Below are positions 1-64,000 of a stretch of DNA of 64,000 nucleotides, in pieces. The DNA comes from Geodermatophilus sp. DSM 45219. GTDB lineage: Bacteria > Actinomycetota > Actinomycetes > Mycobacteriales > Geodermatophilaceae. The translations under genes were made by a program, and so were the position numbers. The number at the start of each line of letters is the position of its first letter. Position 1 is the first letter of the stretch. The notes under the pieces are model-generated. The model saw only the letters and a list, made by a program, of their open reading frames with translations. It made no database searches and was not told where the DNA came from. The stretch spans positions 310,001 to 374,000 of the forward strand of contig NZ_FNIQ01000005.1 of the NCBI RefSeq assembly GCF_900104025.1. Reading direction: 5' to 3'.

Positions 1-57
1 CCGTGCCGGGCCGTCGGCGGTGAAGACGGGGACGCCGTCGATGTCGATGCGCTGCAC
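1..57 (-). CDS. N-terminus of a divergent gene, cut by the window edge
   Basis: Reading leftwards from a GTG at 57 gives 19 open codons, MQRIDIDGVPVFTADGPAR, which look like real protein and run off the window. The opposite register at an alternative upstream GTG gives low-quality Ser/Thr/Ala sequence, so this frame is preferred. It is divergent from punA, with 112 bp between the two starts. No family can be assigned from 19 residues. Confidence 0.4.
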   Translation of the reverse strand, partial: MQRIDIDGVPVFTADGPAR

Positions 58-169
58 CTCGACACAGTCGGCCGCCCCTCTCCCGGCCTCCAGCGGACAC
101 GCCCGCGACGGGACGGGTGTGGCCCGTGTGCCTCCTCACCCGCCGCGGCCGCTGCGTTAGCGTCCTGCC

Positions 170-979
170 GTGAGTGCACCCCCCGCGGACGACCCCGCCG
201 CCCTCGCCGCCCGCGCGGCCGACGACCTGACCAGCGCCCTCGGTGGCGGCCACGACGTGGCCGTGGTGATGGGCTCGGGCTGGGCCCCGGCCGCCGACGC
301 CTTCGGCGCCGTCGAGGGCAGCGTCGCCATCGGGCAGCTGCCCGGCTTCGCCGCCCCGACCGCGGTGGGCCACGGCGGCGAGGTCCGCTCGGTGCGGGTG
401 GGCGACCGGAAGGCGCTGCTGTTCCTGGGCCGCACGCACCTCTACGAGGGCCGCGGCGTCGAGCCCGTGGTGCACGGCGTCCGGACGGCGGCCGCCGCGG
501 GGGTGCGCACCGTCGTCCTCACCAACGCCGCCGGCGGCCTCGCCCCCGACCACCGGGTCGGCCAGGCGGTGCTGATCAGCGACCACCTCAACCTGACCGC
601 CCGCTCGCCGCTGGTCGGTGCCACGTTCGTCGACCTGACCGACCTGTACTCGGCGCGGCTGCGGTCGCTGGCCCGCGAGCTGCACCCGTCGCTGACCGAG
701 GGCGTCTACGCCGCGCTGCCCGGGCCGCACTACGAGACGCCGGCCGAGATCCGGATGCTGCGCACGCTCGGGGCGGACCTGGTGGGCATGTCGACGGCCC
801 TGGAGGCCATCGCCGCGCGGGCGGCCGGCCTGGAGGTGCTGGGGCTGTCGATGGTCACCAACGCGGCCGCCGGGATCACCGGGGAGAAGCTCGACCACGA
901 GGAGGTGCTCGCGGCGGGCAAGGCGGCGGCGGGCAGGCTGGGCGAGTTCCTCGTGGAGTTCACCGGGCGGCTGCCGTGA
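170..979 (+). CDS. punA: Purine-nucleoside phosphorylase
   Basis: Phosphorolysis of purine (deoxy)nucleosides to free base plus (deoxy)ribose-1-phosphate, cytosolic, purine salvage. The 269-aa length and motifs fit the trimeric PNP family: MGSGW phosphate loop near residue 34, GRTHLYEG near 87, TNAAGG near 118, [14 protein letters not shown] near 184, then [12 protein letters not shown] and SMVTNAAAG. The start is the GTG at 170, which begins MSAPPADD; no strong Shine-Dalgarno is visible. A phosphosugar mutase that could take the pentose-1-phosphate product lies two genes downstream, an arrangement also seen in mycobacteria (deoD-pmmB). Family assignment is secure; exact base preference is not determined here. 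Confidence 0.95.
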
Positions 980-982
980 GCG

Positions 983-1128
983 GGCAGGGGCGTGAGCATC
1001 GCAGCGAGGCGGCCGCCCACAGGGAGGGAGCATCGCAGCGAGGAACGAGCGAGGAGCGGACCGACCGCGGAGGCGGCCTGGACCCCGGAGCGAGGAGCGG
1101 AGCGTCCCGCGTGAGCGAACAGGTGTCA
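983..1128 (+). repeat. GAGCATCGCAGCGAG / GAGCGAGGAGCGG repeat cluster
   Basis: The gap between punA and the next gene is filled with repeats: GAGCATCGCAGCGAG occurs twice (near 994 and 1029), followed by GAGCGAGGAGCGG twice (near 1050 and 1088) and GGAGGCGGC. Related copies lie at 16825-16890, between the two aldehyde dehydrogenases, and at 23287-23353, inside the C-terminus of an ABC ATPase. All three sit at the 3' end of a gene, with a co-directional gene after it. Confidence 0.75.
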
Positions 1129-1130
1129 TC

Positions 1131-1955
1131 GTGACGGGTCCGGTGCTGCTCACCGGGGCGGCCGGGCAGATCGGCACGGTGCTGCGCGGCGGGCTGCCCG
1201 AGCGCGGCTGGGCGGTGCGCTCCCTGGACGTCGCGCCGATCGACGACCCGCGTCCCGGCGAGGAGACCGTCGTCGCCGACGTCACCGACCTCGCCGCCAT
1301 GGTCGGGGCCGTCTCCGGTGCCTCCGCCGTCGTGCACATGGGCGGCGTCTCCACGGAGTCGACGTGGGCGGCGGTCTCGCACGCCAACATCGAGGGCTCC
1401 TACTGCGTGCTGGAGGCGGCCCGGCGGGCGGGCGTCCCCCGGGTGGTGCTGGCGTCGAGCAACCACGCCACCGGCTTCACCCCGCGCCCGGCGTCCGGAC
1501 TGCTGCGGGAGGACGACGGCCTGCCGCGGCCGGACACCTACTACGGGGTGTCCAAGGTGGCGATGGAGGCGCTGGGCTCGCTCTACGCCGACCGCTACGG
1601 CCTGGACGTGGTCTGCCTGCGCATCGGCAGCGCCCTGCCCGAGCCGACGGCGACCCGCCACCTCTCCACCTGGCTCTCCCCCGGCGACCAGGTCGCGCTG
1701 GTCGACGCGGCACTGCGGGCGCCGTCCCCCGGCTTCGCCGTGGTGTGGGGCGTCTCGGACAACACCCGCAACTGGTGGGACCTCGGCGCCGCCCGCGCGC
1801 TGGGGTACGAGCCGGCCGACGACGCCGAGGCCTACGCCGCCGCGCTCGTCGAGGTGCACGGCGAGCCCGACCCGGCCGACCCGGTGCACGGCCGGGTGGG
1901 CGGCGAGTTCACGACGTCGGACTTCGCGGCCGAGCACGCCGGGGAACCCCGGTGA
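1131..1955 (+). CDS. udh: Uronate dehydrogenase-like NAD-dependent oxidoreductase
   Basis: Short-chain dehydrogenase/epimerase fold with an N-terminal Rossmann motif LLTGAAGQIG (residues 5-14). It matches bacterial uronate dehydrogenase better than sugar epimerases: VVHMGGVS, ASSNHATGF, catalytic YYGVSK, RIGSALPEP, LSTW and VVWG appear in the order seen in the Agrobacterium enzyme, and the 274-aa length fits. Such enzymes oxidise glucuronate or galacturonate to aldarolactones. The start is the GTG at 1131 after a repeat-filled gap. The stop overlaps the next GTG (GTGA), so the mutase is translationally coupled. Why a uronate enzyme sits among nucleoside genes is unclear; substrate is inferred from motifs only. 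Confidence 0.75.
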   Translation: MTGPVLLTGAAGQIGTVLRGGLPERGWAVRSLDVAPIDDPRPGEETVVADVTDLAAMVGAVSGASAVVHMGGVSTESTWAAVSHANIEGSYCVLEAARRAGVPRVVLASSNHATGFTPRPASGLLREDDGLPRPDTYYGVSKVAMEALGSLYADRYGLDVVCLRIGSALPEPTATRHLSTWLSPGDQVALVDAALRAPSPGFAVVWGVSDNTRNWWDLGAARALGYEPADDAEAYAAALVEVHGEPDPADPVHGRVGGEFTTSDFAAEHAGEPR

Positions 1956-3577
1956 GCCTGCTGGAGACGGCCCGTGCGTGGGCCGACGCCGACCCGCACG
2001 ACGGCGACCGGGCGGAGATCCAGGCGCTGGTCGAGGCCGGCGACCGGGCCGAGCTGGAGCGCCGGTTCGCGGGGCCGCTGACGTTCGGGACCGCCGGGCT
2101 GCGCGGCCCGCTGCGCGCCGGGCCGGCGGGGATGAACGCGGCCGTGGTGACCCGCGCGGCGGCGGGGCTGGGCCGCTGGCTCGCCGGCTCCGGGCACGAC
2201 GGCGGCGGCGTGGTGATCGGCTTCGACGCCCGCCGGCGGTCCGACGAGTTCGCCCGCGTCTCGGCGGCGGTGCTGACCGCGCAGGGGTTCGCCGTCCAGG
2301 TGCTGCCGCGGCCGCTGCCGACGCCGGTGCTCGCCTACGCCGTCCGGCACCTGGGCTGCGCGGCCGGGATCATGGTGACCGCGAGCCACAACCCGCCCGA
2401 CGACAACGGCTACAAGGTCTACCTCGGCGACGGCGCGCAGCTGGTGCCGCCGGCCGACCGGGAGATCGAGGCGGCGATCGCCGCGGTCGGCCCCGCGCGC
2501 GAGGTGCCGACGTCCGACGACTGGCTGACGCTCGGGGACGACGTCGAGGCCGACTACGTGGCCGCCGTCGTGCGGGCGCTGGAGCCCGACCGGGTGCCGG
2601 CCGCCGACCGGTCCGCGCTGACGGTGGCCTACACCGCGATGCACGGCGTGGGGTCGGCCACGACGCGCTCCGTGTTCGAGGCCGCCGGCTTCGCGCCGCC
2701 GGTGAGCGTGGCCGAGCAGGACGAGCCCGACCCGGCGTTCCCGACCGTGGCCTTCCCCAACCCGGAAGAGCCCGGGGCGGTCGACCTGCTCTCCGCGCTG
2801 GCGGCGCGGGTCGACGCCGACGTGGCGATCGCCGAGGACCCCGACGCCGACCGCTGCTCGGTGGTCTGCGGCGGGCGCCAGCTGACCGGCGACGAGGTGG
2901 GCGGGCTGCTGGCCGACTGGCTGCTGCGGCGCGGGGTGCGCGGCACGTACGCGGCGTCGCTGGTCAGCGGCTCGCTGCTGCACGCGCTGGCCGGGGCGCA
3001 CGGCGTGCGGTTCGCCGAGACCCCGACCGGGTTCAAGTGGATCGTCCGCGCGGGGACCGACGACGAGCCGCTGGTGTTCGGCTACGAGGAGGCGCTCGGC
3101 TACGCGGTGGCGCCGGACGTCGTCAAGGACAAGGACGGCATCTCGGCCGCGCTGGCCGTCGCCCTGCTCGCCGCCGAGCTCGAGGCGACCGGCCGCACGC
3201 TGACCGACCGGCTCGACGAGCTGGCCGTGGAGCACGGGCTGTTCGCCACCGGGCAGCTGTCGGTGCGGGTCGAGGACCTGTCGCGGATCGGCGCGATGAC
3301 GGCGCGGCTGCGGTCCTCGCCGCCCGCCCGCCTGCTGGGCCGGGAGGTGACCGCCACCGACCTGCTGGACGAGACCCCCGCCGTGGACGCCGTCCGGCTG
3401 CTCGGCGACGGCGTCCGGGTGGTCGTGCGGCCCAGCGGCACCGAGCCCAAGCTCAAGGCCTACCTGGAGACCGTCGTCCCGGTGCACGACGACGCGGGGA
3501 TCATCGCGGCCCGCGGCCGGGGGGCCGACGAGCTCGACCAGCTGCGCGCCGAGGTGTCCGCGGCGCTGGGGCTGTAG
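1952..3577 (+). CDS. Phosphosugar mutase (PmmB / phosphopentomutase-like)
   Basis: 541-aa alpha-D-phosphohexomutase superfamily enzyme. Landmarks in order: FGTAGLRGPLRAGPAGMN substrate loop near residue 48, the phosphoserine loop MVTASHNPPDDNGYKVY near 142, the Mg-binding loop EDPDADR near 296, GYEEALGY near 377, and the C-terminal phosphate-binding RPSGTEPKLKAY near 496. All catalytic elements are intact. The start is the GTG at 1952, overlapping the upstream stop by 4 bp; longer readings run through the upstream gene. Next to punA and with deoA and deoC nearby, a phosphopentomutase role converting (deoxy)ribose-1-phosphate to 5-phosphate is likely, as proposed for actinobacterial pmmB; phosphomannomutase or glucomutase activity is an alternative. 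Confidence 0.88.
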   Translation: MSLLETARAWADADPHDGDRAEIQALVEAGDRAELERRFAGPLTFGTAGLRGPLRAGPAGMNAAVVTRAAAGLGRWLAGSGHDGGGVVIGFDARRRSDEFARVSAAVLTAQGFAVQVLPRPLPTPVLAYAVRHLGCAAGIMVTASHNPPDDNGYKVYLGDGAQLVPPADREIEAAIAAVGPAREVPTSDDWLTLGDDVEADYVAAVVRALEPDRVPAADRSALTVAYTAMHGVGSATTRSVFEAAGFAPPVSVAEQDEPDPAFPTVAFPNPEEPGAVDLLSALAARVDADVAIAEDPDADRCSVVCGGRQLTGDEVGGLLADWLLRRGVRGTYAASLVSGSLLHALAGAHGVRFAETPTGFKWIVRAGTDDEPLVFGYEEALGYAVAPDVVKDKDGISAALAVALLAAELEATGRTLTDRLDELAVEHGLFATGQLSVRVEDLSRIGAMTARLRSSPPARLLGREVTATDLLDETPAVDAVRLLGDGVRVVVRPSGTEPKLKAYLETVVPVHDDAGIIAARGRGADELDQLRAEVSAALGL

Positions 3578-4269
3578 TGGAGGCCCGCGCGCTGGTCTTC
3601 GACGTGTTCGGCACCGTCGTCGACTGGCGCGGCGGGGTCGCCCGCGAGGTGCGCCGGCTGCTGGGCCCGTCGGTGGACGCGCCGGCGTTCGCCGACGACT
3701 GGCGCGGGCGGTACGTGCCGTCGATGGAGCGGGTGCGTTCCGGGGAGCTGCCGTGGACGCCGCTGGACGCGCTGCACCGCGCCTCGCTGGACGACGTGCT
3801 GGGCGACGCCGGGCGGGCCGACGTCCCGGTCGGGGTGCGCGAGGAGCTGGTGCTCGCCTGGCACCGGCTGGACCCGTGGCCGGACGTCGTCCCGGGCCTC
3901 CGCCGGCTGGCGCGGTCGCACGTGCTGGCGCCGCTGTCCAACGGCAACATCGCGCTGCAGGTCGACCTGGCGCGGCGGTCGGGGCTGCCGTGGGACTGCG
4001 TGCTGGGCGCCGAGGTGGTGCGGCGGTACAAGCCCGACCCGGAGGTCTACGACTCGGCGGCGGAGCTGCTGGCGCTGCCGCCGTCGTCGGTGGTGATGGT
4101 CGCCGCGCACGTCGACGACCTCGCCGCGGCGCGGGCGCGCGGCCTGCGCACCGCCTACGTGCACCGGCCGGACGAGTTCGGCGGCCGGGTGGTGCCGCCG
4201 CCCACCGCCCCGGACGCCGACCTGTCGGTGGCCTCGTTCGAGGAGCTCGCCGCGGCGCTGGGCGCCTGA
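3577..4269 (+). CDS. HAD hydrolase, (S)-2-haloacid dehalogenase type II family
   Basis: 230-aa HAD enzyme. Motif I FDVFGTVVDWR at residues 8-18 carries the nucleophilic Asp; motif II is PLSNGN near 117, motif III lysine in RRYKPDPEVY near 149, and motif IV is the VAAHVDDLAAARARG form typical of haloacid dehalogenases. The GTG start at 3577 shares its first base with the last base of the upstream TAG stop, so it probably belongs to the same transcript. Many relatives act on phosphate esters rather than haloacids, so the substrate is open. A phosphatase working alongside the sugar-phosphate genes would fit. Confidence 0.85.
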   Translation: MEARALVFDVFGTVVDWRGGVAREVRRLLGPSVDAPAFADDWRGRYVPSMERVRSGELPWTPLDALHRASLDDVLGDAGRADVPVGVREELVLAWHRLDPWPDVVPGLRRLARSHVLAPLSNGNIALQVDLARRSGLPWDCVLGAEVVRRYKPDPEVYDSAAELLALPPSSVVMVAAHVDDLAAARARGLRTAYVHRPDEFGGRVVPPPTAPDADLSVASFEELAAALGA

Positions 4270-4291
4270 GCTCCCGGCCCGTTGCCGGCCG

Positions 4292-4765
4292 TCAGGCTGC
4301 GGTGGGGCGGGACAGCAGGCGCACGGCCTCCTCGTACCGGCCGGCGTCCACCTGCACCTCGTACTCGGCGGCCTGCAGGCCGGTCACGCTGCTGAAGTCG
4401 CGCCGTCCGCCGGTGGCGAGGTGGCCGAGGAAGCCGGCGACCGCGCCGAAGACGGCGCCGATCAGCACGGTGGTCACGAGCACGCCCCACCAGGCCGGGC
4501 CGATGGTGAAGATGGCGAAGAGCAGCGCGACGAACAGGCCCCACCAGGCGCCCATGCCGGCGCCGTAGAGGGCGGCCCGGCCCTTGGTGAGGCGGCCGGT
4601 GACGTCCTCGACGCTGCGGATGCCGTTGCCCACGATGCGGACGTTCTCCACCGGGAAGCGCTCGTCGGACAGCCGGTCGACCAGGTGCTGGGCACCGGCG
4701 TAGCTGTCGAACCGGGCGATCGTCACCATGCCGGAGGCGGGTGCGGTGGGCTGGGTGGTGGTCAT
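4292..4765 (-). CDS. General stress protein (GSP17M-like domain) with glycine-rich membrane segment
   Basis: 157-aa protein. An N-terminal small alpha/beta domain (IARFDSYAGAQHLVDRL, VENVRIVGNG) resembles the general-stress-protein 17M family found in many actinobacteria. The middle has two hydrophobic, glycine-rich stretches around residues 66-115 (GAGMGAWWGLFVALLFAIF; GAVFGAVAGFLGH), typical of stress proteins that associate with membranes. ATG start at 4765, preceded on its strand by an AGGAGGA ribosome site. Divergent from the MarR gene with 53 bp between starts, so that regulator may control it. Molecular function unknown. Confidence 0.8.
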   Translation of the reverse strand: MTTTQPTAPASGMVTIARFDSYAGAQHLVDRLSDERFPVENVRIVGNGIRSVEDVTGRLTKGRAALYGAGMGAWWGLFVALLFAIFTIGPAWWGVLVTTVLIGAVFGAVAGFLGHLATGGRRDFSSVTGLQAAEYEVQVDAGRYEEAVRLLSRPTAA

Positions 4766-4805
4766 GTCGGGTCCTCCTCGTCGGATCGTCGTGATGTAGT
4801 TGGAT

Positions 4806-4832
4806 TACCCTCACTGTTGTGTTCTCAAACAA
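4806..4832 (+). promoter_or_regulatory. Leaderless promoter and possible MarR operator
   Basis: TACCCT at 4806-4811 lies 7 nt before the GTG start at 4819, the spacing expected of a leaderless transcript. An imperfect palindrome TTGTGTTCTCAAACAA (4817-4832), with TTGT/ACAA outer arms, overlaps the start codon and could be an autoregulatory MarR site. The dyad is weak (10 of 16 positions symmetric). Confidence 0.4.
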
Positions 4833-5280
4833 TCCGGACGTCGTCACACTGCAGGCCGCGATCACCCGGCTGCTGCGGTGGGCGTCGCGCCCGTCGGTCG
4901 CCGGTGAGCTCGCCGGCCCGGAGGCGGCCGACCTCTCGCCGACCGACCTCTGGCTGCTGGACGGCGTGGTGCGGCACGGCCCGGTCCGGATGGGCGACCT
5001 CGCCAGCTGGCAGGGCGTGGACAAGTCCACGGTGACCAGCCAGCTGCGGCGGCTCGTGGACAAGGGACTCGTCGCGCGCGCCCCCTCCCCGTCCGACGGG
5101 CGGGTCGTCCTGGTGAGCGCCACCGGGGAGGGACGGCGGCTGCAGGAGTCGGTCTCCCGCGCCGGCGCCCAGGTGCTCGAGGAGGTGGTCGCCGACTGGA
5201 CACCGGACGACCGGCGGGCCTTCGCCACCCTCTTCACGCGCTTCGCGGGGCGACTCGGCGAGGACCCCACCTCTCGTTGA
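4819..5280 (+). CDS. MarR-family transcriptional regulator
   Basis: 153-aa winged-helix regulator. The DNA-binding domain reads LWLLDGVVRHGPVRMGDLA, then WQGVDKSTVTSQLRRLVDKGLV as the recognition helix near residues 67-88, followed by the wing APSPSDGRVVLVSATGEG. Dimerisation helices make up the two ends. Start GTG at 4819, with a -10-like box 7 nt upstream and no Shine-Dalgarno. It lies between a divergent stress-protein gene and the tctCBA-tartrate locus; either could be its target. The ligand is unknown; a carboxylate or phenolic compound is plausible from the neighbourhood and family. Confidence 0.9.
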   Translation: MFSNNPDVVTLQAAITRLLRWASRPSVAGELAGPEAADLSPTDLWLLDGVVRHGPVRMGDLASWQGVDKSTVTSQLRRLVDKGLVARAPSPSDGRVVLVSATGEGRRLQESVSRAGAQVLEEVVADWTPDDRRAFATLFTRFAGRLGEDPTSR

Positions 5281-5391
5281 CGCGCCGGCCGGCCCGTCCG
5301 GAGTGCTCGCCGGCCCCGGACCTCCGCACCCCACCGCCAGCCCTTCGGACACGAGTCGGTCACGCGACGTGGCGGGCGTCACGCTCGGTGA

Positions 5392-5432
5392 TAGCGTTCC
5401 GGCGCTCCCGGCCGGTACACAACCCAGAAGGA
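5392..5432 (+). promoter_or_regulatory. Probable tctC promoter and ribosome site
   Basis: TAGCGT at 5392-5397 is a good actinobacterial -10 box; the predicted transcript start would be near 5404. AGAAGGA at 5426-5432 lies 9 nt upstream of the tctC ATG at 5442 and selects that start over the longer open frame beginning at 5277. No convincing -35 box is visible. Confidence 0.45.
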
Positions 5433-5441
5433 CGCCACTCG

Positions 5442-6485
5442 ATGCGACAGGGCCACTCGTACGACGCCACCGCGCGCCCGCGCCCGGGCCGCACCCGCCC
5501 GGTGATCGGCCTGGCGGCCGCCGCGCTGACCCTCGCCGCCTGCGGTGGTGGCGGCGGTGGCGGGGAGGACGCCGCGGCCTCCTACCCGGACGGCGACATC
5601 ACCTTCGTCGTGCCGTTCTCGGCCGGCGGCCCGACGGACACGGTGACCCGGCTGATCGCGGAGCCGATGAGCGAGGAGCTCGGCCAGCCGGTCGTCGTCC
5701 AGAACGTCGAGGGTGCCGGCGGCACGATCGCGGCCGGCCAGGTCGCCTCGGCCGAGCCGGACGGCTACACCGTCCTGATGCACCACATCGGCATGTCCAC
5801 GGCGCCGTCGCTGTACAGCGACCTGCCCTACGCGCCGCTGGAGGACTTCGAGACCGTCGGGCTGGTCACCGAGGTCCCGATGACGATCGTGGCCCGCAAC
5901 GACCTGGGGCCCACCACGCTCGAGGAGCTGGTCACCTACGTCCAGGAGAACCAGGACACCGTCACCATCGCCAACGCCGGCGTCGGCGCCGCCTCGCAGC
6001 TGTGCGGCCTGCTCTTCCAGCAGGCGACGGACACGACCCTCACCGAGGTGGCCTACGAGGGGACCGGCCCGGCGCTGACCGACCTGGTGGGCGGGCAGGT
6101 CGACATCATGTGCGACCAGACCACGAACACCACCGGGCAGATCCAGTCCGGTGAGATCACCGGCTACGCGGTGACCACCCCGGAGCGCGTGGCGAGCCTC
6201 CCCGACCTGCCGACGACCGAGGAGGCCGGCCTGCCGGACCTGCAGGTCGGCGTGTGGCACGGGCTCTACGTCCCGGCCGAGACCCCGGACGGGATCGTCG
6301 AGGAGCTCACCGCCGCGCTCCAGGTGGCCCTGACCGACCAGAACGTGATCGACCAGCTCGCCGAGCTGGGTGCCACGCCGTCGCCGGAGTCCGACGCGAC
6401 GCCCGAGGCGCACACCGAGCAGCTGTCCAGCCAGATCGACCTCTGGCAGCCCATCATCGAAGAGGCCGGCGTCTCCGCGGACTGA
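5442..6485 (+). CDS. tctC: TctC-type carboxylate-binding lipoprotein
   Basis: 347-aa extracytoplasmic solute receptor of the tripartite tricarboxylate transporter family. A lipoprotein signal ends in LTLAACGG (lipobox Cys at residue 35), followed by a Gly linker. The mature part begins DITFVVPFSAGGPTDTVTR, the conserved Bug/TctC start, with VQNVEGAGG and the YEGTGPALTDLVGGQVDIM region typical of the family. It binds a carboxylate outside the membrane and delivers it to TctBA. The start is the ATG at 5442 with AGAAGGA upstream. The neighbouring D-tartrate dehydratase suggests a hydroxy-dicarboxylate ligand, but citrate and others cannot be excluded. Confidence 0.92.
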   Translation: MRQGHSYDATARPRPGRTRPVIGLAAAALTLAACGGGGGGGEDAAASYPDGDITFVVPFSAGGPTDTVTRLIAEPMSEELGQPVVVQNVEGAGGTIAAGQVASAEPDGYTVLMHHIGMSTAPSLYSDLPYAPLEDFETVGLVTEVPMTIVARNDLGPTTLEELVTYVQENQDTVTIANAGVGAASQLCGLLFQQATDTTLTEVAYEGTGPALTDLVGGQVDIMCDQTTNTTGQIQSGEITGYAVTTPERVASLPDLPTTEEAGLPDLQVGVWHGLYVPAETPDGIVEELTAALQVALTDQNVIDQLAELGATPSPESDATPEAHTEQLSSQIDLWQPIIEEAGVSAD

Positions 6486-6492
6486 TGCCCGT

Positions 6493-6537
6493 GGCGGTGG
6501 GGCGGGACTTCCTCAGCGGATGCCCCGCCCCACCGCC
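6493..6537 (+). promoter_or_regulatory. Intercistronic hairpin after the binding-protein gene
   Basis: A perfect 14-bp inverted repeat (6493-6506 and 6524-6537, arm GGCGGTGGGGCGGG) with a 17-nt loop lies just after the tctC stop and before tctB. There is no T-tract. Such hairpins commonly stabilise the binding-protein mRNA and lower expression of the membrane subunits. A comparable 14-bp hairpin follows bmpA at 30345-30377. Confidence 0.65.
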
Positions 6538-6560
6538 GTCCCCGAGACCTGAGGACACGC

Positions 6561-7022
6561 ATGAAACTGCAGGACGCACGCAAGGACCTCCTGGCGGGCG
6601 CGGTGTTCACCGGCTTCGGCCTGGCCTTCGCCGTCACCTCCACGACCTACGAGATCGGTACCGCGCTGCGCATGGGACCGGGGTTCTTCCCGCTGGTCCT
6701 CGGCGCGATCCTGGTCCTGCTGGGCATCTCGATCGCCGTCAAGGGCTTCGTCGCCGGCGAGGGCGGTGACCTGGGCACGGTCCCGTGGCGGTCGCTCGTC
6801 CTGATCATCGCCGCCATCCTGTTCTTCGGCGCCACGGTCCGTGATCTGGGCCTGGTGCCCGCGCTGTTCGTGTCGGTGCTGCTGGCCGCACTCGCCGGTC
6901 GCGGCGTCCGGGTGGTCCCGGCCGTGGTGATCGCCGCGAGCCTGACGGCGCTGAGCGTGCTGATCTTCGTGGTCGCGCTGCAGCTGCGGTTGTCGCTCAT
7001 CGGCCCCTGGCTCGGGGGCTGA
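6561..7022 (+). CDS. tctB: TctB small membrane subunit
   Basis: 153-aa integral membrane protein with four hydrophobic segments (about residues 10-28, 38-60, 75-98, 112-145) and the MGPGFFPLVLGAILVLLGI motif characteristic of the TctB family. It forms the small channel subunit with TctA. The start is ATG 6561, preceded by a GAGGAC ribosome site. It lies between tctC and tctA; the 8-bp gap to tctA indicates one operon. Confidence 0.88.
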   Translation: MKLQDARKDLLAGAVFTGFGLAFAVTSTTYEIGTALRMGPGFFPLVLGAILVLLGISIAVKGFVAGEGGDLGTVPWRSLVLIIAAILFFGATVRDLGLVPALFVSVLLAALAGRGVRVVPAVVIAASLTALSVLIFVVALQLRLSLIGPWLGG

Positions 7023-7030
7023 CCGGGCCG

Positions 7031-8614
7031 ATGGGCATCCTCGACAGCCTCGCCCTCGGGTTCGAGACGGCGTTCACCCCGGTCAACCTGCTGTTCTGCC
7101 TCATCGGCGTCACCCTCGGCACCGCGGTCGGCGTGCTGCCCGGCATCGGGCCGACCGCCACCATGGCCCTGCTGCTGCCGATCACCTTCGGCTTCGACCC
7201 GGCCACCTCGCTGATCATGCTGGCCGGCATCTACTACGGCGCCCAGTACGGCGGGTCGACGACGGCCATCCTGATCAACCTGCCCGGTGAGTCGTCGGCG
7301 GCCGTGACCGCCATCGACGGCCACGAGATGGCCAAGCAGGGCCGCGCCGGCAAGGCGCTGGCCACCGCGGCACTGGGCTCCTTCTTCGCCGGCAGCGTGG
7401 CCACGCTCTTCGTGGCGCTGCTGGCCACCCCGCTCTCCCGGCTCGCGCTGAACTTCGGGCCGGCCGAGCTCGCCTCGCTGATCCTGCTCGGCCTCATCGC
7501 CTCGATCACGCTGGCCAGCGGGTCGACGCTCAAGGCGCTGGCCATGATCGTGCTCGGCCTGCTGCTGGGCACCGTCGGGCAGGACATCGCCACCGGGACA
7601 CCGCGGTTCACCTTCGGCCAGCGGGAGCTCTTCGACGGCCTGGACTTCGTCTCGCTCGCGGTCGGCCTGTTCGGCGTGGCCGAGATCCTCCGCAACCTCG
7701 AGGGCTCGATGGTCCGGTCGGTCATGGTCAAGAAGGTCCAGGACCTCTGGCTGACCAGGGACGACTTCCGCCGCATCCGGATGCCCGTGCTGCGCGGCAC
7801 CGCCCTGGGCTCCGGGCTCGGCGTCCTCCCCGGCGCGGGGCACGTCCTCGCGTCGTTCATCTCCTACTCCACGGAGAAGCGCGTCGCCAAGGACCCGCAG
7901 GAGTTCGGTCGGGGCGCCATCCAGGGCGTCGCCGGCCCGGAGTCGGCGAACAACGCCGCAGCGCAGACCTCCTTCATCCCGCTGCTCACCCTCGGCCTGC
8001 CGGCCAACGCGGTCATGGCGCTGCTCATCGGGGCGCTGCTCATCCAGGGCATCGTCCCGGGCCCCAACGTCATCAACGAGGAGCCCGGGCTCTTCTGGGG
8101 CCTGATCGTCTCCTTCTGGATCGGCAACCTGTTCCTGGTGCTGCTCAACCTGCCGCTGATCGGGCTGTGGGTGAAGATGCTCGCCATCCCGTACCGCTGG
8201 CTGTTCCCGGCGATCATCGGGTTCGCCGCCATCGGCACGTTCTCCATCAACCTCAACGCCTTCGACGTCTACGCCATCGCCTTCTTCGCGGTCCTCGGGT
8301 ACGGGCTGATCAAGCTGGGCTGCGAGCCGGCACCGTTGCTGCTGGGGTTCGTCCTGGGGCCGCTGCTCGAGGAGTACGTCCGCCGCGCGCTGACCATCTC
8401 CCAGGGCGACGCGACGGTGTTCCTGACCCGGCCGCTGTCGCTGACCCTGCTGGTCCTGGCGGTGGTCGCGTTCGTCGTCGCCGTGCTGCCCGCGGTGCGC
8501 CGCAAGCGCGAGGTCGTGTTCGTCGAGGAGGACGACGGCCCCCACCCGCCCCACCCGCCCCACCCGCCCCAGCCGGCGCAGGCCGGGCCCCGGGACGGCG
8601 CCTCGCGACCCTGA
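7031..8614 (+). CDS. tctA: TctA large membrane subunit
   Basis: 527-aa TctA permease. It has the two family signatures in duplicated halves: GTAVGVLPGIGPTATMALLLP near residue 29 and GSGLGVLPGAGHVLASF near 259, plus YYGAQYGGSTTAILINLPGE near 68 and GVAGPESANNAAAQTSFIPLLTLG near 300, the family's substrate-path regions. About 10-12 membrane segments. ATG 7031. The C-terminal tail after residue 500 is an unusual cytoplasmic His-Pro repeat (HPPHPPHPP) not part of the family. Transport is driven by ion gradients in known members. Confidence 0.93.
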   Translation: MGILDSLALGFETAFTPVNLLFCLIGVTLGTAVGVLPGIGPTATMALLLPITFGFDPATSLIMLAGIYYGAQYGGSTTAILINLPGESSAAVTAIDGHEMAKQGRAGKALATAALGSFFAGSVATLFVALLATPLSRLALNFGPAELASLILLGLIASITLASGSTLKALAMIVLGLLLGTVGQDIATGTPRFTFGQRELFDGLDFVSLAVGLFGVAEILRNLEGSMVRSVMVKKVQDLWLTRDDFRRIRMPVLRGTALGSGLGVLPGAGHVLASFISYSTEKRVAKDPQEFGRGAIQGVAGPESANNAAAQTSFIPLLTLGLPANAVMALLIGALLIQGIVPGPNVINEEPGLFWGLIVSFWIGNLFLVLLNLPLIGLWVKMLAIPYRWLFPAIIGFAAIGTFSINLNAFDVYAIAFFAVLGYGLIKLGCEPAPLLLGFVLGPLLEEYVRRALTISQGDATVFLTRPLSLTLLVLAVVAFVVAVLPAVRRKREVVFVEEDDGPHPPHPPHPPQPAQAGPRDGASRP

Positions 8615-8641
8615 CGGGCGGCGGTCGAGGGGCCGGGGCGA

Positions 8642-9817
8642 TCAGCCCCGGACGGCCGCCAGCACGGGGGCGAGCCCGGCCTTGAGCTCCAGCCCGATGC
8701 CCGGCGCGTCGGGCAGGCGCACGTGGCCGTCCTCGATCGGGTACCCGTCGGCGAAGCCGCCGAAGGGCGCGAAGATGCCGGGGTAGGACTCGGCGCCGTG
8801 CAGGTGGAACGCCGCGGCGATGGACAGGTTGAACTGGTGGCCGCCGTGCGGGACGCAGCGGTCGGGGTTCCAGCCGGAGTCGAACAGCATCGCCACGGTC
8901 CGCCGGAACTCGGTGAGCCCGTAGCTCAGCGCCGGGTCCATCTGCAGGATGTCGCGGTCGGGGCGCAGCCCGCCGTAGCGGATGAGGTTGCGGGCCTCCT
9001 GGAAGGACAGCAGGTTCTCCCCCGTCGCCAGCGGGCCCTCGTACCGCTCGGCCAGCAGGCGCAGCTCCTCGTGGTCCAGCGGGTCCCCGGCCTCCTCGTA
9101 CCAGCGCAGGGGGTAGGCGCTGAGCGCGTCGGCGTAGGCGAGGGCCTGCTCCAGGGTGAAACGCCCGTTCGCGTCGACGGCGAGGTCGCACCCCTCGGGG
9201 AGGACCGCGAGGACGGCCTCGATGCGCCGCACGTCCTCCTCCAGCGGAGCGCCGCCGATCTTCATCTTCACCGTGCGGTAGCCCAGGTCCAGGTAGGAGC
9301 GCATTTCCGCCTGCAGGGCCTCGATCCCGCGGTCCGGGTAGTAGTAGCCACCGGCGGCGTAGACCCAGACCCGCGCGAGGGGTTCCGCCGGCGTGCGCGG
9401 GTCCCGGGCCCGGTCGCTGAGCAGCCGGTACAGCGGGACGCCGGCCAGCTTGGCGGCGAGGTCCCAGGACGCCATGTCGAGGATCCCCATCGCGACCGCG
9501 CGGTCACCGTGGCCGCCGGGCTTCTCGTCCCGCATGGCGGCACGCCAGATGAGCTCGGGGTCCAGGTCGCCGTGCTCGCCGATCAGGCTCTCGGGCTCGG
9601 CCTCCCGGACCCGCGGGATGATCCGCTCGCGCAGCAGACCGCCCTGCGCGTACCGCCCGTTGGAGTTGAAGCCGTAGCCGACCACCGGCTCCCCGTCGCG
9701 CACCTCGTCGGTGGCGATCGCGAGGACGCTGACGTTCATCTTCGAGAAGTTGATGAACGCGTTGGACATGTCCGCCTCGATGGGCACGGTCTTCTCGCGG
9801 ATGTCGACGATGCGCAC
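8642..9817 (-). CDS. tarD: D(-)-tartrate dehydratase-like enolase superfamily enzyme
   Basis: 391-aa mandelate-racemase-subgroup protein. It follows D-tartrate dehydratase over its whole length: VRIVDIREKTVPI start, VGYGFNSNGRYAQGGLLRER, DEKPGGHGDRAVA, VYAAGGYYYP, catalytic Lys in TVKMKIGGAPLEED, metal ligands in LAVDANGRF, WYEEAGDPLDHE and ATGENL, and CVPHGGHQFNLSIAA with the catalytic His. The predicted reaction is D-tartrate to oxaloacetate plus water. GTG 9817 is preferred to TTG 9826 because the GGGAGAGG site lies about 10 nt before it and touches the TTG. Convergent with tctCBA, 27 bp from the tctA stop; together they suggest tartrate uptake and use. Confidence 0.87.
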   Translation of the reverse strand: MRIVDIREKTVPIEADMSNAFINFSKMNVSVLAIATDEVRDGEPVVGYGFNSNGRYAQGGLLRERIIPRVREAEPESLIGEHGDLDPELIWRAAMRDEKPGGHGDRAVAMGILDMASWDLAAKLAGVPLYRLLSDRARDPRTPAEPLARVWVYAAGGYYYPDRGIEALQAEMRSYLDLGYRTVKMKIGGAPLEEDVRRIEAVLAVLPEGCDLAVDANGRFTLEQALAYADALSAYPLRWYEEAGDPLDHEELRLLAERYEGPLATGENLLSFQEARNLIRYGGLRPDRDILQMDPALSYGLTEFRRTVAMLFDSGWNPDRCVPHGGHQFNLSIAAAFHLHGAESYPGIFAPFGGFADGYPIEDGHVRLPDAPGIGLELKAGLAPVLAAVRG

Positions 9818-10009
9818 GGCCCCCAACCTCTCCCACGAGGGGGTGGTGCGCCACCGGACTCGTCCACGCCGGGAAGGCCCTCCGGATCCGGTCGCATGGC
9901 CACCCGCGACGGCAATGCGTTCGGGTGGTTGTCCACAAGGGTGCGTGCCTGCAGCGGCGGCACTCCGTAGTCTCCCGGCGACCGGTGATCGACACGGGGG
10001 TGGACGACG

Positions 10010-10591
10010 GTGAGACGGCGCTGGACCCTGCGACTCGTGGCAGGCCTCGCGGCCGGCGCGGTGGTGCTGAGCGGCTGCTCGGAGGAGCAGGCCGCCAGCG
10101 ACACCCTGCCGGAGGCGGATGCCTCGCCCAGCGCGTCCGAGCCCGCGCTGCCACCGCTCGGTCCAGCTGACCTGCCGATGCCCGATGAGGCCCGCACGCA
10201 GGACGCCGCAGGGGCCGAGGCCTTCGTCCGGTACTACATCGACCTCATCAACCGGACGTCGACCGTCATGGACGCCGCTCCCCTGCGCGAGTTCAGCGAC
10301 GGCTGCGAGGACTGCAACCGCATAGCAACGCGAGCTGAGGAGGCTGCTGCAGCTGGAGAAGATTACGAAGGCGGGGAAATTACCATTACCGACATTGGAG
10401 ATCCCCTAATAAAACCCGGGACAGCCGAGATGGCACTTCGCATTGACCAAGCCGAGCTCATCGTGCTTGACAGCACCGGTTCTCCGACGGAGGGCGGCTC
10501 CCCCGCCTACTCCAACGTGCTTGGTGGCGTGAGCCTCGCTTGGCAAGTGGACCGCCTGTCATGGTCGATGACCGGTTTGACATTCCAGTGA
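10010..10591 (+). CDS. DUF6318-type lipoprotein
   Basis: 193-aa exported lipoprotein. Signal peptide MRRRWTLRLVAGLAAGAVVLSGC with a lipobox Cys at residue 23, then a Ser/Pro-rich linker, then a small domain containing AFVRYYIDLINRTS, a CEDC cysteine pair near residue 104, and a conserved W near the end (LAWQVDRLSW). This pattern fits the actinobacterial DUF6318 family, function unknown. GTG start at 10010. From about 10318 the codon choice and GC drop sharply (for example GAAGATTACGAAGG), while the 5' part is normal. The stop overlaps the GTG start of the next gene, implying co-translation. Confidence 0.75.
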   Translation: MRRRWTLRLVAGLAAGAVVLSGCSEEQAASDTLPEADASPSASEPALPPLGPADLPMPDEARTQDAAGAEAFVRYYIDLINRTSTVMDAAPLREFSDGCEDCNRIATRAEEAAAAGEDYEGGEITITDIGDPLIKPGTAEMALRIDQAELIVLDSTGSPTEGGSPAYSNVLGGVSLAWQVDRLSWSMTGLTFQ

Positions 10592-11040
10592 AGCGCTGGG
10601 CATTACGAACGATCACGGCCATAGGCGCGACCATGTGCTGCCTCAGCGTCGAATCAGCCCAAGCGGCTGGAGATGACTGCGGTCTCGTAATCTGCCCGAG
10701 CATTCAGCCCGTCGAGGATGCTCTTGAGGTCGCATACGTTTCACAGAACTCGGACGGACAATGGATAGCCAACAACGTGGCCGACGCTACCCAGCCGTAC
10801 CGCTTCCGGCTGCGGACGCCATGTGAGGTCGATACAGCAGCCGGCGGAATCTGCCGTCCTGACGACGACGTGCTTTGCCCTGCAAACCCGGATCAGGTCG
10901 TGCAACTAAGGGTGCTTGAGCGGCAGCGACTAGTTCTCGCGGACGGCCGTACGGTCGACGGCTTTGATCCGCTGGGCGCTCCCGCAGGCACCCCTGTCGG
11001 AGATTGGCTCCCACTCGGCCGAGGCTGCGTCGACATCACG
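10318..11040. other. Low-GC mosaic patch spanning two genes
   Basis: Within otherwise about 75% GC DNA this roughly 720-bp stretch drops to around 55-60% GC, with codons rarely used elsewhere here (ATA, TTA, AAA, CTA, TCA). Both edges are abrupt and lie inside open reading frames: the 3' part of the DUF6318 gene and the 5' part of the PKD-like gene. Frames stay intact across both edges, which suggests homologous replacement by DNA from another source rather than a random insertion. Confidence 0.7.
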
Positions 11041-11496
11041 GCGTTGAACCCGCCGCCGTCCCCGGGTGAGGTGTTCCGGTACTTCCAGGAGCTCCCGCTG
11101 CCGGACCTCCCCACCCAGCAGCAGCCCCCGGGCAACGCGCTGGCCGGGCTGCCCGTCGTCTTCTACACCGACGGTCCGACCACCGAGACCTTCACCGTGG
11201 ACATCCGCGGCTTCACCGTCGACATCGTCGCCACCGCCTCCGCCTTCACCTGGGACACCGGCGACGGCACCGTGCTGCAGACCACCGACCCCGGCGCCCC
11301 GTACCCGAACCACACGGTCAGCCACGACTACCGCAGCGGCACCTACACCGCCTCGCTGACCACCACCTGGAGCGGCACCTTCAGCGTCAACGGGGGCGCC
11401 ACGGCCGACGTCCCCGGGACTACGACCACCGATGGCCTCCCGGCGACCTTCACCGTGCTCCAGGCCAGCCCGGTGCTCACCAACCCGTTCGACTGA
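10588..11496 (+). CDS. Exported PKD-like protein
   Basis: 302-aa predicted secreted protein. The start is placed at GTG 10588, overlapping the upstream stop (GTGA), giving signal peptide MKRWALRTITAIGATMCCLSVESAQA. The middle holds several Cys residues (DDCGLVICPS, CEVDTAAGGICRPDDDVLCP). The C-terminal half has a PKD-like signature, FTWDTGDGTVLQTTDPG followed by HDYRSGTYTASLTTTW, residues about 220-275. Likely a cell-surface beta-sandwich of unknown ligand, acting with the lipoprotein upstream. The 5' half lies in the low-GC patch and the 3' half returns to normal composition near 11040. Confidence 0.72.
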   Translation: MKRWALRTITAIGATMCCLSVESAQAAGDDCGLVICPSIQPVEDALEVAYVSQNSDGQWIANNVADATQPYRFRLRTPCEVDTAAGGICRPDDDVLCPANPDQVVQLRVLERQRLVLADGRTVDGFDPLGAPAGTPVGDWLPLGRGCVDITALNPPPSPGEVFRYFQELPLPDLPTQQQPPGNALAGLPVVFYTDGPTTETFTVDIRGFTVDIVATASAFTWDTGDGTVLQTTDPGAPYPNHTVSHDYRSGTYTASLTTTWSGTFSVNGGATADVPGTTTTDGLPATFTVLQASPVLTNPFD

Positions 11497-11672
11497 ACCA
11501 CTGTCGCGCCGTTCCACCCCCTTCCGCGCCGTCGCAGCAGCGCGGAGGTGTCAGGAGCAGCGCGAGAGGGTGAGCGCCGGGCCAGTGCCGGCCGAACTCG
11601 CCCACTGCCGGTCCTGCAGCACCGGCAACCCACGAGCAACGCCGGCAACCCGAGGCCGTGGAGACCGCCCGG

Positions 11673-12068
11673 TCAGTACGCCGTGAGCTGGCCGGGCGGC
11701 GAGCCGTAGCGGTTGGGCACCGGGTGCCCGGCCAGGAAGCCGTTCTGGATGAACAGCACCAGCCACCCGACGAGCGGCACGAGCATCCACAGCAGCCACC
11801 ACGCCGAGTGCCCGCGGTCGTGCAGCCGGGTCACGGAGGAGCTGATGGATGGCACCAGCGTGAACAGGCTGACCACCGTGCTGAGCGGGCCGCCCAGGTA
11901 GGCCCAGACGTCGCCCGGTTCGACCGTCGAGGAGAAGACCGGATAGCCCAGCGCCGCATCCGCGAAGGTCGCCAGCAGTCCCAGTCCGGCGATCGGCAGC
12001 GTGTAGTGCAGCCACCACGTCGTCCGGTTGATGCGACCCCGCCGGACGTACCACTCACCGAAACCCAT
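11673..12068 (-). CDS. DUF805 membrane protein
   Basis: 131-aa protein with the DUF805 pattern: an N-terminal RGRINRTTWWLHY, three to four membrane helices, and the conserved RLHDRGHSAWWLLWMLVPLVG block near residues 82-102, followed by NGFLAGHPVPNRYG. ATG start at 12068. The family is widespread in bacteria and its function is not established. It stands alone: the preceding 11497-11672 region shows no clear gene or strong hairpin, and the next gene on the same strand ends 100 bp away on the far side. Confidence 0.85.
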   Translation of the reverse strand: MGFGEWYVRRGRINRTTWWLHYTLPIAGLGLLATFADAALGYPVFSSTVEPGDVWAYLGGPLSTVVSLFTLVPSISSSVTRLHDRGHSAWWLLWMLVPLVGWLVLFIQNGFLAGHPVPNRYGSPPGQLTAY

Positions 12069-12168
12069 GCCCGTTCCCGTCCCTCTGCACCGTGGACTAC
12101 CGAGAGCAGGGTGCCGCCCTACGCCCGCAGTGGCGCGACGACCGGCAGCGCCCTCACCCCGAAGAGGG

Positions 12169-13059
12169 TCAGCCCTCGACCGGCTCCCGGCAGCCGGACC
12201 CCAGCGCGCGCTCGGCGGTCGCCAGCACCGCGACGACGTCGCGCGCGAAGCCGACGTCGCACGGGTGCGTCCCGCCGGTCACCACGGCCGCCTCGAGCTC
12301 GTCGACCGCGGCGGTGAACGACTCGAGGGGGCTCTCGGTGTCCGGCAGCAGCACCAGCCGGCCGGCGTCCCCGTGCACGAAGAACTCGATGCCCGTCGAC
12401 ATCGGCGCGACGGTGTGCGACAGCGTCACCGTCGACGTGACGCCCGGGGTGGCGTGCTGCAGCACCAGGTGCACGGTGTCCCCTGCGCCGGCACCGGCCT
12501 GCACCGACACCACCGGGCCCAGCGCGGGGAGCAGCAACGAGAGCGCGTGCGGGCCGATGTCCCACAGTGCCCCGTGCTCGCGGCGCCAGGCCGAGTCGAA
12601 GGGGCTGCCGGCCAGCGCGCTCAGCCACGAGCCGGCGCCCCCGGCCAGGCGGGTGCGGGCGGCCTGGGAGAGCCAGGTCGACGTCCCGGCCTGGAAGCGG
12701 AAGGTGAAGAAGACGACGGAGGCGACCCCCGCCGAGCGGACCGCCGCGACCACCCGGTCTGCCTCGGCCAGCGACAACCCGATCGGCTTCTCCAGCAGCA
12801 GGTGCTTCCCCGCCGCCGCGGCCTGCTCGGCCAGCCCGACCTGCACCGACGGCGGGACGGCGATCGCCACGGCGTCCACCTGGTCGAGCAGCGCCGCCAG
12901 CTCCGAGGACCCGGGGACGTCGAACTCCGCGCCGGCCTCCTCGGCCTTGGCCAGGTCCCGCCCCCAGATGCCGACCAGCTCGGCGGTCGGGTGCTCGGCG
13001 AGGGCGGCCGCGTGGACCGTCCGCGCCCAGTGGCCGGTGCCGAGGACCCCGAAGCGCAC
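12169..13059 (-). CDS. Gfo/Idh/MocA family NAD(P)-dependent oxidoreductase
   Basis: 296-aa dehydrogenase. The N-terminal Rossmann motif FGVLGTGHWA starts at residue 3; the family hallmark EKPIGLSLAEAD lies near 94-105, and the C-terminal substrate domain contains WDIGPHALSLL near 175, with the conserved Asp and His. Such enzymes oxidise or reduce sugars, inositols or related carbonyls. The start is GTG 13059, immediately after the upp stop at 13062, so it is the second gene of a upp transcript. The substrate is not predictable from sequence alone. Confidence 0.85.
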   Translation of the reverse strand: MRFGVLGTGHWARTVHAAALAEHPTAELVGIWGRDLAKAEEAGAEFDVPGSSELAALLDQVDAVAIAVPPSVQVGLAEQAAAAGKHLLLEKPIGLSLAEADRVVAAVRSAGVASVVFFTFRFQAGTSTWLSQAARTRLAGGAGSWLSALAGSPFDSAWRREHGALWDIGPHALSLLLPALGPVVSVQAGAGAGDTVHLVLQHATPGVTSTVTLSHTVAPMSTGIEFFVHGDAGRLVLLPDTESPLESFTAAVDELEAAVVTGGTHPCDVGFARDVVAVLATAERALGSGCREPVEG

Positions 13060-13061
13060 GG

Positions 13062-13685
13062 TCAGACCGCGCCGAACTGGCGGTCGCCGGCGTCCCCGAG
13101 GCCCGGGACGATGTAGGCCTTGTCGTTGAGCCCCTCGTCGACCGACGCGGTGAACACCCGCAGCGGCAGCCCGCTCTCCTCCAGCCGGCGGACCCCCTCG
13201 GGGGCGGCCAGCGCGCAGAGCACGGTGATCGAGGTGGCGCCGCGCTCGGTGAGCAGGCCGCAGCAGTGCACCAGCGAGCCGCCGGTGGCCAGCATCGGGT
13301 CGAGCACGAACACCTCGCGGTCCACCAGGGACGCCGGCAGCGAGGCCATGTAGGCCTCGGGCTGGAACGTGTGCTCGTTGCGCGCCAGGCCGACGAAGCC
13401 CATCTGCGACTCCGGCAGCATCCCGTGCGCGGTGTCGGCCATCCCGAGCCCGGCCCGCAGCACCGGCACGATCAGCGGCGGCGCGGCCAGCCGGTAGCCG
13501 GTGGTGCCGGTCACCGGCGTGGTGATCGGCTCCTCGGCGATCGGCAGGTCGCGGGTGGCCTCGTAGACCAGCATCTGGGTCAGCTCGGCCAGCGCCGCGC
13601 GGAACGCCGCGTTGTCGGTCCGCTCGTCCCGCATGCGGGTCAGACGGGCACGGGCCAGCGGGTGGTCGACGACGGTGAGCTGCAC
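13062..13685 (-). CDS. upp: Uracil phosphoribosyltransferase
   Basis: Converts uracil plus PRPP to UMP, cytosolic pyrimidine salvage. 207 aa, full length. Motifs: [17 protein letters not shown] at the start, PVLRAGLGM near 80, the PRPP-binding loop [13 protein letters not shown] near 127, and the C-terminal uracil loop [18 protein letters not shown] at 13685 is preferred to GTG 13694 because TACGGT (13693-13698 on this strand) lies 7 nt upstream, the leaderless spacing, and the longer start would overlap that box. It fits the nucleoside-salvage theme: deoA and cdd downstream supply uracil. Confidence 0.95.
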
Positions 13686-13743
13686 GCGCGACACCGTAGC
13701 GGCCGGGTGGACCCGGGATGGTGGCGCTGGCACGATCCCCGGC

Positions 13744-13818
13744 GTGACGACGACCCGGGAGTGGCGCCGCCTGTAGGTGGCTGCCCTCGTCGTCCGGCCC
13801 ACCTGTCCGCGGTGGGCC
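13744..13818 (+). promoter_or_regulatory. Possible leaderless mini-ORF and hairpin ahead of the GNAT gene
   Basis: CACGAT (13731-13736) lies 7 nt before a GTG at 13744 that opens an 11-codon frame, [10 protein letters not shown] followed by TAG at 13774-13776. A hairpin with 8-bp arms GGCCCACC/GGTGGGCC follows at 13796-13818, then the acetyltransferase start at 13858. The layout resembles a leader-peptide arrangement, but the codons do not point to one amino acid. Confidence 0.3.
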
Positions 13819-13857
13819 GCCCGCACGTCCGGTCCACCCTCCGCGAGGAGACCGCCC

Positions 13858-14343
13858 GTGCCCACCGTCGACCTCACGCCGCTCCCCCCGGGAGCGGCCG
13901 GCGAGCTGCTCACGCTGCAGCGCGCCGCCTACGTCACCGAGGCGCAGCTCTACGACGACGTCCGACTGCCCGCGCTGGTCCAGACCCTCGCCGAGCTGGA
14001 GCACGAGTTGACGACCGGTAGCTGCCTCGCCGCCAGAGCCGGCAGTCGGCTGGTCGGCGCGGTGCGCACCCGCGAGCGGGACGGCGTCCTGCACGTCGGC
14101 CGGCTCGTCGTCGCGCCCGACCTGCAGGGGCACGGCATCGGCACCCGGCTGCTGCTCGCCGCGGAGCAGGCCACCGGGCTGCCCCGGGCCACCCTCTTCA
14201 CCGGAGCACGCAGCACCGCGAACCTGCGGCTTTACGGCCGGCACGGCTACGTGGAGAGCCACCGGGAGCGGGTGCGTCCCGGCCTCGAGCTGGTGCACCT
14301 GGTCAAGGAGCTGCGGCCCACCGAGGGTGGCTCTGGAGGGTGA
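13858..14343 (+). CDS. GNAT-family N-acetyltransferase
   Basis: 161-aa acetyltransferase. Acetyl-CoA-binding motif A reads [24 protein letters not shown] at residues 80-103, including the Q-G-H-G-I-G pyrophosphate loop. The last strand region is [15 protein letters not shown], the usual motif B end. The start is GTG 13858 with CGAGGAG 8 nt upstream; the longer open frame begins without a ribosome site. Acceptor substrate unknown. It lies 42 bp before deoC on the same strand, though deoC appears to have its own promoter. Confidence 0.85.
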
Positions 14344-14384
14344 GCGGCCTCGGGCTCCACCCGGCGGCGAGGGAGAATGCCCGC

Positions 14385-15380
14385 ATGACCCACGTGCTCG
14401 ACACCGACGCGTTGGCGGCGGAGACCCCGCCGCGGCGCGAGCCCCCGGCGCCGTACCGCGACGTGACCCGTTCCGACGCCGCCTTCCGGGCCTTCCTGCA
14501 CGGCCTGCCGGGGGTGGACCAGGTCGGCGCGGAGGCGCGCGTCGGCGTGCTCGGCACCCGGTCGATCAAGACCACGGCCAAGGCCTGGGCGATCGACACC
14601 GCGATCTCCATGGTCGACCTGACCACGCTCGAGGGCGCCGACACCCCGGGAAAGGTGCGCAGCCTGGCCGCCAAGGCCCGCCGTCCCGACCCCACCGACC
14701 CCTCCTGCCCGCCGGTGGCCGCGGTCTGCGTCTACGGCGACCTGGCCGGCGTCGCGAAGGAGGCCCTGGCCGGCACCGGCATCTCCGTCGCCGCCGTCGC
14801 CACCGCCTTCCCGAGCGGCCGCGCCAGCCGGGCGGTCAAGCTCGCCGACGTGCGGGACGCCGTCGCCAACGGGGCCGACGAGATCGACATGGTCATCGAC
14901 CGCGGGGCCTTCCTCGCCGGGCGCTACCTGGACGTCTTCGACGAGGTCGTCGCGGTGAAGGAGGCGTGCGGGGACGCGCACCTCAAGGTCATCCTCGAGA
15001 CCGGCGAGCTGGTCACGCTCGACAACGTCCGCCGGGCCTCCTGGTTGGCGATGCTCGCCGGCGGCGACTTCATCAAGACCTCCACCGGCAAGATCTCCCC
15101 CGCGGCCACGCTGCCGGTGTGCCTGGTGATGATGGAGGCGGTCCGCGACTTCCGCGCCGCCACCGGCCGGCAGGTCGGCGTCAAGCCCGCCGGCGGCATC
15201 CGGACGACGAAGGACGCGATCAGGCACCTCGTGCTGGTGAACGAGGTCGCCGGCCCCGACTGGCTCTCCCCCGACTGGTTCCGCCTCGGCGCCTCCAGCC
15301 TGCTCAACGACCTGCTCCTGCAGCGGCAGAAGCTGCGCACCGGCCACTACTCCGGCCCCGACCACGTGAGCGTCGACTGA
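14385..15380 (+). CDS. deoC: Deoxyribose-phosphate aldolase
   Basis: Cleaves 2-deoxyribose-5-phosphate to glyceraldehyde-3-phosphate and acetaldehyde. 331 aa, the longer DeoC form. The Schiff-base lysine is in DFIKTSTGK near residue 229 and the second active-site lysine in GVKPAGGIRT near 266; VDLTTLEG near 78 and VCVYGDLA near 111 are also conserved. ATG 14385; GAGAAT 6 nt upstream is a plausible leaderless -10 box. The stop overlaps the aldehyde dehydrogenase start (TGATG), so the acetaldehyde-producing and -consuming steps are translationally coupled. This completes the deoxynucleoside route fed by deoA and punA. Confidence 0.95.
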   Translation: MTHVLDTDALAAETPPRREPPAPYRDVTRSDAAFRAFLHGLPGVDQVGAEARVGVLGTRSIKTTAKAWAIDTAISMVDLTTLEGADTPGKVRSLAAKARRPDPTDPSCPPVAAVCVYGDLAGVAKEALAGTGISVAAVATAFPSGRASRAVKLADVRDAVANGADEIDMVIDRGAFLAGRYLDVFDEVVAVKEACGDAHLKVILETGELVTLDNVRRASWLAMLAGGDFIKTSTGKISPAATLPVCLVMMEAVRDFRAATGRQVGVKPAGGIRTTKDAIRHLVLVNEVAGPDWLSPDWFRLGASSLLNDLLLQRQKLRTGHYSGPDHVSVD

Positions 15381-16828
15381 TGACACAGCTGTTCGACTAC
15401 GCCCCCGCCCCCGAGTCGCGCTCGATCGTCGACGTCGCGCCGTCCTACGGCCTGTTCCTCGACGGCGAGTTCGTCGACGGGTCCGGCGCGCCCTTCAAGA
15501 CGATCAACCCGGCGACCGAGGAGGTCCTCTCCGAGGTCGCCACCGGCACGGCCGAGGACGTCGACCGCGCCGTCCGGGCCGCCCGCCGCGCGTTCACCCG
15601 CGTGTGGGGCCCGATGCGCCCGGCCGACCGCGGCAAGTACCTGTTCCGCATCGCCCGGCTGCTGCAGGAACGGGCGCGGGAGTTCGCCGTCCTGGAGTCG
15701 CTGGACAACGGCAAGCCGATCCGGGAGTCCCGCGACGTCGACGTCCCCCTGGCCGCGGCGCACTTCTTCTACCACGCGGGCTGGGCCGACAAGCTGGACT
15801 GGGCGGGCCTCGGCCCCGGCCCCCGGCCCCTCGGTGTGGCCGGTCAGGTCATCCCGTGGAACTTCCCGCTGCTGATGCTGGCGTGGAAGGTCGCCCCGGC
15901 GCTGGCCACCGGCAACACCGTCGTCCTCAAGCCCGCGGAGACCACCCCGCTGACCGCGCTGCTGTTCGCCGAGGTCTGCCGCCAGGCCGACCTGCCGCCC
16001 GGCGTGGTCAACATCGTCACCGGCGCCGGCGACACCGGCCGTGCGGTCGTCGAGCACGAGGACGTCGACAAGGTCGCGTTCACCGGGTCGACCGAGGTGG
16101 GCCGCGCCATCGCCCGCGCCGTCGCCGGCACCCGCAAGAAGCTCACCCTGGAGCTCGGCGGCAAGGCGGCCAACATCGTGTTCGACGACGCCCCCATCGA
16201 CCAGGCCGTCGAGGGGATCGTGCAGGGCATCTTCTTCAACCAGGGCCACGTGTGCTGCGCGGGCAGCCGGCTGCTGGTGCAGGAGTCGGTCCACGACGAG
16301 GTCATCGCCTCGCTGCAGCGGCGCATCGGCACGCTGCGCGTGGGCGACCCGCTGGACAAGAACACCGACGTCGGGGCGATCAACTCCGCCGAGCAGCTCG
16401 CCCGGATCCGGGAGCTCTCGGACATCGGCGTGGCCGAGGGTGCGCACCGCTGGCAGCCGGCCTGCGAGCTGCCCGAACGCGGGTTCTGGTTCCCGCCGAC
16501 GGTGTTCACCGACGTCTCCCCCGCCCACCGGATCGCCCGCGACGAGGTGTTCGGCCCGGTGCTGTCCGTGCTCACCTTCCGCACGCCGGACGAGGCCGTG
16601 GCCAAGGCCAACAACACCACCTACGGGCTCTCGGCCGGCATCTGGACCGAGAAGGGCTCGCGGATCCTCGCGATCGCCGACCGGCTGCGCGCCGGCGTGG
16701 TGTGGGCCAACACGTTCAACCAGTTCGACCCGACGTCGCCGTTCGGCGGCTACAAGCAGTCCGGCTACGGCCGCGAGGGCGGCCGGCACGGGCTGGCCGC
16801 GTACCTAGAGGGAGCTGACAGCAAGTGA
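15380..16828 (+). CDS. Aldehyde dehydrogenase (NAD-dependent)
   Basis: 482-aa ALDH superfamily enzyme, full length. Landmarks: PWNFPLLMLAWKVAPALATGNTVVLKPAE for NAD binding near residue 157, FTGSTEVGRAI near 234, catalytic Glu in LELGGKAANIVFDDA near 257, catalytic Cys in NQGHVCCAGSRLLV near 289, EVFGPVLSVLTF near 389, and FGGYKQSGYGREGG near the end. ATG 15380 overlaps the deoC stop. Most likely it oxidises the acetaldehyde released by DeoC to acetate. The stop TGA is the start of a repeat (16825-16890) shared with two other gene ends. Confidence 0.93.
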   Translation: MTQLFDYAPAPESRSIVDVAPSYGLFLDGEFVDGSGAPFKTINPATEEVLSEVATGTAEDVDRAVRAARRAFTRVWGPMRPADRGKYLFRIARLLQERAREFAVLESLDNGKPIRESRDVDVPLAAAHFFYHAGWADKLDWAGLGPGPRPLGVAGQVIPWNFPLLMLAWKVAPALATGNTVVLKPAETTPLTALLFAEVCRQADLPPGVVNIVTGAGDTGRAVVEHEDVDKVAFTGSTEVGRAIARAVAGTRKKLTLELGGKAANIVFDDAPIDQAVEGIVQGIFFNQGHVCCAGSRLLVQESVHDEVIASLQRRIGTLRVGDPLDKNTDVGAINSAEQLARIRELSDIGVAEGAHRWQPACELPERGFWFPPTVFTDVSPAHRIARDEVFGPVLSVLTFRTPDEAVAKANNTTYGLSAGIWTEKGSRILAIADRLRAGVVWANTFNQFDPTSPFGGYKQSGYGREGGRHGLAAYLEGADSK

Positions 16829-16890
16829 GCATCGCAGCGAGCGCCGGCGAGCGAGCAGCGGAGCGCGCGCGGAAGCGACCCGACAGTGGA
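16825..16890 (+). repeat. GTGAGCATCGCAGCGAG repeat copy
   Basis: Begins on the stop of the upstream aldehyde dehydrogenase (AAG TGA GCATCGCAGCGAG) and continues with GCGAGCGAGCAGCGGAGCG and GGAGGCGGCGACC, the last of which is the ribosome site of the next gene at 16902. Same family as 983-1128 and 23287-23353. Confidence 0.7.
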
Positions 16891-16901
16891 GGCGGCGACC
16901 A

Positions 16902-17771
16902 GTGAGTCCGGACCGTCTGGCCGTCCGCAAGACCTACAAGCTCTACGTGAACGGCGCCTTCCCGCGCTCGGAGTCCGGCCGCACCTACGAGGTCACCGAC
17001 GCCAAGGGGGCGTTCCTCGCCAACGCCGCCTGGGCCTCGCGCAAGGACGCCCGGGACGCCGTCGTCGCGGCCCGCGGCGCCTTCGCGAAGTGGTCGGGTG
17101 CCACGGCCTACAACCGCGGCCAGGTGCTCTACCGGGTCGCCGAGGTGATGGAGGGCCGGCACGCCCAGTTCTGCGAGGAGGTCGCCGCGGGCGAGGGCCT
17201 GTCGTCGTCCCGGGCACGGGCAGCCGTCGACGCCGCCATCGACCGCTGGGTCTGGTACGCCGGGTGGACCGACAAGCTCGGCGCCGTCCTCGGCGGGGCC
17301 AACCCGGTCGCCGGGCCGTACTTCGACTTCTCGCTGCCCGAGCCCACCGGCGTCGTCGCCGTCCTCGCGCCGCAGCGCTCCTCGCTGCTCGGCCTGGTCA
17401 GCGTGCTGGCGCCGGTGCTGGCCGGCGGCAACACCGCCGTCGTGGTCAGCTCGAAGGCCCGGCCGCTGCCCGCCGTCACCCTCGGCGAGGTGCTGGCCAC
17501 CAGCGACGTCCCGGGCGGGGTGGTCAACCTGCTCACCGGGGACGCCGCGGAGATCGGGCCCTGGCTGGCCGAGCACGACGACGTCGACGCCATCGACCTC
17601 GCCGGCGCCCCCGCCGACCGCGCCATGGAGCTCGAACGCCTGGCCGCGGGCAGCATCAAGCGGGTGCTGCGGCCGGCGCCCGAGGAGCCGGACTGGTCGG
17701 CCGACCCGGGCCTGACCCGGCTGACGCCGTTCCTGGAGACGAAGACGGTGTGGCACCCCATCGGGCTGTGA
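16902..17771 (+). CDS. Half-length aldehyde dehydrogenase homolog lacking the catalytic domain
   Basis: 289 aa against about 480 for the family. It aligns with the N-terminal coenzyme-binding half: KLYVNGAFPRSESG, WVWYAGWTDKLG, LPEPTGVVAVLAPQ and VLAGGNTAVVV correspond to the neighbour's NAD-binding region. The catalytic Cys motif is absent and no Cys follows the nucleotide-binding part; the tail after about 240 is unrelated. The frame is clean with normal codon use and a GGAGGCGGCG ribosome site, so it is a real short gene, not a frameshift. A truncated ALDH beside DeoC and a full ALDH recurs in actinobacteria as I recall; a regulatory or scaffolding partner is an inference. Confidence 0.8.
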   Translation: MSPDRLAVRKTYKLYVNGAFPRSESGRTYEVTDAKGAFLANAAWASRKDARDAVVAARGAFAKWSGATAYNRGQVLYRVAEVMEGRHAQFCEEVAAGEGLSSSRARAAVDAAIDRWVWYAGWTDKLGAVLGGANPVAGPYFDFSLPEPTGVVAVLAPQRSSLLGLVSVLAPVLAGGNTAVVVSSKARPLPAVTLGEVLATSDVPGGVVNLLTGDAAEIGPWLAEHDDVDAIDLAGAPADRAMELERLAAGSIKRVLRPAPEEPDWSADPGLTRLTPFLETKTVWHPIGL

Positions 17772-17898
17772 ACGGCCCCGTCCTGAGCTCGCGGAGGACG
17801 GGGTCCTCCTCCTGGCACCCGATCGGCCTGTGACGGAGGACCGTCCTCCTCCCCACGCATCGCACCCTCGGCGCGGGCCCTGGAGGGCGGACGTTCCG
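17751..17898 (+). repeat. Duplicated gene end plus two hairpin elements
   Basis: The last six codons and stop of the upstream gene (17751-17771, WHPIGL-stop) recur at 17813-17833 with two differences in 21 bp, both synonymous. Between them lies a short hairpin, ACGGCCCCGTCCT...AGGACGGGGTCCT. The second copy of the stop is followed by another hairpin element (17831-17898), GGAGGACCGTCCTCC... to GGAGGGCGGACGTTCC, of the dispersed family described at 51339. Confidence 0.75.
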
Positions 17899-17926
17899 GC
17901 ACGTTCCCATCGGGCAGGATGGGCCC

Positions 17927-19351
17927 GTGGCTCGGCCCAGCATCGTCCCCATCGCCCTCACCATCGACGACCGAACCGGTTTCACCCTGTGGGCTCCACC
18001 GTGGGAGGAGGACGGTGAGGAGTGGCAGGCCTTCCTCGGCACCACCGAGGACGACCGGGCCCGCGTGCACCTCTTCCCGACGCCGGCGGCGCTGGCCGCG
18101 TTCTGCCGCACCCGCACCGACCACGACCTCTCCGACCACCCGGTCTGGCCGGTCGTGGTCGGGCTGGGCGCGCCGGACCTGACCCCGGACGACGACCACC
18201 GCTACGACCTCGACGGCGTCTACGACATCGCCGCGGAGAACCCCGACCGCTGGGCGGTCGAGGAGCTGGCGGCCGACATCGACATCGTCACCCGGCTGGC
18301 CGAGTGCCTGGACACCGGCGAGGACACCGGGGACGACGACGAGCTGACCGATCCCGACGACGGGCGGGACGTCGAGGACGACGACATCGAGCTGGAACGC
18401 CGGCCCGGCGGCGAGGTGTCGCGCGGCGGGGAGTTCGGCGCGCTCGCCGAGCTGGTCTCCCGGCCCGAGGTCGGCTCGCTCGGCCTCGGCGTGGAGGCCT
18501 TCCTCGGCCGCTCGGGCGAAGACGCGTGGGTCGGCGTCGGAGCCGCCCTCGACGACCTGTGGGAGGACGTCCTGGAGGAGCTGGGCGCGCACCTGGACTG
18601 GACCGGCGGCGGCACCGTCGCCCTCGACGCCTACCCCTCGGCGGCCGAGGAGGACGACGAGTTCGAGGACGACGAGGACGAGGACGCCGTCCCGGCGGGC
18701 CGCGCGGCGGGTGGCGCGACCGCGTCCGCTGCGGCGGCCGGCGTGAGCACCATCGCCCGGCCCGGCCGGATCGCCGCCGCGCCCGCTGAGGTGGCGAAGG
18801 CCGCGCAGTTCTGGGAGGCCGTCGGCATCCTGCCGGTGGAGGTCGTGGTCCCGGAGGGCGCCGGCCTCACCCTGCGCTGCTACGTCGAGGACCGGGCCCG
18901 CTTCCTGGGCCGCGACGGCGAGGTCTTCCTGTTCGCCTCCGCCGCGGACCTGACCCGCTTCGTCCGCGGCGACGAGCCGCACGACCTCACCGAGATCGCC
19001 TCCTGGCCCGAGGTCGCCGACACCGACACCGCGCCGCTGCCGGCCGACCAGGACCGCTACGACCTCACCGAGCTCGGCGAGGCGCTGGCCGAGGTCGCGA
19101 ACGGCGCCGCCGGGCTCGTCGACCACGGCGTGCTCTCCCAGCAGGTCGAGGGCGTCCGGGACATCGCCGAGTACGCCGGCCTGACCCGCGTCGACGACCT
19201 GCTGCGGCCGGACGCACCGCTCGGTCTGGCCGTCGGCCGTGCGGAGCGCGAGCCCGACGCCCCGCTGCGGCCCGAGGACGGCGCGGCGCTGCGCCCGGTG
19301 TGGGACGAGGTCGTCACCGCGGTGAGCGGGGCGCTGGTCTTCCGCGACTGA
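17927..19351 (+). CDS. Acidic actinobacterial protein with a duplicated domain
   Basis: 474-aa very acidic soluble protein. Two related units are visible: residues 5-75 (GFTLWAPPWEE, VHLFPTPAALAAFCR, HDLSDHPVWPVV) and residues about 300-365 (GLTLRCYVEDR, VFLFASAADLTRFVR, HDLTEIASWPEV), each followed by a Tyr-Asp-Leu segment (RYDLDGVYDIA; RYDLTELGEAL). They are joined by a linker of Asp/Glu runs (EEDDEFEDDEDEDA, residues 242-255) and an Ala-rich part. GTG 17927 with CAGGAT 6 nt upstream suggests a leaderless message. No known family recognised; homologs in related actinobacteria are usually called hypothetical or, doubtfully, primosomal. Confidence 0.75.
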   Translation: MARPSIVPIALTIDDRTGFTLWAPPWEEDGEEWQAFLGTTEDDRARVHLFPTPAALAAFCRTRTDHDLSDHPVWPVVVGLGAPDLTPDDDHRYDLDGVYDIAAENPDRWAVEELAADIDIVTRLAECLDTGEDTGDDDELTDPDDGRDVEDDDIELERRPGGEVSRGGEFGALAELVSRPEVGSLGLGVEAFLGRSGEDAWVGVGAALDDLWEDVLEELGAHLDWTGGGTVALDAYPSAAEEDDEFEDDEDEDAVPAGRAAGGATASAAAAGVSTIARPGRIAAAPAEVAKAAQFWEAVGILPVEVVVPEGAGLTLRCYVEDRARFLGRDGEVFLFASAADLTRFVRGDEPHDLTEIASWPEVADTDTAPLPADQDRYDLTELGEALAEVANGAAGLVDHGVLSQQVEGVRDIAEYAGLTRVDDLLRPDAPLGLAVGRAEREPDAPLRPEDGAALRPVWDEVVTAVSGALVFRD

Positions 19352-19387
19352 GAGAGGCCGCCCTCAGGTCACCTCCCACCCCGAGTC

Positions 19388-19453
19388 GATCATGGGGTCG
19401 TTGCCGCTGGACACGCCGGCAGCAGCGCGTCCGCGAGCGACAACCCCATGATC
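19388..19453. repeat. Inverted repeat GATCATGGGGT
   Basis: Arms 19388-19404 and 19437-19453 match at 15 of 17 positions (GATCATGGGGTCGTTGC) around a 32-nt centre. It lies between convergent genes and is the only copy seen in this window. Its form resembles dispersed palindromic repeats of high-GC actinobacteria. Confidence 0.6.
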
Positions 19454-19508
19454 AACAGCCGGGGGGGTGCGGTGGCGGGAGACAGGCGGCACATCACACC
19501 CACCACGA

Positions 19509-19552
19509 ACGGCAGCGGCCGGCCCCGGGCATCCGGGACCGGCCGCTGCCGT
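19509..19552 (-). terminator. Strong hairpin downstream of the DEAD-box helicase
   Basis: A 20-bp stem with one mismatch (19509-19528 and 19533-19552, arm begins ACGGCAGCGGCCGG) and a 4-nt loop GCAT lies between convergent genes and could end transcripts from either side. No T-tract follows on either strand. Confidence 0.6.
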
Positions 19553-19554
19553 GT

Positions 19555-19617
19555 CGGCCCCCTCGCAGGGCCCCGCCGCGAGCTCGCGAGCGGTGGGGGG
19601 CGAGGGGTCCTTCCTCA
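19555..19617 (-). repeat. Hairpin element copy at the helicase stop codon
   Basis: Member of the dispersed family: from the helicase stop (TGA, 19615-19617) outward on the minus strand it reads TGAGGAAGGACCCCTCGCCC, then the CACCGCTCGCGAGCTCGCGG core and GGGCCCTGCGAGGGGGCC. Inverted ends pair GGACCCCTCGC with GCGAGGGGGCC. Confidence 0.7.
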
Positions 19618-21096
19618 GTCGGCTGCGGGCCGCCGGCCCTGACCGCGGTACTGGCTGGGACGACGCTCGCCCGAGCCGAAGGACCGCTCGCCGAACGCCG
19701 GGCGGTCGCCGTAGGCCGGGCGGTCGCCGTCCCGGCGCGGCCGGTCCCCGTGGGGACGACGCGGGCGGTCACCGTCGCGACGCGGACGCTCGCCGTCCCG
19801 TCGGGGACGCCGGCCACCGGGGCCACCCGAGGGACGACGGGACTCTCGCACCGGGCGCTCCACCGGCTCGACGTGCACGCCGCTGGCGACGAGCTCGGCG
19901 ATCGGGGCGTCGCCCGGGCGGACCCGGGAGACCTCCGGCTCGATCTTCGCCTGGCGGAACCGGCGCTTGGCCTGGCCGACCTGGTCGGGCAGCAGCAGGG
20001 AGACCACGACACCGCCGGCGCCGGCGCGGGCGGTGCGGCCCGAGCGGTGCAGGTAGGTCTTGTGGTCAGCCGGCGGGTCGTAGTGCACGACCAGCGAGAC
20101 GTCGTCGACGTGGATGCCGCGGGCGGCGACGTCGGTGGCGACCAGCACCGGGCTGCGGGCGTCGGTGAACGCCTCCAGCGCCCGACGACGGGCGCCCTGC
20201 GGCAGCCCACCGTGGATGGCCTCGGCCTTGATGCCGGCGGCCTGCAGGTTGCTCGCGAGGCGGTCGGCGCCGAGCTGGGTGCGCACGAAGACCAGCGTCC
20301 GGCCCGGGCGGGCAGCGAGCTGCTCGGTCACCGGCACCTTGTCGCGGAAGGCGATGCTGTAGGCCAGGTGCTCGGCCGGCGGCGCGTCGTCCCCGGCGCG
20401 CTTGACCTCGTGCCGCGCCGGGTCCTTGAGGTAGCGGCGCACCAGGGTGTCCACCTCGCCGTCCAGCGTGGCCGAGAACAGCAGCCGCTGGGCGTCGGGG
20501 CGGGTCTGGTCGAGCAGCTCCTGCACGACCGGCAGGAAGCCGAGGTCGGACATGAAGTCGGCCTCGTCGATGACGGTCACGGAGACCTCGTCGAGGGTGA
20601 CCTCACCCTGGCTGATCAGGTCCTGCAGCCTGCCGGGGGTGGCGATGACGGCGTCCACGCCGCGGCGCAGCTGCTGGATCTGCCGGTACATCGAGGCACC
20701 GCCGTAGACGGTGGTCAGCTGGACGCCGATCGACTGGCCCAGGGGTGCCAGGTTGTCGAAGACCTGCTGGGCGAGCTCGCGGGTCGGCACGAGCACCAGC
20801 GCGCGCGGGGCACGCGGGCCGCGCCGGGCGGTCTCGCCCAGGCGGGCGAGCAGCGGCAGGCCGAAGGCCAGCGTCTTGCCCGAGCCGGTGGCGGCCTTGC
20901 CCAGCACGTCGCGCCCGGCGAGGGCGTCGGGCAGGGCGGAGGCCTGGATGGCGAACGGGTGCCGGATGCCGCGCCGCTCGAGCGCGGTCACCAGCTGCTG
21001 GGGCAGGCCCAGCTCGGCGAAGGTCGGCCCGGTGGGGGCCTCGACCTCGGCGGTCTCAGGGGTGGTCTGGACGTCGACAGTGTCGAACGTGGTCAT
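19615..21096 (-). CDS. DEAD-box ATP-dependent RNA helicase
   Basis: 493-aa helicase. Q-motif TFAELGLPQQLVTALERRGI at residues 20-39, Walker A KAATGSGKTLAF near 60, PTRELAQQV near 95, GG and TPGRL, VIDEADFMSD (DEAD variant of motif II, D-E-A-D) near 170, SATL near 201, FVRTQLGADRL, VATDVAARGIHVDDV near 291 and HRSGRTARAG near 318. The tail after about 380 is a basic Arg/Asp/Gly-rich repeat (RRDGDRPRR) expected to bind RNA. ATG 21096 is chosen over the longer frame as the Q-motif follows at normal distance. RhlE/DeaD-like; roles in RNA decay, ribosome assembly or cold response are inferred. Confidence 0.92.
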   Translation of the reverse strand: MTTFDTVDVQTTPETAEVEAPTGPTFAELGLPQQLVTALERRGIRHPFAIQASALPDALAGRDVLGKAATGSGKTLAFGLPLLARLGETARRGPRAPRALVLVPTRELAQQVFDNLAPLGQSIGVQLTTVYGGASMYRQIQQLRRGVDAVIATPGRLQDLISQGEVTLDEVSVTVIDEADFMSDLGFLPVVQELLDQTRPDAQRLLFSATLDGEVDTLVRRYLKDPARHEVKRAGDDAPPAEHLAYSIAFRDKVPVTEQLAARPGRTLVFVRTQLGADRLASNLQAAGIKAEAIHGGLPQGARRRALEAFTDARSPVLVATDVAARGIHVDDVSLVVHYDPPADHKTYLHRSGRTARAGAGGVVVSLLLPDQVGQAKRRFRQAKIEPEVSRVRPGDAPIAELVASGVHVEPVERPVRESRRPSGGPGGRRPRRDGERPRRDGDRPRRPHGDRPRRDGDRPAYGDRPAFGERSFGSGERRPSQYRGQGRRPAAD

Positions 21097-21223
21097 GCGG
21101 GTGTGGGACTCCGATGCTTCTCGGCGCGCGTCCCGTGGTGGTGCGCGGACACCGTCGATCGGCGTCCTCACTGGCGATCACGACGTCAGGAGACGCTGCG
21201 GATCTGCACGGATGCGCTTCTGC

Positions 21224-21240
21224 CCGGACGGACCGTCCGG
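21224..21240. promoter_or_regulatory. Perfect 17-bp palindrome in the helicase leader
   Basis: CCGGACGGACCGTCCGG is a perfect dyad (8-bp arms about one A) located 128 bp upstream of the helicase start and 70 bp beyond the add stop, within the only 200-bp gap here. Its form suits an operator or an RNA fold in a long 5' leader. No factor can be named. Confidence 0.4.
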
Positions 21241-21309
21241 AGAGGATGACCGGCGACTGCCGGTACCCCCACCGTAGCAGCGCAGGCCGCCGCCGCATTC
21301 CGGCCGTGA

Positions 21310-22386
21310 TCAGGCTCGCAGCGCCGCGTACCCCGGGCGGACGACGTCGGCCAGCAGCCGGGCCCGCTCGTCGTCGGGCAGGAACGCGGCCGCCAGCGCC
21401 CGCTCGGTGACCGTCTGGACGTCGTCCCAGTCCCAGCCGAACTGCCGCGCCACGTCGGTGAGCTCGCTGGACACCGACACGCCGCTCATCAGCCGGTTGT
21501 CGGTGTTGACCGTGACCGCGAAGCCCAGGCGGTGCAGCCGGCCGACCGGGTGGGCGGCCAGCGAGGGGTAGGCGCCGGTCTGCACGTTGGACGACGGCGC
21601 GACCTCCAGCGGCACCTGCTGGTCCAGCACCCGCTGCGCCACCGGACCGAGGGCGCCGTCCCCGGCCACCTCGTCGGCGATCCGCACCCCGTGGCCGAGG
21701 CGCTCGGCGCGGGCGCCGTCCAGCGCGGCGACGATGCTGTCGATGCCCGCCGCCTCGCCGGCGTGCACGGTGCGGTGCGCGCCGGCGCGGTCGAGCAGCG
21801 CGATCGCCGAGGGGAGCCGGTCGGGCGGGAAGCCGATCTCCGGACCCGCCAGGTCGAAGCCGACCACCCCGTCGTCGCGGTGGCGGACCACCAGCTCGGC
21901 CACCTCGTCCCACCGGTCGTCCTGCCGCATGGCGCACAGCAGCGTGCCGACCGTGATCGGGGTGCCCTGCGCGGCGGCCTCGGCGCTGCCCTTGGCGAAC
22001 CCGTCGAGGATGGCCTCGACGGCCTCCTGGATCCGCATGCCGCCCTCGGTGATCAGCTCCGGCGCCATGCGCACCTCGGCGTGCACGACCCCGTCGGCGG
22101 CGAGGTCGAGGGCGCACTCGCGGGCCACCCGGGCGGCCGCCTCGGGGCGCTGCATCACCGCGACGGTGTGCGCGAAGGTCTCCAGGTAGCGCACCAGCGA
22201 GCCGGAGTCGGCGGCCTGCCGGAACCAGCGGCCCAGCGCCTCGGCGTCCCCGGCCGGGAGGTCGCGGTAGCCGGCCTCGTCGGCGAGCTCGAGCACCGTC
22301 TGCGGCCGCAGACCGCCGTCCAGGTGGTCGTGCAGCAGGACCTTGGGCGCGCGGCGGATCGAGTCGGCGTTCAGCGGTGCGGGCAC
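21310..22386 (-). CDS. add: Adenosine deaminase
   Basis: 358-aa zinc amidohydrolase converting (deoxy)adenosine to (deoxy)inosine. Zn ligands in LLHDHLDGGLRP (HxH) near residue 17; GFDLAGPEIGFP near 177, HAGE near 207, ERLGHGVRIAD near 228, and VNTDNRLMSG near 293 with the Asp metal ligand. Full length. GTG 22386 lies 6 nt after TAACGT on this strand, a leaderless promoter. Its product inosine is a punA substrate. The mycobacterial add also lies near deoA and cdd, here separated by an ABC exporter. Confidence 0.94.
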   Translation of the reverse strand: MPAPLNADSIRRAPKVLLHDHLDGGLRPQTVLELADEAGYRDLPAGDAEALGRWFRQAADSGSLVRYLETFAHTVAVMQRPEAAARVARECALDLAADGVVHAEVRMAPELITEGGMRIQEAVEAILDGFAKGSAEAAAQGTPITVGTLLCAMRQDDRWDEVAELVVRHRDDGVVGFDLAGPEIGFPPDRLPSAIALLDRAGAHRTVHAGEAAGIDSIVAALDGARAERLGHGVRIADEVAGDGALGPVAQRVLDQQVPLEVAPSSNVQTGAYPSLAAHPVGRLHRLGFAVTVNTDNRLMSGVSVSSELTDVARQFGWDWDDVQTVTERALAAAFLPDDERARLLADVVRPGYAALRA

Positions 22387-22465
22387 GGTGAGACGTTATC
22401 GAGGAACCCAGCGTGAGCGGGGACGGCACCCGGCCGCGGTCCCGGCCGGCAGGCCCACGACGTGC

Positions 22466-23284
22466 TCAACCCTCGCGGTCCTGCCAGCGGAAGGTCAGGG
22501 CGCACAGCACCAGGCCGGCGACGCACCACAGGCCGAGCACCAGCGCGACGGTGCCCAGCTCCCACGACCCGGCGGGCTCGCGGGCAGCCAGCTCCTCGGG
22601 CAGGAACACCGACCGCAGCCCCTGCGCGAGCCACTTGACCGGGAAGACCGCGGCGACGTCCTGCAGCCATCCGGGGACCTGGTCGAAGGGCATGAAGACG
22701 CCCGAGACGAACTCCAGCACCAGCGCGATGGGGGTGACCGTCGCCGACGCCGAGCGGCCGTTGCGGGCCAGCGTGGAGACGACGATGCCGAGCAGCGTGC
22801 ACGCCGCCGCCCCGAGCACCGACACCCAGGCGAAGGTCAGCCAGTCGGTGCCCGAGGGCAGCTCGATGCCGTACACGAGGACGCCGACGAGCAGCAGCAG
22901 CACGATGGTCGCGACCGCCACCGCGAGCACCTGCACGACCTTGCCGACGAAGTAGGCGCTGGCCGGCATCGGCGTCCCGCGGAGGCTCTTCAGCGTGCCG
23001 TCGGAGCGCTCGGCGGCGATGTGGATCGCCATGTTCTGCAGGCTGGCGCCGACGATGCCGGCGGTGATCACCCCGGCCATGAAGTACTGCGGGAAGTCGA
23101 CGCCCGCGCCGAGGTCGTAGTCGAGGACCGCGCCCAGACCCAGCAGCAGGATCACCGGGAAGGCGAGGGTGAAGACCACCGACTCCCGCTGGCGGAAGAA
23201 CTCCTTGAGCTCGACGCCGGCGCGGGTGAGGAAGACCCGGCCGAAGGAGGGCAGCGCGGTGCGCTCCGGGGCGGCGGCGGTCAC
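22466..23284 (-). CDS. ABC-2 type permease
   Basis: 272-aa membrane protein with about six helices and an N-terminal cytoplasmic stretch (FLTRAGVELKEFFRQRESVVFTLAFPVILL) typical of ABC-2 exporters of the DrrB/daunorubicin-resistance type. The start is GTG 23284, overlapping the ATPase stop by 4 bp, so the pair is translationally coupled. It likely forms a homodimeric exporter with the ATPase. Drug, lipid or polysaccharide efflux are all possible; nothing nearby fixes the substrate. Confidence 0.85.
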   Translation of the reverse strand: MTAAAPERTALPSFGRVFLTRAGVELKEFFRQRESVVFTLAFPVILLLGLGAVLDYDLGAGVDFPQYFMAGVITAGIVGASLQNMAIHIAAERSDGTLKSLRGTPMPASAYFVGKVVQVLAVAVATIVLLLLVGVLVYGIELPSGTDWLTFAWVSVLGAAACTLLGIVVSTLARNGRSASATVTPIALVLEFVSGVFMPFDQVPGWLQDVAAVFPVKWLAQGLRSVFLPEELAAREPAGSWELGTVALVLGLWCVAGLVLCALTFRWQDREG

Positions 23285-24252
23285 GGTGACGTCTCCTCGC
23301 TCCGCGAGGCCGCTCGCTCCGCTCCTCGCTCGCTGGCGCTCGCTCCCTCGAGGTCCTGTCCGATCATCTTCAGGTAGACGTCCTCGAGCGTGGGGCGTGC
23401 CACGGTCAGGCCGGGCACCTCGCCGGGGAAGCGGGCGGCCAGCTCCCGCACGTACGCGGTCGGCGTCGTGGTCTCGGCGGTGCGCCGGACGCCGTCCTCG
23501 GTCCAGCTGACGACGGCGGGTGCGGTGCCGCGCCCGCCGAGCGCGGTGGGGACGGCGACCTCCGCCAGCTGCCCGCGGGCGAGGACCCCCACCCGGTCGG
23601 CCAGCGCCTCGGCCTCGTCGAGGTAGTGCGTGGTCAGCAGCATCGTGGTGCCGAGGTCGCGCAGCGAGCGGATCAGCGCCCAGAACTGCCGCCGGGCCTC
23701 GGGGTCGAAGCCGGTGGTCGGCTCGTCGAGGAAGAGCAGCCGCGGCCGGCCGACGATGCCCAGCGCCACGTCCAGCCGCCGGCGCTGACCGCCGGAGAGG
23801 GTGCGGCCGCGGGCGCCGGCCTTCTCGGTGAGGCCGACCAGCTCGAGCACCTCGTCGGGGTCGCGCGGCTCGGCGTAGTACGAGGCCCGGGCCTGCAGCA
23901 CCTCGCGGACCGACAGCTGGCTGTCCCCCGCGCCGGACTGCAGCACGATGCCCAGGTCGGCCTTCCAGCGGCGTCCGCCCCTGGCCGGGTCGACGCCCAG
24001 CACCCTGACCTCGCCGCCGTCCCGCGTCCGGTAGCCCTCCAGCACCTCGACCGTGGTGGTCTTGCCGGCGCCGTTGGGACCCAGCAGCGCGAAGATCTCG
24101 CCGCGGCGGATGTCGAGGTCCAGCCCGTCGACGGCCGTCCGGTCGCCGTAGCGCTTGACCAGGCCGCGGACCGAGATCGCGGCGTCCGGGTCGAGCGGGT
24201 CACCGGGCCGGGGCCGGTTGTCGGCCACCACGGGCACGGGCGTGCTGCTCAC
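23281..24252 (-). CDS. ABC exporter ATPase subunit
   Basis: 323 aa. Walker A LLGPNGAGKTT near residue 61, Q-loop VLQSGAGDSQLSV near 105, signature LSGGQRRRLDVALG near 156, Walker B LLFLDEPTTGFDPE near 178, and H-loop TTHYLDEAEALADRV. This is the DrrA-like class. The start is GTG 24252 with GGGGGAGA 10 nt upstream; the longer open frame to 24618 overruns the spacer. The last 22 residues or so (ASASERGAERAASRSEE) are encoded by the GAGCGAGGAGCGG repeat at 23287-23353 and are not part of the family. Confidence 0.9.
   Translation of the reverse strand: MSSTPVPVVADNRPRPGDPLDPDAAISVRGLVKRYGDRTAVDGLDLDIRRGEIFALLGPNGAGKTTTVEVLEGYRTRDGGEVRVLGVDPARGGRRWKADLGIVLQSGAGDSQLSVREVLQARASYYAEPRDPDEVLELVGLTEKAGARGRTLSGGQRRRLDVALGIVGRPRLLFLDEPTTGFDPEARRQFWALIRSLRDLGTTMLLTTHYLDEAEALADRVGVLARGQLAEVAVPTALGGRGTAPAVVSWTEDGVRRTAETTTPTAYVRELAARFPGEVPGLTVARPTLEDVYLKMIGQDLEGASASERGAERAASRSEETSP
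23287..23353 (-). repeat. GAGCGAGGAGCGGAGCGAG repeat translated into a C-terminus
   Basis: On the minus strand the sequence reads GAGGGAGCGAGCGCCAGCGA, then GCGAGGAGCGGAGCGAGCGG and GCGGAGCGAGGAGACGTCAC. It forms the 3' end of the ATPase frame and supplies the GCGAGGAG ribosome site for the permease. It shares the GAGCGAGGAGCGG core with 983-1128 and the GCGAGCGAG / GCGGAGCG words with 16825-16890. Confidence 0.65.
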
Positions 24253-24373
24253 GAGGACACAGTCTCCCCCGTCGACGGTGGTCACCGTCGACCCCCTCAC
24301 CGGCTCCTCCGCCGAGGCCGGGGACGAGGGTCGCGGTCGGGTCTCCGATCGCCGCGGGCCGGCGCGCAGCGGG

Positions 24374-25654
24374 TCAGCCGGCGGTGATGCGGTCGAGGAG
24401 CAGTGGCAGGGGCTGCTCGCCGGTGTCGACGCCGACCGCTCCCTCCAGCGCCTCCAGCGCCCGCGGGATGCGGGCGGCGTCGTCGGTGTGCAGCTCCAGC
24501 AGCGGCTGCCCGGCGACGACCTGCTCCCCCACCCCGGCGGTCCAGGTGACGCCGGCGGACGCGGACACCGGGTCCTCCTTGCGCGCCCGCCCGGCACCCA
24601 GCCGCCAGGCGGCCACACCGAGGGCGTAGGCGTCCAGCCGGGTGAGCGTGCCGGTGGCCGGCGCGGTCACCACGTGCCTCTCCCCCGGCTGCGGCAGCGG
24701 CGCGTCCGGGTCGCCGCCCTGCGCGGCGATCATCCGGCGCCAGACGTCCATGGCCCGCCCGTCCCGGAGGGCGTCGGCGGGGTCGACGTCGGGGCGTCCG
24801 ACGCCGGCCAGCATCTCCCGGGCCAGGGCCAGGGTCAGCTCGACGACGTCGGCCGGACCACCCCCGGCCAGCACCTCCACCGACTCCGCCACCTCGACGG
24901 CGTTGCCGGCGGCGCGGCCCAGCGGCCGGTCCATCGCCGTCACCAGCGCCACCGTGTGCACGCCGGCCGCCTCCCCCAGGCCGACCATCGTGCGGGCCAG
25001 CTCGCGGGAGGCGTCGGGGTCCTTCATGAACGCACCGGAGCCGGTCTTCACGTCCAGCACCAGCGCGTCGGCGCCCTCGGCGATCTTCTTGCTCATGATC
25101 GAGCTGGCGATCAGCGGGATCGACTCGACCGTGCCGGTGACGTCGCGCAGCGCGTAGAGCTTCTTGTCCGCGGGCGCCAGGTCGTTGCCGGCCGCGCAGA
25201 TGACCGCGCCCACCTCGCGCAGCTGCGCCAGGTAGGCCTCCTCGTGGACATCGGCCCGCCAGCCCGGGATCGCCTCGAGCTTGTCCAGCGTCCCGCCGGT
25301 GTGGCCGAGCCCGCGGCCGGACAGCTGCGGCACCGCCACCCCGCAGGCGGCCACCAGCGGCGCCAGGGGCAGCGTGGTCTTGTCGCCCACGCCCCCGGTG
25401 GAGTGCTTGTCGGCGGTGGGCCGGCCGAGCGAGGAGAGGTCCTTGCGCTCGCCGGAGTCGATCATCGCCCGGGTCCAGACGGCGAGCTCCTCGGGCGCCA
25501 TGCCGCGGAAGAACACCGCCATCAGCAGCGCGCTCACCTGCTCGTCGGGCACCGCGCCGCGGGTGTAGGCGTCGATCACCCAGCGGACCTGCTCGGGCGA
25601 GAGTTGCCCGCCGTCCCGCTTGGTGCGGATGACGTCGATCGCGTCGAAGGTCAC
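24374..25654 (-). CDS. deoA: Thymidine phosphorylase
   Basis: 426-aa pyrimidine-nucleoside phosphorylase, converting (deoxy)thymidine or deoxyuridine to base plus deoxyribose-1-phosphate. The phosphate-binding loop KHSTGGVGDKTTLPLAPLVA lies near residue 75, SGRGLGHTGGTLDKLEAIPG near 105, the ASSIMSKKIAEGADALVLDVKTGSGAF block near 180, followed by a beta-hairpin C-terminal domain. The start is GTG 25654, overlapping the cdd stop by 4 bp. It takes deoxyuridine from cdd; the sugar phosphate passes to the mutase and deoC. Together with the importer upstream it forms a five- or six-gene operon. Confidence 0.95.
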   Translation of the reverse strand: MTFDAIDVIRTKRDGGQLSPEQVRWVIDAYTRGAVPDEQVSALLMAVFFRGMAPEELAVWTRAMIDSGERKDLSSLGRPTADKHSTGGVGDKTTLPLAPLVAACGVAVPQLSGRGLGHTGGTLDKLEAIPGWRADVHEEAYLAQLREVGAVICAAGNDLAPADKKLYALRDVTGTVESIPLIASSIMSKKIAEGADALVLDVKTGSGAFMKDPDASRELARTMVGLGEAAGVHTVALVTAMDRPLGRAAGNAVEVAESVEVLAGGGPADVVELTLALAREMLAGVGRPDVDPADALRDGRAMDVWRRMIAAQGGDPDAPLPQPGERHVVTAPATGTLTRLDAYALGVAAWRLGAGRARKEDPVSASAGVTWTAGVGEQVVAGQPLLELHTDDAARIPRALEALEGAVGVDTGEQPLPLLLDRITAG

Positions 25655-26058
25655 CGCGCGGCCGCCTTCACCAGGTCGTCGGGACCGAACGCGTCGGGCA
25701 GCACCTCGCGCATCGGCACGATCCCCAGGGACACGGTCTCGATGAGCATCTCGGCGCCGCCGTGCTCCCACAGCAGCTGACGGCAGCGTCCGCAGGGCAT
25801 CAGCGGCTGCCCGTCACCGCCGACGCAGGCCACCGCCACCAGCCGCCCGCCACCGGTGCGGGCGAGGTCGCTGACCATCCCGCACTCGGCGCACAGGCCC
25901 AGCCCGTACGAGGCGTTCTCCACGTTGCAGCCGGTGACCACCCGGCCGTCGTCCACCAGCCCGGCCACCCCCACGGGGAACCGCGAGTACGGCGCGTAGG
26001 CGTGGGTCATCGCCTCCCGGGCGGCCGCGCGCAGCGCCTCCCAGTCGATCTGCGGCAC
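25651..26058 (-). CDS. cdd: Cytidine deaminase
   Basis: 135-aa homotetrameric-type enzyme turning (deoxy)cytidine into (deoxy)uridine. AYAPYSRFPVGVA near residue 21, CNVENASYGLGLCAECG near 48 with the catalytic CAE (zinc Cys and proton-shuttle Glu), and MPCGRCRQ near 90 with the two other zinc Cys. GTG 26058; the gene starts 3 nt after the ABC permease stop at 26061. Same operon as the importer and deoA. Confidence 0.95.
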   Translation of the reverse strand: MPQIDWEALRAAAREAMTHAYAPYSRFPVGVAGLVDDGRVVTGCNVENASYGLGLCAECGMVSDLARTGGGRLVAVACVGGDGQPLMPCGRCRQLLWEHGGAEMLIETVSLGIVPMREVLPDAFGPDDLVKAAAR

Positions 26059-26060
26059 GG

Positions 26061-27338
26061 TCAGTGCTCTCCTCGTCGGTAGACCAGCCCGTCGGCCTTC
26101 GGTGGGCGCAGCCGTTGGGAGGCCAGCGACAGCACCAGCAGCGTCGTCAGGTGCGGGGTGAAGAAGACGATGCCCTCGGGCAGCTCCTCGATGGTGAGGA
26201 AGCCGACCAGCGCCGCGACGGCGAAGGCGGCGGCGAGGACCGCCTGCACCACCTTGCGCCGCATCGCCTGGTGGACCGCCACCGCGGCCAGCAGGACGGC
26301 GATGAGCAGCAGCAGGGCCACCACCGCGGTCTGGCTGCGCAGCTGCAGGGCGTCGGCGAAACCGAACAGGCCCGCGCCGGCCGCCAGCCCGCCGGGCCGC
26401 CAGTTGCCGAAGATCAGCGCGGCCAGGCCGATGAAGCCGCGGCCGCCGGTCTGGCCCTCGCGGTAGATGCCCGCGACGAAGACGAGGAAGACCCCGCCCA
26501 GGCCGGCCAGCGCGCCGGAGACGATGACGGCGAGGTACTTCAGCCGGTAGACCGGGACGCCGAGGGAGTCCGCCGCGGCCGGGTTCTCGCCGCACGAGCG
26601 CAGCCGCAGGCCGAAGGCGGTGCGCCACAGCAGCAGGTAGGACGCCGGGACCAGCAGGACGGCGAGCAGGGTCAGCAGGCCGACGCCGCTGGTGAGCCCG
26701 CGCAGCAGGCCGGCGAGGTCGCTGAGCAGGAACCAGTCCTGGCGTTCCAGGTCGCCCAGCAGGTCCGGCCCGGAGGAGAGCAGCGGCAGCGAGAAGGACG
26801 GCGGGTCGCTGGCCAGTGCCGGTGACTGCGTCGGGCCGCCGCCGGTGTCCTCGGTGAACAGCAGCTCGGAGAGGAAGCGGACGACGCCCTCGGCGAGGAT
26901 GTTGATCGCGACGCCGGAGACCACGTGGTCGACGCCGAAGGTCACCGTGGCGATCGCGTGCAGCAGGCCGCCGGCGGCGCCGAAGACCACCCCGCCGACG
27001 ACCGCGCCGACCCAGCCCCACTGGTAGCCGGCCCAGCCGGCACCCCAGGTGCCGAGGATCATCATCCCCTCGAGCCCGATGTTGACCACGCCCGCGCGCT
27101 CGGACCACAGCCCGCCGAGGGCCGCGAGGCCGATGGGGACGGCGAGCAGCAGCGCCGCGGACAGGGTCGAGGACGAGGTGAGCTCCCGCTCCCCCGATAC
27201 GACCCGGACCAGCGAGAACAGCAGCCACAGGCCGACGAGCAGCCACACGACGCGTCGCGCGCGGCCACCGCCGGTGAGCAGGTCGGTCAGGGGGCCGCGG
27301 CTGGGCTGCTCGGTGCGGCTCGGTGCCGTGGTGCTCAT
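26061..27338 (-). CDS. Nucleoside ABC importer permease (second subunit)
   Basis: 425-aa permease of the BMP-family importer (branched-chain/simple-sugar permease superfamily). ERAGVVNIGLEGMMILGTWGA near residue 82 and ENPAAADSLGVPVYRLKYLAVIVSGALAGLGG near 270 are hallmark regions; about ten membrane helices. A 70-residue hydrophilic insert around 165-215 separates the halves, and the C-terminus has four additional helices beyond the usual end. ATG 27338 overlaps the upstream permease stop (ATGA). It pairs with the other permease as a heterodimer in the membrane. Confidence 0.9.
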   Translation of the reverse strand: MSTTAPSRTEQPSRGPLTDLLTGGGRARRVVWLLVGLWLLFSLVRVVSGERELTSSSTLSAALLLAVPIGLAALGGLWSERAGVVNIGLEGMMILGTWGAGWAGYQWGWVGAVVGGVVFGAAGGLLHAIATVTFGVDHVVSGVAINILAEGVVRFLSELLFTEDTGGGPTQSPALASDPPSFSLPLLSSGPDLLGDLERQDWFLLSDLAGLLRGLTSGVGLLTLLAVLLVPASYLLLWRTAFGLRLRSCGENPAAADSLGVPVYRLKYLAVIVSGALAGLGGVFLVFVAGIYREGQTGGRGFIGLAALIFGNWRPGGLAAGAGLFGFADALQLRSQTAVVALLLLIAVLLAAVAVHQAMRRKVVQAVLAAAFAVAALVGFLTIEELPEGIVFFTPHLTTLLVLSLASQRLRPPKADGLVYRRGEH

Positions 27339-28543
27339 GCCTGCGCTCCCTGCGGGTCCCCCGGGACACCGGCGCGGACCCGCTGTCCGCCGTCCGGACT
27401 CGTGGGCGGGGGTGTCCCGCCGTCGCCGACGCCGCTGTCCGGGCCGGCGGAGGCGCCGGCCCGCTCGGCGGAGCGCAGCGCCAGCCGCCGGGCGACCTCG
27501 TTGGCGATGACGACGGCGAGCACGATCGTGCCCTGGATGATCGTCACGACCGAGGACGGGATGTCGGCGAACTGCAGCGGCAGCGCGGCCCGGTCGAGGA
27601 AGGCGAACAGCAGCGCGGCCAGCGCGATGCCCAGTGGCGCGCTGCGGCCCAGCAGCGCCACGGCGATGCCGAGGAAGCCCAGCCCGGCGGTGAACTCGGT
27701 GCCGTAGTCGTACTGGGACCCCAGCAGGTCGGGCAGGCCGATCAGCCCGGCGATCGCGCCGGAGATCAGCATCGTCTTCACGACCATGCCCCGGGCGTCG
27801 ACGCCGCTGGCGGTGGCCGCCGAGGGCGACAGGCCGGTGGCGCGCAGGTCGAAGCCGAAGCGGGTGCGCTTGAGCAGCACGGCGACGACGACGCCGACCA
27901 CGATCGCGACCAGCAGGAAGCCGTAGAGGCCGCTGCGCGGCTCGGCCAGGCCCAGCCCGGTGAGCAGCCCGTTGAGGCTCGGCACGCGACCGGACCCGGG
28001 GATCTCGCTGGTCGTGATGATCGAGGCGCCGGGTGGGCTGCCGCGCAGCGGGCCGGTGAGCAGGTAGGACGCCAGCCCCAGCGCGATGAAGTTGAGCATG
28101 ATCGAGCTGATGACCTCGCTCACGCCGCGGGTCACCTTGAGCACGCCGACGATCCCGGCCCACAGGGCGCCGACCACCATCGCCACGACCACGATCACCA
28201 ACAGGTGCAGCGGGGCGGGCAGGACGACGGCGGCCCCGACCGCGGCGGCCAGGACGGTGGCCAGCCGGTACTGGCCCTCGACGCCGATGTTGAACAGGCC
28301 CATCCGGAAGGCCACGGCCACGGCGAGGCCGGCCAGGAACAGCGGCACCGCCCGGTTGAGCACCACCACGATCGACTGGACCTGCTGCGAGGGGCTGTCG
28401 CCGAGGTCGACCATCACGCGGAAGGCCGCGATCGGGTCCTCCCCGATGAGGGCGATGACCAGCGCGGAGATGACCAGCGCGACGAGGACGGCGAGGAGGG
28501 GCCCGAACAGCGACAGGCCCACCCGCCGGGCGAGGCCGGTCAC
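27335..28543 (-). CDS. Nucleoside ABC importer permease (first subunit)
   Basis: 402-aa permease. AVAFRMGLFNIGVEGQYRLATVLAA near residue 72 and TGLSPSAATASGVDARGMVVKTMLISGAIAGLIGLPDLLG near 240 match the family's EAA-like coupling loop and pore helices. About nine helices with a charged Gly/Pro-rich tail after 345 (DSGVGDGGTPPPTSPDGGQR), likely cytoplasmic. GTG 28543 has GAGGAGG 6 nt upstream, which fixes this start against longer frames. 73 bp separate it from the ATPase stop; the ATGA overlap couples it to the second permease. Confidence 0.9.
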   Translation of the reverse strand: MTGLARRVGLSLFGPLLAVLVALVISALVIALIGEDPIAAFRVMVDLGDSPSQQVQSIVVVLNRAVPLFLAGLAVAVAFRMGLFNIGVEGQYRLATVLAAAVGAAVVLPAPLHLLVIVVVAMVVGALWAGIVGVLKVTRGVSEVISSIMLNFIALGLASYLLTGPLRGSPPGASIITTSEIPGSGRVPSLNGLLTGLGLAEPRSGLYGFLLVAIVVGVVVAVLLKRTRFGFDLRATGLSPSAATASGVDARGMVVKTMLISGAIAGLIGLPDLLGSQYDYGTEFTAGLGFLGIAVALLGRSAPLGIALAALLFAFLDRAALPLQFADIPSSVVTIIQGTIVLAVVIANEVARRLALRSAERAGASAGPDSGVGDGGTPPPTSPDGGQRVRAGVPGDPQGAQA

Positions 28544-28616
28544 GAGTCCTCCTCGCCGGCACCCGTCGGCCTCGTGCCCCGCGGTGCTGCGCCCGTCGGT
28601 GGGCTCGCCGGCCCGC

Positions 28617-30191
28617 TCACGACGCACCCGCCGTCGTCCGCGCCCCGGTCATGTGCCCGCCGAGCTCCTCGGGGGTGACCCGGCCCGGGTCGAGGGTCGC
28701 GACCAGCCGGCCGCGCAGCATGACGTGCAGGGTGTCGGACAGGCCGATCAGCTCGTCGAGGTCCGCGGAGATCAGCACGATGCCCAGGCCCTCGGCGCGG
28801 GCGTCCTTGAGCAGCTCCCAGACGACCGACTGCGCGCCGACGTCGACGCCGCGGGTCGGGTGCGCGGCGACCAGCAGCCGCGGCTCCGCGCTCATCTCGC
28901 GGCCGACGATCAGCTTCTGCTGGTTGCCGCCGGACAGAGCCACGGCGAGGGTGTCCGGCCCGGGCGCGCGGACGTCGTACTCGCGCATGATGCGGGCGGT
29001 GTCGGCGCGGGCGCCGCGGCGGTCGATGAAGGGGCCCTTCACCGCCGGCGGCCGCGTCTGGTGGCCGAGGATGCGGTTCTCCCACAGCGGCGCGTCGAGC
29101 AGCATGCCCTGGCGGTGCCGGTCCTCGGGGATGAACCCGACGCCGGCCTCCCGCCGGGCGCGGGTGCTCCACGCGGTGACGTCGTCCGTCCCGAGCAGCA
29201 CCCGCCCCGCGGCCAGCGGGCGCAACCCCATGATCGCGTCGACGAGCTCGGCCTGGCCGTTGCCCTCGACGCCGGCGATGCCGACGACCTCACCCTCCCG
29301 CACGGTCAGCGTGACGTCGTCCACCACGGGGCGCTCGCCCGCGTCGGTGACCGTCACGTCGACCAGCTGCAGCACCGGGGTGTCCCGCACGGTGGACTCG
29401 CGCGTCTCCGGCGTGGGCAGCTCCGCGCCGACCATCAGCTCGGCCAGCTGCTTGGCCGTCGTCGTCCGCGGGTCGGCCGTGCCGACGGTGGTGCCGCGCC
29501 GGATGACGGTGATGGAGTCCGCGACCCGGCGCACCTCGTCGAGCTTGTGGGAGATGAAGATGACCGTCAGGCCCTCGCGCTTGAGCTCGGCGAGGTTGCC
29601 GAACAGCTCGTCGACCTCCTGCGGCACCAGGACGGCGGTCGGCTCGTCGAGGATGAGGATGCGGGCGTCGCGGTAGAGCACCTTGGCGATCTCGACGCGC
29701 TGCCGGTCGCCGACCCCGAGGTCCTCGACCAGCGCGTCGGGGTCGAGCCCCAGGGAGTAGCGGTCGGAGATGTCGGTGATCCGGCGCCGGGCCTCGGCGA
29801 CGTCCAGCCGGCCGCGCTTCGTCGGCTCGCTGCCCAGGACGACGTTCTCCAGGACGGTGAAGTTGTCGGCCAGCATGAAGTGCTGGTGGACCATGCCGAT
29901 GCCCGCCGCGATGGCGTCGGCCGGGCTGCGGAACTGGACCGGACGGCCGTCGACGAGGACCTCGCCCTCGTCGGGGCGGTGCTCGCCGTAGAGCGTCTTC
30001 ATCAGCGTCGACTTGCCGGCGCCGTTCTCGCCCACGATGGCGTGCACCTCGCCGCGGCGGACCCGCAGCTCGATGTCCCTGTTGGCCACCACGCCCGGGA
30101 AGCGCTTCGTGATCCGGCGCAGCTCGACGGCCAGCGGGGCGTCCCCTCCCGCCGTCCCCTGCCCGTCGGCTGGCGAGTCTGCTGGGGCCAT
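28617..30191 (-). CDS. Nucleoside ABC importer ATPase (two NBDs)
   Basis: 524 aa, two fused nucleotide-binding domains as in sugar/nucleoside importers. NBD1: Walker A GENGAGKST near 55, signature-like LGVGDRQRVEIAK near 157, Walker B ILILDEPTAVL near 178, HKLDEV H-loop. NBD2: degenerate Walker A GVEGNGQAEL near 298, signature LSGGNQQKLIVG near 418, and AHPTRGVDVGA instead of a classical Walker B, a pattern normal for the class. ATG 30191 with GCGAGGAG 8 nt upstream. It is separated from bmpA by 227 bp holding a large hairpin. Confidence 0.93.
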   Translation of the reverse strand: MAPADSPADGQGTAGGDAPLAVELRRITKRFPGVVANRDIELRVRRGEVHAIVGENGAGKSTLMKTLYGEHRPDEGEVLVDGRPVQFRSPADAIAAGIGMVHQHFMLADNFTVLENVVLGSEPTKRGRLDVAEARRRITDISDRYSLGLDPDALVEDLGVGDRQRVEIAKVLYRDARILILDEPTAVLVPQEVDELFGNLAELKREGLTVIFISHKLDEVRRVADSITVIRRGTTVGTADPRTTTAKQLAELMVGAELPTPETRESTVRDTPVLQLVDVTVTDAGERPVVDDVTLTVREGEVVGIAGVEGNGQAELVDAIMGLRPLAAGRVLLGTDDVTAWSTRARREAGVGFIPEDRHRQGMLLDAPLWENRILGHQTRPPAVKGPFIDRRGARADTARIMREYDVRAPGPDTLAVALSGGNQQKLIVGREMSAEPRLLVAAHPTRGVDVGAQSVVWELLKDARAEGLGIVLISADLDELIGLSDTLHVMLRGRLVATLDPGRVTPEELGGHMTGARTTAGAS

Positions 30192-30344
30192 GCCGGCATC
30201 TCCTCGCTGTGGACCCGCCGGTGGGCGGGAGGTCACTGGAATGGCACCGGCGGGGCGGGATCGGCCGCACCGCCGGGGTCTCGGGCCGTGGGTATGGTGC
30301 CCCACCCGGGGGCGCCCGGCCGAGTCCGGGGCGCCGCCGAGCAC

Positions 30345-30377
30345 CGCGGGCCCGGGCGTCTGGCGCCCGGGCCCGCG
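30345..30377 (-). promoter_or_regulatory. Perfect 14-bp hairpin between bmpA and the ATPase gene
   Basis: Arms 30345-30358 (CGCGGGCCCGGGCG) and 30364-30377 are exact complements around a 5-nt loop. No T-run follows on the minus strand, so rather than a full terminator it probably protects or uncouples bmpA mRNA from the downstream membrane genes, as at 6493-6537. The remaining 30192-30344 and 30378-30418 show no gene. Confidence 0.65.
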
Positions 30378-30418
30378 TCGCAGGGTGGTCCAACCGTGCG
30401 GGGACACCCGCACGGGCG

Positions 30419-31498
30419 TCACTCGATCGTGGTCGGGACCGTGACGGTGCCGTCGATGATCTGCTGCTTGTACTGGTCGATCTCGCTCTGGATGTCGTCG
30501 ATGAAGCCGCCCGACGTGGCCAGGTCGATGCCCTCGGTGGACAGGTCGTTGAGGACGTCGGTGGCGCCCTCGACGTTGCCCTCCGCGTAGTCGTTGATGA
30601 AGCCCTCGACCGCGTTGTCGACCCGCTTGAGCATCGACGTCATGATCACGGCCTGCAGCGCCGGGTCGCTGACCGTCAGGTACTGGTCGGAGTCGACACC
30701 GATCGCCCGGTTGCCGGAGGCAGCGGCGGCCTGGAAGACGCCCAGACCCGACCCGCCGGCCGCGTGGTAGACGATGTCGGCCCCGCCGTCGAACATGCCC
30801 TGGGCGACGATCTGGCCGCGGGCGGGGTCGTTGAAGCCGGAGAAGTCACCGGCCGGCGAGATGTACTGCCGGTCGACGGTGATCTGCGGGTTCACCGCCT
30901 GCGCGCCGGCGACGTAGCCGGCCTCGAACTTCTCGATCAGCGGGCTCTCCACGCCGCCGACGAAGCCGACGCGGCCGCTCTCGCTCTTCAGCGCGGCCGC
31001 GACGCCGGCGAGGAAGGAACCCTCCTCCTCGGCGAAGATCAGCCCGGTGACGTTGTCGCCCTTGGCGCCGTCGGCGTTGGAGCCGTCGACCTGCGCGAAG
31101 GTGGTGTCGGGGAACTGCGGGGCGACCTCGGCGATGACGTCGTCGTAGTTGAAGCCGACGGCGATGACCGGGTTGAAGCCCTGCTCGGCGAGCTGGACGA
31201 GCAGGTCGGCCCGGTTGGAGGCGTCGTCGTTGGGGCTGAGCTCCTGGAGCTCGCCGCCGAGGGCGTCGGTGGCCGCCGCGGCACCGGTGTAGGCCGAGTC
31301 GTTGAACGACCGGTCACCGCGGCCGCCGGTGTCGTAGGCCAGGCCGACGCGCAGCTCCTCGGCCGCGGCGCCGCCGCCGCCCTCGCCGCCGCCCTCGGCG
31401 GCGGGCTCGTCGCTGGCACAGGCCGCCAGGGCCATGCTGCCGGCCAGCAGCAACGCCATGGCCCGGGCGCTGGCCTTCATCTTCCGCGCTCGGCGCAA
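30419..31498 (-). CDS. bmpA: BMP-family nucleoside-binding lipoprotein
   Basis: 359-aa periplasmic-type binding lipoprotein. Signal peptide ends in SMALAACAS (lipobox Cys), then a Gly/Glu linker. Family signatures: VGLAYDTGGRGDRSFNDSAY near residue 52, IAVGFNYDD near 114, GFVGGVESPLIEKFEAGYVAGA near 176, and VYHAAGGSGLGVFQAA near 236. The family binds purine and pyrimidine nucleosides, matching cdd/deoA downstream. TTG 31498 is chosen because GAGAGGAG lies 6 nt before it; the ATG at 31480 has only GCGGAAG at poor distance. First gene of the importer operon; a hairpin follows it. Confidence 0.9.
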   Translation of the reverse strand: MRRARKMKASARAMALLLAGSMALAACASDEPAAEGGGEGGGGAAAEELRVGLAYDTGGRGDRSFNDSAYTGAAAATDALGGELQELSPNDDASNRADLLVQLAEQGFNPVIAVGFNYDDVIAEVAPQFPDTTFAQVDGSNADGAKGDNVTGLIFAEEEGSFLAGVAAALKSESGRVGFVGGVESPLIEKFEAGYVAGAQAVNPQITVDRQYISPAGDFSGFNDPARGQIVAQGMFDGGADIVYHAAGGSGLGVFQAAAASGNRAIGVDSDQYLTVSDPALQAVIMTSMLKRVDNAVEGFINDYAEGNVEGATDVLNDLSTEGIDLATSGGFIDDIQSEIDQYKQQIIDGTVTVPTTIE

Positions 31499-31610
31499 GA
31501 CGGTCTCCTCTCTGGGGGGACGGGCCGCACGGACGAGGCGGCCCGCCCCGGTGGGTCGGTATCGCGCGGAACTGCCGGCGGACGCCGGTCCCCCAGCACG
31601 CGACCAGCGC

Positions 31611-31731
31611 ACGCTAGCCGCGGACCGCGACCGGGCCGCACCCCGTGCGGGAGGTTGAGACGCGATCGTTGCGAACGCCGGGAGCGCGGTGCCGCGTGCC
31701 ACGCGGTCCCCGGACCGGCCAGGGCTAGCGT
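31611..31731. promoter_or_regulatory. Divergent promoter region, bmpA and carboxypeptidase
   Basis: TAGCGT appears on both strands: at 31611-31616 reading towards bmpA (about 110-nt leader) and at 31726-31731 reading towards the carboxypeptidase (start 31746). The sequence between holds GATCGTTGCGAACG. Triplicated GTGCGACC units at 31730-31748 create three GTG codons in different frames; only the third is in the coding frame. Confidence 0.4.
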
Positions 31732-31745
31732 GCGACCGTGCGACC

Positions 31746-32945
31746 GTGCGACGACGCGGAGCGGTGGGGCTGGTCGCCGCGCTCCTGACCGCCGGGCTGC
31801 TGGTCGGCGGCGCCGGCCCGGCCACCGCGGAGGAGGCCCGGCCGACGGCCGACCCGTCGGCCCCCACGCCCACCGCACCGGCGCCCGGCGGCCCGCCCCA
31901 GGGCAGCGGGCCCGGCGGCGTCACGGTCGGCGGCGAGGGGCTGGACACCCGCGGCACCGTCGTCTCCGAGGCGGCTGCCCCGCTGCCGGCCGGGGTCCTC
32001 GCCCCCGGCTGGCTGGTGGCCGACGCCGGCAGCGGCGCGGTGCTGGGCGCCCGCGACCCGCACGGCCGCTACTACCCCGCCAGCACGCTGAAGGCCCTGA
32101 CCCTGCTCACCCTGCTGCCGCTGCTGGATCCCGCGGAGGTCGTCGAGGGCACGGTCGAGGACGAGGCCGTCGAGGGCAGCCGGGTGGGGATGGTGGCCGG
32201 CGGGAGGTACACGGTCGAGCTGCTGTTCCAGGCGCTGGTCATGCAGTCGGGCAACGACGCGGCCGGCGCCCTGGCCCGCGCCGCGGGCGGCACCGGGCTC
32301 ACCGTGCGCGCCATGAACGAGGTCGCGGCCGGGCTCGGCGCGTACGACACCGTGGCGGGGTCGCCGTCCGGGCTGGACGTCGCCGGGCAGACCTCCTCGC
32401 CGTACGACCTGGCGCTGGTCTTCCGCCGGCTGGTCGAGGACCCGGCCGCGGTCGCGCTGCTGCAGACGCCGGTCGCGCAGCTGCCTGCGGTCGAGGGCCG
32501 CTCCCCCGGCTTCCAGATCCAGAACGAGAACCCGCTCGCCGGCACCCCGGGCAACCTGGGCGGCAAGACCGGGTTCACCGACGCGGCGCGGCACACCTAC
32601 GTCACCGCCGCCGAGCGCGACGGGCGGCGGCTGGTGGTCAGCGTGATGGGCACCGAGAACGTGCCGCTGCGGGCCGCCGACCAGGCCGCCCTGCTGCTCG
32701 AGTGGGGCTTCGCCGTCCCGGCCGGGACGGCCGGCGTGGGCCGGCTCGTCGACTCGGCAGCCGACGTCCCGCCACCGCCGCCGGAGCCACCGGCGCCCCG
32801 GCTCCCGGACGGCGCCGCGCCACCGGCGCCCCTCCCGGTCGCGCGGGGTGGGCAGCCGCTGCTGCTGCCGGTGGGGCTGGCCGTCGTCTGCGCGGGCGTC
32901 GCCGTCGCCACGCTGGTGGGCGTACGGCGCCGGTCCGGCGGCTGA
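31746..32945 (+). CDS. D-alanyl-D-alanine carboxypeptidase (class C/type-5 PBP)
   Basis: 399-aa serine peptidase of the DacA/DacC family that trims the last D-Ala from peptidoglycan stems. Signal peptide RRRGAVGLVAALLTAGLLVG (residues 2-21), active-site SxxK in YYPASTLKAL near 114, SGN in MQSGNDAAG near 168, KTG in LGGKTGFTDAA near 273. A Pro-rich linker (VPPPPPEPPAPRLP) precedes a C-terminal membrane anchor (LLPVGLAVVCAGVAVATLVG) and basic tail. GTG 31746 gives a proper signal peptide; upstream codons do not. Stands alone, divergent from bmpA. Confidence 0.92.
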   Translation: MRRRGAVGLVAALLTAGLLVGGAGPATAEEARPTADPSAPTPTAPAPGGPPQGSGPGGVTVGGEGLDTRGTVVSEAAAPLPAGVLAPGWLVADAGSGAVLGARDPHGRYYPASTLKALTLLTLLPLLDPAEVVEGTVEDEAVEGSRVGMVAGGRYTVELLFQALVMQSGNDAAGALARAAGGTGLTVRAMNEVAAGLGAYDTVAGSPSGLDVAGQTSSPYDLALVFRRLVEDPAAVALLQTPVAQLPAVEGRSPGFQIQNENPLAGTPGNLGGKTGFTDAARHTYVTAAERDGRRLVVSVMGTENVPLRAADQAALLLEWGFAVPAGTAGVGRLVDSAADVPPPPPEPPAPRLPDGAAPPAPLPVARGGQPLLLPVGLAVVCAGVAVATLVGVRRRSGG

Positions 32946-32954
32946 GCGCCGTCG

Positions 32955-33983
32955 TCAGCGGGCCGGCGCGGGCCGGCCGTCCGCCGGCGGGACCACCGGG
33001 TCGGCGCCCTCGGCCACCACGCGGGCGTCGCCCTGCACGCCGGGCAGGGTCGCCGTCCAGGCGGCGGTGAAGAAGGCGAACCGGCAGACGACGTTGATCC
33101 AGATGAGGATGCCGACCGCCCCGCCGAAGGCCGACGCGGTGACGCTGCCGGAGATGAGCGACAGGTAGAGGCTGCCCAGCAGCTTCATGACCTCGAAACC
33201 GGCCGCACCGAACAGCGCGCCGGGCAGCAGCCGGCGCAGCGGGTGGGCGGTGGCGGGCACCACCTTGAGCAGCCAGAGGAAGACGACGACGTCGGTGGCC
33301 ACGGCCAGGCCCAGCCCGAGTGCCGCGGTGAGCACGAACAGGCCCGGGGCGTCGTCCAGGCCGAGTGCGGCCAGCGCCCAGTCGGTGGCCTGGGTGACCG
33401 TGCCGGTGAGGCCCAGGCTGACCAGGCCCGCACCGCCGAAGGCGGCCAGCGCCAGCAGGTCCTGCAGGTTGTCGCGGAGGAACTCCGGCTCCTCGACCCG
33501 GCCCCTCCAGATGCGCTCCATCCCCAGGCGCAGCTTGTCCATGGCACGCAGCCCGGCGTAGAGGAACCCGACCAGGCCGATGACCCCGACGACGCCGGCG
33601 GAGCCGACCGCCCCGCGCAGCTCACCGACGATCTCCCGCCCGGTCGGGCCGGGGAAGCTGTCGCGGATGGCGGTGACGAGCTCCTGCTGCAGCAGCTCGT
33701 TGCCCGCGAGCACCAGCCCGATCACCGACGCGACCAGCAGCAGCACCGGCACCAGGCCGAGGAAGACGAAGTAGGTGACGCCCGCGGCCATCAGGTCACC
33801 CTGGGTGCGCTGGTAGCGGCCGCCGGCCCGGGCCAGGTGGTCGAACCACGGGAGCCGGCGGCGCAGCCGGTCCACCCGGGCCTGCCAGCGGCCGGGCAGC
33901 TGCGTGACCCGCGACCAGCGGCCGCCGGGGGGCTGGTCCCCGGCGGGCGCGGGAGCCGGCCGGTCGGTCCGGGTGGCACTCAC
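32955..33983 (-). CDS. YihY/BrkB family membrane protein
   Basis: 342 aa with six membrane helices. Family landmarks: AAGVTYFVFLGLVPVLLL near residue 65, GFLYAGLRAMDKLRLGMERIW near 145, WLLKVVPATAHPLRRLLPGALFGAAGFEVMKLL near 225, and the last helix SAFGGAVGILIWINVVCRFAFFTAAW. Often labelled ribonuclease BN, which is not supported for this family; a transporter or lipid-related role is suspected. GTG 33983 has CAGACT 6 nt upstream, a leaderless promoter. Convergent with the carboxypeptidase, 9 bp between stops. Confidence 0.88.
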   Translation of the reverse strand: MSATRTDRPAPAPAGDQPPGGRWSRVTQLPGRWQARVDRLRRRLPWFDHLARAGGRYQRTQGDLMAAGVTYFVFLGLVPVLLLVASVIGLVLAGNELLQQELVTAIRDSFPGPTGREIVGELRGAVGSAGVVGVIGLVGFLYAGLRAMDKLRLGMERIWRGRVEEPEFLRDNLQDLLALAAFGGAGLVSLGLTGTVTQATDWALAALGLDDAPGLFVLTAALGLGLAVATDVVVFLWLLKVVPATAHPLRRLLPGALFGAAGFEVMKLLGSLYLSLISGSVTASAFGGAVGILIWINVVCRFAFFTAAWTATLPGVQGDARVVAEGADPVVPPADGRPAPAR

Positions 33984-34028
33984 CGCCCGAGTCTGCGGGC
34001 AGACCGCGCGGTGCGCGCCCCGGCCCCG

Positions 34029-34151
34029 GTGACGTGCCGGATCGGCCACCCTCCAGGGGCCCGCCGGCCCCGTCCCGGGTCCCGCCCTGAGCCTGCGAAG
34101 GGTGGGGAGGACGGGGTCCTTCTACGAGGGGTGGGGGACAGGAGGGTCCTT

Positions 34152-34154
<3 letters not shown>
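34029..34154 (-). repeat. Nested pair of hairpin elements
   Basis: An outer element has its left part at 34029-34068 (GGTGACGTGCCGGATCGGCC ... CAGGGGCCCGCC) and its right part at about 34122-34154 (CGAGGGGTGGGGGACAGGAG ... CCTTTCAG). Between them is a complete second copy, 34069-34121, GGCCCCGTCC ... GGACGGGGTCCTT. The right end supplies the TGA stop (34152-34154) of the ligase-like gene. Confidence 0.7.
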
Positions 34155-35800
<1,646 letters not shown>

Positions 35801-36913
35801 TCACGCGGGGGCCGCGGCCGACCGCGCCACGTCGAGCGCGGCGAGGAAGACGTCGTCCTCCTCCGGCGTGCCGACGGTGACCCGGATCCCGTCCCCGGCG
35901 AAGGGCCGGGTGATGACCGCACGCGCCTCCAGCGCGGCCGCCAGGCCGGTGGCCTGCTCCCCCACCGGCAGCCAGACGAAGTTGGCCTGGCTGTCGGAGA
36001 CGTCCAGGCCGCGCTCGCGCAGGGCGCCGGTGAGCCGCTCCCGCTCGGCGGTCACCGCGGCGCACCTCCGGCGCACCTCGTCCTCGCTGGCCAGCGCGGC
36101 GACCGCCGCGGCCTGCGCCAGCGTGGAGACGCTGAACGGCACGTGCGTGCGGCGGACGGCGTCGGCGACGGCCGGGTCCTCCGCGACCAGGTAGCCGACC
36201 CGCAGGCCGGCCAGCCCCCAGGCCTTGGAGAAGGTGCGCAGCACCGCGACGTTGGGCCGCCCGCGCATCAGCTCCAGCCCGTCGGGGACGTCGGGGTCGG
36301 TGACGAACTCCCGGTACGCCTCGTCGAGGACGACGAGGGTGTCGGCGGGGACGGCGTCCAGGGACCGCTCCAGCGGGGCGCGGCGGACCGCCGTCCCGGT
36401 GGGGTTGTTCGGGTTGCACACGAAGACCACCCGGGTGGTCTCGTCGACGGCGGCGGCCAGCGCCTCGAGGTCGTGGGTGTCGGCCGGGCCGCCGGGGCGG
36501 CCGGGCACGAGCGGCACCTGGACCGACCGCGCGCCGGCCACCTGGGCCAGCAGCGGGTACATCTCGAAGGACCGCCAGGCGAACGCGATGGACGTACCGG
36601 GGTCGTTGAACGACTGGGCCAGCTGCTGGCAGAGCATCACCGCGCCGCAGCCGGGGACGACCTGGGCGGGGTCGACGCCGTAGCGCTCGGCGAGCGCGGC
36701 GGTGAGGACGACCGCGCCGTTGTCCGGGTAGCGGTGGGTCTCGGCGGCCGCGGCGGCCAGCGCCTCGACGACGGCCGGCAGCGGCGGGAACGCGACCTCG
36801 TTGCTGGCCAGCTTGACCGCCCGCTCGACGCCGATCTCCCGGGCGAGGTCGGCCGGGTTGCGCCCGGGCCGGTAGGCGGGCAACTGCTGCACCGCCGGTC
36901 GTGCGCTGACCAC
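35801..36913 (-). CDS. hisC: HisC-like aminotransferase (histidinol-phosphate or aromatic)
   Basis: 370-aa PLP enzyme, fold type [14 protein letters not shown] near residue 34, [12 protein letters not shown] near 160, LDEAYREFV near 194, PLP-lysine in [17 protein letters not shown] near 221, and C-terminal Arg in [13 protein letters not shown]. No other his genes are nearby, and the second-copy HisC of actinobacteria is often an aromatic aminotransferase (Pat), so either role is possible. GTG 36913 is fixed by AGGAGG 7 nt upstream. Divergent from galE with 68 bp between starts. Confidence 0.88.
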
Positions 36914-36968
36914 GTCCGCTCCTCCTGACCGCGCCCGCGTCGCGCCGGTGGGGTCCCGCACGCGGATC

Positions 36969-36974
36969 TAGGGT
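36969..36974 (+). promoter_or_regulatory. Leaderless galE promoter -10 box
   Basis: TAGGGT lies 7 nt upstream of the galE ATG at 36982 and no ribosome site is present, so the transcript probably starts at or next to the A of the ATG. Confidence 0.5.
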
Positions 36975-36981
36975 GGGGCGC

Positions 36982-37983
36982 ATGCGCGTTCTCGTCGCCG
37001 GTGGGGCCGGCTACATCGGCAGCGTAGTCACGGCCGCCCTCCTCGAGGGCGGGCACGAGGTGACCGTGCTCGACGACCTCTCGACCGGGCACGCCGACGC
37101 GGTGCCGTCGGGGGCCCGGTTGGTGCAGGCCTCGCTGCACGACTCCAGGCCCGTGCTGGCCGACGTCCGGCCCGAGGCGGTGCTGCACTTCGCGGCCAAG
37201 AGCCTGGTCGGCCAGTCGCAGGTCGAGCCGGGGGTCTACTGGGACACCAACGTCACCGGCACGCTGGCGCTGCTGGAGGCCATGCGGGCGGCCGACTGCC
37301 GCCGGATCGTCTTCTCCTCGACCGCGGCGACCTACGGCGAGCCCGAGCAGGTGCCGATCCGCGAGGACGCCCCCACCCGGCCGACCAACACCTACGGCGC
37401 CACCAAGCTCGCCGTCGACACGATGCTGACCTCGTACGCCACCGCGTACGACTTCGCGGCGGTGAGCCTGCGCTACTTCAACGTCGCCGGCGCCGCGTAC
37501 GGGCTGGGTGAGCGGCACACCACCGAGACCCACCTCATCCCGATCGCCCTGCAGGTGGCGGCCGGGCAGCGGGAGCACCTGACCGTCTACGGCGAGGACT
37601 ACCCGACGCCGGACGGCACCTGCATCCGCGACTACATCCACGTCGAGGACCTCAGCGACGCGCACCTGCTCGCGCTGCCCGCGCCGTCCCCGGGCGAGCA
37701 CCGGGTCTACAACCTGGGCAACGGGACCGGGTTCTCGGTGCAGCAGGTGATCGACGCCGTCCGCGAGGTCACCGGGCACCCCGTCCCGGTCGTCGTCGGC
37801 GAGCGCCGGGCCGGGGACCCCGCGCAGCTGGTCGCCTCCAGCGACCGGATCCGCGCGGACCTCGGCTGGACGCCGCGGCACACCGACCTGGCCGGCATCG
37901 TCCGCGACGCGTGGGAGTTGAAGGACCCCTCTGCCCCCCACCACTCGCAGGCTCGCGGCGGGCCCCTGCAGAGCGGCCGTTGA
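36982..37983 (+). CDS. galE: UDP-glucose 4-epimerase
   Basis: 333-aa extended short-chain dehydrogenase interconverting UDP-glucose and UDP-galactose, supplying galactose for cell-wall glycans. [13 protein letters not shown] near residue 3, [12 protein letters not shown] near 70, catalytic Ser/Tyr in [10 protein letters not shown] and [18 protein letters not shown] near 160, [14 protein letters not shown] near 211. ATG 36982. The family part ends near residue 312; the last 22 residues ([20 protein letters not shown]) are translated from an intergenic hairpin element whose own TGA is out of frame here (37919-37921). Catalysis should be unaffected. Confidence 0.93.
37918..37983 (+). repeat. Hairpin element translated as the GalE tail
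   Basis: TTGAAGGACCCCTCTGCCCC, then a CACTCGCAGGCTCGCGGCGG core, then GGCCCCTGCAGAGCGGCC. End arms GGACCCCTCTGC and GCAGAGCGGCC pair. In other copies the TGA in TGAAGGACC is the host gene's stop; here it is in the +1 frame, so translation continues to a TGA at the far end. Confidence 0.8.
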
Positions 37984-37993
37984 GGGCCGCGCG

Positions 37994-39328
37994 CTAGCCG
38001 CCGATGGTCTGGGTCGAGACCTGCGCCGGGTCGACCTCGGGCTGCGGGGCACTGCTGACCGAGATCCGCGCGATCCGCCGTCCGTCGAGCTCGAGCACGG
38101 TGAGCGTGCGCCCCTCGACCTCCACGGTGTCGCCCGCGACGGGCAGCCGGCCGAGCTCGGCGAGCACGTAGCCGGCGACGGTCTCGTACGGGCCCTCGGG
38201 CAGCTGCACGCCGGTCACCTCGCGGAAGTCGTCGAGGTTGAGCAGGCCGTCGACCTCGTGCGGTCCGCCGGGCCGCTGGTCGCCGCCCTCGACCACGTCC
38301 TCGTCGTACTCGTCGTAGATCTCCCCGATGACCTCCTCGATGAGGTCCTCGAGGGTGACGATGCCGTCGGTCCCCCCGTACTCGTCGACGACGATCGCCA
38401 GGTGCTGGTTCTCCCGCCGCATCTCCGACAGGGCGGTGAGGACGCCGGCGGTGCCCGGCAGCCGCTTCACCTCGCGGACCAGGCCGCCGACGGTCGCGGC
38501 CCGGCCGGCCGGGTGGTTGGGCAGGAACAGGTCGCGCACGTGCACGAAGCCCAGGACGTCGTCCTCGTCACGGCCGACCACCGGGTAGCGCGAGTGACTG
38601 GAGTCGTGCACCTGCTTGGCCGCGCGGCTGGCGGTCATCGACGCCTCGAGGAAGTCGACCTCGGTGCGCGGTGTCATGACCTCGCGGACCTCGCGGTCAC
38701 CGGCGCGGAACACCTCGCCGATGAGCCGCCGCTCGTCGGAGCTCAGCGACTCGTGAGCCGAGACCAGGTCGCGCAGCTCCTCCTGGCTGATCGACTCGCC
38801 GCTGGCCTTGGGGTCCCCGCCCACCAGGCGGACCAGCACGTTCGTCGACTTCGACAGCAGCCAGATGACCGGGCGGGAGAGCGTGGCGATGGCGTTGAGC
38901 GGCGCGGCGACCAGGAGCGAGAAGCCCTCGGCCCGCTGCAGCGCCAGCCGCTTGGGCGTCAGCTCGCCGACCACCAGGGACAGGTAGCTGATCGCGATGG
39001 TGACCAGCACGAAGGACAACGGGTCGGCCAGTCCCGTGCCCATGCCGAGGGACACGAACCACGCCGCCAGCGGCTGGGACAGCGTGCTGGCACCGAACGC
39101 CGCGGAGAAGAAGCCGGCCAGGGTGACGCCGACCTGGACGGCGGCGAGGAAGCGGTTGGGGTCGCTGAGCAGCCGCTGCACCGCCTTGCCCCGACGGCCG
39201 CCGTTCTCGGCCATGGCCCGCACCTGCGACTCGCGGAGGGACACCAGGGCGATCTCGGCCCCGGAGAAGGCGCCGCCGACCAGGACGAAGGCGACGACCA
39301 TCACGATGTTCAGCCAGACGTCGCTCAC
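37994..39328 (-). CDS. CNNM/CorC-type hemolysin family protein with CBS domains
   Basis: 444 aa. DUF21/CNNM membrane domain at residues 1-190 with GGAFSGAEIALVSLRESQVR near 17, VGVTLAGFFSAAFGASTLSQPLA near 61 and GELTPKRLALQRAE near 114; a CBS pair from 205 (VMTPRTEVDFLEA; YPVVGRDEDDVLGFVHVRDLF; VDEYGGTDGIVTLEDLIEEVIGEI), and a C-terminal CorC_HlyC domain from 355. Thought to act in magnesium or cobalt homeostasis. GTG 39328 with CGAGGAGC 9 nt upstream; the much longer open frame to 40147 overlaps a real gene on the other strand. Confidence 0.9.
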   Translation of the reverse strand: MSDVWLNIVMVVAFVLVGGAFSGAEIALVSLRESQVRAMAENGGRRGKAVQRLLSDPNRFLAAVQVGVTLAGFFSAAFGASTLSQPLAAWFVSLGMGTGLADPLSFVLVTIAISYLSLVVGELTPKRLALQRAEGFSLLVAAPLNAIATLSRPVIWLLSKSTNVLVRLVGGDPKASGESISQEELRDLVSAHESLSSDERRLIGEVFRAGDREVREVMTPRTEVDFLEASMTASRAAKQVHDSSHSRYPVVGRDEDDVLGFVHVRDLFLPNHPAGRAATVGGLVREVKRLPGTAGVLTALSEMRRENQHLAIVVDEYGGTDGIVTLEDLIEEVIGEIYDEYDEDVVEGGDQRPGGPHEVDGLLNLDDFREVTGVQLPEGPYETVAGYVLAELGRLPVAGDTVEVEGRTLTVLELDGRRIARISVSSAPQPEVDPAQVSTQTIGG

Positions 39329-39524
39329 CGGCGGCGTGCTCCTCGGACTAGGGCTGTGGGACGGCGTCCATGCTGCCCGCTCCACGCCGCAGGTCCACCA
39401 CCCGGGGCGGGCCGGCTGCGCCAGGAGTGACCTCGGCCACACCGAGCTGCCGATCACGCTCCGCGTTCGGCTACTCTTGCTGAGTAACGATTCGTGATCG
39501 AGAACCGGGTGAGGACGAGCCTTC

Positions 39525-40403
39525 GTGCACCACATGCCGGCGGGTCCGCCGCTGTCTTCCCGCATCGCCGCTGCACTGTCCCGCTGGGTCCGACTCCTCC
39601 GGCTCCCGCGACTGGTCCCCCTGCTGGTCGTCGCCGGGGCGGTCGCCGTGGTCACCCTCGGCGCCCCCATGGTCTCCGGCGCGGTGACGAGCTTCACCGA
39701 CCCGGTGGCGCTGGAGTCCACCGCGACATCGGCCGCTCCCGCCGTTGCCGGTACCGGCGGGTCGTCGTCCTCCGGCGGGCCCGCGCCCGCCCCGCTGACT
39801 CGGCCCGACGGCACCCCGGCGCCCACCGGTACGGCTGTCGAGACGCCGTCCCCCGAGGCGCCCGCCGCCACCCCGGCGCTCCCCGCGGCCGAGGAGCCGG
39901 CGCCGGCTCCTGTGCCGGTGGAGGCGCCGGAGCCCGAGGTGGCTCCGCGGTCCGAGGCCGAGCTCCCGGCCGCCGCCGAGGCGCCCGCCGCCGCGCCGGC
40001 CCCGCTGGCGCAGTCCGCACCGGCCGACCCCTCTGCGGAGGGGCAGGTGCTGGCGCTGGTCAACGCGGCCCGCGCCGAGGCCGGTTGCGGCACGCTCACC
40101 GCCGACTCCGGGCTCGCCGCGGTGGCCCGGGCCCACAGCGCCGACATGCGCGACCGCGACTACTTCTCGCACACCAGCCCGGAGGGCCTGTCCCCCTTCG
40201 ACCGGGCCGAGCGGGCCGGCGTCGACTACTCGCGGGCCGAGAACATCGCCTTCGGGCAGGCCGACGCCGCAGCGGTGATGGAGGCCTGGCTGGACAGCCC
40301 CGGCCACCGCGCCAACATCCTCGACTGCGAGCTGACCAAGCTCGGCGTCGGCGTCGCCGAGGGCACCGGCGGCCCGTGGTGGACCCAGCTCTTCGGCGCC
40401 TGA
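39525..40403 (+). CDS. Exported CAP-domain (SCP/PR-1 family) protein
   Basis: 292 aa. An N-terminal membrane/signal segment (LVPLLVVAGAVAVVTLGAPMVSG, residues about 28-50), a long Pro/Ala/Glu linker (60-165), and a CAP domain at 170-292: LALVNAARAEAGCGTL, ARAHSADMRDRDYFSHTSPEG, AENIAFGQ and SPGHRANILDCELTKLGVGV, with the two family His and Glu residues present. Surface-located, function unknown; the linker may span the wall. GTG 39525. Upstream, TACTCTTGCTGAGTAACG includes a TACTC/GAGTA dyad that could be a regulator site. Confidence 0.88.
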   Translation: MHHMPAGPPLSSRIAAALSRWVRLLRLPRLVPLLVVAGAVAVVTLGAPMVSGAVTSFTDPVALESTATSAAPAVAGTGGSSSSGGPAPAPLTRPDGTPAPTGTAVETPSPEAPAATPALPAAEEPAPAPVPVEAPEPEVAPRSEAELPAAAEAPAAAPAPLAQSAPADPSAEGQVLALVNAARAEAGCGTLTADSGLAAVARAHSADMRDRDYFSHTSPEGLSPFDRAERAGVDYSRAENIAFGQADAAAVMEAWLDSPGHRANILDCELTKLGVGVAEGTGGPWWTQLFGA

Positions 40404-40434
40404 CCTCGTCCGGCCGCGGCAGACCCGCACACCC

Positions 40435-40492
40435 CGACTGCGGGGAAGCAGGGCCTGCGGCACCCACCCAGCGCCCTACTTCCCCGCAGTCG
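40435..40492. repeat. ACTGCGGGGAAG palindrome, copy A, at the 3' end of the DUF559 gene
   Basis: Arms 40435-40454 and 40473-40492 match at 19 of 20 positions (CGACTGCGGGGAAGCAGGGC) around an 18-nt centre. The right arm encodes the final codons and TAG stop of the DUF559 gene (ACT GCG GGG AAG TAG on the minus strand). Related palindromes: 41459-41520 on the other side of the same gene, and 57201-57262 alone. Confidence 0.85.
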
Positions 40493-41369
40493 TGCGGCGG
40501 AGGAGCGTCCGGACCCGGGTGACGAGTTCCGCTGGGTGCCTCAGGTCCGCCGCGGTCACGTGCAGCACCGTCCAGCCTGCGGCGACCAGCGCGTTGAGCC
40601 GCCGCCGGTCACGGCCGAGCTGCCCCGGCTCGCCGTGCCAGGCGCCGTCGTACTCGACCGCGACCCGGTGCTCCGGGAAGGCGAGGTCGACCCTCGCCAC
40701 GAACCGGCCGTCCTGGTCACGGACGGTGTGCTGCGGAACGGCCGCGAGACCGGCGAGGGTGAGCACCACCCGTAGCCGTGACTCCTGCGGCGACTCCGCC
40801 CGGACGTCGGCGAGCTCGACCGCCTGCTCGGCCCGGCGCGCGCCTCTCGGTGTCGGCTGGGCCGTCACTGCGGCGCGCAGTTGCGGGTGGCCGACGACTC
40901 CCCTGGACAGCAGGACGTCCAGCGCTGCCACGCCCTCGACCAGCGGCTCGGCACGTGCGATGTCCAGCGCCGTCCGGATCGACGTGGTGCAGCGCCGTGA
41001 TCGAACCACCACGACGTCGGAGGTGGTGAGCACGAGCCGGCGGACGTGCAGCCCAGCCACGGGACCGAAGCGGGCATCGGCGGGGATCGACACCTCGACG
41101 GGGGTCCGGACGTCGACGAGCTCGGTGGCCCCGTGGAGGTATGCCGCAGTCCGGCCGCTGAAGACGGCGGCGGCCGGCACGACCAGACCCGCACCCCTGA
41201 TCCGGACGCCGAAGGTGTCGGGCAGTTCCGCATCCGCGTAGATCCCGCGGTAGAGGCGGCGCCAGGCGCTGCTGCGGAGGGCATCGGGGGTGAGCAGGCC
41301 CGCGGCGACGGCGTCCCTCCCGCGGAAGACCCGGCCGCGCAGGACGTCTGGTACATGGGCTCTGGGCAC
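40476..41369 (-). CDS. AbiEi-like/DUF559 putative endonuclease
   Basis: 297 aa. The N-terminal part (AVAAGLLTPDALRSSAWRRLYRGIYA) is a winged-helix type seen in AbiEi-like antitoxin proteins. The C-terminal 100 residues are DUF559, a Vsr-like PD-(D/E)XK fold: ESRLRVVLTLAG near 200, then FVARVDLAFPEHRVAVEYDGAWH near 228 with the acidic cluster, and LNALVAAGWTVLHVTAADLR. The start is GTG 41369. No toxin partner gene lies beside it. Both flanks carry related palindromes and its last codons lie in one of them, so gene and palindrome appear to be a unit. Function unproven; DNA cleavage is an inference from the fold. Confidence 0.78.
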   Translation of the reverse strand: MPRAHVPDVLRGRVFRGRDAVAAGLLTPDALRSSAWRRLYRGIYADAELPDTFGVRIRGAGLVVPAAAVFSGRTAAYLHGATELVDVRTPVEVSIPADARFGPVAGLHVRRLVLTTSDVVVVRSRRCTTSIRTALDIARAEPLVEGVAALDVLLSRGVVGHPQLRAAVTAQPTPRGARRAEQAVELADVRAESPQESRLRVVLTLAGLAAVPQHTVRDQDGRFVARVDLAFPEHRVAVEYDGAWHGEPGQLGRDRRRLNALVAAGWTVLHVTAADLRHPAELVTRVRTLLRRTTAGK

Positions 41370-41458
41370 CGCGGCAGCGTGCCTCCGACGGGGGTCGCCA
41401 CGACTGCGGTCGTCCACAGGAGCTCGGTCGTCCACAGCCGCAGCCGACGCATTCCCAC

Positions 41459-41520
41459 CCCGACTGCCCGGAAGTCGGCACTGAGCGGAGCACGTGGGGC
41501 CCGACTTCTCCGCAGTCGGG
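41459..41520. repeat. CCGACTGC..GAAGTCGG palindrome, copy B, upstream of the DUF559 gene
   Basis: Left arm 41459-41479 and right arm 41500-41520 match at 17 of 21 positions; the outer CCCGACTGC and inner GAAGTCGG parts are conserved. Each arm can also fold on itself (CGACT/AGTCG). Just inside, towards the gene, TCGGTCGTCCACAG-like words occur twice (about 41408 and 41427). Confidence 0.8.
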
Positions 41521-41542
41521 CCCTCCGCACGGTGCCCGCGGA

Positions 41543-41588
41543 CGCACGACGGCCCCCTCACCGCGCGGGGTGAGGGGGCCGTCGTGCG
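41543..41588 (-). terminator. Terminator of icd
   Basis: A perfect 20-bp stem (41543-41562, arm CGCACGACGGCCCCCTCACC, and 41569-41588) with a 6-nt loop lies 12 bp beyond the icd stop. It also faces the DUF559 upstream region. Confidence 0.8.
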
Positions 41589-41600
41589 TGCGGGGTCAGG

Positions 41601-42815
41601 TCAGGCCATGGCCTTCTGCAGGTTGGCGTCGATGGCCGCCAGGAAGTCCTGGGTGGTCAGCCACGGCTGGTCCTTGCTGATCAGCAGCGCGAGGTCCTTG
41701 GTCATCTGGCCGCTCTCGACGGTGTCGATGCAGACCTTCTCCAGGGTCTCCGCGAAGCGGGTCACCTCGGGGGTCTCGTCCAGCTTGCCGCGGTGGGCCA
41801 GGCCCCGGGTCCAGGCGAAGATCGACGCGATGGGGTTGGTCGACGTCTCCTTGCTCTGCTGGTGCTGGCGGAAGTGCCGGGTCACCGTGCCGTGGGCGGC
41901 CTCGGCCTCGACGGTGCGGCCGTCGGGGCTCATCAGCACCGACGTCATCAGGCCGAGCGAGCCGAAGCCCTGGGCCACGGTGTCGGACTGCACGTCACCG
42001 TCGTAGTTCTTGCAGGCCCAGACGTAGCCGCCCTCCCACTTGAGGGACGCGGCGACCATGTCGTCGATCAGCCGGTGCTCGTAGGTGATGCCGGCGGCCT
42101 CGAACTTGTCCTTGAACTCGGTCTCGAAGACCTCCTGGAACAGGTCCTTGAAGCGGCCGTCGTAGGCCTTGAGGATCGTGTTCTTGGTGGACAGGTAGAC
42201 CGGGTAGTTGCGGTTGAGCCCGTAGTTCATCGAGGCCCGCGCGAAGTCGCGGATCGACTCGTCGAGGTTGTACATCGCCATCGCGACGCCCCCGCCGGGG
42301 GACTGGAACACCTCGTGCTGGATCGGCTCGCCGCCGTCCTTGGGCTGGAAGGTGATCGTCAGCGTCCCCTCGCCGGGGAACCGGAAGTCGGTGGCCCGGT
42401 ACTGGTCACCGAAGGCGTGACGGCCGACGACGATCGGCTTGGTCCAGCCCGGCACCAGCCGCGGCACGTTGGACATGATGATCGGCTCGCGGAAGATCAC
42501 GCCGCCGAGGATGTTGCGGATCGTCCCGTTCGGGGAGCGCCACATCTTCTTGAGGCCGAACTCCTCGACGCGGGCCTCGTCCGGCGTGATCGTCGCGCAC
42601 TTGACGCCGACGCCGTGCTGCTTGATGGCGTTGGCGGCGTCGACGGTGATCTGGTCGTCGGTCTCGTCGCGCTTCTCGATGCCCAGGTCGTAGTACTCGA
42701 GGTCGACGTCGAGGTACGGGAGGATCAGCTGGTCCTTGATGAACTGCCAGATGATCCGGGTCATCTCGTCGCCGTCGAGCTCCACGACGGTGCCCTGGAC
42801 CTTGATCTTGCTCAC
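41601..42815 (-). CDS. icd: NADP-dependent isocitrate dehydrogenase
   Basis: 404-aa homodimeric eukaryotic-like form of the TCA-cycle enzyme oxidising isocitrate to 2-oxoglutarate. [18 protein letters not shown] near residue 11, [34 protein letters not shown] near 73, [40 protein letters not shown] near 250 with the metal Asp residues, and [15 protein letters not shown] near 305. GTG 42815. Transcribed in the same direction as mdh, but a hairpin element lies between them. Ends at a strong terminator. Confidence 0.97.
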
Positions 42816-42836
42816 GCGTTCTCCTTGTGCTCTCGT

Positions 42837-42899
42837 GGCCCCGCTGCAGGGTCCCGCCGCGAGCGTGCGAGCGGTGGGGGGCAGTGGGGTCCCTCTTCA
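42837..42899 (-). repeat. Hairpin element copy at the mdh stop
   Basis: From the mdh TGA stop (42897-42899) outward: TGAAGAGGGACCCCACTGCC, then CCCACCGCTCGCACGCTCGC, ending GGACCCTGCAGCGGGGCC. The ends GGACCCCACTGC and GCAGCGGGGCC pair. Placed between mdh and icd. Confidence 0.75.
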
Positions 42900-43850
42900 G
42901 AGGTCGGCTACGTCGGCCTGCTTGGCGCGCACGGCCTCGGCCGCCTCGCGCAGCCCGGCCAGCTCGCTCTCGGTCAGGTCGCCCTCGACGACCCGCCGCA
43001 CACCCTCACGGCCGATCTCGGCCTCGACGCCCAGGTAGACGCCGTTGATCCCGTACTCGCCGTCGACCCACGCGCAGACCGGCATGACCGCACCGGAGTC
43101 CTCCATCACGGCCCGCGCCATGCGGGCGGCGGCCGCCGAGGGCGCGTAGTAGGCCGATCCGGTCTTGAGCAGCGCCACGACCTCGGCCCCGCCGTTGCGG
43201 GTCCGGTCGACCAGGTGCTCGATGCGGTCGGCGGCCAGCACGTCGGCCAGCGGCTTGCCGTCGACGGTGCAGCGCGAGGGCACCGGCACCATCGTGTCGC
43301 CGTGCGAGCCGAGGGTCAGGGTGCGCACCGAGCCCACGGGGACGCCGAGCTCCTCGGCGACGTTGTTGGTGAACCGGGCGGTGTCGAGCATGCCCGCCTG
43401 TCCCATCACCCGGTTCTTCGGGAACCCGGTGGCCAGCTGGGCCAGCGCGGTCATCTCGTCCAGCGGGTTGGACACCACGATGACGACGGCGTCCGGCGAG
43501 GTACGCGCGATGTTCTCGGCGACCGAGCGGACGATCTTCGCGTTGGTCTCGATGAGGTCCATCCGGCTCATGCCGGGCTTGCGGGGCAGGCCCGCGGTGA
43601 TGACGACGACGTCGGAGCCCTCGGTGCCCTCGTAGGAGCCACCGCCGACCCCGACGACCCTCGTCTCGAAGCCCTCGATGGGCCGCGACTGGTTCATGTC
43701 GAGGGCCAGGCCCTCGGGCTTGCCCTCGACGATGTCGGTCAGCACGACGGTCTCGAAGACGTCGTACTCCGCGAGTCGCAGGGCGGTGGTCGAGCCGTAG
43801 AACCCGGCACCGACGACGGTCACCTTGCCGTTCCTGGGCTGCTCTGCCAT
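42897..43850 (-). CDS. mdh: Malate dehydrogenase
   Basis: 317-aa LDH/MDH-family enzyme. VTVVGAGFYGS Rossmann motif near residue 9, VITAGLPRKPGMSRMDLI near 78, where Arg at the specificity position indicates malate/oxaloacetate rather than lactate, VVSNPLDEMT near 121, LGSHGDTMVPV with the catalytic His near 177, and GEYGINGVYLGVEAEIGREGV. ATG 43850 is chosen; TAGGTT 7 nt upstream marks a leaderless promoter and excludes the longer frame. Serves the TCA cycle with icd and sucCD. Confidence 0.95.
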   Translation of the reverse strand: MAEQPRNGKVTVVGAGFYGSTTALRLAEYDVFETVVLTDIVEGKPEGLALDMNQSRPIEGFETRVVGVGGGSYEGTEGSDVVVITAGLPRKPGMSRMDLIETNAKIVRSVAENIARTSPDAVVIVVSNPLDEMTALAQLATGFPKNRVMGQAGMLDTARFTNNVAEELGVPVGSVRTLTLGSHGDTMVPVPSRCTVDGKPLADVLAADRIEHLVDRTRNGGAEVVALLKTGSAYYAPSAAAARMARAVMEDSGAVMPVCAWVDGEYGINGVYLGVEAEIGREGVRRVVEGDLTESELAGLREAAEAVRAKQADVADL

Positions 43851-43905
43851 GGCGGCCAACCTATCGTCGGTCACGGCGGGGCGCCCGATCAGGTGATCCG
43901 CCACC

Positions 43906-44205
43906 TCAGTCCCCCGGGATGGCCAGCGCGAAGGCCGACAGGGTCACCCCGACACCGACCATCAGGACGACGTCCACCGGCCGGCTGCGGACGGCGAGGA
44001 AGCCCACCCGGCGCAGCGGCAGGAGCAGCCGCAGCAGCCCCCCGCCGACCAGGGCCAGCCCGACGACGACCAGCCCGCGCCGCCAGTGGCCGACGGTGAG
44101 GACGAGCAGCCCGGCTCCCACCGCGAGCAGCACCACGAGCAGCGGCAGCTGCCGCAGCAGACCGGCCAGGAACGGCCGGCGGGTGTAGAGCGGCGGGCGC
44201 GACAT
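43906..44205 (-). CDS. DUF3017 small membrane protein
   Basis: 99 aa with three hydrophobic helices (about residues 20-38, 43-62, 76-94) and a basic N-terminus RPPLYTRRPFLAG. The family is an actinobacterial one found beside folD, as here; function unknown. ATG 44205 overlaps the folD stop (ATGA), so it is translated with folD. mdh follows 55 bp downstream with its own leaderless promoter. Confidence 0.85.
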   Translation of the reverse strand: MSRPPLYTRRPFLAGLLRQLPLLVVLLAVGAGLLVLTVGHWRRGLVVVGLALVGGGLLRLLLPLRRVGFLAVRSRPVDVVLMVGVGVTLSAFALAIPGD

Positions 44206-45074
44206 CAGGCGGAGAGGACCTCGGTGGCGGCGGCCTGCTCGGCGGCCAGGACGACGTTCTGCAGCAGCATCGCCCGGGTCATCGGACCCACGCCGCCGGG
44301 GTTCGGGGCGACGTGGCCGGCGACCTGGACGACGTCCGCCGCCACGTCCCCGGCGATCTTGCCGTCGACCCGGCTGACCCCCACGTCGAGGACGGCGGCA
44401 CCCGGCTTGACGACGTCCCCCGTGACCAGGCCGGGGACGCCGGCCGCGGCGACCACGACGTCGGCCCGGCGCAGGTGCGCGGCGAGGTCGCGGGTGCCGG
44501 TGTGGCACAGGGTCACGGTCGCGTTCTCGCTGCGCCGGGTGAGCAGCAGGCCCAGCGGCCGGCCGACGGTGATGCCCCGGCCGACGACGACGACCTCGGC
44601 GCCGGCGATCGGCACGTCGTACCGGCGCAGCAGCTCGACGATGCCGACCGGGGTGCACGGCAGCGGCCCCGGGACGTTGAGCACCAGCCGGCCGAGGTTG
44701 ACGGGGTGCAGGCCGTCGGCGTCCTTGGCCGGGTCCATCGCCTCGAGGACGGCGCTCTCCTCGATCCCGCGAGGCAGCGGCAGCTGGACGATGTAGCCGG
44801 TGCAGGCCGGGTCGGCGTTGAGCTCCTCGACGACGGCGAGGACGTCGGCCTGGGTCGCGGTCGCCGGCAGCTCGCGCTGGATGCTGGCGATGCCGACCTG
44901 CGCGCAGTCCTTGTGCTTGGCGTCCACGTACCAGCGGCTGCCCGGGTCGTCGCCGACCAGCAGGGTGCCCAGGCCCGGGCGGTGGCCCGCCGCCGTGAGA
45001 GCAGCGACCCGCTCGGTCAGCTCTGCGCGGATCGCTGCTGCGGTGGCCTTGCCGTCGAGAGTCGTCGCGTGCAC
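44205..45074 (-). CDS. folD: Methylenetetrahydrofolate dehydrogenase / cyclohydrolase
   Basis: 289-aa bifunctional folate enzyme interconverting methylene-, methenyl- and 10-formyl-THF for purine and methionine synthesis. [23 protein letters not shown] near residue 39 with the catalytic Lys, VQLPLPRGI near 97, [13 protein letters not shown] near 115, [19 protein letters not shown] near 160, and [17 protein letters not shown] near the end. GTG 45074 lies 7 nt after CAGACT on this strand, a leaderless promoter. Confidence 0.96.
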
Positions 45075-45172
45075 GGCCGACAGTCTGCCGGAGAGGGGTC
45101 CGCTGCAGCCCACCCCGCCCTAGGCTCGCGGGTGCGGGCGTCCCCCCGCCCGCGGTTGCGCGAGGAGTCCAG

Positions 45173-45787
45173 ATGAGCGAGCGCGAGCACCAGCCGGCCG
45201 CCGGCGCGCGGGGCGCCGGGGACTGGCGGGAACAGACGATCCCGGGCATCCAGCCCGTGCGCACGGACGGCGTCACGGCGCCCCCGCCCCCCGTCGGTTA
45301 CGCCCCGCGCACGGTGCCGGAGCACCCGACCCGCCCGGTGCGCGTGCGACGCCCGGACGGCCTGGCCGGCCTGCTGCTCATCCTGGCCGGCATCGCCGCC
45401 GGGGTGAGCCTGCTGCTGCGCTGGCTGCCGGGCAGCGAGCTGACCGGCTGGGACCTGGTCCGCCGCGGGGTCGACGACTTCGCCGGCGGCGGCACCGCCG
45501 AGCTGCTGGCGGACGGGTTCTGGCAGCCGATGGCCGTCGTCCTGGGCGGCGCGGTGCTGTTCCTGCTGGGCCTGCTGATGGCCCTGCCGGCCCGGTCGCA
45601 CCGCTTCCTCGGGCTGCTGGCCCTGCTGGTCGCCCTGGTGGCGGCGGCCGGGGTGCTGGTGCCGCTGGCCGCCGTCGACTGGGACCCCGACACCATCGAC
45701 ACCGGCTTCTGGTTCGCCGTCGCCGTCCCCGCGCTCGGCCTGCTGGGTGCGCTGAAGGCGCTGCTCACCGGGCCGCGGTGGCGCTGA
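45173..45787 (+). CDS. Four-helix membrane protein, actinobacterial
   Basis: 204 aa. A hydrophilic Pro-rich N-terminus (residues 1-60, with EQTIPGIQPVRTDG) is followed by four membrane helices (about 64-84, 117-137, 142-164, 177-195). No family recognised beyond this plan. ATG 45173 with GCGAGGAG 7 nt upstream; TAGGCT at 45121-45126 may be the -10 box. Divergent from folD, convergent with the pentapeptide protein, whose stop lies 1 bp beyond. Confidence 0.7.
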   Translation: MSEREHQPAAGARGAGDWREQTIPGIQPVRTDGVTAPPPPVGYAPRTVPEHPTRPVRVRRPDGLAGLLLILAGIAAGVSLLLRWLPGSELTGWDLVRRGVDDFAGGGTAELLADGFWQPMAVVLGGAVLFLLGLLMALPARSHRFLGLLALLVALVAAAGVLVPLAAVDWDPDTIDTGFWFAVAVPALGLLGALKALLTGPRWR

Positions 45788-46516
45788 TCAGTCCGCCACC
45801 AGGGCGCCGTGGGCGCGGGCGACCTGGACGGCCTGCACCAGGTCGAGCCGGACGCCGGTCAGCTCGAACGCGCGCCAGTCCACCGCGTCGGTCGAGGCGC
45901 CGCGGAGGTCGGCCCCGCGCAGCTGCGCGCCCTGCAGTCGAGCGCGGTCGAGGTCGGCGCCGGTCAGGTCGCTCTCCCGCAGGTCGGCGCCGGTGAGGTC
46001 GGCCTCCCGGAACCGCTGACCGGCGAGCACCAGCCCGGACAGGTCGGCGCCGCGCAGCGACGTCCAGCTCCAGTCGCTGTCGGTCGTGGTCATCGGCCGC
46101 AGCTGCGCGCCGGGGAACTGCGAGCCGGTGAGCTTGCAGCCGTCCCAGGTGACGTCGAACAGCCGGGCGCGGTCGAAACGGCAGGCGAGGAACGCCGTCC
46201 CCAGGTGCCTGGCCCCGCCCATCCGCACGCCGGTGAGCACGCAGGAGTCGAAGACGCACCGCCGGGTGACCAGCTCCTCCAGCCCGGCGTCGTCGAACCG
46301 GCAGCCGGAGAAGGTGACGCCGTCGAGCTCGGCGCCCCACCAGTCGACCCGGGCGAGGTCGGCGCCCTCGACGACCGCGCCGGCGCCGGGCGGCCGGACG
46401 TGCGGACGCGGCCCCGTGCAGGGACCCGCCGCGAGCCTGCGAGGGGTGGGGGGTCGAAGGACCCCGTCCCCCTCCCCCTTCGCCGGCTCAGGGTGAGCCC
46501 CTGGACCCGGCCTCAA
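45788..46516 (-). CDS. Pentapeptide-repeat protein with element-derived N-terminus
   Basis: The conserved part, from about residue 48 ([19 protein letters not shown]), is a run of A(D/N)LxX pentapeptides forming a right-handed beta-helix, clearest in [20 protein letters not shown] and [20 protein letters not shown]. The only start codon before it in frame is TTG 46516, overlapping the purH stop (TTGA); it would make the first 40-odd residues from a hairpin element (46411-46510). No ATG or GTG occurs at the proper place, so either this fusion is translated or an unusual start is used. Cytosolic; function unknown. Confidence 0.65.
46411..46510 (-). repeat. Hairpin element between purH and the pentapeptide gene
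   Basis: On the plus strand GGCCCCGTGCAGGGACCCGC, then CGCGAGCCTGCGAGGGGTGG, GGGGTCGAAGGACCCCGTCC, followed by CTTCGCCGGCTCAGGGTGAG. The core matches the dispersed family, while the right end is rearranged. It is open in the pentapeptide frame. Confidence 0.65.
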
Positions 46517-48063
46517 TGGGCGAAGTGCCGGGTCCCGGTCAGGTACACCGGGATGCCGACGGCGGCCGCGGCCGCGACGACCTCCTCGTCGCGGACCGAC
46601 CCACCCGGCTGGACGACCGCGCGCACGCCGGCGTCGAGCAGCACCTGGAGGCCGTCGGCGAAGGGGAAGAAGGCGTCGGAGGCGGCGACCGCGCCGGCGG
46701 CCCGCTCCCCCGCCCGGGCGACCGCCAGCCGCGCGGAGTCGACCCGGTTCACCTGGCCCATGCCGACGCCGACCGTGGCCTTGTCGTGGGCCAGCAGGAT
46801 CGCGTTGCTCTTGACCGCCCGGACCGAGCGCCAGGCGAACACCAGGTCGTCGAGGCCGGTGGCGTCCACCGGCTCACCGCAGGCGAGGGTCCAGGTGGTC
46901 GGGTCGTCGCCGGGGGCGTCGATGCGGTCGGCGCTCTGCAGCAGCAGCCCGCCGCTGACCGGCCGCAGCTCGGTGGCCGGCCGCGCGGTCTCCGGCAGCC
47001 GGAGCAGCCGGATGTTCTTCTTCGCGGTGAGCACCCGCACGGCGTCGTCGGTGAAGGACGGCGCGACGACGACCTCGGTGAACACCTCGGCGACCTGCTC
47101 GGCCATGGTCAGGTCGACCTCGCGGTTGGCGGCGATCACGCCGCCGAAGGCCGAGACCGGGTCGCAGGCGTGCGCCTTGCGGTGCGCGGAGGCGATGTCG
47201 GTGCCGACGGCGATCCCGCAGGGGTTGGCGTGCTTGATGATCGCCACGCACGGGTCGTTGTGGTCGTGCGCGGCCCGCCAGGCGGCGTCGGTGTCGACGA
47301 AGTTGTTGTATGACATCTGCTTGCCGTGCAGCTGCTCGGCGTGCGCGAGACCCGGCCGGTCGCTGCGGTAGAGCGCGGCGCGCTGGTGCGGGTTCTCGCC
47401 GTAGCGCAGCACGTCGGCTCGCTCCCAGCTGGCGCCGACCCAGGCGGGGAAGCCCGAGTCGTCGTCCGGTGCCACGACGCTGCCCAGCCACGAGGCGACC
47501 GCGATGTCGTAGGTGGCGGTGTGCCGGAAGGCCGCCGCGGCCAGCGACCGGCGCTCGGCGAGGGTGAAGCCCCCGGCGGAGACGGCGGCCAGGACGTCGC
47601 CGTAGCGGGCCGGGTCGACGACGACGGCGACCGACGGGTGGTTCTTCGCCGAGGCGCGCACCATGGCCGGGCCGCCGATGTCGATCTGCTCCACGCACTC
47701 GTCGGGGCTCGCACCCGAGGCCACCGTCTCGGTGAACGGGTAGAGGTTGACCACGACCAGGTCGAACGGGGCGATGCCGAGGTCCTCGAGCTGCTGCACG
47801 TGCTCGGGCTTCCGGCGGTCGGCGAGGATGCCGGCGTGCACCGCGGGGTGCAGCGTCTTCACCCGCCCGTCGAGGCACTCCGGGAAGCCGGTGACCTGCT
47901 CGACGGGGGTGACCGGCACCCCGGCGTCGGCGATCCGGCGGGCGGTCGCGCCGGTGCTGACCAGCTCGACGCCGGCGTCGGCCAGCCCGCGGGCCAGCTC
48001 CTCGACGCCGGTCTTGTCGTACACGCCGAGCAGCGCGCGGCGGATCGGGGTGCGGTCGCTCAT
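46513..48063 (-). CDS. purH: AICAR transformylase / IMP cyclohydrolase
   Basis: 516-aa bifunctional enzyme for the last two steps of IMP synthesis. The N-terminal cyclohydrolase domain (MGS-like) begins [20 protein letters not shown] and includes [11 protein letters not shown] and [15 protein letters not shown]; the C-terminal transformylase has [13 protein letters not shown] near 225, [15 protein letters not shown] near 254, KHANPCGIA with the catalytic Lys-His near 279, and DAFFPFADG near 450. ATG 48063 overlaps the purN stop. purN and purH use the 10-formyl-THF made by folD. Confidence 0.96.
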
Positions 48064-48686
48064 CAGGGGCTCTTCCTCGTCTGGGGCGGGCGGGGCGAGG
48101 GTGCAGTGACGAGCTCCGCCACCGTCTCCACCAGGAGCTCGCGCTCCACGTGCTTGATCCGTTCGTGCAGCCGCGCCTCGTCGTCCCCCGGGAGGACGGG
48201 CACCTCGCGCTGGGCGATGACCGGGCCGGTGTCGACACCGGCGTCCACCCAGTGCACCGTGCTGCCGGTGACCTCCGCGCCGGCGGCCAGGGCGTCGCGG
48301 ACGGCGTGCGCGCCGGGGAAGGCCGGCAGCAGCGCGGGGTGGGTGTTGAGCAGGCGGCCGCCGAAGCGGGCCAGCACCGCCGGCCCCACGATCTTCATGA
48401 ACCCGGCGGAGACCACCAGGTCGGGGCGGTGCGCGGCGAGGGCGTCGGCCAGCGCGGCGTCCCACGCGGCGCGGTCGGGGTGGTCGCGCAGCGCGCAGGT
48501 GAAGGTGGGGATGCCGCGCCGCCGGGCGTGGTCGAGCCCCGGGGCCTCGCGGTCGCTGCCGACGGCGACCACGGCGGCCGGGTAGCCGGGCTGCTCCGCG
48601 GCGGTCAGCAGCGCCTCGCACAACGACCCGGTCCCCGACAGCAGGACGACGACCCGCGCCCGCGCGGACTGGTCGGCTGCGGGCAC
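48063..48686 (-). CDS. purN: Phosphoribosylglycinamide formyltransferase
   Basis: 207-aa GAR transformylase. [19 protein letters not shown] near residue 11 binds the nucleotide; the catalytic Asn-His-Asp triad is in [23 protein letters not shown] (N, H near 110) and [18 protein letters not shown] (H, D near 135). GTG 48686 has TAGGGT at 48694-48699 on this strand, exactly 7 nt upstream, a leaderless promoter adjoining a hairpin element. First gene of purN-purH. Confidence 0.95.
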
Positions 48687-48693
48687 GGCAGCG

Positions 48694-48802
48694 ACCCTAA
48701 AGGACCACCCTCCTCCCCACGCCTCGCAGGCTCGGCGCGGGCCCCTGGAGGGTGGCCGCTCCAGCTCCTCACCAGCTCGCGGCGGGACCCGGCACGGGGG
48801 CC
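48694..48802. repeat. Hairpin element plus partial copy upstream of purN
   Basis: TAAAGGACCACCCTCCTCCC, then ACGCCTCGCAGGCTCGGCGC, then GGGCCCCTGGAGGGTGGCCG and CTCCAGCTCCTCACC; arms GGACCACCCTCC and GGAGGGTGGCC pair. The purN -10 box overlaps its edge (48694-48699). A partial second core follows (48772-48802). Confidence 0.7.
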
Positions 48803-48808
48803 ACGCCC

Positions 48809-49996
48809 TCAGCCCGGCGAACGCCAACGGGTGATCCCGGCCGCGAGCGCGGCAGCCACCCCCGCCTGGAGGGCGACCGCCAGCCCGGTCGTCACCGGCG
48901 GCGCCCCCACCTCGGCGAGCACGCCGTCCCCCAGCGATCCGCCGGCGATCCAGGCGAGCAGACCGCAGGCGACGCCGAGCAGCACGCCGGCGAGCACGCC
49001 GTACAGCCCCGCCACGACCGAGCCGACGGCGGTGTCGCCCAGCCGCCGGCCGAGCGTCGCCCCGGCGACCAGCCCGGCGAGCGCGGGCACCACCTGCGAG
49101 AGGAAGGCGACGAGCGGCACCGCCTGGGTGTCGGGCAGCGCGGCCAGCAGCGGCAGCGCCGGCACCGCCCCGAGGGTGACGCCGTGGACCGAGACCAGGG
49201 TGCCGCTGCCGACGGCGAACCCCGGGCCGGCCGCCAGGCCGATGGCGGCGGCCGCGGCGTTGGGCAGCAGCAGGACGCTCAGCACCAGCAGACCGACCGC
49301 GCCGGCGCCCGAGCCGCCGAGGGACCGGGACAGTGCCGCGTACCCCCCGGCGTCGGCGGCGACGGCCACGGCCACCACCGCCAGGCCGAGGGCCGCGGCG
49401 GTGAGCAGTCCGGCCGCGCCCGCGCGCAGCAGCGGCCGGACGGGGCCGGGCAGGTGGTCGAGCACGTCGTCGAGCAGGCCGGAGTCGCGTGCCGCGCCCC
49501 AGCCGACGGCCAGGACGGCGAGCACGGCGCTGCCGACCGCCGAGCGCAGCAGGTCGACCTGCGCCCTCGGGGTGTCGACCAGCAGGGCGAGCAGCACCGT
49601 CAGCAGCGTGTGCGTGCCGACCGCGGTGGCCACGGCCGCGGCGAGCGGGCGCCCGCCGGTGAGGTCGCAGGCGCGGACGACGCCACGGCCGGCGCTGGAC
49701 AGGCCCCAGGCCACGCCCAGGGTCAGCAGCAGCGGGGCGAGCACCAGCGGCCCGGACCCCAGGGTCAGGCCGCCGCCCTGGGCGAGCAGCCACAGCTGCC
49801 CGGCCAGCCGGGCCGAGCCCGCGACCGGCAGGCCGCCCGCGGGGTCCAGCGTCTGGACGACGACCGACGCCAGGCCCAGGCCCAGGAGCCCCAGGACCGA
49901 CACCGCGGCGGTGGCCGCGGCGGCGAGGACGGGGGCGTGCGGCGAACCCGGGTCCCGCTGCCCCGGCAGGTTCAGTCGGGCGAGCAGGGAGGCCAC
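48809..49996 (-). CDS. DUF6350 (PerM-like) polytopic membrane protein
   Basis: 395 aa with about ten membrane helices and few charged residues. Position between the DUF5336 gene and purN equals that of mycobacterial perM, which supports cell division and persistence; this synteny plus the hydrophobic plan supports the assignment. Short motifs such as LAPLLLTLGVAWGLSSAGR near residue 85 match the family. GTG 49996 lies 6 nt after GACAGT, a possible leaderless promoter. Function here is inferred from position. Confidence 0.8.
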   Translation of the reverse strand: MASLLARLNLPGQRDPGSPHAPVLAAAATAAVSVLGLLGLGLASVVVQTLDPAGGLPVAGSARLAGQLWLLAQGGGLTLGSGPLVLAPLLLTLGVAWGLSSAGRGVVRACDLTGGRPLAAAVATAVGTHTLLTVLLALLVDTPRAQVDLLRSAVGSAVLAVLAVGWGAARDSGLLDDVLDHLPGPVRPLLRAGAAGLLTAAALGLAVVAVAVAADAGGYAALSRSLGGSGAGAVGLLVLSVLLLPNAAAAAIGLAAGPGFAVGSGTLVSVHGVTLGAVPALPLLAALPDTQAVPLVAFLSQVVPALAGLVAGATLGRRLGDTAVGSVVAGLYGVLAGVLLGVACGLLAWIAGGSLGDGVLAEVGAPPVTTGLAVALQAGVAAALAAGITRWRSPG

Positions 49997-50069
49997 GCCC
50001 CCACTGTCCCAAGGCCGGGCCGCGATCGCCGGACCCCGCGCCCCGCGACCGGGAAGAAGGTGAGCAGGA

Positions 50070-51194
50070 CTACGCGGAGCCGGCGCCGGAGGCGGTCGAG
50101 CCGCCCGGCCGGTCGGGGCCGCGGTCGCGGTCGGCCGGCGGTACCGCGGGGTCGGGCGAGATCCGGCGCGGCTGCTCCGGGGCCGGCGGCAGGGGCTGCT
50201 CGGCGGTGGCCGGGGCCTGCTGCCCGTGCCCGGCCGGCTGGTCCGGCGCCCACGGCCCGCCCGGCTGCTGGGACGCCCAGCTGCCCGCCGGGGCCGGCCG
50301 CGCGTTCAGCTCCCGCAGCAGTGCGAGGACGGCGAACGCCAGGGCGGCCGCCGCAGCCAGGACGGTCAGCAGCGCGAAGAGGCTGAACCCGCCCTCGAAG
50401 GTGGTGAGCCACTCCACGACGGTCAGCAGGAAGGCCAGGGCGGTCAGGGCCACGGTGACGGCGCCGCGCGGGAACGGCAGCCGCATGCCGACGAAGGCGG
50501 GGAGGAGCGACCAGACCGTGGCCACGACCAGCAGCGCAGCCGCCGTGGTCACCAGCCCGAGGTCGAAGCCGTTGATCGACTCCGAGAAGCCGAACCCGAA
50601 GTCGAAGGTGAACCACGGCAGGACGGCGAACAGCAGGAACAGCAGGGTGCTGACCGCGACGAGCAGGTCGGTCCGGTGCAGCCGGGAGCGGTCGAAGCCG
50701 ACCTGGGTGGCGCTGCCCGGCGGCCGGCCGTACGGCTGCCCGTAGCCGGGCGGCACCCACGGTGGCTGCTGCCCGTACGGCTGCCCCCAGGGCGGCTGCT
50801 GGCCGTACAGGGGCTGGCCGTAGCCGGGCGGGGGCGCGTACTGCGGCTGTCCGTACGGCGACTGCCCGTAGGGCTGCTCCCACGGCTGCTGGCCGTACTG
50901 GGGCTGCCCGTACGGCGGCTGCCCGTGAGGAGGCTGCCCGTACGGAGGCTGCGGGCCGTACCCGGGCTGCTGCGCGTACCCGGGCTGACCGTACGGATGC
51001 TGGCCGTAGGCGGGCTGGCCGTACTGCGGCTGCCCGTACTGCGGCGGTTGTCCGTAGGGGGGTGGCTGCTGGCCGTACCCCGGTTGGTCCGGCTGCCCCG
51101 GCGCGGTCCGGCCGTCGTCCGGACGTCGCTCGTCCCCACCCTCGCCCGGCTGGTGCCCGTACCCGCCCGGCGGCTGCGGCGGCTGACTGGTCAT
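50070..51194 (-). CDS. DUF5336-type protein with YGQP-rich low-complexity N-terminus
   Basis: 374 aa. Residues 1-165 are Tyr/Gly/Gln/Pro low-complexity sequence with repeating YGQP units (for example [20 protein letters not shown]); residues about 175-285 form four membrane helices ([75 protein letters not shown]); the tail is Pro-rich. Location between sucD and the DUF6350 gene matches mycobacterial Rv0954-like genes. ATG 51194 with CGAGGAG upstream. The N-terminus resembles condensate-forming sequences; that is an inference. Confidence 0.82.
50715..51150 (-). repeat. YGQP-coding tandem low-complexity DNA
   Basis: Degenerate repeats of GGCTGCCCGTA / GGCTGGCCGTA (complement of TACGGGCAGCC), unit 12-24 bp, encode about 25 Tyr-Gly-Gln-Pro units in the protein above. 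Slippage-prone by nature, so copy number probably varies between strains. Confidence 0.75.
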
Positions 51195-51301
51195 CGCGGG
51201 GCGCTCCTCGGTCGTGGCTGGCAACTGCGCGGGTCGTGGACACCGTGCGACCGCGGCGCCCAGTGTCCCCCCGACAGGACCTCCTCGGCCCCGGGGACGA
51301 C

Positions 51302-51337
51302 ACTGCCCGGTGACCCCGGACGGGGCCACCGGGCAGT
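51302..51337 (-). terminator. Hairpin downstream of sucD
   Basis: Outer arms ACTGCCCGGTG (51302-51312) and 51327-51337 pair perfectly, and CCCC/GGGG pair inside them, giving a nearly continuous stem. It lies about 80 bp beyond the sucD stop and 108 bp before the DUF5336 start. Confidence 0.6.
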
Positions 51338-51338
51338 C

Positions 51339-51417
51339 GGTGACGTGTTGGAACGGCCACCCTTCAGGGCCCCGCGCCGAGCCTGCGAGGTGCGGGGGGA
51401 AGGGTGGTCCTTTTTCA
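51339..51417 (-). repeat. Best full-length hairpin element, at the sucD stop
   Basis: Plus strand: GGTGACGTGTTGGAACGGCC, ACCCTTCAGGGCCCCGCGCC, GAGCCTGCGAGGTGCGGGGG, GAAGGGTGGTCCTTTTTCAG. GGCCACCCTTC pairs with GAAGGGTGGTCC and CCCCGCGCC with GGTGCGGGG inside. It ends in TTTTT on the plus strand. On the minus strand its edge TGAAAAAGGACC contains the sucD stop (51415-51417). Both ends carry a TGA reading outward into the element. Confidence 0.8.
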
Positions 51418-52293
51418 GGCGCCGACGAGCTCCCGCATCAGCTGAGCGGTCTCCGACGGGGTCTTGCCCACGCGCACACCAGCGGCCTCCAGGGCCTCCT
51501 TCTTGGCCTGCGCCGTGCCGGAGGAGCCGGAGACGATCGCGCCGGCGTGGCCCATCGTCTTGCCCTCGGGCGCGGTGAAGCCGGCCACGTAGCCGACGAC
51601 GGGCTTGGTGACGTTGGCCTTGATGAAGTCCGCGGCCCGCTCCTCCGCGTCGCCACCGATCTCACCGATCATCACGATGGCCTCGGTCTCCGGGTCGTCC
51701 TGGAAGGCCTGCAGGCAGTCGATGTGCGTGGTGCCGATGACCGGGTCACCACCGATGCCGACGGCGGTGGAGAAACCGATGTCGCGGAGCTCGTACATCA
51801 TCTGGTAGGTCAGGGTGCCGGACTTGCTGACCAGCCCGATCCTGCCCTGCTTGGTGATGTTGGCCGGGATGATGCCGGCGTTCGAGCGGCCGGGGCTGAT
51901 CAGGCCCGGGCAGTTCGGGCCGACGATCCGGGTCGACCCGCCCTGGGCGTGGGCCCAGAAGTACGTCGAGTCGTGCACCGGGATGCCCTCGGTGATGACG
52001 ACGGCGAGCCCGATCTGGGCGTCGACGGCCTCGATGACGGCGCTCTTCGCGCCGGCGGGCGGGACGAAGATGACGCTGACGTCGGCGCCGGTCTCCTTCA
52101 TCGCCTCGGCGACGTTGCCGAACACCGGGACGCCGGCGCCGTCGAAGTCGACGCTCTGGCCGGCCTTCTTCGGGTTCACGCCACCGACGATCGCCGTCCC
52201 CGAGGTGAGCATGCGCTGGGTGTGCTTGCGCCCCTCGGAGCCGGTCATGCCCTGGACGATGACCTTGCTGTTCTCGTTGAGGAAGATCGACAT
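51415..52293 (-). CDS. sucD: Succinyl-CoA synthetase alpha subunit
   Basis: 292-aa nucleotide-binding/active-site subunit. [19 protein letters not shown] near residue 12 binds Co[21 protein letters not shown] near 118, and the phosphorylated His in [27 protein letters not shown] near 245. ATG 52293. It follows sucC by 32 bp on the same transcript. Part of the TCA cycle with icd and mdh. Ends on a hairpin element whose T-tract may also act as terminator. Confidence 0.97.
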
Positions 52294-52325
52294 CTCTCTG
52301 GTGTCCTGTCGGGAGTCGGGGGCGT

Positions 52326-53486
52326 TCAGGCGGCGAGCTCGGCGGCCCGGCGGGCGGCGCCGTCCATCGTGTCCACCAGGGTCACCAGCGGGTGGTTGGC
52401 GTCGGCGAGGATGCGCCGGCCCTCCTCCACGTTGTTGCCGTCGAGCCGGACGACCAGCGGCTTGGTCGCCTCGTCGCCGAGCAGCTGCAGCGCGTGGACG
52501 ATGCCGTTGGCGACCGCGTCGCAGGCGGTGATCCCGCCGAAGACGTTGACGAAGACGCTCTTCACGGCCGGGTCGGAGAGGATGATGTGCAGGCCGTTGG
52601 CCATCACCTCGGCGGAGGCGCCACCACCGATGTCGAGGAAGTTGGCCGGCTTGACGCCGCCGAACTCCTCACCGGCGTAGGCCACGACGTCCAGCGTGCT
52701 CATGACCAGCCCGGCACCGTTGCCGATGATGCCGACCTCGCCCTCGAGCTTGACGTAGTTGAGGTCCTTCTCCTTGGCCGCGGCCTCCAGCGGGTCGGCC
52801 GCGGCGGTGTCCTCGAGGCCCTCGTGCTCGGCGTGCCGGAAGCGGGCGTTCTCGTCGAGGGTCACCTTCGCGTCCAGCGCGAGGACCGTGCCGTCGGGCG
52901 CCTTGGCCAGCGGGTTGACCTCGACCAGGGTCGCGTCCTCCTTGGCGAAGACGTCCCACAGCTGGACGGCGATGGCGACGACCTGGTCGCGCACCTCGGC
53001 CGGGAAGCCGGCCGCGTCGACGATCTCGGCGGCCTTGGCGGTGTCGACGCCGGTGGTGGCGTCCACGGGGATGCGGGCCAGGGCCTCCGGGCGCTCGACG
53101 GCGAGCTGCTCGATCTCCATGCCGCCCTCGACGCTGGCCATGGCCAGGAAGGTGCGGTTGGCGCGGTCGAGCAGGTAGGAGAAGTAGTACTCCTCGGCGA
53201 TGTCGCTGGCCTGGGCGACCATCACGCGGTGGGTGATGTGGCCCTTGATGTCCAGGCCGAGGATGTCCTGGGCCCGGGCGCGCGCCGCGTCGGCGTCGTC
53301 GGCGAGCTTGACGCCGCCGGCCTTGCCACGCCCGCCGGTCTTGACCTGCGCCTTGACGACGACGGTCGTGCCGATCTCGCGGGCGATCGCCTCCGCCTGC
53401 TCGGGGGTCTCGGCGACGCCGCCGGGGAGCACGGGGACACCGTGCGAGGCCAACAGGTCACGGGCCTGGTACTCGAAGAGATCCAC
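52326..53486 (-). CDS. sucC: Succinyl-CoA synthetase beta subunit
   Basis: 386-aa ATP-grasp subunit. It starts [21 protein letters not shown], with [20 protein letters not shown] near residue 43, [13 protein letters not shown] near 190, [33 protein letters not shown] near 255 and [15 protein letters not shown] near 350. GTG 53486 is the right start because the protein then begins as in homologs; TACGGT lies 8 nt upstream and no ribosome site is visible, consistent with a leaderless message for sucCD. Confidence 0.97.
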
Positions 53487-53629
53487 GAACAGGCACCGTA
53501 AACCCCACCGGACCCGCACCGTGCACCGGCGGTGGAGAGGTGGGCGGCATCACAAGCCGGCTCCCCCGGACGGTGCCGGACGCCTCGGCACCCCGCCGTC
53601 ACGACCACCCAGGTCAGCGGCGGGCGAGG

Positions 53630-54019
53630 TCATCCCCCGGCCGCGTCGACCTCCGTCCGCAGCCAGTCCGCGATCTCCGCGGGCGGGGTGTCGGGCGCGA
53701 AGAGCCGGACCGGCCAGGGCAGCCCGGCGTCCGTGCCGCAGGCGAAGACGAGGACGTCGACCGTGCCGCGGTCGGCGAGCGCCGCAGCCAGCCGGGCCGG
53801 CAGCGCCGCCTCCTGCGCGGGCAGCACCGGCAGCCCGACGGCGTCGGCGTCCTCCTGGACGACGACGTCGGCCAGCTGTTCGACCGACCGGTGGCGCCAG
53901 GCGTACACGACCTCCATCCCGGCGTCGCGCAGCCCCCGGGCGACGACGACGGCGGCGCGGTCCTCGCCCTCCCCCGGCGCCACCACGACGACGCGGATGC
54001 GCTCCCCCGGCGCGGTCAC
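53630..54019 (-). CDS. B12-binding-domain-like protein lacking the cobalamin His
   Basis: 129 aa, one domain. It follows the cobalamin-binding domain of methylmalonyl-CoA mutase: IRVVVVAPGEGEDRAAVVVARGLRDAGMEVVYAW, then LADVVVQEDADAVGLPVLPAQ and a C-terminal helix. The family motif DxHxxG (usually GHDRG) is here GEDRA: the axial histidine and the glycine are missing. Thus it probably does not bind B12 through His. GTG 54019 overlaps the stop of the upstream membrane-protein gene. No mutase catalytic gene is next to it. Role unknown; a scaffold or a different cofactor is possible. Confidence 0.75.
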   Translation of the reverse strand: MTAPGERIRVVVVAPGEGEDRAAVVVARGLRDAGMEVVYAWRHRSVEQLADVVVQEDADAVGLPVLPAQEAALPARLAAALADRGTVDVLVFACGTDAGLPWPVRLFAPDTPPAEIADWLRTEVDAAGG

Positions 54020-55059
54020 CGGGCGGGAGCCCGGCGCAGCCGCCAGGCCAGCAGCGTGAGCGCGACGTAGCCGAGGCCGGCCAGCAGCAGCCCGGCGCCG
54101 GGCAGCGTCCACTCCAGCTCGTCGGAGACGAGCGCGTCCCGCAGTCCGCCGAGCCCGGCGACGAGGACGACGACGGCGATGGCCAGCAGCCCGCCGACGG
54201 CGGCCAGCCGGGGACGCAGCGAGGGGGCGAGCACCGAGCAGAGGACGACGGCGCCGGCCAGCAGCAGGCCGCCGAGCAGCGCGAGGCCGGGCCGCTCGAG
54301 CAGCCCCTGCGGGCCGTCCTGCTCGACGACGACCTGCAGGCCGGTGGTGGGGTCGGTGACGATCCGGTCGGGGACGTCGGCGGCCGGCAGCACCAGGCAC
54401 AGCACCGCGCCGACGCCCAGCAGCACCGCGGCGCCGGCGAGCGCGGGGCGGGCCGGGTCGAGCGCCCCCGCGTCGTCCATCACGGTGCGGCCCCACGAGC
54501 CGACGGCCAGCACGCCGGCCAGCACGGTGAGCGCGAGGGCCAGGGCACCGAGCACCCAGCCGGGTCCGGCGTCCACCGAGCTGGTGAGCACCCGCTGCCC
54601 GGCGATCACCTCGATGCCCGGCCGGACGGTGGAGCTGCTCGCCCGGTAGAGCTCGATGAGCAGCAGGCCGGTGGTCAGCGCGCCGGTGATCCCGGCGAAG
54701 GCGAGGCCGAAGCGGGGTGCCCGGCCGGCGGCGAGGCCGGCACCGACCGCGACCGAGGCCAGCGGCAGCAGGAGGCCGGCGGGCAGGCCGCCCGCGCCGC
54801 CGGTCGAGGAGACCTCCGTGCCGCCCACGACCAGGTAGGTGGGGACGAGCGCGGCCACGCCGACCACCCCGGCGAGGGCCAGCAGCAGGCCGGCCAGCCG
54901 GGCCGCCCGCGGCGGGTCACCGACGACGAGCCCGTCGGCCGGCACCGCGGGCGCCGGCCGGGACGGACGGCGCGGGCCGCTGCGCCGGGCGGTCGGGCGC
55001 GCCGACCCGCTGCCTGCCGCGGTCGATCGGTCACGGGTGGAGCCGTCGCGGGTGACCAC
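54016..55059 (-). CDS. Polytopic membrane protein, unknown function
   Basis: 347 aa. A basic, Ser/Arg-rich N-terminus (residues 1-50, RPTARRSGPRRPSRP), then about eight membrane helices with two short extracytoplasmic regions (RASSSTVRPGIEVIAGQRVLT near 155; ADVPDRIVTDPTTGLQVVVEQ near 245). GTG 55059 with AAGGGGG 5 nt upstream; the longer frame has no ribosome site. The stop overlaps the B12-like gene by 4 bp, so the pair is coupled. No family recognised. Confidence 0.68.
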   Translation of the reverse strand: MVTRDGSTRDRSTAAGSGSARPTARRSGPRRPSRPAPAVPADGLVVGDPPRAARLAGLLLALAGVVGVAALVPTYLVVGGTEVSSTGGAGGLPAGLLLPLASVAVGAGLAAGRAPRFGLAFAGITGALTTGLLLIELYRASSSTVRPGIEVIAGQRVLTSSVDAGPGWVLGALALALTVLAGVLAVGSWGRTVMDDAGALDPARPALAGAAVLLGVGAVLCLVLPAADVPDRIVTDPTTGLQVVVEQDGPQGLLERPGLALLGGLLLAGAVVLCSVLAPSLRPRLAAVGGLLAIAVVVLVAGLGGLRDALVSDELEWTLPGAGLLLAGLGYVALTLLAWRLRRAPAR

Positions 55060-55219
55060 GGTGCCCCCTTCGTCTCGGTCACGAACCGGCCTCGGTGCGG
55101 GGCGCCGATGTGACGGGCACCACACGGCCGCTTTACCGTCAGGTGAACTGGGCATCACTCGCAGGTCGCCGGCCCGGGGGTGGACGCGCGCGGCCAGTGG
55201 TCCCGGACGGGGAGGAACG

Positions 55220-56116
55220 ATGCAACCGCTCAGCGACCCGGAGTGCCGACCAGCGTCGCACACCGGCGGCGGGACGCCGGGAGTGCCACGGCACCTCCTC
55301 CGCTCGCTGCTGAGCCCCACCACGCTGACCGGTGGCATCACCGAGCTGGCCCTCGTGGGCGCGCACGTGCTGATGTACCCCCTGGGCACCCGCACCGAGC
55401 GGCTGCGCCCGGACCTCCGGCGCCGGCCCGGCGATCAGCCGCCTGCGGTGCGCGCCCTGTTCGCCACCGACCCGCTGGCCGCCCGCGTCCCCGTCGTCCT
55501 CGTGCACGGCCTGATCGACAACCACTCGGTCTTCGCGGTGATGCGCCGCAGCCTGCGCCGCCGCGGCTTCACCTCCGTCTGCTCCTGGAACTACAGCCCG
55601 CTGCTCGCCGACGTCGCACGCGGCGCGGCCGACCTCGGCGCGCACCTGCAGCGGGTGTGCGAGCAGACCGGGCACGAGCGGGTGCACGTCGTCGGCCACA
55701 GCCTCGGCGGCCTGCTGGCCCGCTACCACCTGCAGCGGCAGGGCGGCGACCGGCACATCGCGTCGCTGGTGACGCTCGGGACGCCGCACCAGGGGTCGCT
55801 GCTGGCCCACCTGCTGCCCACCCCGCTGGTCCGCCAGCTGCGACCGGGCTCGGCGGTGCTGCAGGAGCTGGCCGGACCGGCGCCGGGGATCCGCACGCCG
55901 GTGACCGCCGTCTACAGCGACCTGGACCAGGTGGTCATCCCGACGAGCGCCGGGCGGTGCGACCACCCGGACCTGCAGGCGCGCAACGTGCTGGTCCGCG
56001 GGGTCGGCCACATGTCGCTGCCCTACCACCGCGGTGTGCTCGACGAGGTCGCGGCGACGCTCGCCGGCCTGCGGCAGCCGCGTACCGAGGCCCCGGCGGC
56101 GGCCGCCGTCGCCTGA
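55220..56116 (+). CDS. Lipase-like alpha/beta hydrolase
   Basis: 298 aa. VPVVLVHGLIDNHSVF near residue 90 (oxyanion HG), nucleophile elbow VVGHSLGGLLARYHLQ near 156 with Ser-His-Ser, LVTLGTPHQGS near 186 as in bacterial triacylglycerol lipases, Asp in VYSDLDQVVIP near 232, and His in VRGVGHMSLPYHRGV near 260, completing the triad. It has an N-terminal hydrophobic segment but no clear cleavage site. ATG 55220 with GGAGGA 4 nt upstream. Lipid or ester hydrolysis inferred. A terminator hairpin follows. Confidence 0.87.
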   Translation: MQPLSDPECRPASHTGGGTPGVPRHLLRSLLSPTTLTGGITELALVGAHVLMYPLGTRTERLRPDLRRRPGDQPPAVRALFATDPLAARVPVVLVHGLIDNHSVFAVMRRSLRRRGFTSVCSWNYSPLLADVARGAADLGAHLQRVCEQTGHERVHVVGHSLGGLLARYHLQRQGGDRHIASLVTLGTPHQGSLLAHLLPTPLVRQLRPGSAVLQELAGPAPGIRTPVTAVYSDLDQVVIPTSAGRCDHPDLQARNVLVRGVGHMSLPYHRGVLDEVAATLAGLRQPRTEAPAAAAVA

Positions 56117-56128
56117 GCACCACCGTCC

Positions 56129-56162
56129 CCGCCCGCCCCACCGGATCCGGTGCGGCGGGCGG
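56129..56162 (+). terminator. Terminator after the lipase gene
   Basis: A near-perfect palindrome with 17-bp arms (56129-56145 and 56146-56162, one mismatch, centre CCGGATCCGG) folds into a long hairpin 12 bp beyond the stop. It is followed by TCTCGT. The rest of 56163-56365 holds no gene; an inverted repeat TGATCG/CGATCA near 56256-56275 may be a regulator site for the M23 gene. Confidence 0.65.
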
Positions 56163-56365
56163 TCTCGTGCTGCGGCAGCACCTCGTCCGTCCCACGGGCA
56201 CCACGGGCCCCGGGCGGCACACCGCACGGGTGTCGCGTGCCGATGAAGGAACTGACTGATCGTTACCGTCCGATCACGGCTCCGGCGCCCCGCTGGCGTC
56301 GTCGTCGCTCCCCCGGCGGGCCGCCTGCGGCGCCGGCGGGGAACCGCTCACCGAGGAGGTGCTCC

Positions 56366-57184
56366 GTGACCCGCTCGACCGGCCCCGCGCTGCTGGAGCG
56401 TCCGCGCACCGACGGTGAGCCCACCGCCGACGCCACCCCTGCCGCCGTCGTCGCCGCCGGACCCGCCCCGGCGGCCGGGCCGGCCGAGGCCCCCGGGACC
56501 GTCGACGAGCAGCCGGTCGCCCCTGGTCGCCGGCTGCCCCGCCCGCCCGGCCGGCGCGGCCCGGTGTGGCTGGCCGCGCTCGTCGCGGGCGCGGTCATCG
56601 CCGCACTGCCGAGCACGCTGGACGGCGACTCGGCCGGGCTGGCGGTCAGCGCCGCCGACTACGGCCTGGGCGAGGCCTCGGCCATCGGGTTCAGCGGGGA
56701 CATGGAGGACGCCGGCGTGCGCCGCGGCATCACCGAGGCCGAGGCGCAGGCCCGGCTCGGCGAGCTGGCCGCCTCCCGCGCCGCCCGCGAGCCGCAGACC
56801 GTGCTGCCGACCCAGGGCCGGCTGACCACCTGCTTCTGCATGCGCTGGGGCACCATGCACTACGGCCTCGACCTGGCCGGCCCGCTGGGCACCCCCATCT
56901 ACTCGGCCACCGACGGCGTCGTCATCCGCGCCGGGCGGGCCTCCGGGTACGGCAACGCCGTCTACGTCCAGGACCCCGACGGCAACGTGCACGTCTACGG
57001 CCACATGCGCTACTACGACGTCGAGGCCGGGGACCTGGTGAACGCCGGCGACCAGATCGCCACGATCGGCAACGAGGGCCAGTCGACCGGGCCGCACCTG
57101 CACTACCAGATCCACCGCGGCGGCATGGACGGCCGGCCGATCGACCCGCAGGAGTTCCTCGCGGAGCGCGGCGTCACCATCTGA
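56366..57184 (+). CDS. M23 (LytM-type) peptidase, secreted or anchored
   Basis: 272 aa. A cytoplasmic Pro/Ala-rich head (residues 1-65), a membrane segment VWLAALVAGAVIAALPS (about 70-86), a short stalk (EAEAQARLGELAASRAAR), then the peptidase: MHYGLDLAGPLGTPIYSATDGVV near 165 with zinc ligands His and Asp, SGYGNAVYVQDPDGNVHVYGHM near 195, and GPHLHYQIHRGG near 243 with the HxH pair. Zinc ligands are intact, so it should cleave peptidoglycan cross-bridges. GTG 56366 with GAGGAGG 7 nt upstream fixes the start over earlier ATGs. An unusual CFC precedes the catalytic domain. Confidence 0.88.
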   Translation: MTRSTGPALLERPRTDGEPTADATPAAVVAAGPAPAAGPAEAPGTVDEQPVAPGRRLPRPPGRRGPVWLAALVAGAVIAALPSTLDGDSAGLAVSAADYGLGEASAIGFSGDMEDAGVRRGITEAEAQARLGELAASRAAREPQTVLPTQGRLTTCFCMRWGTMHYGLDLAGPLGTPIYSATDGVVIRAGRASGYGNAVYVQDPDGNVHVYGHMRYYDVEAGDLVNAGDQIATIGNEGQSTGPHLHYQIHRGGMDGRPIDPQEFLAERGVTI

Positions 57185-57200
57185 GGCCCCCAGCGACTGG

Positions 57201-57262
57201 CCCGACTGCTGGGAAGTCGGGCCTCCGAGCGGCGCTCGAGGCCCGATTTCCCAGCAGTTGGG
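57201..57262. repeat. CCCGACTGCTGGGAAGTCGGG palindrome, copy C, solitary
   Basis: 25-bp arms 57201-57225 and 57238-57262 match at 23 of 25 positions around a 12-nt centre. The arm is the same motif that flanks the DUF559 gene at 40435 and 41459. Here it lies between the convergent M23 and pcrA genes with no DUF559 gene, and could serve as a two-way terminator. Confidence 0.85.
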
Positions 57263-57327
57263 TCCTGGGCACGAGCTGACGGGCGCCGGGCCACCGCTCC
57301 TCGGGTCAGAGCTCGACGAGCGGGGCC

Positions 57328-59625
57328 CTACAGCTTGACGAGCGGGGCGTAGCGCAGGACGAGGCGCTTGGTGCCGCCGGACCCGAAGTCGACGGTCGCC
57401 TGGGCCTTGTCGCCGATCCCGGTGACCTCGACGACGGTGCCCAGTCCGAACGCGTCGTGGCTGACCCGGTCGCCGACGTCCACCGAGATGACCGGCCGGT
57501 TGCCCGCGCCGCCGCGCAGCCCGCCGGTGGACAGCCCGGTGGCCGCCACCCGCTGCTGCGCCGAGCGGTACCCGGTGCTCGGCGCGGGCACCGGCTCCTT
57601 GCCGGCCCACTGCACGGTGTCACCCGGCAGCTCGTCGAGGAAACGGGACGGCGGGTTGTAGGCCGGCTGCCCCCAGCTGGTGCGCACCGTGGCCCGGGAG
57701 ATGAACAGCCGCTGCTGGGCCCGGGTGATGCCGACGTAGGCCAGCCGGCGCTCCTCCTCCAGCTCGCGCGGGTCGCCGAGCGCGCGCAGGTGCGGGAAGA
57801 CGCCGTCCTCCATGCCGGTGAGGAAGACGACGGGGAACTCCAGGCCCTTGGCGGTGTGCAGGGTCATCAGCGTGACCACGCCGGCATCGTCCCCGGCGAC
57901 GGGGATCTGGTCGGCGTCGGCGACCAGCGACACCTGCTCGAGGAAGTCGGTGACCGAGCCGCCGGGGTTGGCCGCCTCGAACTCCGCGGCCACCGAGACG
58001 AGCTCGTTGAGGTTGTCGACGCGGCCCTCGTCCTGCGGGTCGGTGCTGGCCTGCAGCTCGGCGAGGTAGCCGGTGCGGTCGAGGATGCTCTCCAGCAGCG
58101 CGGCCGGGCCCGAGCCGGTCTCCACCAGCTGCTCGAACTCCTCGAGCAGCGCGACGAACTCCTGGATCGCCTTGAGCGACCGCGGGGCGAGGGTGGTGAC
58201 CTCCGAGCAGCGGCGCAGGGCGCTGCCGAAGGCGATCCGCTCCCGGTCGGCGAAGGACTCGATGCAGGACTCGGCCTTCTCGCCGATCCCCCGCTTGGGC
58301 ACGTTGATCACCCGGCGCAGGCTGACGACGTCGGCCGGGTTGGCGACCAGCTTGAGGTAGGCCAGCGCGTCGCGGACCTCCTTGCGCTCGTAGAAGCGCA
58401 CGCCGCCGACGACCTTGTAGGGCATGCCGACGCGGATGAACACCTCCTCGAACACCCGGGAGGCGTTGTTGGTCCGGTAGAAGACGGCGATGTCCCTGGG
58501 CTTGGCCTCGCCCTCGTCGACCAGCGCGTCGATCTGCTCGGCGACCCAGGCGGCCTCGTCGTGCTCGTTCTCCGCGACGTAGCCCTCGATCAGCGCGCCG
58601 TCGCCCGCGTCGGTCCACAGGTTCTTGGGACGGCGGCCGGTGTTCCTGGAGATGACCTGGTTCGCGGCCTTGAGGATCCGCTGGGTGGAGCGGTAGTTCT
58701 GCTCCAGCAGGATCGTGGTGGCCTGCGGGTAGTCGCGCTCGAACTCGTCGATGTTGCGGATCGTGGCGCCGCGGAAGGCGTAGATCGACTGGTCGGCGTC
58801 GCCGACCACGCACAGCTCGGCCGGTGGCACCGGCCCCTCCCCCGTGCCGACCAGCTCGCGGACCAGCACGTACTGGGCGTGGTTGGTGTCCTGGTACTCG
58901 TCGACCAGCACGTGCCGGAAGCGGCGGCGGTAGTGCTCGGCGACGTCGGGGAACGCCTGCAGCAGGTGCACGGTCGTCATGATCAGGTCGTCGAAGTCCA
59001 TGGCGTGCGCCTCGCGCAGCCGCCGCTGGTAGAGCGTGTAGGCCTCCTTGAGCACCTTCTCCGGCGCCGTCTGGGGGCTGAAGGACTCCTCGTCGACGAG
59101 CTCGTTCTTCAGGTTGGACACCTGGGCGGCGAGGCTGCGGCCGGGGTAGCGCTTGGCGTCGAGGTCCAGGTCGCGGGCCACCATGGTCATGAGCCGGACG
59201 GAGTCGCCCTGGTCGTAGATCGTGAACGACGACTTCATCCCGAGCTTGCCGGCCTCGGCCCGCAGGATGCGCACGCACATCGAGTGGAACGTCGACACCC
59301 ACATCGCGCGGGCGCGCGGGCCGACGAGCGCGGCGACCCGCTCCTTCATCTCCCCGGCGGCCTTGTTGGTGAAGGTGATCGCGAGGATCTCACCGGGCTG
59401 CACGCCGCGGGCGCCGAGCAGGTACGCGATGCGGTGCGCCAGCACCCGGGTCTTGCCCGAGCCGGCGCCCGCGACGATGAGCAGCGGGCTGCCCTCGTGG
59501 ACGACGGCCTGCCGTTGCGGCCCGTTGAGGCCGGCGAGCATGCGGTCCAGCTCCCGCCCCACCTGGCCGGAGGCGGAACGCTGGAGGGACGCGGTGCCCG
59601 GGAGGGCCTGCTGCACGCTGCTCAT
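57328..59625 (-). CDS. pcrA: ATP-dependent DNA helicase PcrA/UvrD
   Basis: 765-aa superfamily 1 3'-5' helicase for excision repair and replication. Q-motif LNGPQRQAVVH near residue 33, Walker A AGAGSGKTRVLAHRI near 53, ITFTNKAAGEMKER near 84, STFHSMCVRILR near 110, VDEYQDTNHAQY (motif II) near 226, GDADQSIYAFRGA near 257, LEQNYRST near 288, TLHTAKGLEF near 560, VGITRAQ near 605. The C-terminus has the Tudor-like SVDVGDRVSHDAFGLGTVVEV domain that contacts RNA polymerase in PcrA. ATG 59625. All motifs intact. Confidence 0.96.
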   Translation of the reverse strand: MSSVQQALPGTASLQRSASGQVGRELDRMLAGLNGPQRQAVVHEGSPLLIVAGAGSGKTRVLAHRIAYLLGARGVQPGEILAITFTNKAAGEMKERVAALVGPRARAMWVSTFHSMCVRILRAEAGKLGMKSSFTIYDQGDSVRLMTMVARDLDLDAKRYPGRSLAAQVSNLKNELVDEESFSPQTAPEKVLKEAYTLYQRRLREAHAMDFDDLIMTTVHLLQAFPDVAEHYRRRFRHVLVDEYQDTNHAQYVLVRELVGTGEGPVPPAELCVVGDADQSIYAFRGATIRNIDEFERDYPQATTILLEQNYRSTQRILKAANQVISRNTGRRPKNLWTDAGDGALIEGYVAENEHDEAAWVAEQIDALVDEGEAKPRDIAVFYRTNNASRVFEEVFIRVGMPYKVVGGVRFYERKEVRDALAYLKLVANPADVVSLRRVINVPKRGIGEKAESCIESFADRERIAFGSALRRCSEVTTLAPRSLKAIQEFVALLEEFEQLVETGSGPAALLESILDRTGYLAELQASTDPQDEGRVDNLNELVSVAAEFEAANPGGSVTDFLEQVSLVADADQIPVAGDDAGVVTLMTLHTAKGLEFPVVFLTGMEDGVFPHLRALGDPRELEEERRLAYVGITRAQQRLFISRATVRTSWGQPAYNPPSRFLDELPGDTVQWAGKEPVPAPSTGYRSAQQRVAATGLSTGGLRGGAGNRPVISVDVGDRVSHDAFGLGTVVEVTGIGDKAQATVDFGSGGTKRLVLRYAPLVKL

Positions 59626-59732
59626 GACGACACCACTGTAGTTCGGTCGGGTGACGCGGCCCGCCGCCGCGCGCCGTCGTCCACAGGGGGTCCGGTGGCC
59701 AGGATCGCCGTCCCCGTGGCAGACTCCCCGAC

Positions 59733-59795
59733 GTGCTCGCCGCCCTCAGCTTTTACTACGGCCACCGGGATCCGGTGTCCGTCACCGCTGGCTGA
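59733..59795 (+). CDS. Leader peptide with Phe-Tyr-Tyr ahead of chorismate mutase
   Basis: GTG 59733 opens 20 codons ending at TGA 59793-59795: MLAALSFYYGHRDPVSVTAG. TTT TAC TAC at 59751-59759 are control-codon candidates for phenylalanine and tyrosine, the end products of the chorismate mutase branch. CAGACT (59720-59725) lies 7 nt before the GTG, so the leader would be transcribed and translated leaderless. CACCGG/CCGGTG at 59763-59777 can form a pause hairpin directly after the control codons. A terminator follows 17 nt after the stop. Not known to me from any described system; codon content and layout are the evidence. Confidence 0.65.
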   Translation: MLAALSFYYGHRDPVSVTAG

Positions 59796-59811
59796 GCACA
59801 CGCCGCAACAG

Positions 59812-59848
59812 ACGCCCCGGGCCCGAGGAGCCCGGGGCGTTTCTCGTT
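59812..59848 (+). terminator. Attenuator terminator upstream of chorismate mutase
   Basis: Stem ACGCCCCGGGC (59812-59822) with 59830-59840, 11 perfect base pairs, 7-nt loop, followed by TTTCTCGTT. It lies between the leader peptide and the GTG at 59892, where a terminator would block the gene unless controlled. A classical Rho-independent form, rare in such GC-rich DNA. Confidence 0.8.
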
Positions 59849-59891
59849 CCAGGGGGTCCTCCGGCCCAGAGCCCGCCCCAGGAGGACCGCC

Positions 59892-60158
59892 GTGACCGCG
59901 ACCATCGACACCCCCGCCGACGAGCGCATCGCCGAGCTGCGCGGGCAGATCGACGCCTGCGACGCCGAGATCATCGAGCTGGTGCAGCGCCGGCTCGCCG
60001 TGTCCCGGGAGATCGGCGAGCTGCGCCGCGCCTCCGGCGGCACCCGGCTGTCGCTGTCCCGCGAGCAGCAGGTGCTCGCCCGCTTCCAGGCCGCGCTCGG
60101 CCGGGACGGCGCCGCGCTCGGCATGATGCTGCTGCGCCAGGGCCGCGGCCGCCTCTGA
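59892..60158 (+). CDS. Chorismate mutase (AroQ class)
   Basis: 88-aa all-helical monofunctional enzyme converting chorismate to prephenate, first step to Phe and Tyr. RIAELRGQIDACDAEIIELVQRRLAVSREIGELRRASG matches the AroQ core with the Arg and Lys/Arg active-site pattern; the C-terminal helix (LGMMLLRQGRG) is somewhat shorter than in E. coli. GTG 59892 with AGGAGGACCGCC upstream. Expressed from an attenuated leader, see 59733 and 59812. Its stop TGA (60156-60158) is the start of a hairpin element. Confidence 0.9.
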   Translation: MTATIDTPADERIAELRGQIDACDAEIIELVQRRLAVSREIGELRRASGGTRLSLSREQQVLARFQAALGRDGAALGMMLLRQGRGRL

Positions 60159-60279
60159 CGAAGGACCCTCCCGCCTCCCACGGCTCACGAGCTCGCCGCG
60201 GGGCCCTGCACGGGAGCCGTTCCAGTCCGTCACCGGGCTCGCCGCGGGCCCCGCAGGAGGGCCGTTCCAGCACGTCACC
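60156..60279. repeat. Hairpin element and half-copy between convergent genes
   Basis: TGACGAAGGACCCTCCCGCC starts on the chorismate mutase stop and ends with CGGGAGCCGTTCCAGTCCGT-CACC at 60235. A right half of a second element follows (60236-60279), ending GGCCGTTCCAGCACGTCACC, whose TCA (60275-60277) is the stop of the facing SnoaL-like gene. So both converging genes take their stops from element ends. Confidence 0.75.
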
Positions 60280-60682
60280 CGCCGCGCGGGTCGGCCGGCG
60301 GGAAGTCCGCGTGGCGGTGCACCAGCCACCAGTCGTCCTCGACGCGCTTGTAGACGTGCGTGACCCGGATCGTCATGGGCCGGGCCTCGCCGCCGTCCAC
60401 GCGCACCGTGCCGTGCTCGAAGCCGACCGTGTAGGCGAGGGCGCCACTGACCTCGACCACCTCGTACCGCGGCACGAGCTGACCGTCGCTGAACCGGCTG
60501 CCCACCCACTCGAAGGTCCGGGCGACGGCGTGGTGCCCCTTCTCGATCGGACCCCAGGCGCCGAACAACGTCACGTCGGCGGAGTCGGCCCAGCAGGCGG
60601 CGTACGGGCCGGGGTTCCCGGCTCCCATCGCCGCCAATCCGTCGGCGACACGCTCCAGAGCCCGGGACAGCGCAGCGTCCAT
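60275..60682 (-). CDS. SnoaL-like / NTF2-fold protein
   Basis: 135-aa cone-shaped fold domain: GLAAMGAGNPGPYAACWADSADVTLFGAWGP at the front, EVSGALAYTVGFEHGTVRVDGGEARPMTIRVTHVYKRVEDDWWLVHRHAD at the back, the pattern of ketosteroid-isomerase/SnoaL relatives with a steric-stress or small-molecule role. ATG 60682 with GGAGAGGGG upstream. Divergent from the ECF41 operon, so it may be controlled with it. Function not predictable. Confidence 0.8.
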   Translation of the reverse strand: MDAALSRALERVADGLAAMGAGNPGPYAACWADSADVTLFGAWGPIEKGHHAVARTFEWVGSRFSDGQLVPRYEVVEVSGALAYTVGFEHGTVRVDGGEARPMTIRVTHVYKRVEDDWWLVHRHADFPPADPRGG

Positions 60683-60801
60683 GCCCCTCTCCCTCCCCTC
60701 GGACGTGCCGCCGACGGGTCCACCGCGCGGCACCGAGCGGGGCCAGCATGCGACCCGCGGGCCCGGCCGCGGAAGGTGCCACGGACCCGCCCTGGTCGGC
60801 A

Positions 60802-60828
60802 CGTCACACCGGGGCGCGCCGTCCCGTC
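60802..60828 (+). promoter_or_regulatory. ECF41-type promoter
   Basis: CGTCACA (60802-60808), 16-nt spacer, CGTC (60825-60828). The ECF41 signature known to me is TGTCACA-N16-CGTC; this differs only at the first base. It lies 30 bp upstream of the carboxymuconolactone-decarboxylase-like gene that precedes the ECF41 sigma gene, implying autoregulation. Confidence 0.7.
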
Positions 60829-60857
60829 TCCATGTGCAGCACCCCACGGAGAGGACG

Positions 60858-61418
60858 ATGACCATGGCCCGCATCCCGCTCGACCCGCCCCGCACCCGCC
60901 TGTACCGCCTCGCCGAGTGGTACGCACGCCGGACCTACGGCGTCGTGCCCGACCCGCTCGCCGCCATGGCGCACCACCCGCGGGTCCTGCTCACCGACGT
61001 CCGCTTCGAGGCCTCGCTCGCCCGGTGGGACCGGCTGGACGGGACGCTGAAGTCGCTCGCCGTCATGGCCTCCGCCGTCTCGATCGGCTGCTCCTGGTGC
61101 GTCGACTTCGGGTACTGGATCAGCAACCAGGAGGGCGTGGACCCCGAGAAGCTGCGCGCCGTGCCGCGCTGGCGGGACAGCGACGTCTTCACCGACCTCG
61201 AGCGACGGGTGATGGCCTACGCCGAGGCGGTGACGACGACGCCGGTCACCGTGACCGACGAGATGGTGGCCGGCCTGCGGCGCGAGCTGGACGACGCGCA
61301 ACTGGTCGAGCTCACCATGATGGTGGCCGTGGAGAACGTGCGGTCGCGGTTCAACGGCGCGCTCGGGCTGACCAGCCAGGGCTTCCGGGACCGCTGCGAG
61401 CTCCCGGCCGGGGCATGA
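60858..61418 (+). CDS. Carboxymuconolactone decarboxylase / AhpD-like protein
   Basis: 186 aa, all-helical. The CxxC motif lies in GCSWCVDFGYW near residue 76, with the helix AVMASAVSIG before it and VMAYAEAVTTTPVTVTDEMV after it, as in the CMD/AhpD family, which detoxifies peroxides or carries out decarboxylation. ATG 60858 with GGAGAGGA 4-5 nt upstream. The stop overlaps the start of the sigma gene (ATGA). A CMD gene next to an ECF41 sigma factor is the known genomic signature of that group, so it is the likely main target of the sigma factor. Confidence 0.88.
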   Translation: MTMARIPLDPPRTRLYRLAEWYARRTYGVVPDPLAAMAHHPRVLLTDVRFEASLARWDRLDGTLKSLAVMASAVSIGCSWCVDFGYWISNQEGVDPEKLRAVPRWRDSDVFTDLERRVMAYAEAVTTTPVTVTDEMVAGLRRELDDAQLVELTMMVAVENVRSRFNGALGLTSQGFRDRCELPAGA

Positions 61419-62311
61419 CCGACGTCCTGACCCCCTTCGACCGCCACCGGCGGCTGCTGTTCACCGTCGCCTACCAGCTGCTGGGCAGCGTCACCGACGC
61501 CGAGGACGTCGTCCAGGACGCCTGGCTGCGCTGGTCCGCGGCGGATCGGTCCGACGTCGCCGACCCGCGGAGCTACCTCGTGCGGATCGCCTCCCGGCTG
61601 GCCCTGGACCGGCTGGACTCCGCCCGCAGCAGGCGGGAGAGCTACGTCGGGCCGTGGCTGCCCGAGCCGCTGCTCACGGGGTCCACGCCGGTCGCCGCTG
61701 CTGCTCCCCCACCGGACCCGGACGACGCGGCGGTGCTGGGAGAGCAGGTCTCGCTCGCTCTCCTGGTGGTCCTCGAGACGCTGTCCCCGACGGAGCGGGC
61801 CGTCTTCGTCCTCCGGGAGGTGTTCGCGCTGCCTGCGGCGGAGGTGGCCGCGATCCTGGGCCGTGGTGAGGCCGCCGTCCGGCAGACCGCGCACCGGGCG
61901 CGCGAGCACGTGCGGGCCCGGCGGCCGCGCTTCGACGCCGACCGGTCGGCCCAGCGGGTCGTCACCGAGCGCTTCCTCGCAGCCTGCGCCGGCGGGGACG
62001 TCGACGCCCTGCTCACCGCACTCGCGCCGGACGTCGTCCTGGTGACCGACGGCGGAGGCAGGGCGAAGGCGGCGCTGCGGCCGATCGTGGGTGCGGCGAA
62101 GGTCGCCCGCTTCCTGCTGGCGACCGCCGCGGAGGGCCTGTCGATCCCGGGCGTGCACGTCGAGGTCACCGACGTCAACGGCGCTCCCGGCGTCGTCGCG
62201 TGGGTCCGCGGTGCGCCCTACGTGGCGATGTCGCTGGGCGTGGTCGACGGGCTGGTCGAGCAGGTGCTGGTCGTGCGCAACCCGGAGAAGCTGGCCGGCC
62301 TGCGCAGGTGA
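61415..62311 (+). CDS. sigJ: ECF41-group RNA polymerase sigma factor (SigJ-like)
   Basis: 298 aa. Sigma region 2 at residues 10-75 (LFTVAYQLLGSVTDAEDVVQDAWLRW), a linker with WLPEPLL near 88, region 4 at about 110-170 (LSPTERAVFVLREVFALPAAEVAAILGRGEAAVRQTAHRARE), and a C-terminal SnoaL-like domain with DGGGRAKAAL near 210 and NPEKLAGL at the end. WLPEP, DGGG(R/K) and NPEKL are the ECF41 hallmark motifs; the C-terminal domain acts as a built-in regulator instead of an anti-sigma factor. ATG 61415 overlaps the CMD stop. The stop is followed directly by a hairpin element. Confidence 0.92.
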   Translation: MTDVLTPFDRHRRLLFTVAYQLLGSVTDAEDVVQDAWLRWSAADRSDVADPRSYLVRIASRLALDRLDSARSRRESYVGPWLPEPLLTGSTPVAAAAPPPDPDDAAVLGEQVSLALLVVLETLSPTERAVFVLREVFALPAAEVAAILGRGEAAVRQTAHRAREHVRARRPRFDADRSAQRVVTERFLAACAGGDVDALLTALAPDVVLVTDGGGRAKAALRPIVGAAKVARFLLATAAEGLSIPGVHVEVTDVNGAPGVVAWVRGAPYVAMSLGVVDGLVEQVLVVRNPEKLAGLRR

Positions 62312-62380
62312 GGGGGGTGGCCCTTCTGCAGGGGCCCGCCGCGAGCCCGCGAGTGGCGGGGGGCAGGAGGGTCCTCTCAC
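62312..62380 (+). repeat. Hairpin element after the ECF41 gene
   Basis: GGGGGTGGCCCTTCTGCAGG, GGCCCGCCGCGAGCCCGCGA, GTGGCGGGGGGCAGGAGGGT, CCTCTCAC. Arms GGCCCTTCTGC and GCAGGAGGGTCC pair with a bulge. The next gene's -10 box TAGGCT (62381-62386) follows at once. Confidence 0.75.
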
Positions 62381-62393
62381 TAGGCTCGGCCGG

Positions 62394-63128
62394 GTGACCT
62401 CCCCCCAGAACCCCAGGCCGGCCGAGCACGTGGAGCGCGCGCTGTGCGTGCTCGCCCACCCCGACGACGTCGACTTCGGCAGCGCCGGCACCGTGGCGAC
62501 CTGGACCGCGGCGGGCACCGAGGTCACCTACCTGATCGTCACCGACGGGGACGCCGGCGGCTTCGACGACACCCCCCGCGACCAGATGGGGCCGCTGCGG
62601 CGGGCCGAGCAGGAGGCCGCGGCCAAGGCCGTGGGCGTCACCGACGTGCGCTTCCTCGGCTACCCCGACGGCCGGCTGGAGCTGACCCTGGACCTGCGGC
62701 GCGACATCAGCCGGGTGATCCGGCAGGTGCGCCCGCAGCGGGTGCTGACCAGCTCGCCGGAGCGGATGTGGGACCGCGTCGGGGCCAGCCACCCCGACCA
62801 CATGACCGTGGGCGAGTCCACGCTGCGTGCCGTCTACCCCGACGCCCGCAACCCCTTCGCCTTCCCCGAGCTGCTCGCCGACGAGGGCCTGGAGGCGTGG
62901 ACCGTCGCCGAGGTGTGGCTGACCGCCAGCCCGCGCGCCGACCACGCCGTCGACGTCACCGACGTCGTCGAGCTGAAGTTCGCGGCCCTGAAGAGCCACC
63001 TGACCCAGGTCAGCCACATGGCCGACCTCGAGCAGTTCGTCACCGACTGGATGCGCCAGACCGGCCGCCGCCTGGGCCTGCCGGAGGGCCGGCTCGGCGA
63101 GGCCTTCCACGTCGTCCACACCGCCTGA
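62394..63128 (+). CDS. PIG-L family deacetylase
   Basis: 244-aa zinc amidase of the GlcNAc-PI/MshB/BshB superfamily. Zinc motif AHPDDVDFGSAGT at residues 18-30, SSPERMWDRVGASHPDHMTVGE near 122 with the third ligand His, and a C-terminal HVV. Relatives deacetylate GlcNAc-inositol in mycothiol synthesis (MshB), cleave mycothiol conjugates (Mca) or act on other amides; which applies here cannot be settled. GTG 62394 has TAGGCT exactly 7 nt upstream, a leaderless promoter. Confidence 0.87.
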   Translation: MTSPQNPRPAEHVERALCVLAHPDDVDFGSAGTVATWTAAGTEVTYLIVTDGDAGGFDDTPRDQMGPLRRAEQEAAAKAVGVTDVRFLGYPDGRLELTLDLRRDISRVIRQVRPQRVLTSSPERMWDRVGASHPDHMTVGESTLRAVYPDARNPFAFPELLADEGLEAWTVAEVWLTASPRADHAVDVTDVVELKFAALKSHLTQVSHMADLEQFVTDWMRQTGRRLGLPEGRLGEAFHVVHTA

Positions 63129-63236
63129 GCCGGGACGAAACCCCCGCGCAACACCCGGTCTCCCGGGAGGAGCACAGGGGAAACACGGGCCACGTAGAAC
63201 TCCCCGGACTGCCGACTCCGAGCCCCGGGAGAGCCC

Positions 63237-64000
63237 GTGACCACCACCCCGCACCACCCGCCCACCGACCGACCGGACCCGGCCGCTGCCGCCGAGCTGC
63301 TGGAGCGCGGGCTGGGCCGGCGCGCCTTCGTCCGGGCCGCCCTCGCGGTCGGCGCGGCCACCGCCGCCGGCGTCGCCACCGCCGCACCGGCGGCCGCCAC
63401 CCCGACCGGCCGCACCCGGCTGCCCGGTGAGGTCCTGCAGCCCGGCAAGGGCCCGATCGACGGCGACGTCTACCTGCCCTCGCAGGTCGACCAGGTCTAC
63501 TGGGGCTACCTGCCGCGGGTCGGCGACAGCCCGGTCGTGCGGGTCCGCTCCGGCCGCACGATCACCGTCGACACGGTCAGCCACGAGGGTCTGCTCGAGG
63601 ACCAGGGGCGCGACCCCGCGGCCTGGTTCGGCGGCAGGGGCGTCCCCCGGGACCAGGTGCTCGACGACGCGGTGACCATCGCCCGGTCCTACGGCCGGCA
63701 CCGGCGCGACTTCGACGCCGACGGCCCGCACGTCGTGACCGGCCCGGTGTTCGTCGAGGGAGCCGCGCCCGGCGACGTGCTCAAGATCGAACCGCTGACG
63801 GCGCTGCCCCGGGTGCCGTACGGCGTCGTCTCCAGCCGGCACGGCAAGGGCGCGCTGTCCGCTGCCTTCCTGACGCCGAGGGGCGAGCTGACCGCCGAGG
63901 AGGTCATGCCGCCCGTCGCCACCGACGGCCGTGCCACCAAGGACCCGATGAGATACGGCAACGTCTCGCACTTCACGCCCATCAGTCGCGGCCGCGGCGG
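63237..64000 (+). CDS. Acetamidase/formamidase family protein, Tat-exported, 3' end beyond the window
   Basis: 254 codons are present and the frame is open at the edge. The N-terminus holds a Tat signal (GRRAFVRAALAVGAATAAGV, residues about 26-45) ending near AAPAAA. The rest follows the FmdA/AmdA family: VDQVYWGYLPR near 80, VDTVSHEGLLEDQG near 110, GPHVVTGPVFVEGAAPGDVLKIEPL near 160, YGVVSSRHGKG near 194. The enzyme hydrolyses formamide or acetamide to ammonia. Tat export of such an amidase is less usual than the cytosolic form. GTG 63237 is preceded by CCCGGGAGAGCCC. Confidence 0.85.
   Translation, partial: MTTTPHHPPTDRPDPAAAAELLERGLGRRAFVRAALAVGAATAAGVATAAPAAATPTGRTRLPGEVLQPGKGPIDGDVYLPSQVDQVYWGYLPRVGDSPVVRVRSGRTITVDTVSHEGLLEDQGRDPAAWFGGRGVPRDQVLDDAVTIARSYGRHRRDFDADGPHVVTGPVFVEGAAPGDVLKIEPLTALPRVPYGVVSSRHGKGALSAAFLTPRGELTAEEVMPPVATDGRATKDPMRYGNVSHFTPISRGRG

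Follow-up and report, generated by a model that had tools for sequence, protein, structure and literature searches.

A conserved phenylalanine/tyrosine leader peptide and a probable transcription attenuator upstream of the monofunctional chorismate mutase gene of Geodermatophilus and other actinomycetes

Introduction

The locus of the chorismate mutase (CM) gene in Geodermatophilus sp. DSM 45219 raises the question whether a very short open reading frame (ORF) with adjacent Phe and Tyr codons, situated directly upstream of the gene and followed by a GC-rich hairpin, serves to adjust its expression to the supply of these amino acids. CM leads to Phe and Tyr, not to Trp. An initial annotation of the stretch of DNA analysed here (64,000 nt of a genome of 4.97 Mb, in the following termed the window) had suggested attenuation of the CM gene by this leader, and had added that no such case was known for a monofunctional CM. 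No described attenuator at a monofunctional CM was found by us among the open-licence papers listed either, though a description may exist in subscription journals; the open-licence literature yielded no description of the leader peptide motifs and none of the transcription start or leaderless state of Rv0948c. As far as the accessible text goes, the survey of Seliverstov et al. of 2005 reported no conserved RNA regulation upstream of the phenylalanine and tyrosine operons of Actinobacteria (PMC1262725).

The leader, its possible RNA structures and its distribution were analysed in the window, in further Geodermatophilaceae and in other actinomycetes.

Materials and Methods

A search with the CM protein yielded at least 36 loci, from which L032 (almost no upstream DNA) as well as L035 and L036 (not actinobacterial) were dropped; the 33 loci kept and the window form the Geodermatophilaceae set of 34 sequences. 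Further CM genes were located with the protein family NF005894, which in 298 genomes of the order gave a match in 288 (276 over the cut-off) and in 148 genomes of the class in 55 (38 over the cut-off). The search was repeated in 38 of the 298 genomes for coordinates. Upstream DNA was read for 126 of the listed matches, chosen by score or genus spread and not by leader, and after removal of L072, L078 and L157, where contig ends shift the position, 123 loci remained. A leader was accepted if Phe or Tyr occurred at most two residues before [YF]G.[RGP], with an in-frame start codon and 7 to 24 residues from the Tyr to the stop.

Synonymous shuffling of leader codons used the codon usage of the pcrA and CM genes of the window. 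Antiterminator pairing was calculated for 115 unique loci with a terminator; the nascent RNA was folded between segment 2 and the loop of the terminator, on the assumption of a ribosome stalled at the last Tyr codon. The distribution of the module was followed with the stringent DNA pattern TWYTAYGGNNNCCGGNNNCCGGNNNCCGT, which covers some of the families only.

Results

Organization of the chorismate mutase locus

The following features were recognized in the window:

59720–59725, plus strand: -10-like element CAGACT, 7 nt 5' of the leader GTG, kept in relatives
59733–59795, plus strand: leader ORF of 20 codons, MLAALSFYYGHRDPVSVTAG, with GTG start and TGA stop, probably leaderless (ORF translation, conservation)
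59751–59759, plus strand: control codons TTT TAC TAC (Phe-Tyr-Tyr), from the sequence
59758–59782, plus strand: 1:2 pause hairpin, 4 bp, a C.U mismatch and 6 bp, loop GAU (fold, cross-family pairing)
59772–59820, plus strand: predicted 2:3 antiterminator, CCGGTGTC (59772–59779) with GACGCC (59811–59816) and GG (59819–59820)
59811–59822/59830–59841, plus strand: putative 3:4 intrinsic terminator, GC-rich stem of 12 bp (fold, conservation)
59880–59885, plus strand: Shine-Dalgarno sequence AGGAGG of the CM gene, read from the sequence
59892–60158, plus strand: CM gene, monofunctional AroQ-type, 88 aa (profile matches), the proposed regulated gene
60275–60895, strand opposite to CM: gene after CM

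Along the plus strand the -10-like box, the leader ORF, the hairpin, the terminator stem with a short T tail, AGGAGG and CM thus succeed one another. The CM gene matches NF005894 with 98.0 bits (cut-off 73) as well as TIGR01808 and PF01817 above their cut-offs, and the nearest named matches of its protein, among those listed, belong to Geodermatophilus (up to 88% identity), Blastococcus, Modestobacter and Klenkia. Since pcrA (57328–59625) is divergent from CM and the 3' neighbour lies on the opposite strand, CM appears to be a single-gene unit.

Leader ORF, putative promoter and control codons

The 20-codon ORF with TTT TAC TAC is exactly as initially annotated and extends from the GTG at 59733 to the TGA ending at 59795. 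Its suggested leaderless start is supported at the level of sequence by the CAGACT element, which is conserved in relatives: a -10-like box directly 5' of the leader is visible in 34/34 Geodermatophilaceae, in most of them in the form TGTGGCA[GC]ACT. A simple consensus scan detected no sigma-70 promoter at the window leader. Outside the family, a hexamer.A...T was found 5–9 nt 5' of the ATG or GTG in 96 of 104 leaders (95 at 6 or 7 nt), compared with 294/2080 when the same choice was made on shuffled upstream DNA, and this spacing of 6–7 nt between box and start is what a leaderless transcript would need.

Each of the 34 Geodermatophilaceae sequences for which upstream DNA was available has a GTG leader ORF at the same place, and each of these leaders has Phe at position -2 and the last Tyr; between them stands Tyr in 21 leaders, Ser in 6, Phe in 5, Ala in 1 and Pro in 1. 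Absence of Phe and Tyr codons from orthologous leaders had been named beforehand as the observation that would speak against attenuation, and such an absence was not encountered in these 34; the hairpins and terminators upstream of the orthologs were kept as well. In 138 leaders taken together the last control residue is Tyr 135 times and Phe three times, with Phe at position -2 in 126 leaders. The five-residue control stretches that end with the last Tyr contain in sum 234 Phe, 185 Tyr and 2 Trp of 690. The finding rule itself requires an aromatic residue near the last Tyr, and the Phe and Tyr excess is partly due to this rule, by which 104 of the 138 leaders were found; Trp is not excluded by the rule elsewhere, and its near-absence does not stem from it. 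The proposal that the control residues are the products of the CM branch was borne out in this respect, and as Phe and Tyr, but not Trp, arise from this branch, the make-up of the control codons fits the enzyme.

The Phe control codon of the window (59751–59753) is TTT, despite the GC-rich genome. Within the control stretches of the 138 leaders TTT accounts for 154 and TTC for 80 of the 234 Phe codons; pcrA of the window has TTT 0 and TTC 26 times.

Distribution of the leader among actinomycetes

Upstream of CM in 104 of the 123 further actinomycete loci a leader was found by the rule, which was fixed after inspection of the loci, so that this count is not an independent test; the controls, to which the same rule was applied, gave 0/123 on the reverse strand, 4/2460 in dinucleotide shuffles and 6/498 in other blocks. 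By family, leaders were accepted in 24/24 loci of f15, 10/10 of f33, 9/9 of f4, 9/10 of f2, 8/10 of f32, 7/7 of f16, 4/4 of f13, 21/35 of f8, 4/6 of f10 and 2/4 of f3, plus smaller families, in all of which counts the three dropped loci are still included as misses. Twenty further stretches contained an aromatic leader in 12 cases, one of which (L209) had been fetched because the stringent pattern matched there; none was found in seven, two of these being second CM copies, and L205 was too short. The second CM copies without a recognisable leader, L207 and L208, occur in two genomes of f32.

Fourteen of the 19 loci missed by the rule belong to f8 (13 in genera in which no leader was found, and the decayed L065) and five to others. 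Short aromatic-rich ORFs that the rule did not accept were noted by eye in L081, L083, L094, L097 and L159. In L065, a member of an f8 genus that usually has the leader, the Phe codons are lost and no terminator hairpin is visible by eye, which may possibly reflect a joint loss of Phe codons and terminator.

Different 5' regions were seen by eye in some genera. In g64 (L040, L042, L054, L219), and likewise in g44 (L148, L153, L218) and g62 (L062, L220), a -10-like box lies 7–8 nt before the start of CM itself, which looks as though the attenuator module were missing and CM were leaderless. No Phe/Tyr leader was found within about 80 nt upstream of CM in g27 (L059, L060, L061, L063, L064) and g75 (L055), where instead CGGTAAC[GA]C is followed by GATCC and GTTCTGAC[AG]CGAGGAG just before CM; L055, L059 and L064 gave no Rfam match, and this region is possibly another cis-element.

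The 1:2 stem and the peptide motif

The pause hairpin initially noted at 59763–59777 exists and proved to be the upper part of the longer hairpin 59758–59782, the 5' arm of which starts within the last Tyr codon; the stretch 59757–59783 folds at -15.3 kcal/mol. In the Geodermatophilaceae the DNA from the last Tyr codon onwards reads TAC GG..AC CGG ... CCG GT..CC GT., corresponding to Y-G-x-R ... P-V-x-V, with the two codon blocks complementary to one another. Among 81 unique hairpins from all families the stem has on average 8.77 of 10 pairs, compared with 7.84 (sd 0.13; highest of 200 trials 8.22) if the 3' arms are swapped between families and 6.86 (sd 0.10) after synonymous codon shuffling. 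The outer pairs change jointly (ACGGG/CCCGT, ACGGC/GCCGT, ATGGC/GCCAT), and pairing is retained in f33 and f32 although their 3' arm is read in another frame (TGCH, RSPL). Since the stem is kept by compensatory changes even across a change of frame, RNA pairing best explains the peptide motif, and likeliest, judged from these alignments, the motif would owe its conservation to selection on the RNA stem, with the Phe and Tyr codons at the foot of the stem.

Within the Geodermatophilaceae the stems are nearly invariant. One double change (in one row) supports 1:2, one supports 2:3, and stem 3:4 has two pairs with four cells of supporting change; the observed covariation scores were reached by 17/500, 33/500 and 2/500 shuffles for 1:2, 2:3 and 3:4, respectively. 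Covariation is modest here because the stems hardly vary within the family, and would by itself be a weak argument; it is on the comparison between families that the case depends.

Terminator and predicted antiterminator

The GC-rich terminator with T-rich tail that had been proposed was upheld with regard to its stem, which has 12 pairs including one G.U instead of the 11 assumed, and not with regard to its tail, which is weak (TTTCTCGTT from 59840). The stretch 59810–59845 folds at -27.8 kcal/mol; a simple consensus scan found no terminator at the window leader. A folded hairpin of -12 kcal/mol or lower with a T-rich tail 3' of the leader is present in 118/138 loci if internal loops are allowed (74/138 without mismatches), in contrast to 32/276 shuffles, and in 34/34 Geodermatophilaceae. 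Loci of f32 (2/8) and f10 (1/4) mostly have no T-tailed hairpin. In two loci of f10, L077 and L084, a post-leader hairpin was seen by eye, a TCCTCGACC-type stretch with GGTCGAGGA, which has no T tail and lies near the CM ribosome site; in these two loci control could be translational rather than transcriptional.

An antiterminator was not named initially and is predicted here. The leader stop codon falls between its two arms. In the 115 loci folded, the mean number of expected pairs between segment 2 and the terminator's 5' arm, including a few preceding bases, is 8.80. Shuffling of segment 2 lowers it to 6.25 (110/115 loci above their own control) and its exchange for that of another family to 6.88 (98/115 above); the two f32 loci do not surpass this second control. 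For the window, the register GGUGUC:GACGCC has -15.4 kcal/mol, while the unconstrained nascent fold has -18.0 in a different register, in which segments 2 and 3 are tied up as well. Single relatives show matching changes: in L029 GGCGTC replaces GGTGTC, by which a U.G pair becomes C-G, and in the Klenkia locus L006 (seven of the 34 sequences were folded) the 5' arm of the terminator and segment 2 are both altered and pair with each other.

Specificity for chorismate mutase

The pattern TWYTAYGGNNNCCGGNNNCCGGNNNCCGT occurs in 77 of the 298 genomes with one match each, and its reversed form gave one match in all. CM lies downstream of 76 of the 77 matches, and the contig of the remaining one ends 135 nt later. 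Considered separately, 46 of 47 matches without a fetched locus have a CM match 80–199 nt downstream on the same strand, the 47th being followed by a CM-like frame (fetched, by eye), and a CM frame follows in 29 of the 30 fetched loci with a pattern match, window included. A relaxed pattern had one exact match in the window's own genome, which is the window site, and four matches with three mismatches, one of which is the window site on the other strand.

In the same genome no convincing Phe/Tyr leader was found within 600 nt upstream of the family match for the PF01474-type DAHP synthase, where the best short ORFs have two aromatic residues in four, and no candidate leader ORF within 600 nt upstream of prephenate dehydratase and prephenate dehydrogenase.

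Comparison with known RNA and peptide families

Rfam 15, including T-box and riboswitch families, gave no match at gathering thresholds in the whole window. Among 15 related loci, examined up to E = 1, only two sub-threshold sRNA matches appeared and were rejected: F6 at L122:448–484 (26.8 bits, cut-off 46, E = 0.53), which covers the terminator hairpin on the opposite (minus) strand and probably reflects a chance likeness to a strong hairpin, and M23 in L150 (E = 0.28), far downstream. Eight leader peptides had no match in the leader-peptide families of NCBIfam 20 up to E = 10, with queries so short as to be hard for HMMs.

Discussion

The elements by which an attenuator is recognized were found together at this locus, i.e., codons for the end products in an upstream ORF, a 1:2 hairpin, a predicted 2:3 antiterminator and a 3:4 terminator before the gene, and Phe/Tyr leaders, hairpins and terminators are conserved in relatives, which supports the reading of the initial annotation. 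We therefore consider it highly probable, on the strength of the sequence comparisons, that the leader is a classical ribosome-mediated transcription attenuator sensing charged tRNA-Phe and tRNA-Tyr, and CM would very probably be switched on only when Phe or Tyr run short.

From the sequence, its conservation, the complementarity of the segments and the specificity for CM we infer start site, stalling, termination and regulatory response in vivo as follows. RNA polymerase would start at or near 59733, and a 70S ribosome would start directly on the 5' GTG. With Phe and Tyr plentiful, the ribosome would reach the stop codon at 59793–59795 and cover the middle of the leader; because of this, as proposed, the antiterminator could not form, and the terminator at 59811–59841 would end transcription before CM. 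With Phe-tRNA or Tyr-tRNA in short supply, the ribosome would stall on TTT TAC TAC and block the 5' arm of 1:2, whereupon segment 2 (59772–59779) would become available for pairing with the terminator's 5' arm, and transcription would proceed into CM.

Three other explanations were weighed. The leader and its hairpins might act by translational attenuation and control access to the Shine-Dalgarno sequence of CM instead of termination. In its favour, sequestor hairpins for the Shine-Dalgarno sequence appear in a figure legend of the actinobacterial survey of 2005 (PMC1262725), PMC13236596 cites cysteine genes under translation attenuation, and the scarcity of T-tailed hairpins in f10 and f32 would agree with it. 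However, the Shine-Dalgarno sequence of the window (59880) lies about 38 nt past the terminator stem, and hairpins with a T tail predominate in the leaders as a whole and are without exception in the Geodermatophilaceae, so that we regard translational control as improbable for the module in general. Switching could also be due to Rho-dependent or mixed termination, with the hairpin only protecting the RNA end; the weak T tail and the failure of the consensus scan to detect the hairpin would fit. We hold this to be very unlikely, given that the leader is followed by a conserved hairpin of terminator type, with whose 5' arm the antiterminator is predicted to pair.

Equally little credence is given to a conserved small protein with a function of its own, to which the hairpin would be incidental, even though many families share YG[HY]R..PV.V at the protein level. 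The N-terminal halves of the leaders vary freely, the C-terminal half shifts its frame between families (PVSV, PAPV, TGCH, RSPL) while the RNA pairing is kept, and synonymous shuffling lowers the pairing of the stem. Ribosome-mediated transcription attenuation thus remains the preferred reading.

The mechanism as such is known; new are its target, a monofunctional CM, Phe/Tyr control outside Corynebacterium aroF, and its breadth. The nearest known case is aroR, an F-Y-F leader before aroF (DAHP synthase) in Corynebacterium glutamicum (Neshat et al., 2014, as presented in PMC11802643 and PMC4046766). It is likewise an actinobacterial Phe/Tyr leader before a gene of aromatic amino acid synthesis and is reported there to respond to Phe limitation, but the target in the window is CM and not DAHP synthase, the comparison here being with the published description of aroR. 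Escherichia coli pheL-pheA, too, has a leader peptide before a protein with CM activity, a Phe leader described as responding to charged Phe-tRNA (PMC11802643); in contrast to the monofunctional CM of the window, pheA encodes the bifunctional CM-prephenate dehydratase of a proteobacterium, and the window leader differs further in its control codons for both Phe and Tyr and its probably leaderless start. The latter resembles the eight leaders presented for Streptomyces lividans TK24, among them leuL, trpL, ilvL, alaL, metL and thrL, which are actinobacterial and mostly leaderless, although none is described in the available portion of that article as Phe/Tyr-dependent or as preceding CM (PMC8079986). 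The ilvB1 attenuator of Mycobacterium tuberculosis, as described in PMC13236596, shares control codons in an upstream ORF and competing antiterminator and terminator, but senses branched-chain amino acids and belongs to another gene.

With regard to evolution, we lean towards an ancient attenuator that would predate the split of several actinomycete orders and be the standard control of monofunctional CM, in which the RNA stem was preserved while the reading frame drifted, and from which single genera lost the module and kept the promoter. A Phe/Tyr attenuator in many families of the class fills a gap left by the survey of 2005, as far as its accessible text extends (PMC1262725). It also proposes a function for a small ORF present in many genomes, and provides a clear instance in which a conserved peptide motif is best accounted for by the need of two codon blocks to pair as RNA.

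If the attenuator operates as proposed, the Phe/Tyr branch would have its transcriptional set-point in the abundance of CM, and for CMs that work in a complex with DAHP synthase this would bear on the entry into the pathway, too. The CM of M. tuberculosis is described as poorly active alone and in need of a complex with DAHP synthase (PMC7762937, PMC4281200). Should the enzymes considered here behave by analogy, control of the amount of CM could set the flux through the branch, which, if true, would bear on the making of aromatic compounds in actinobacteria.
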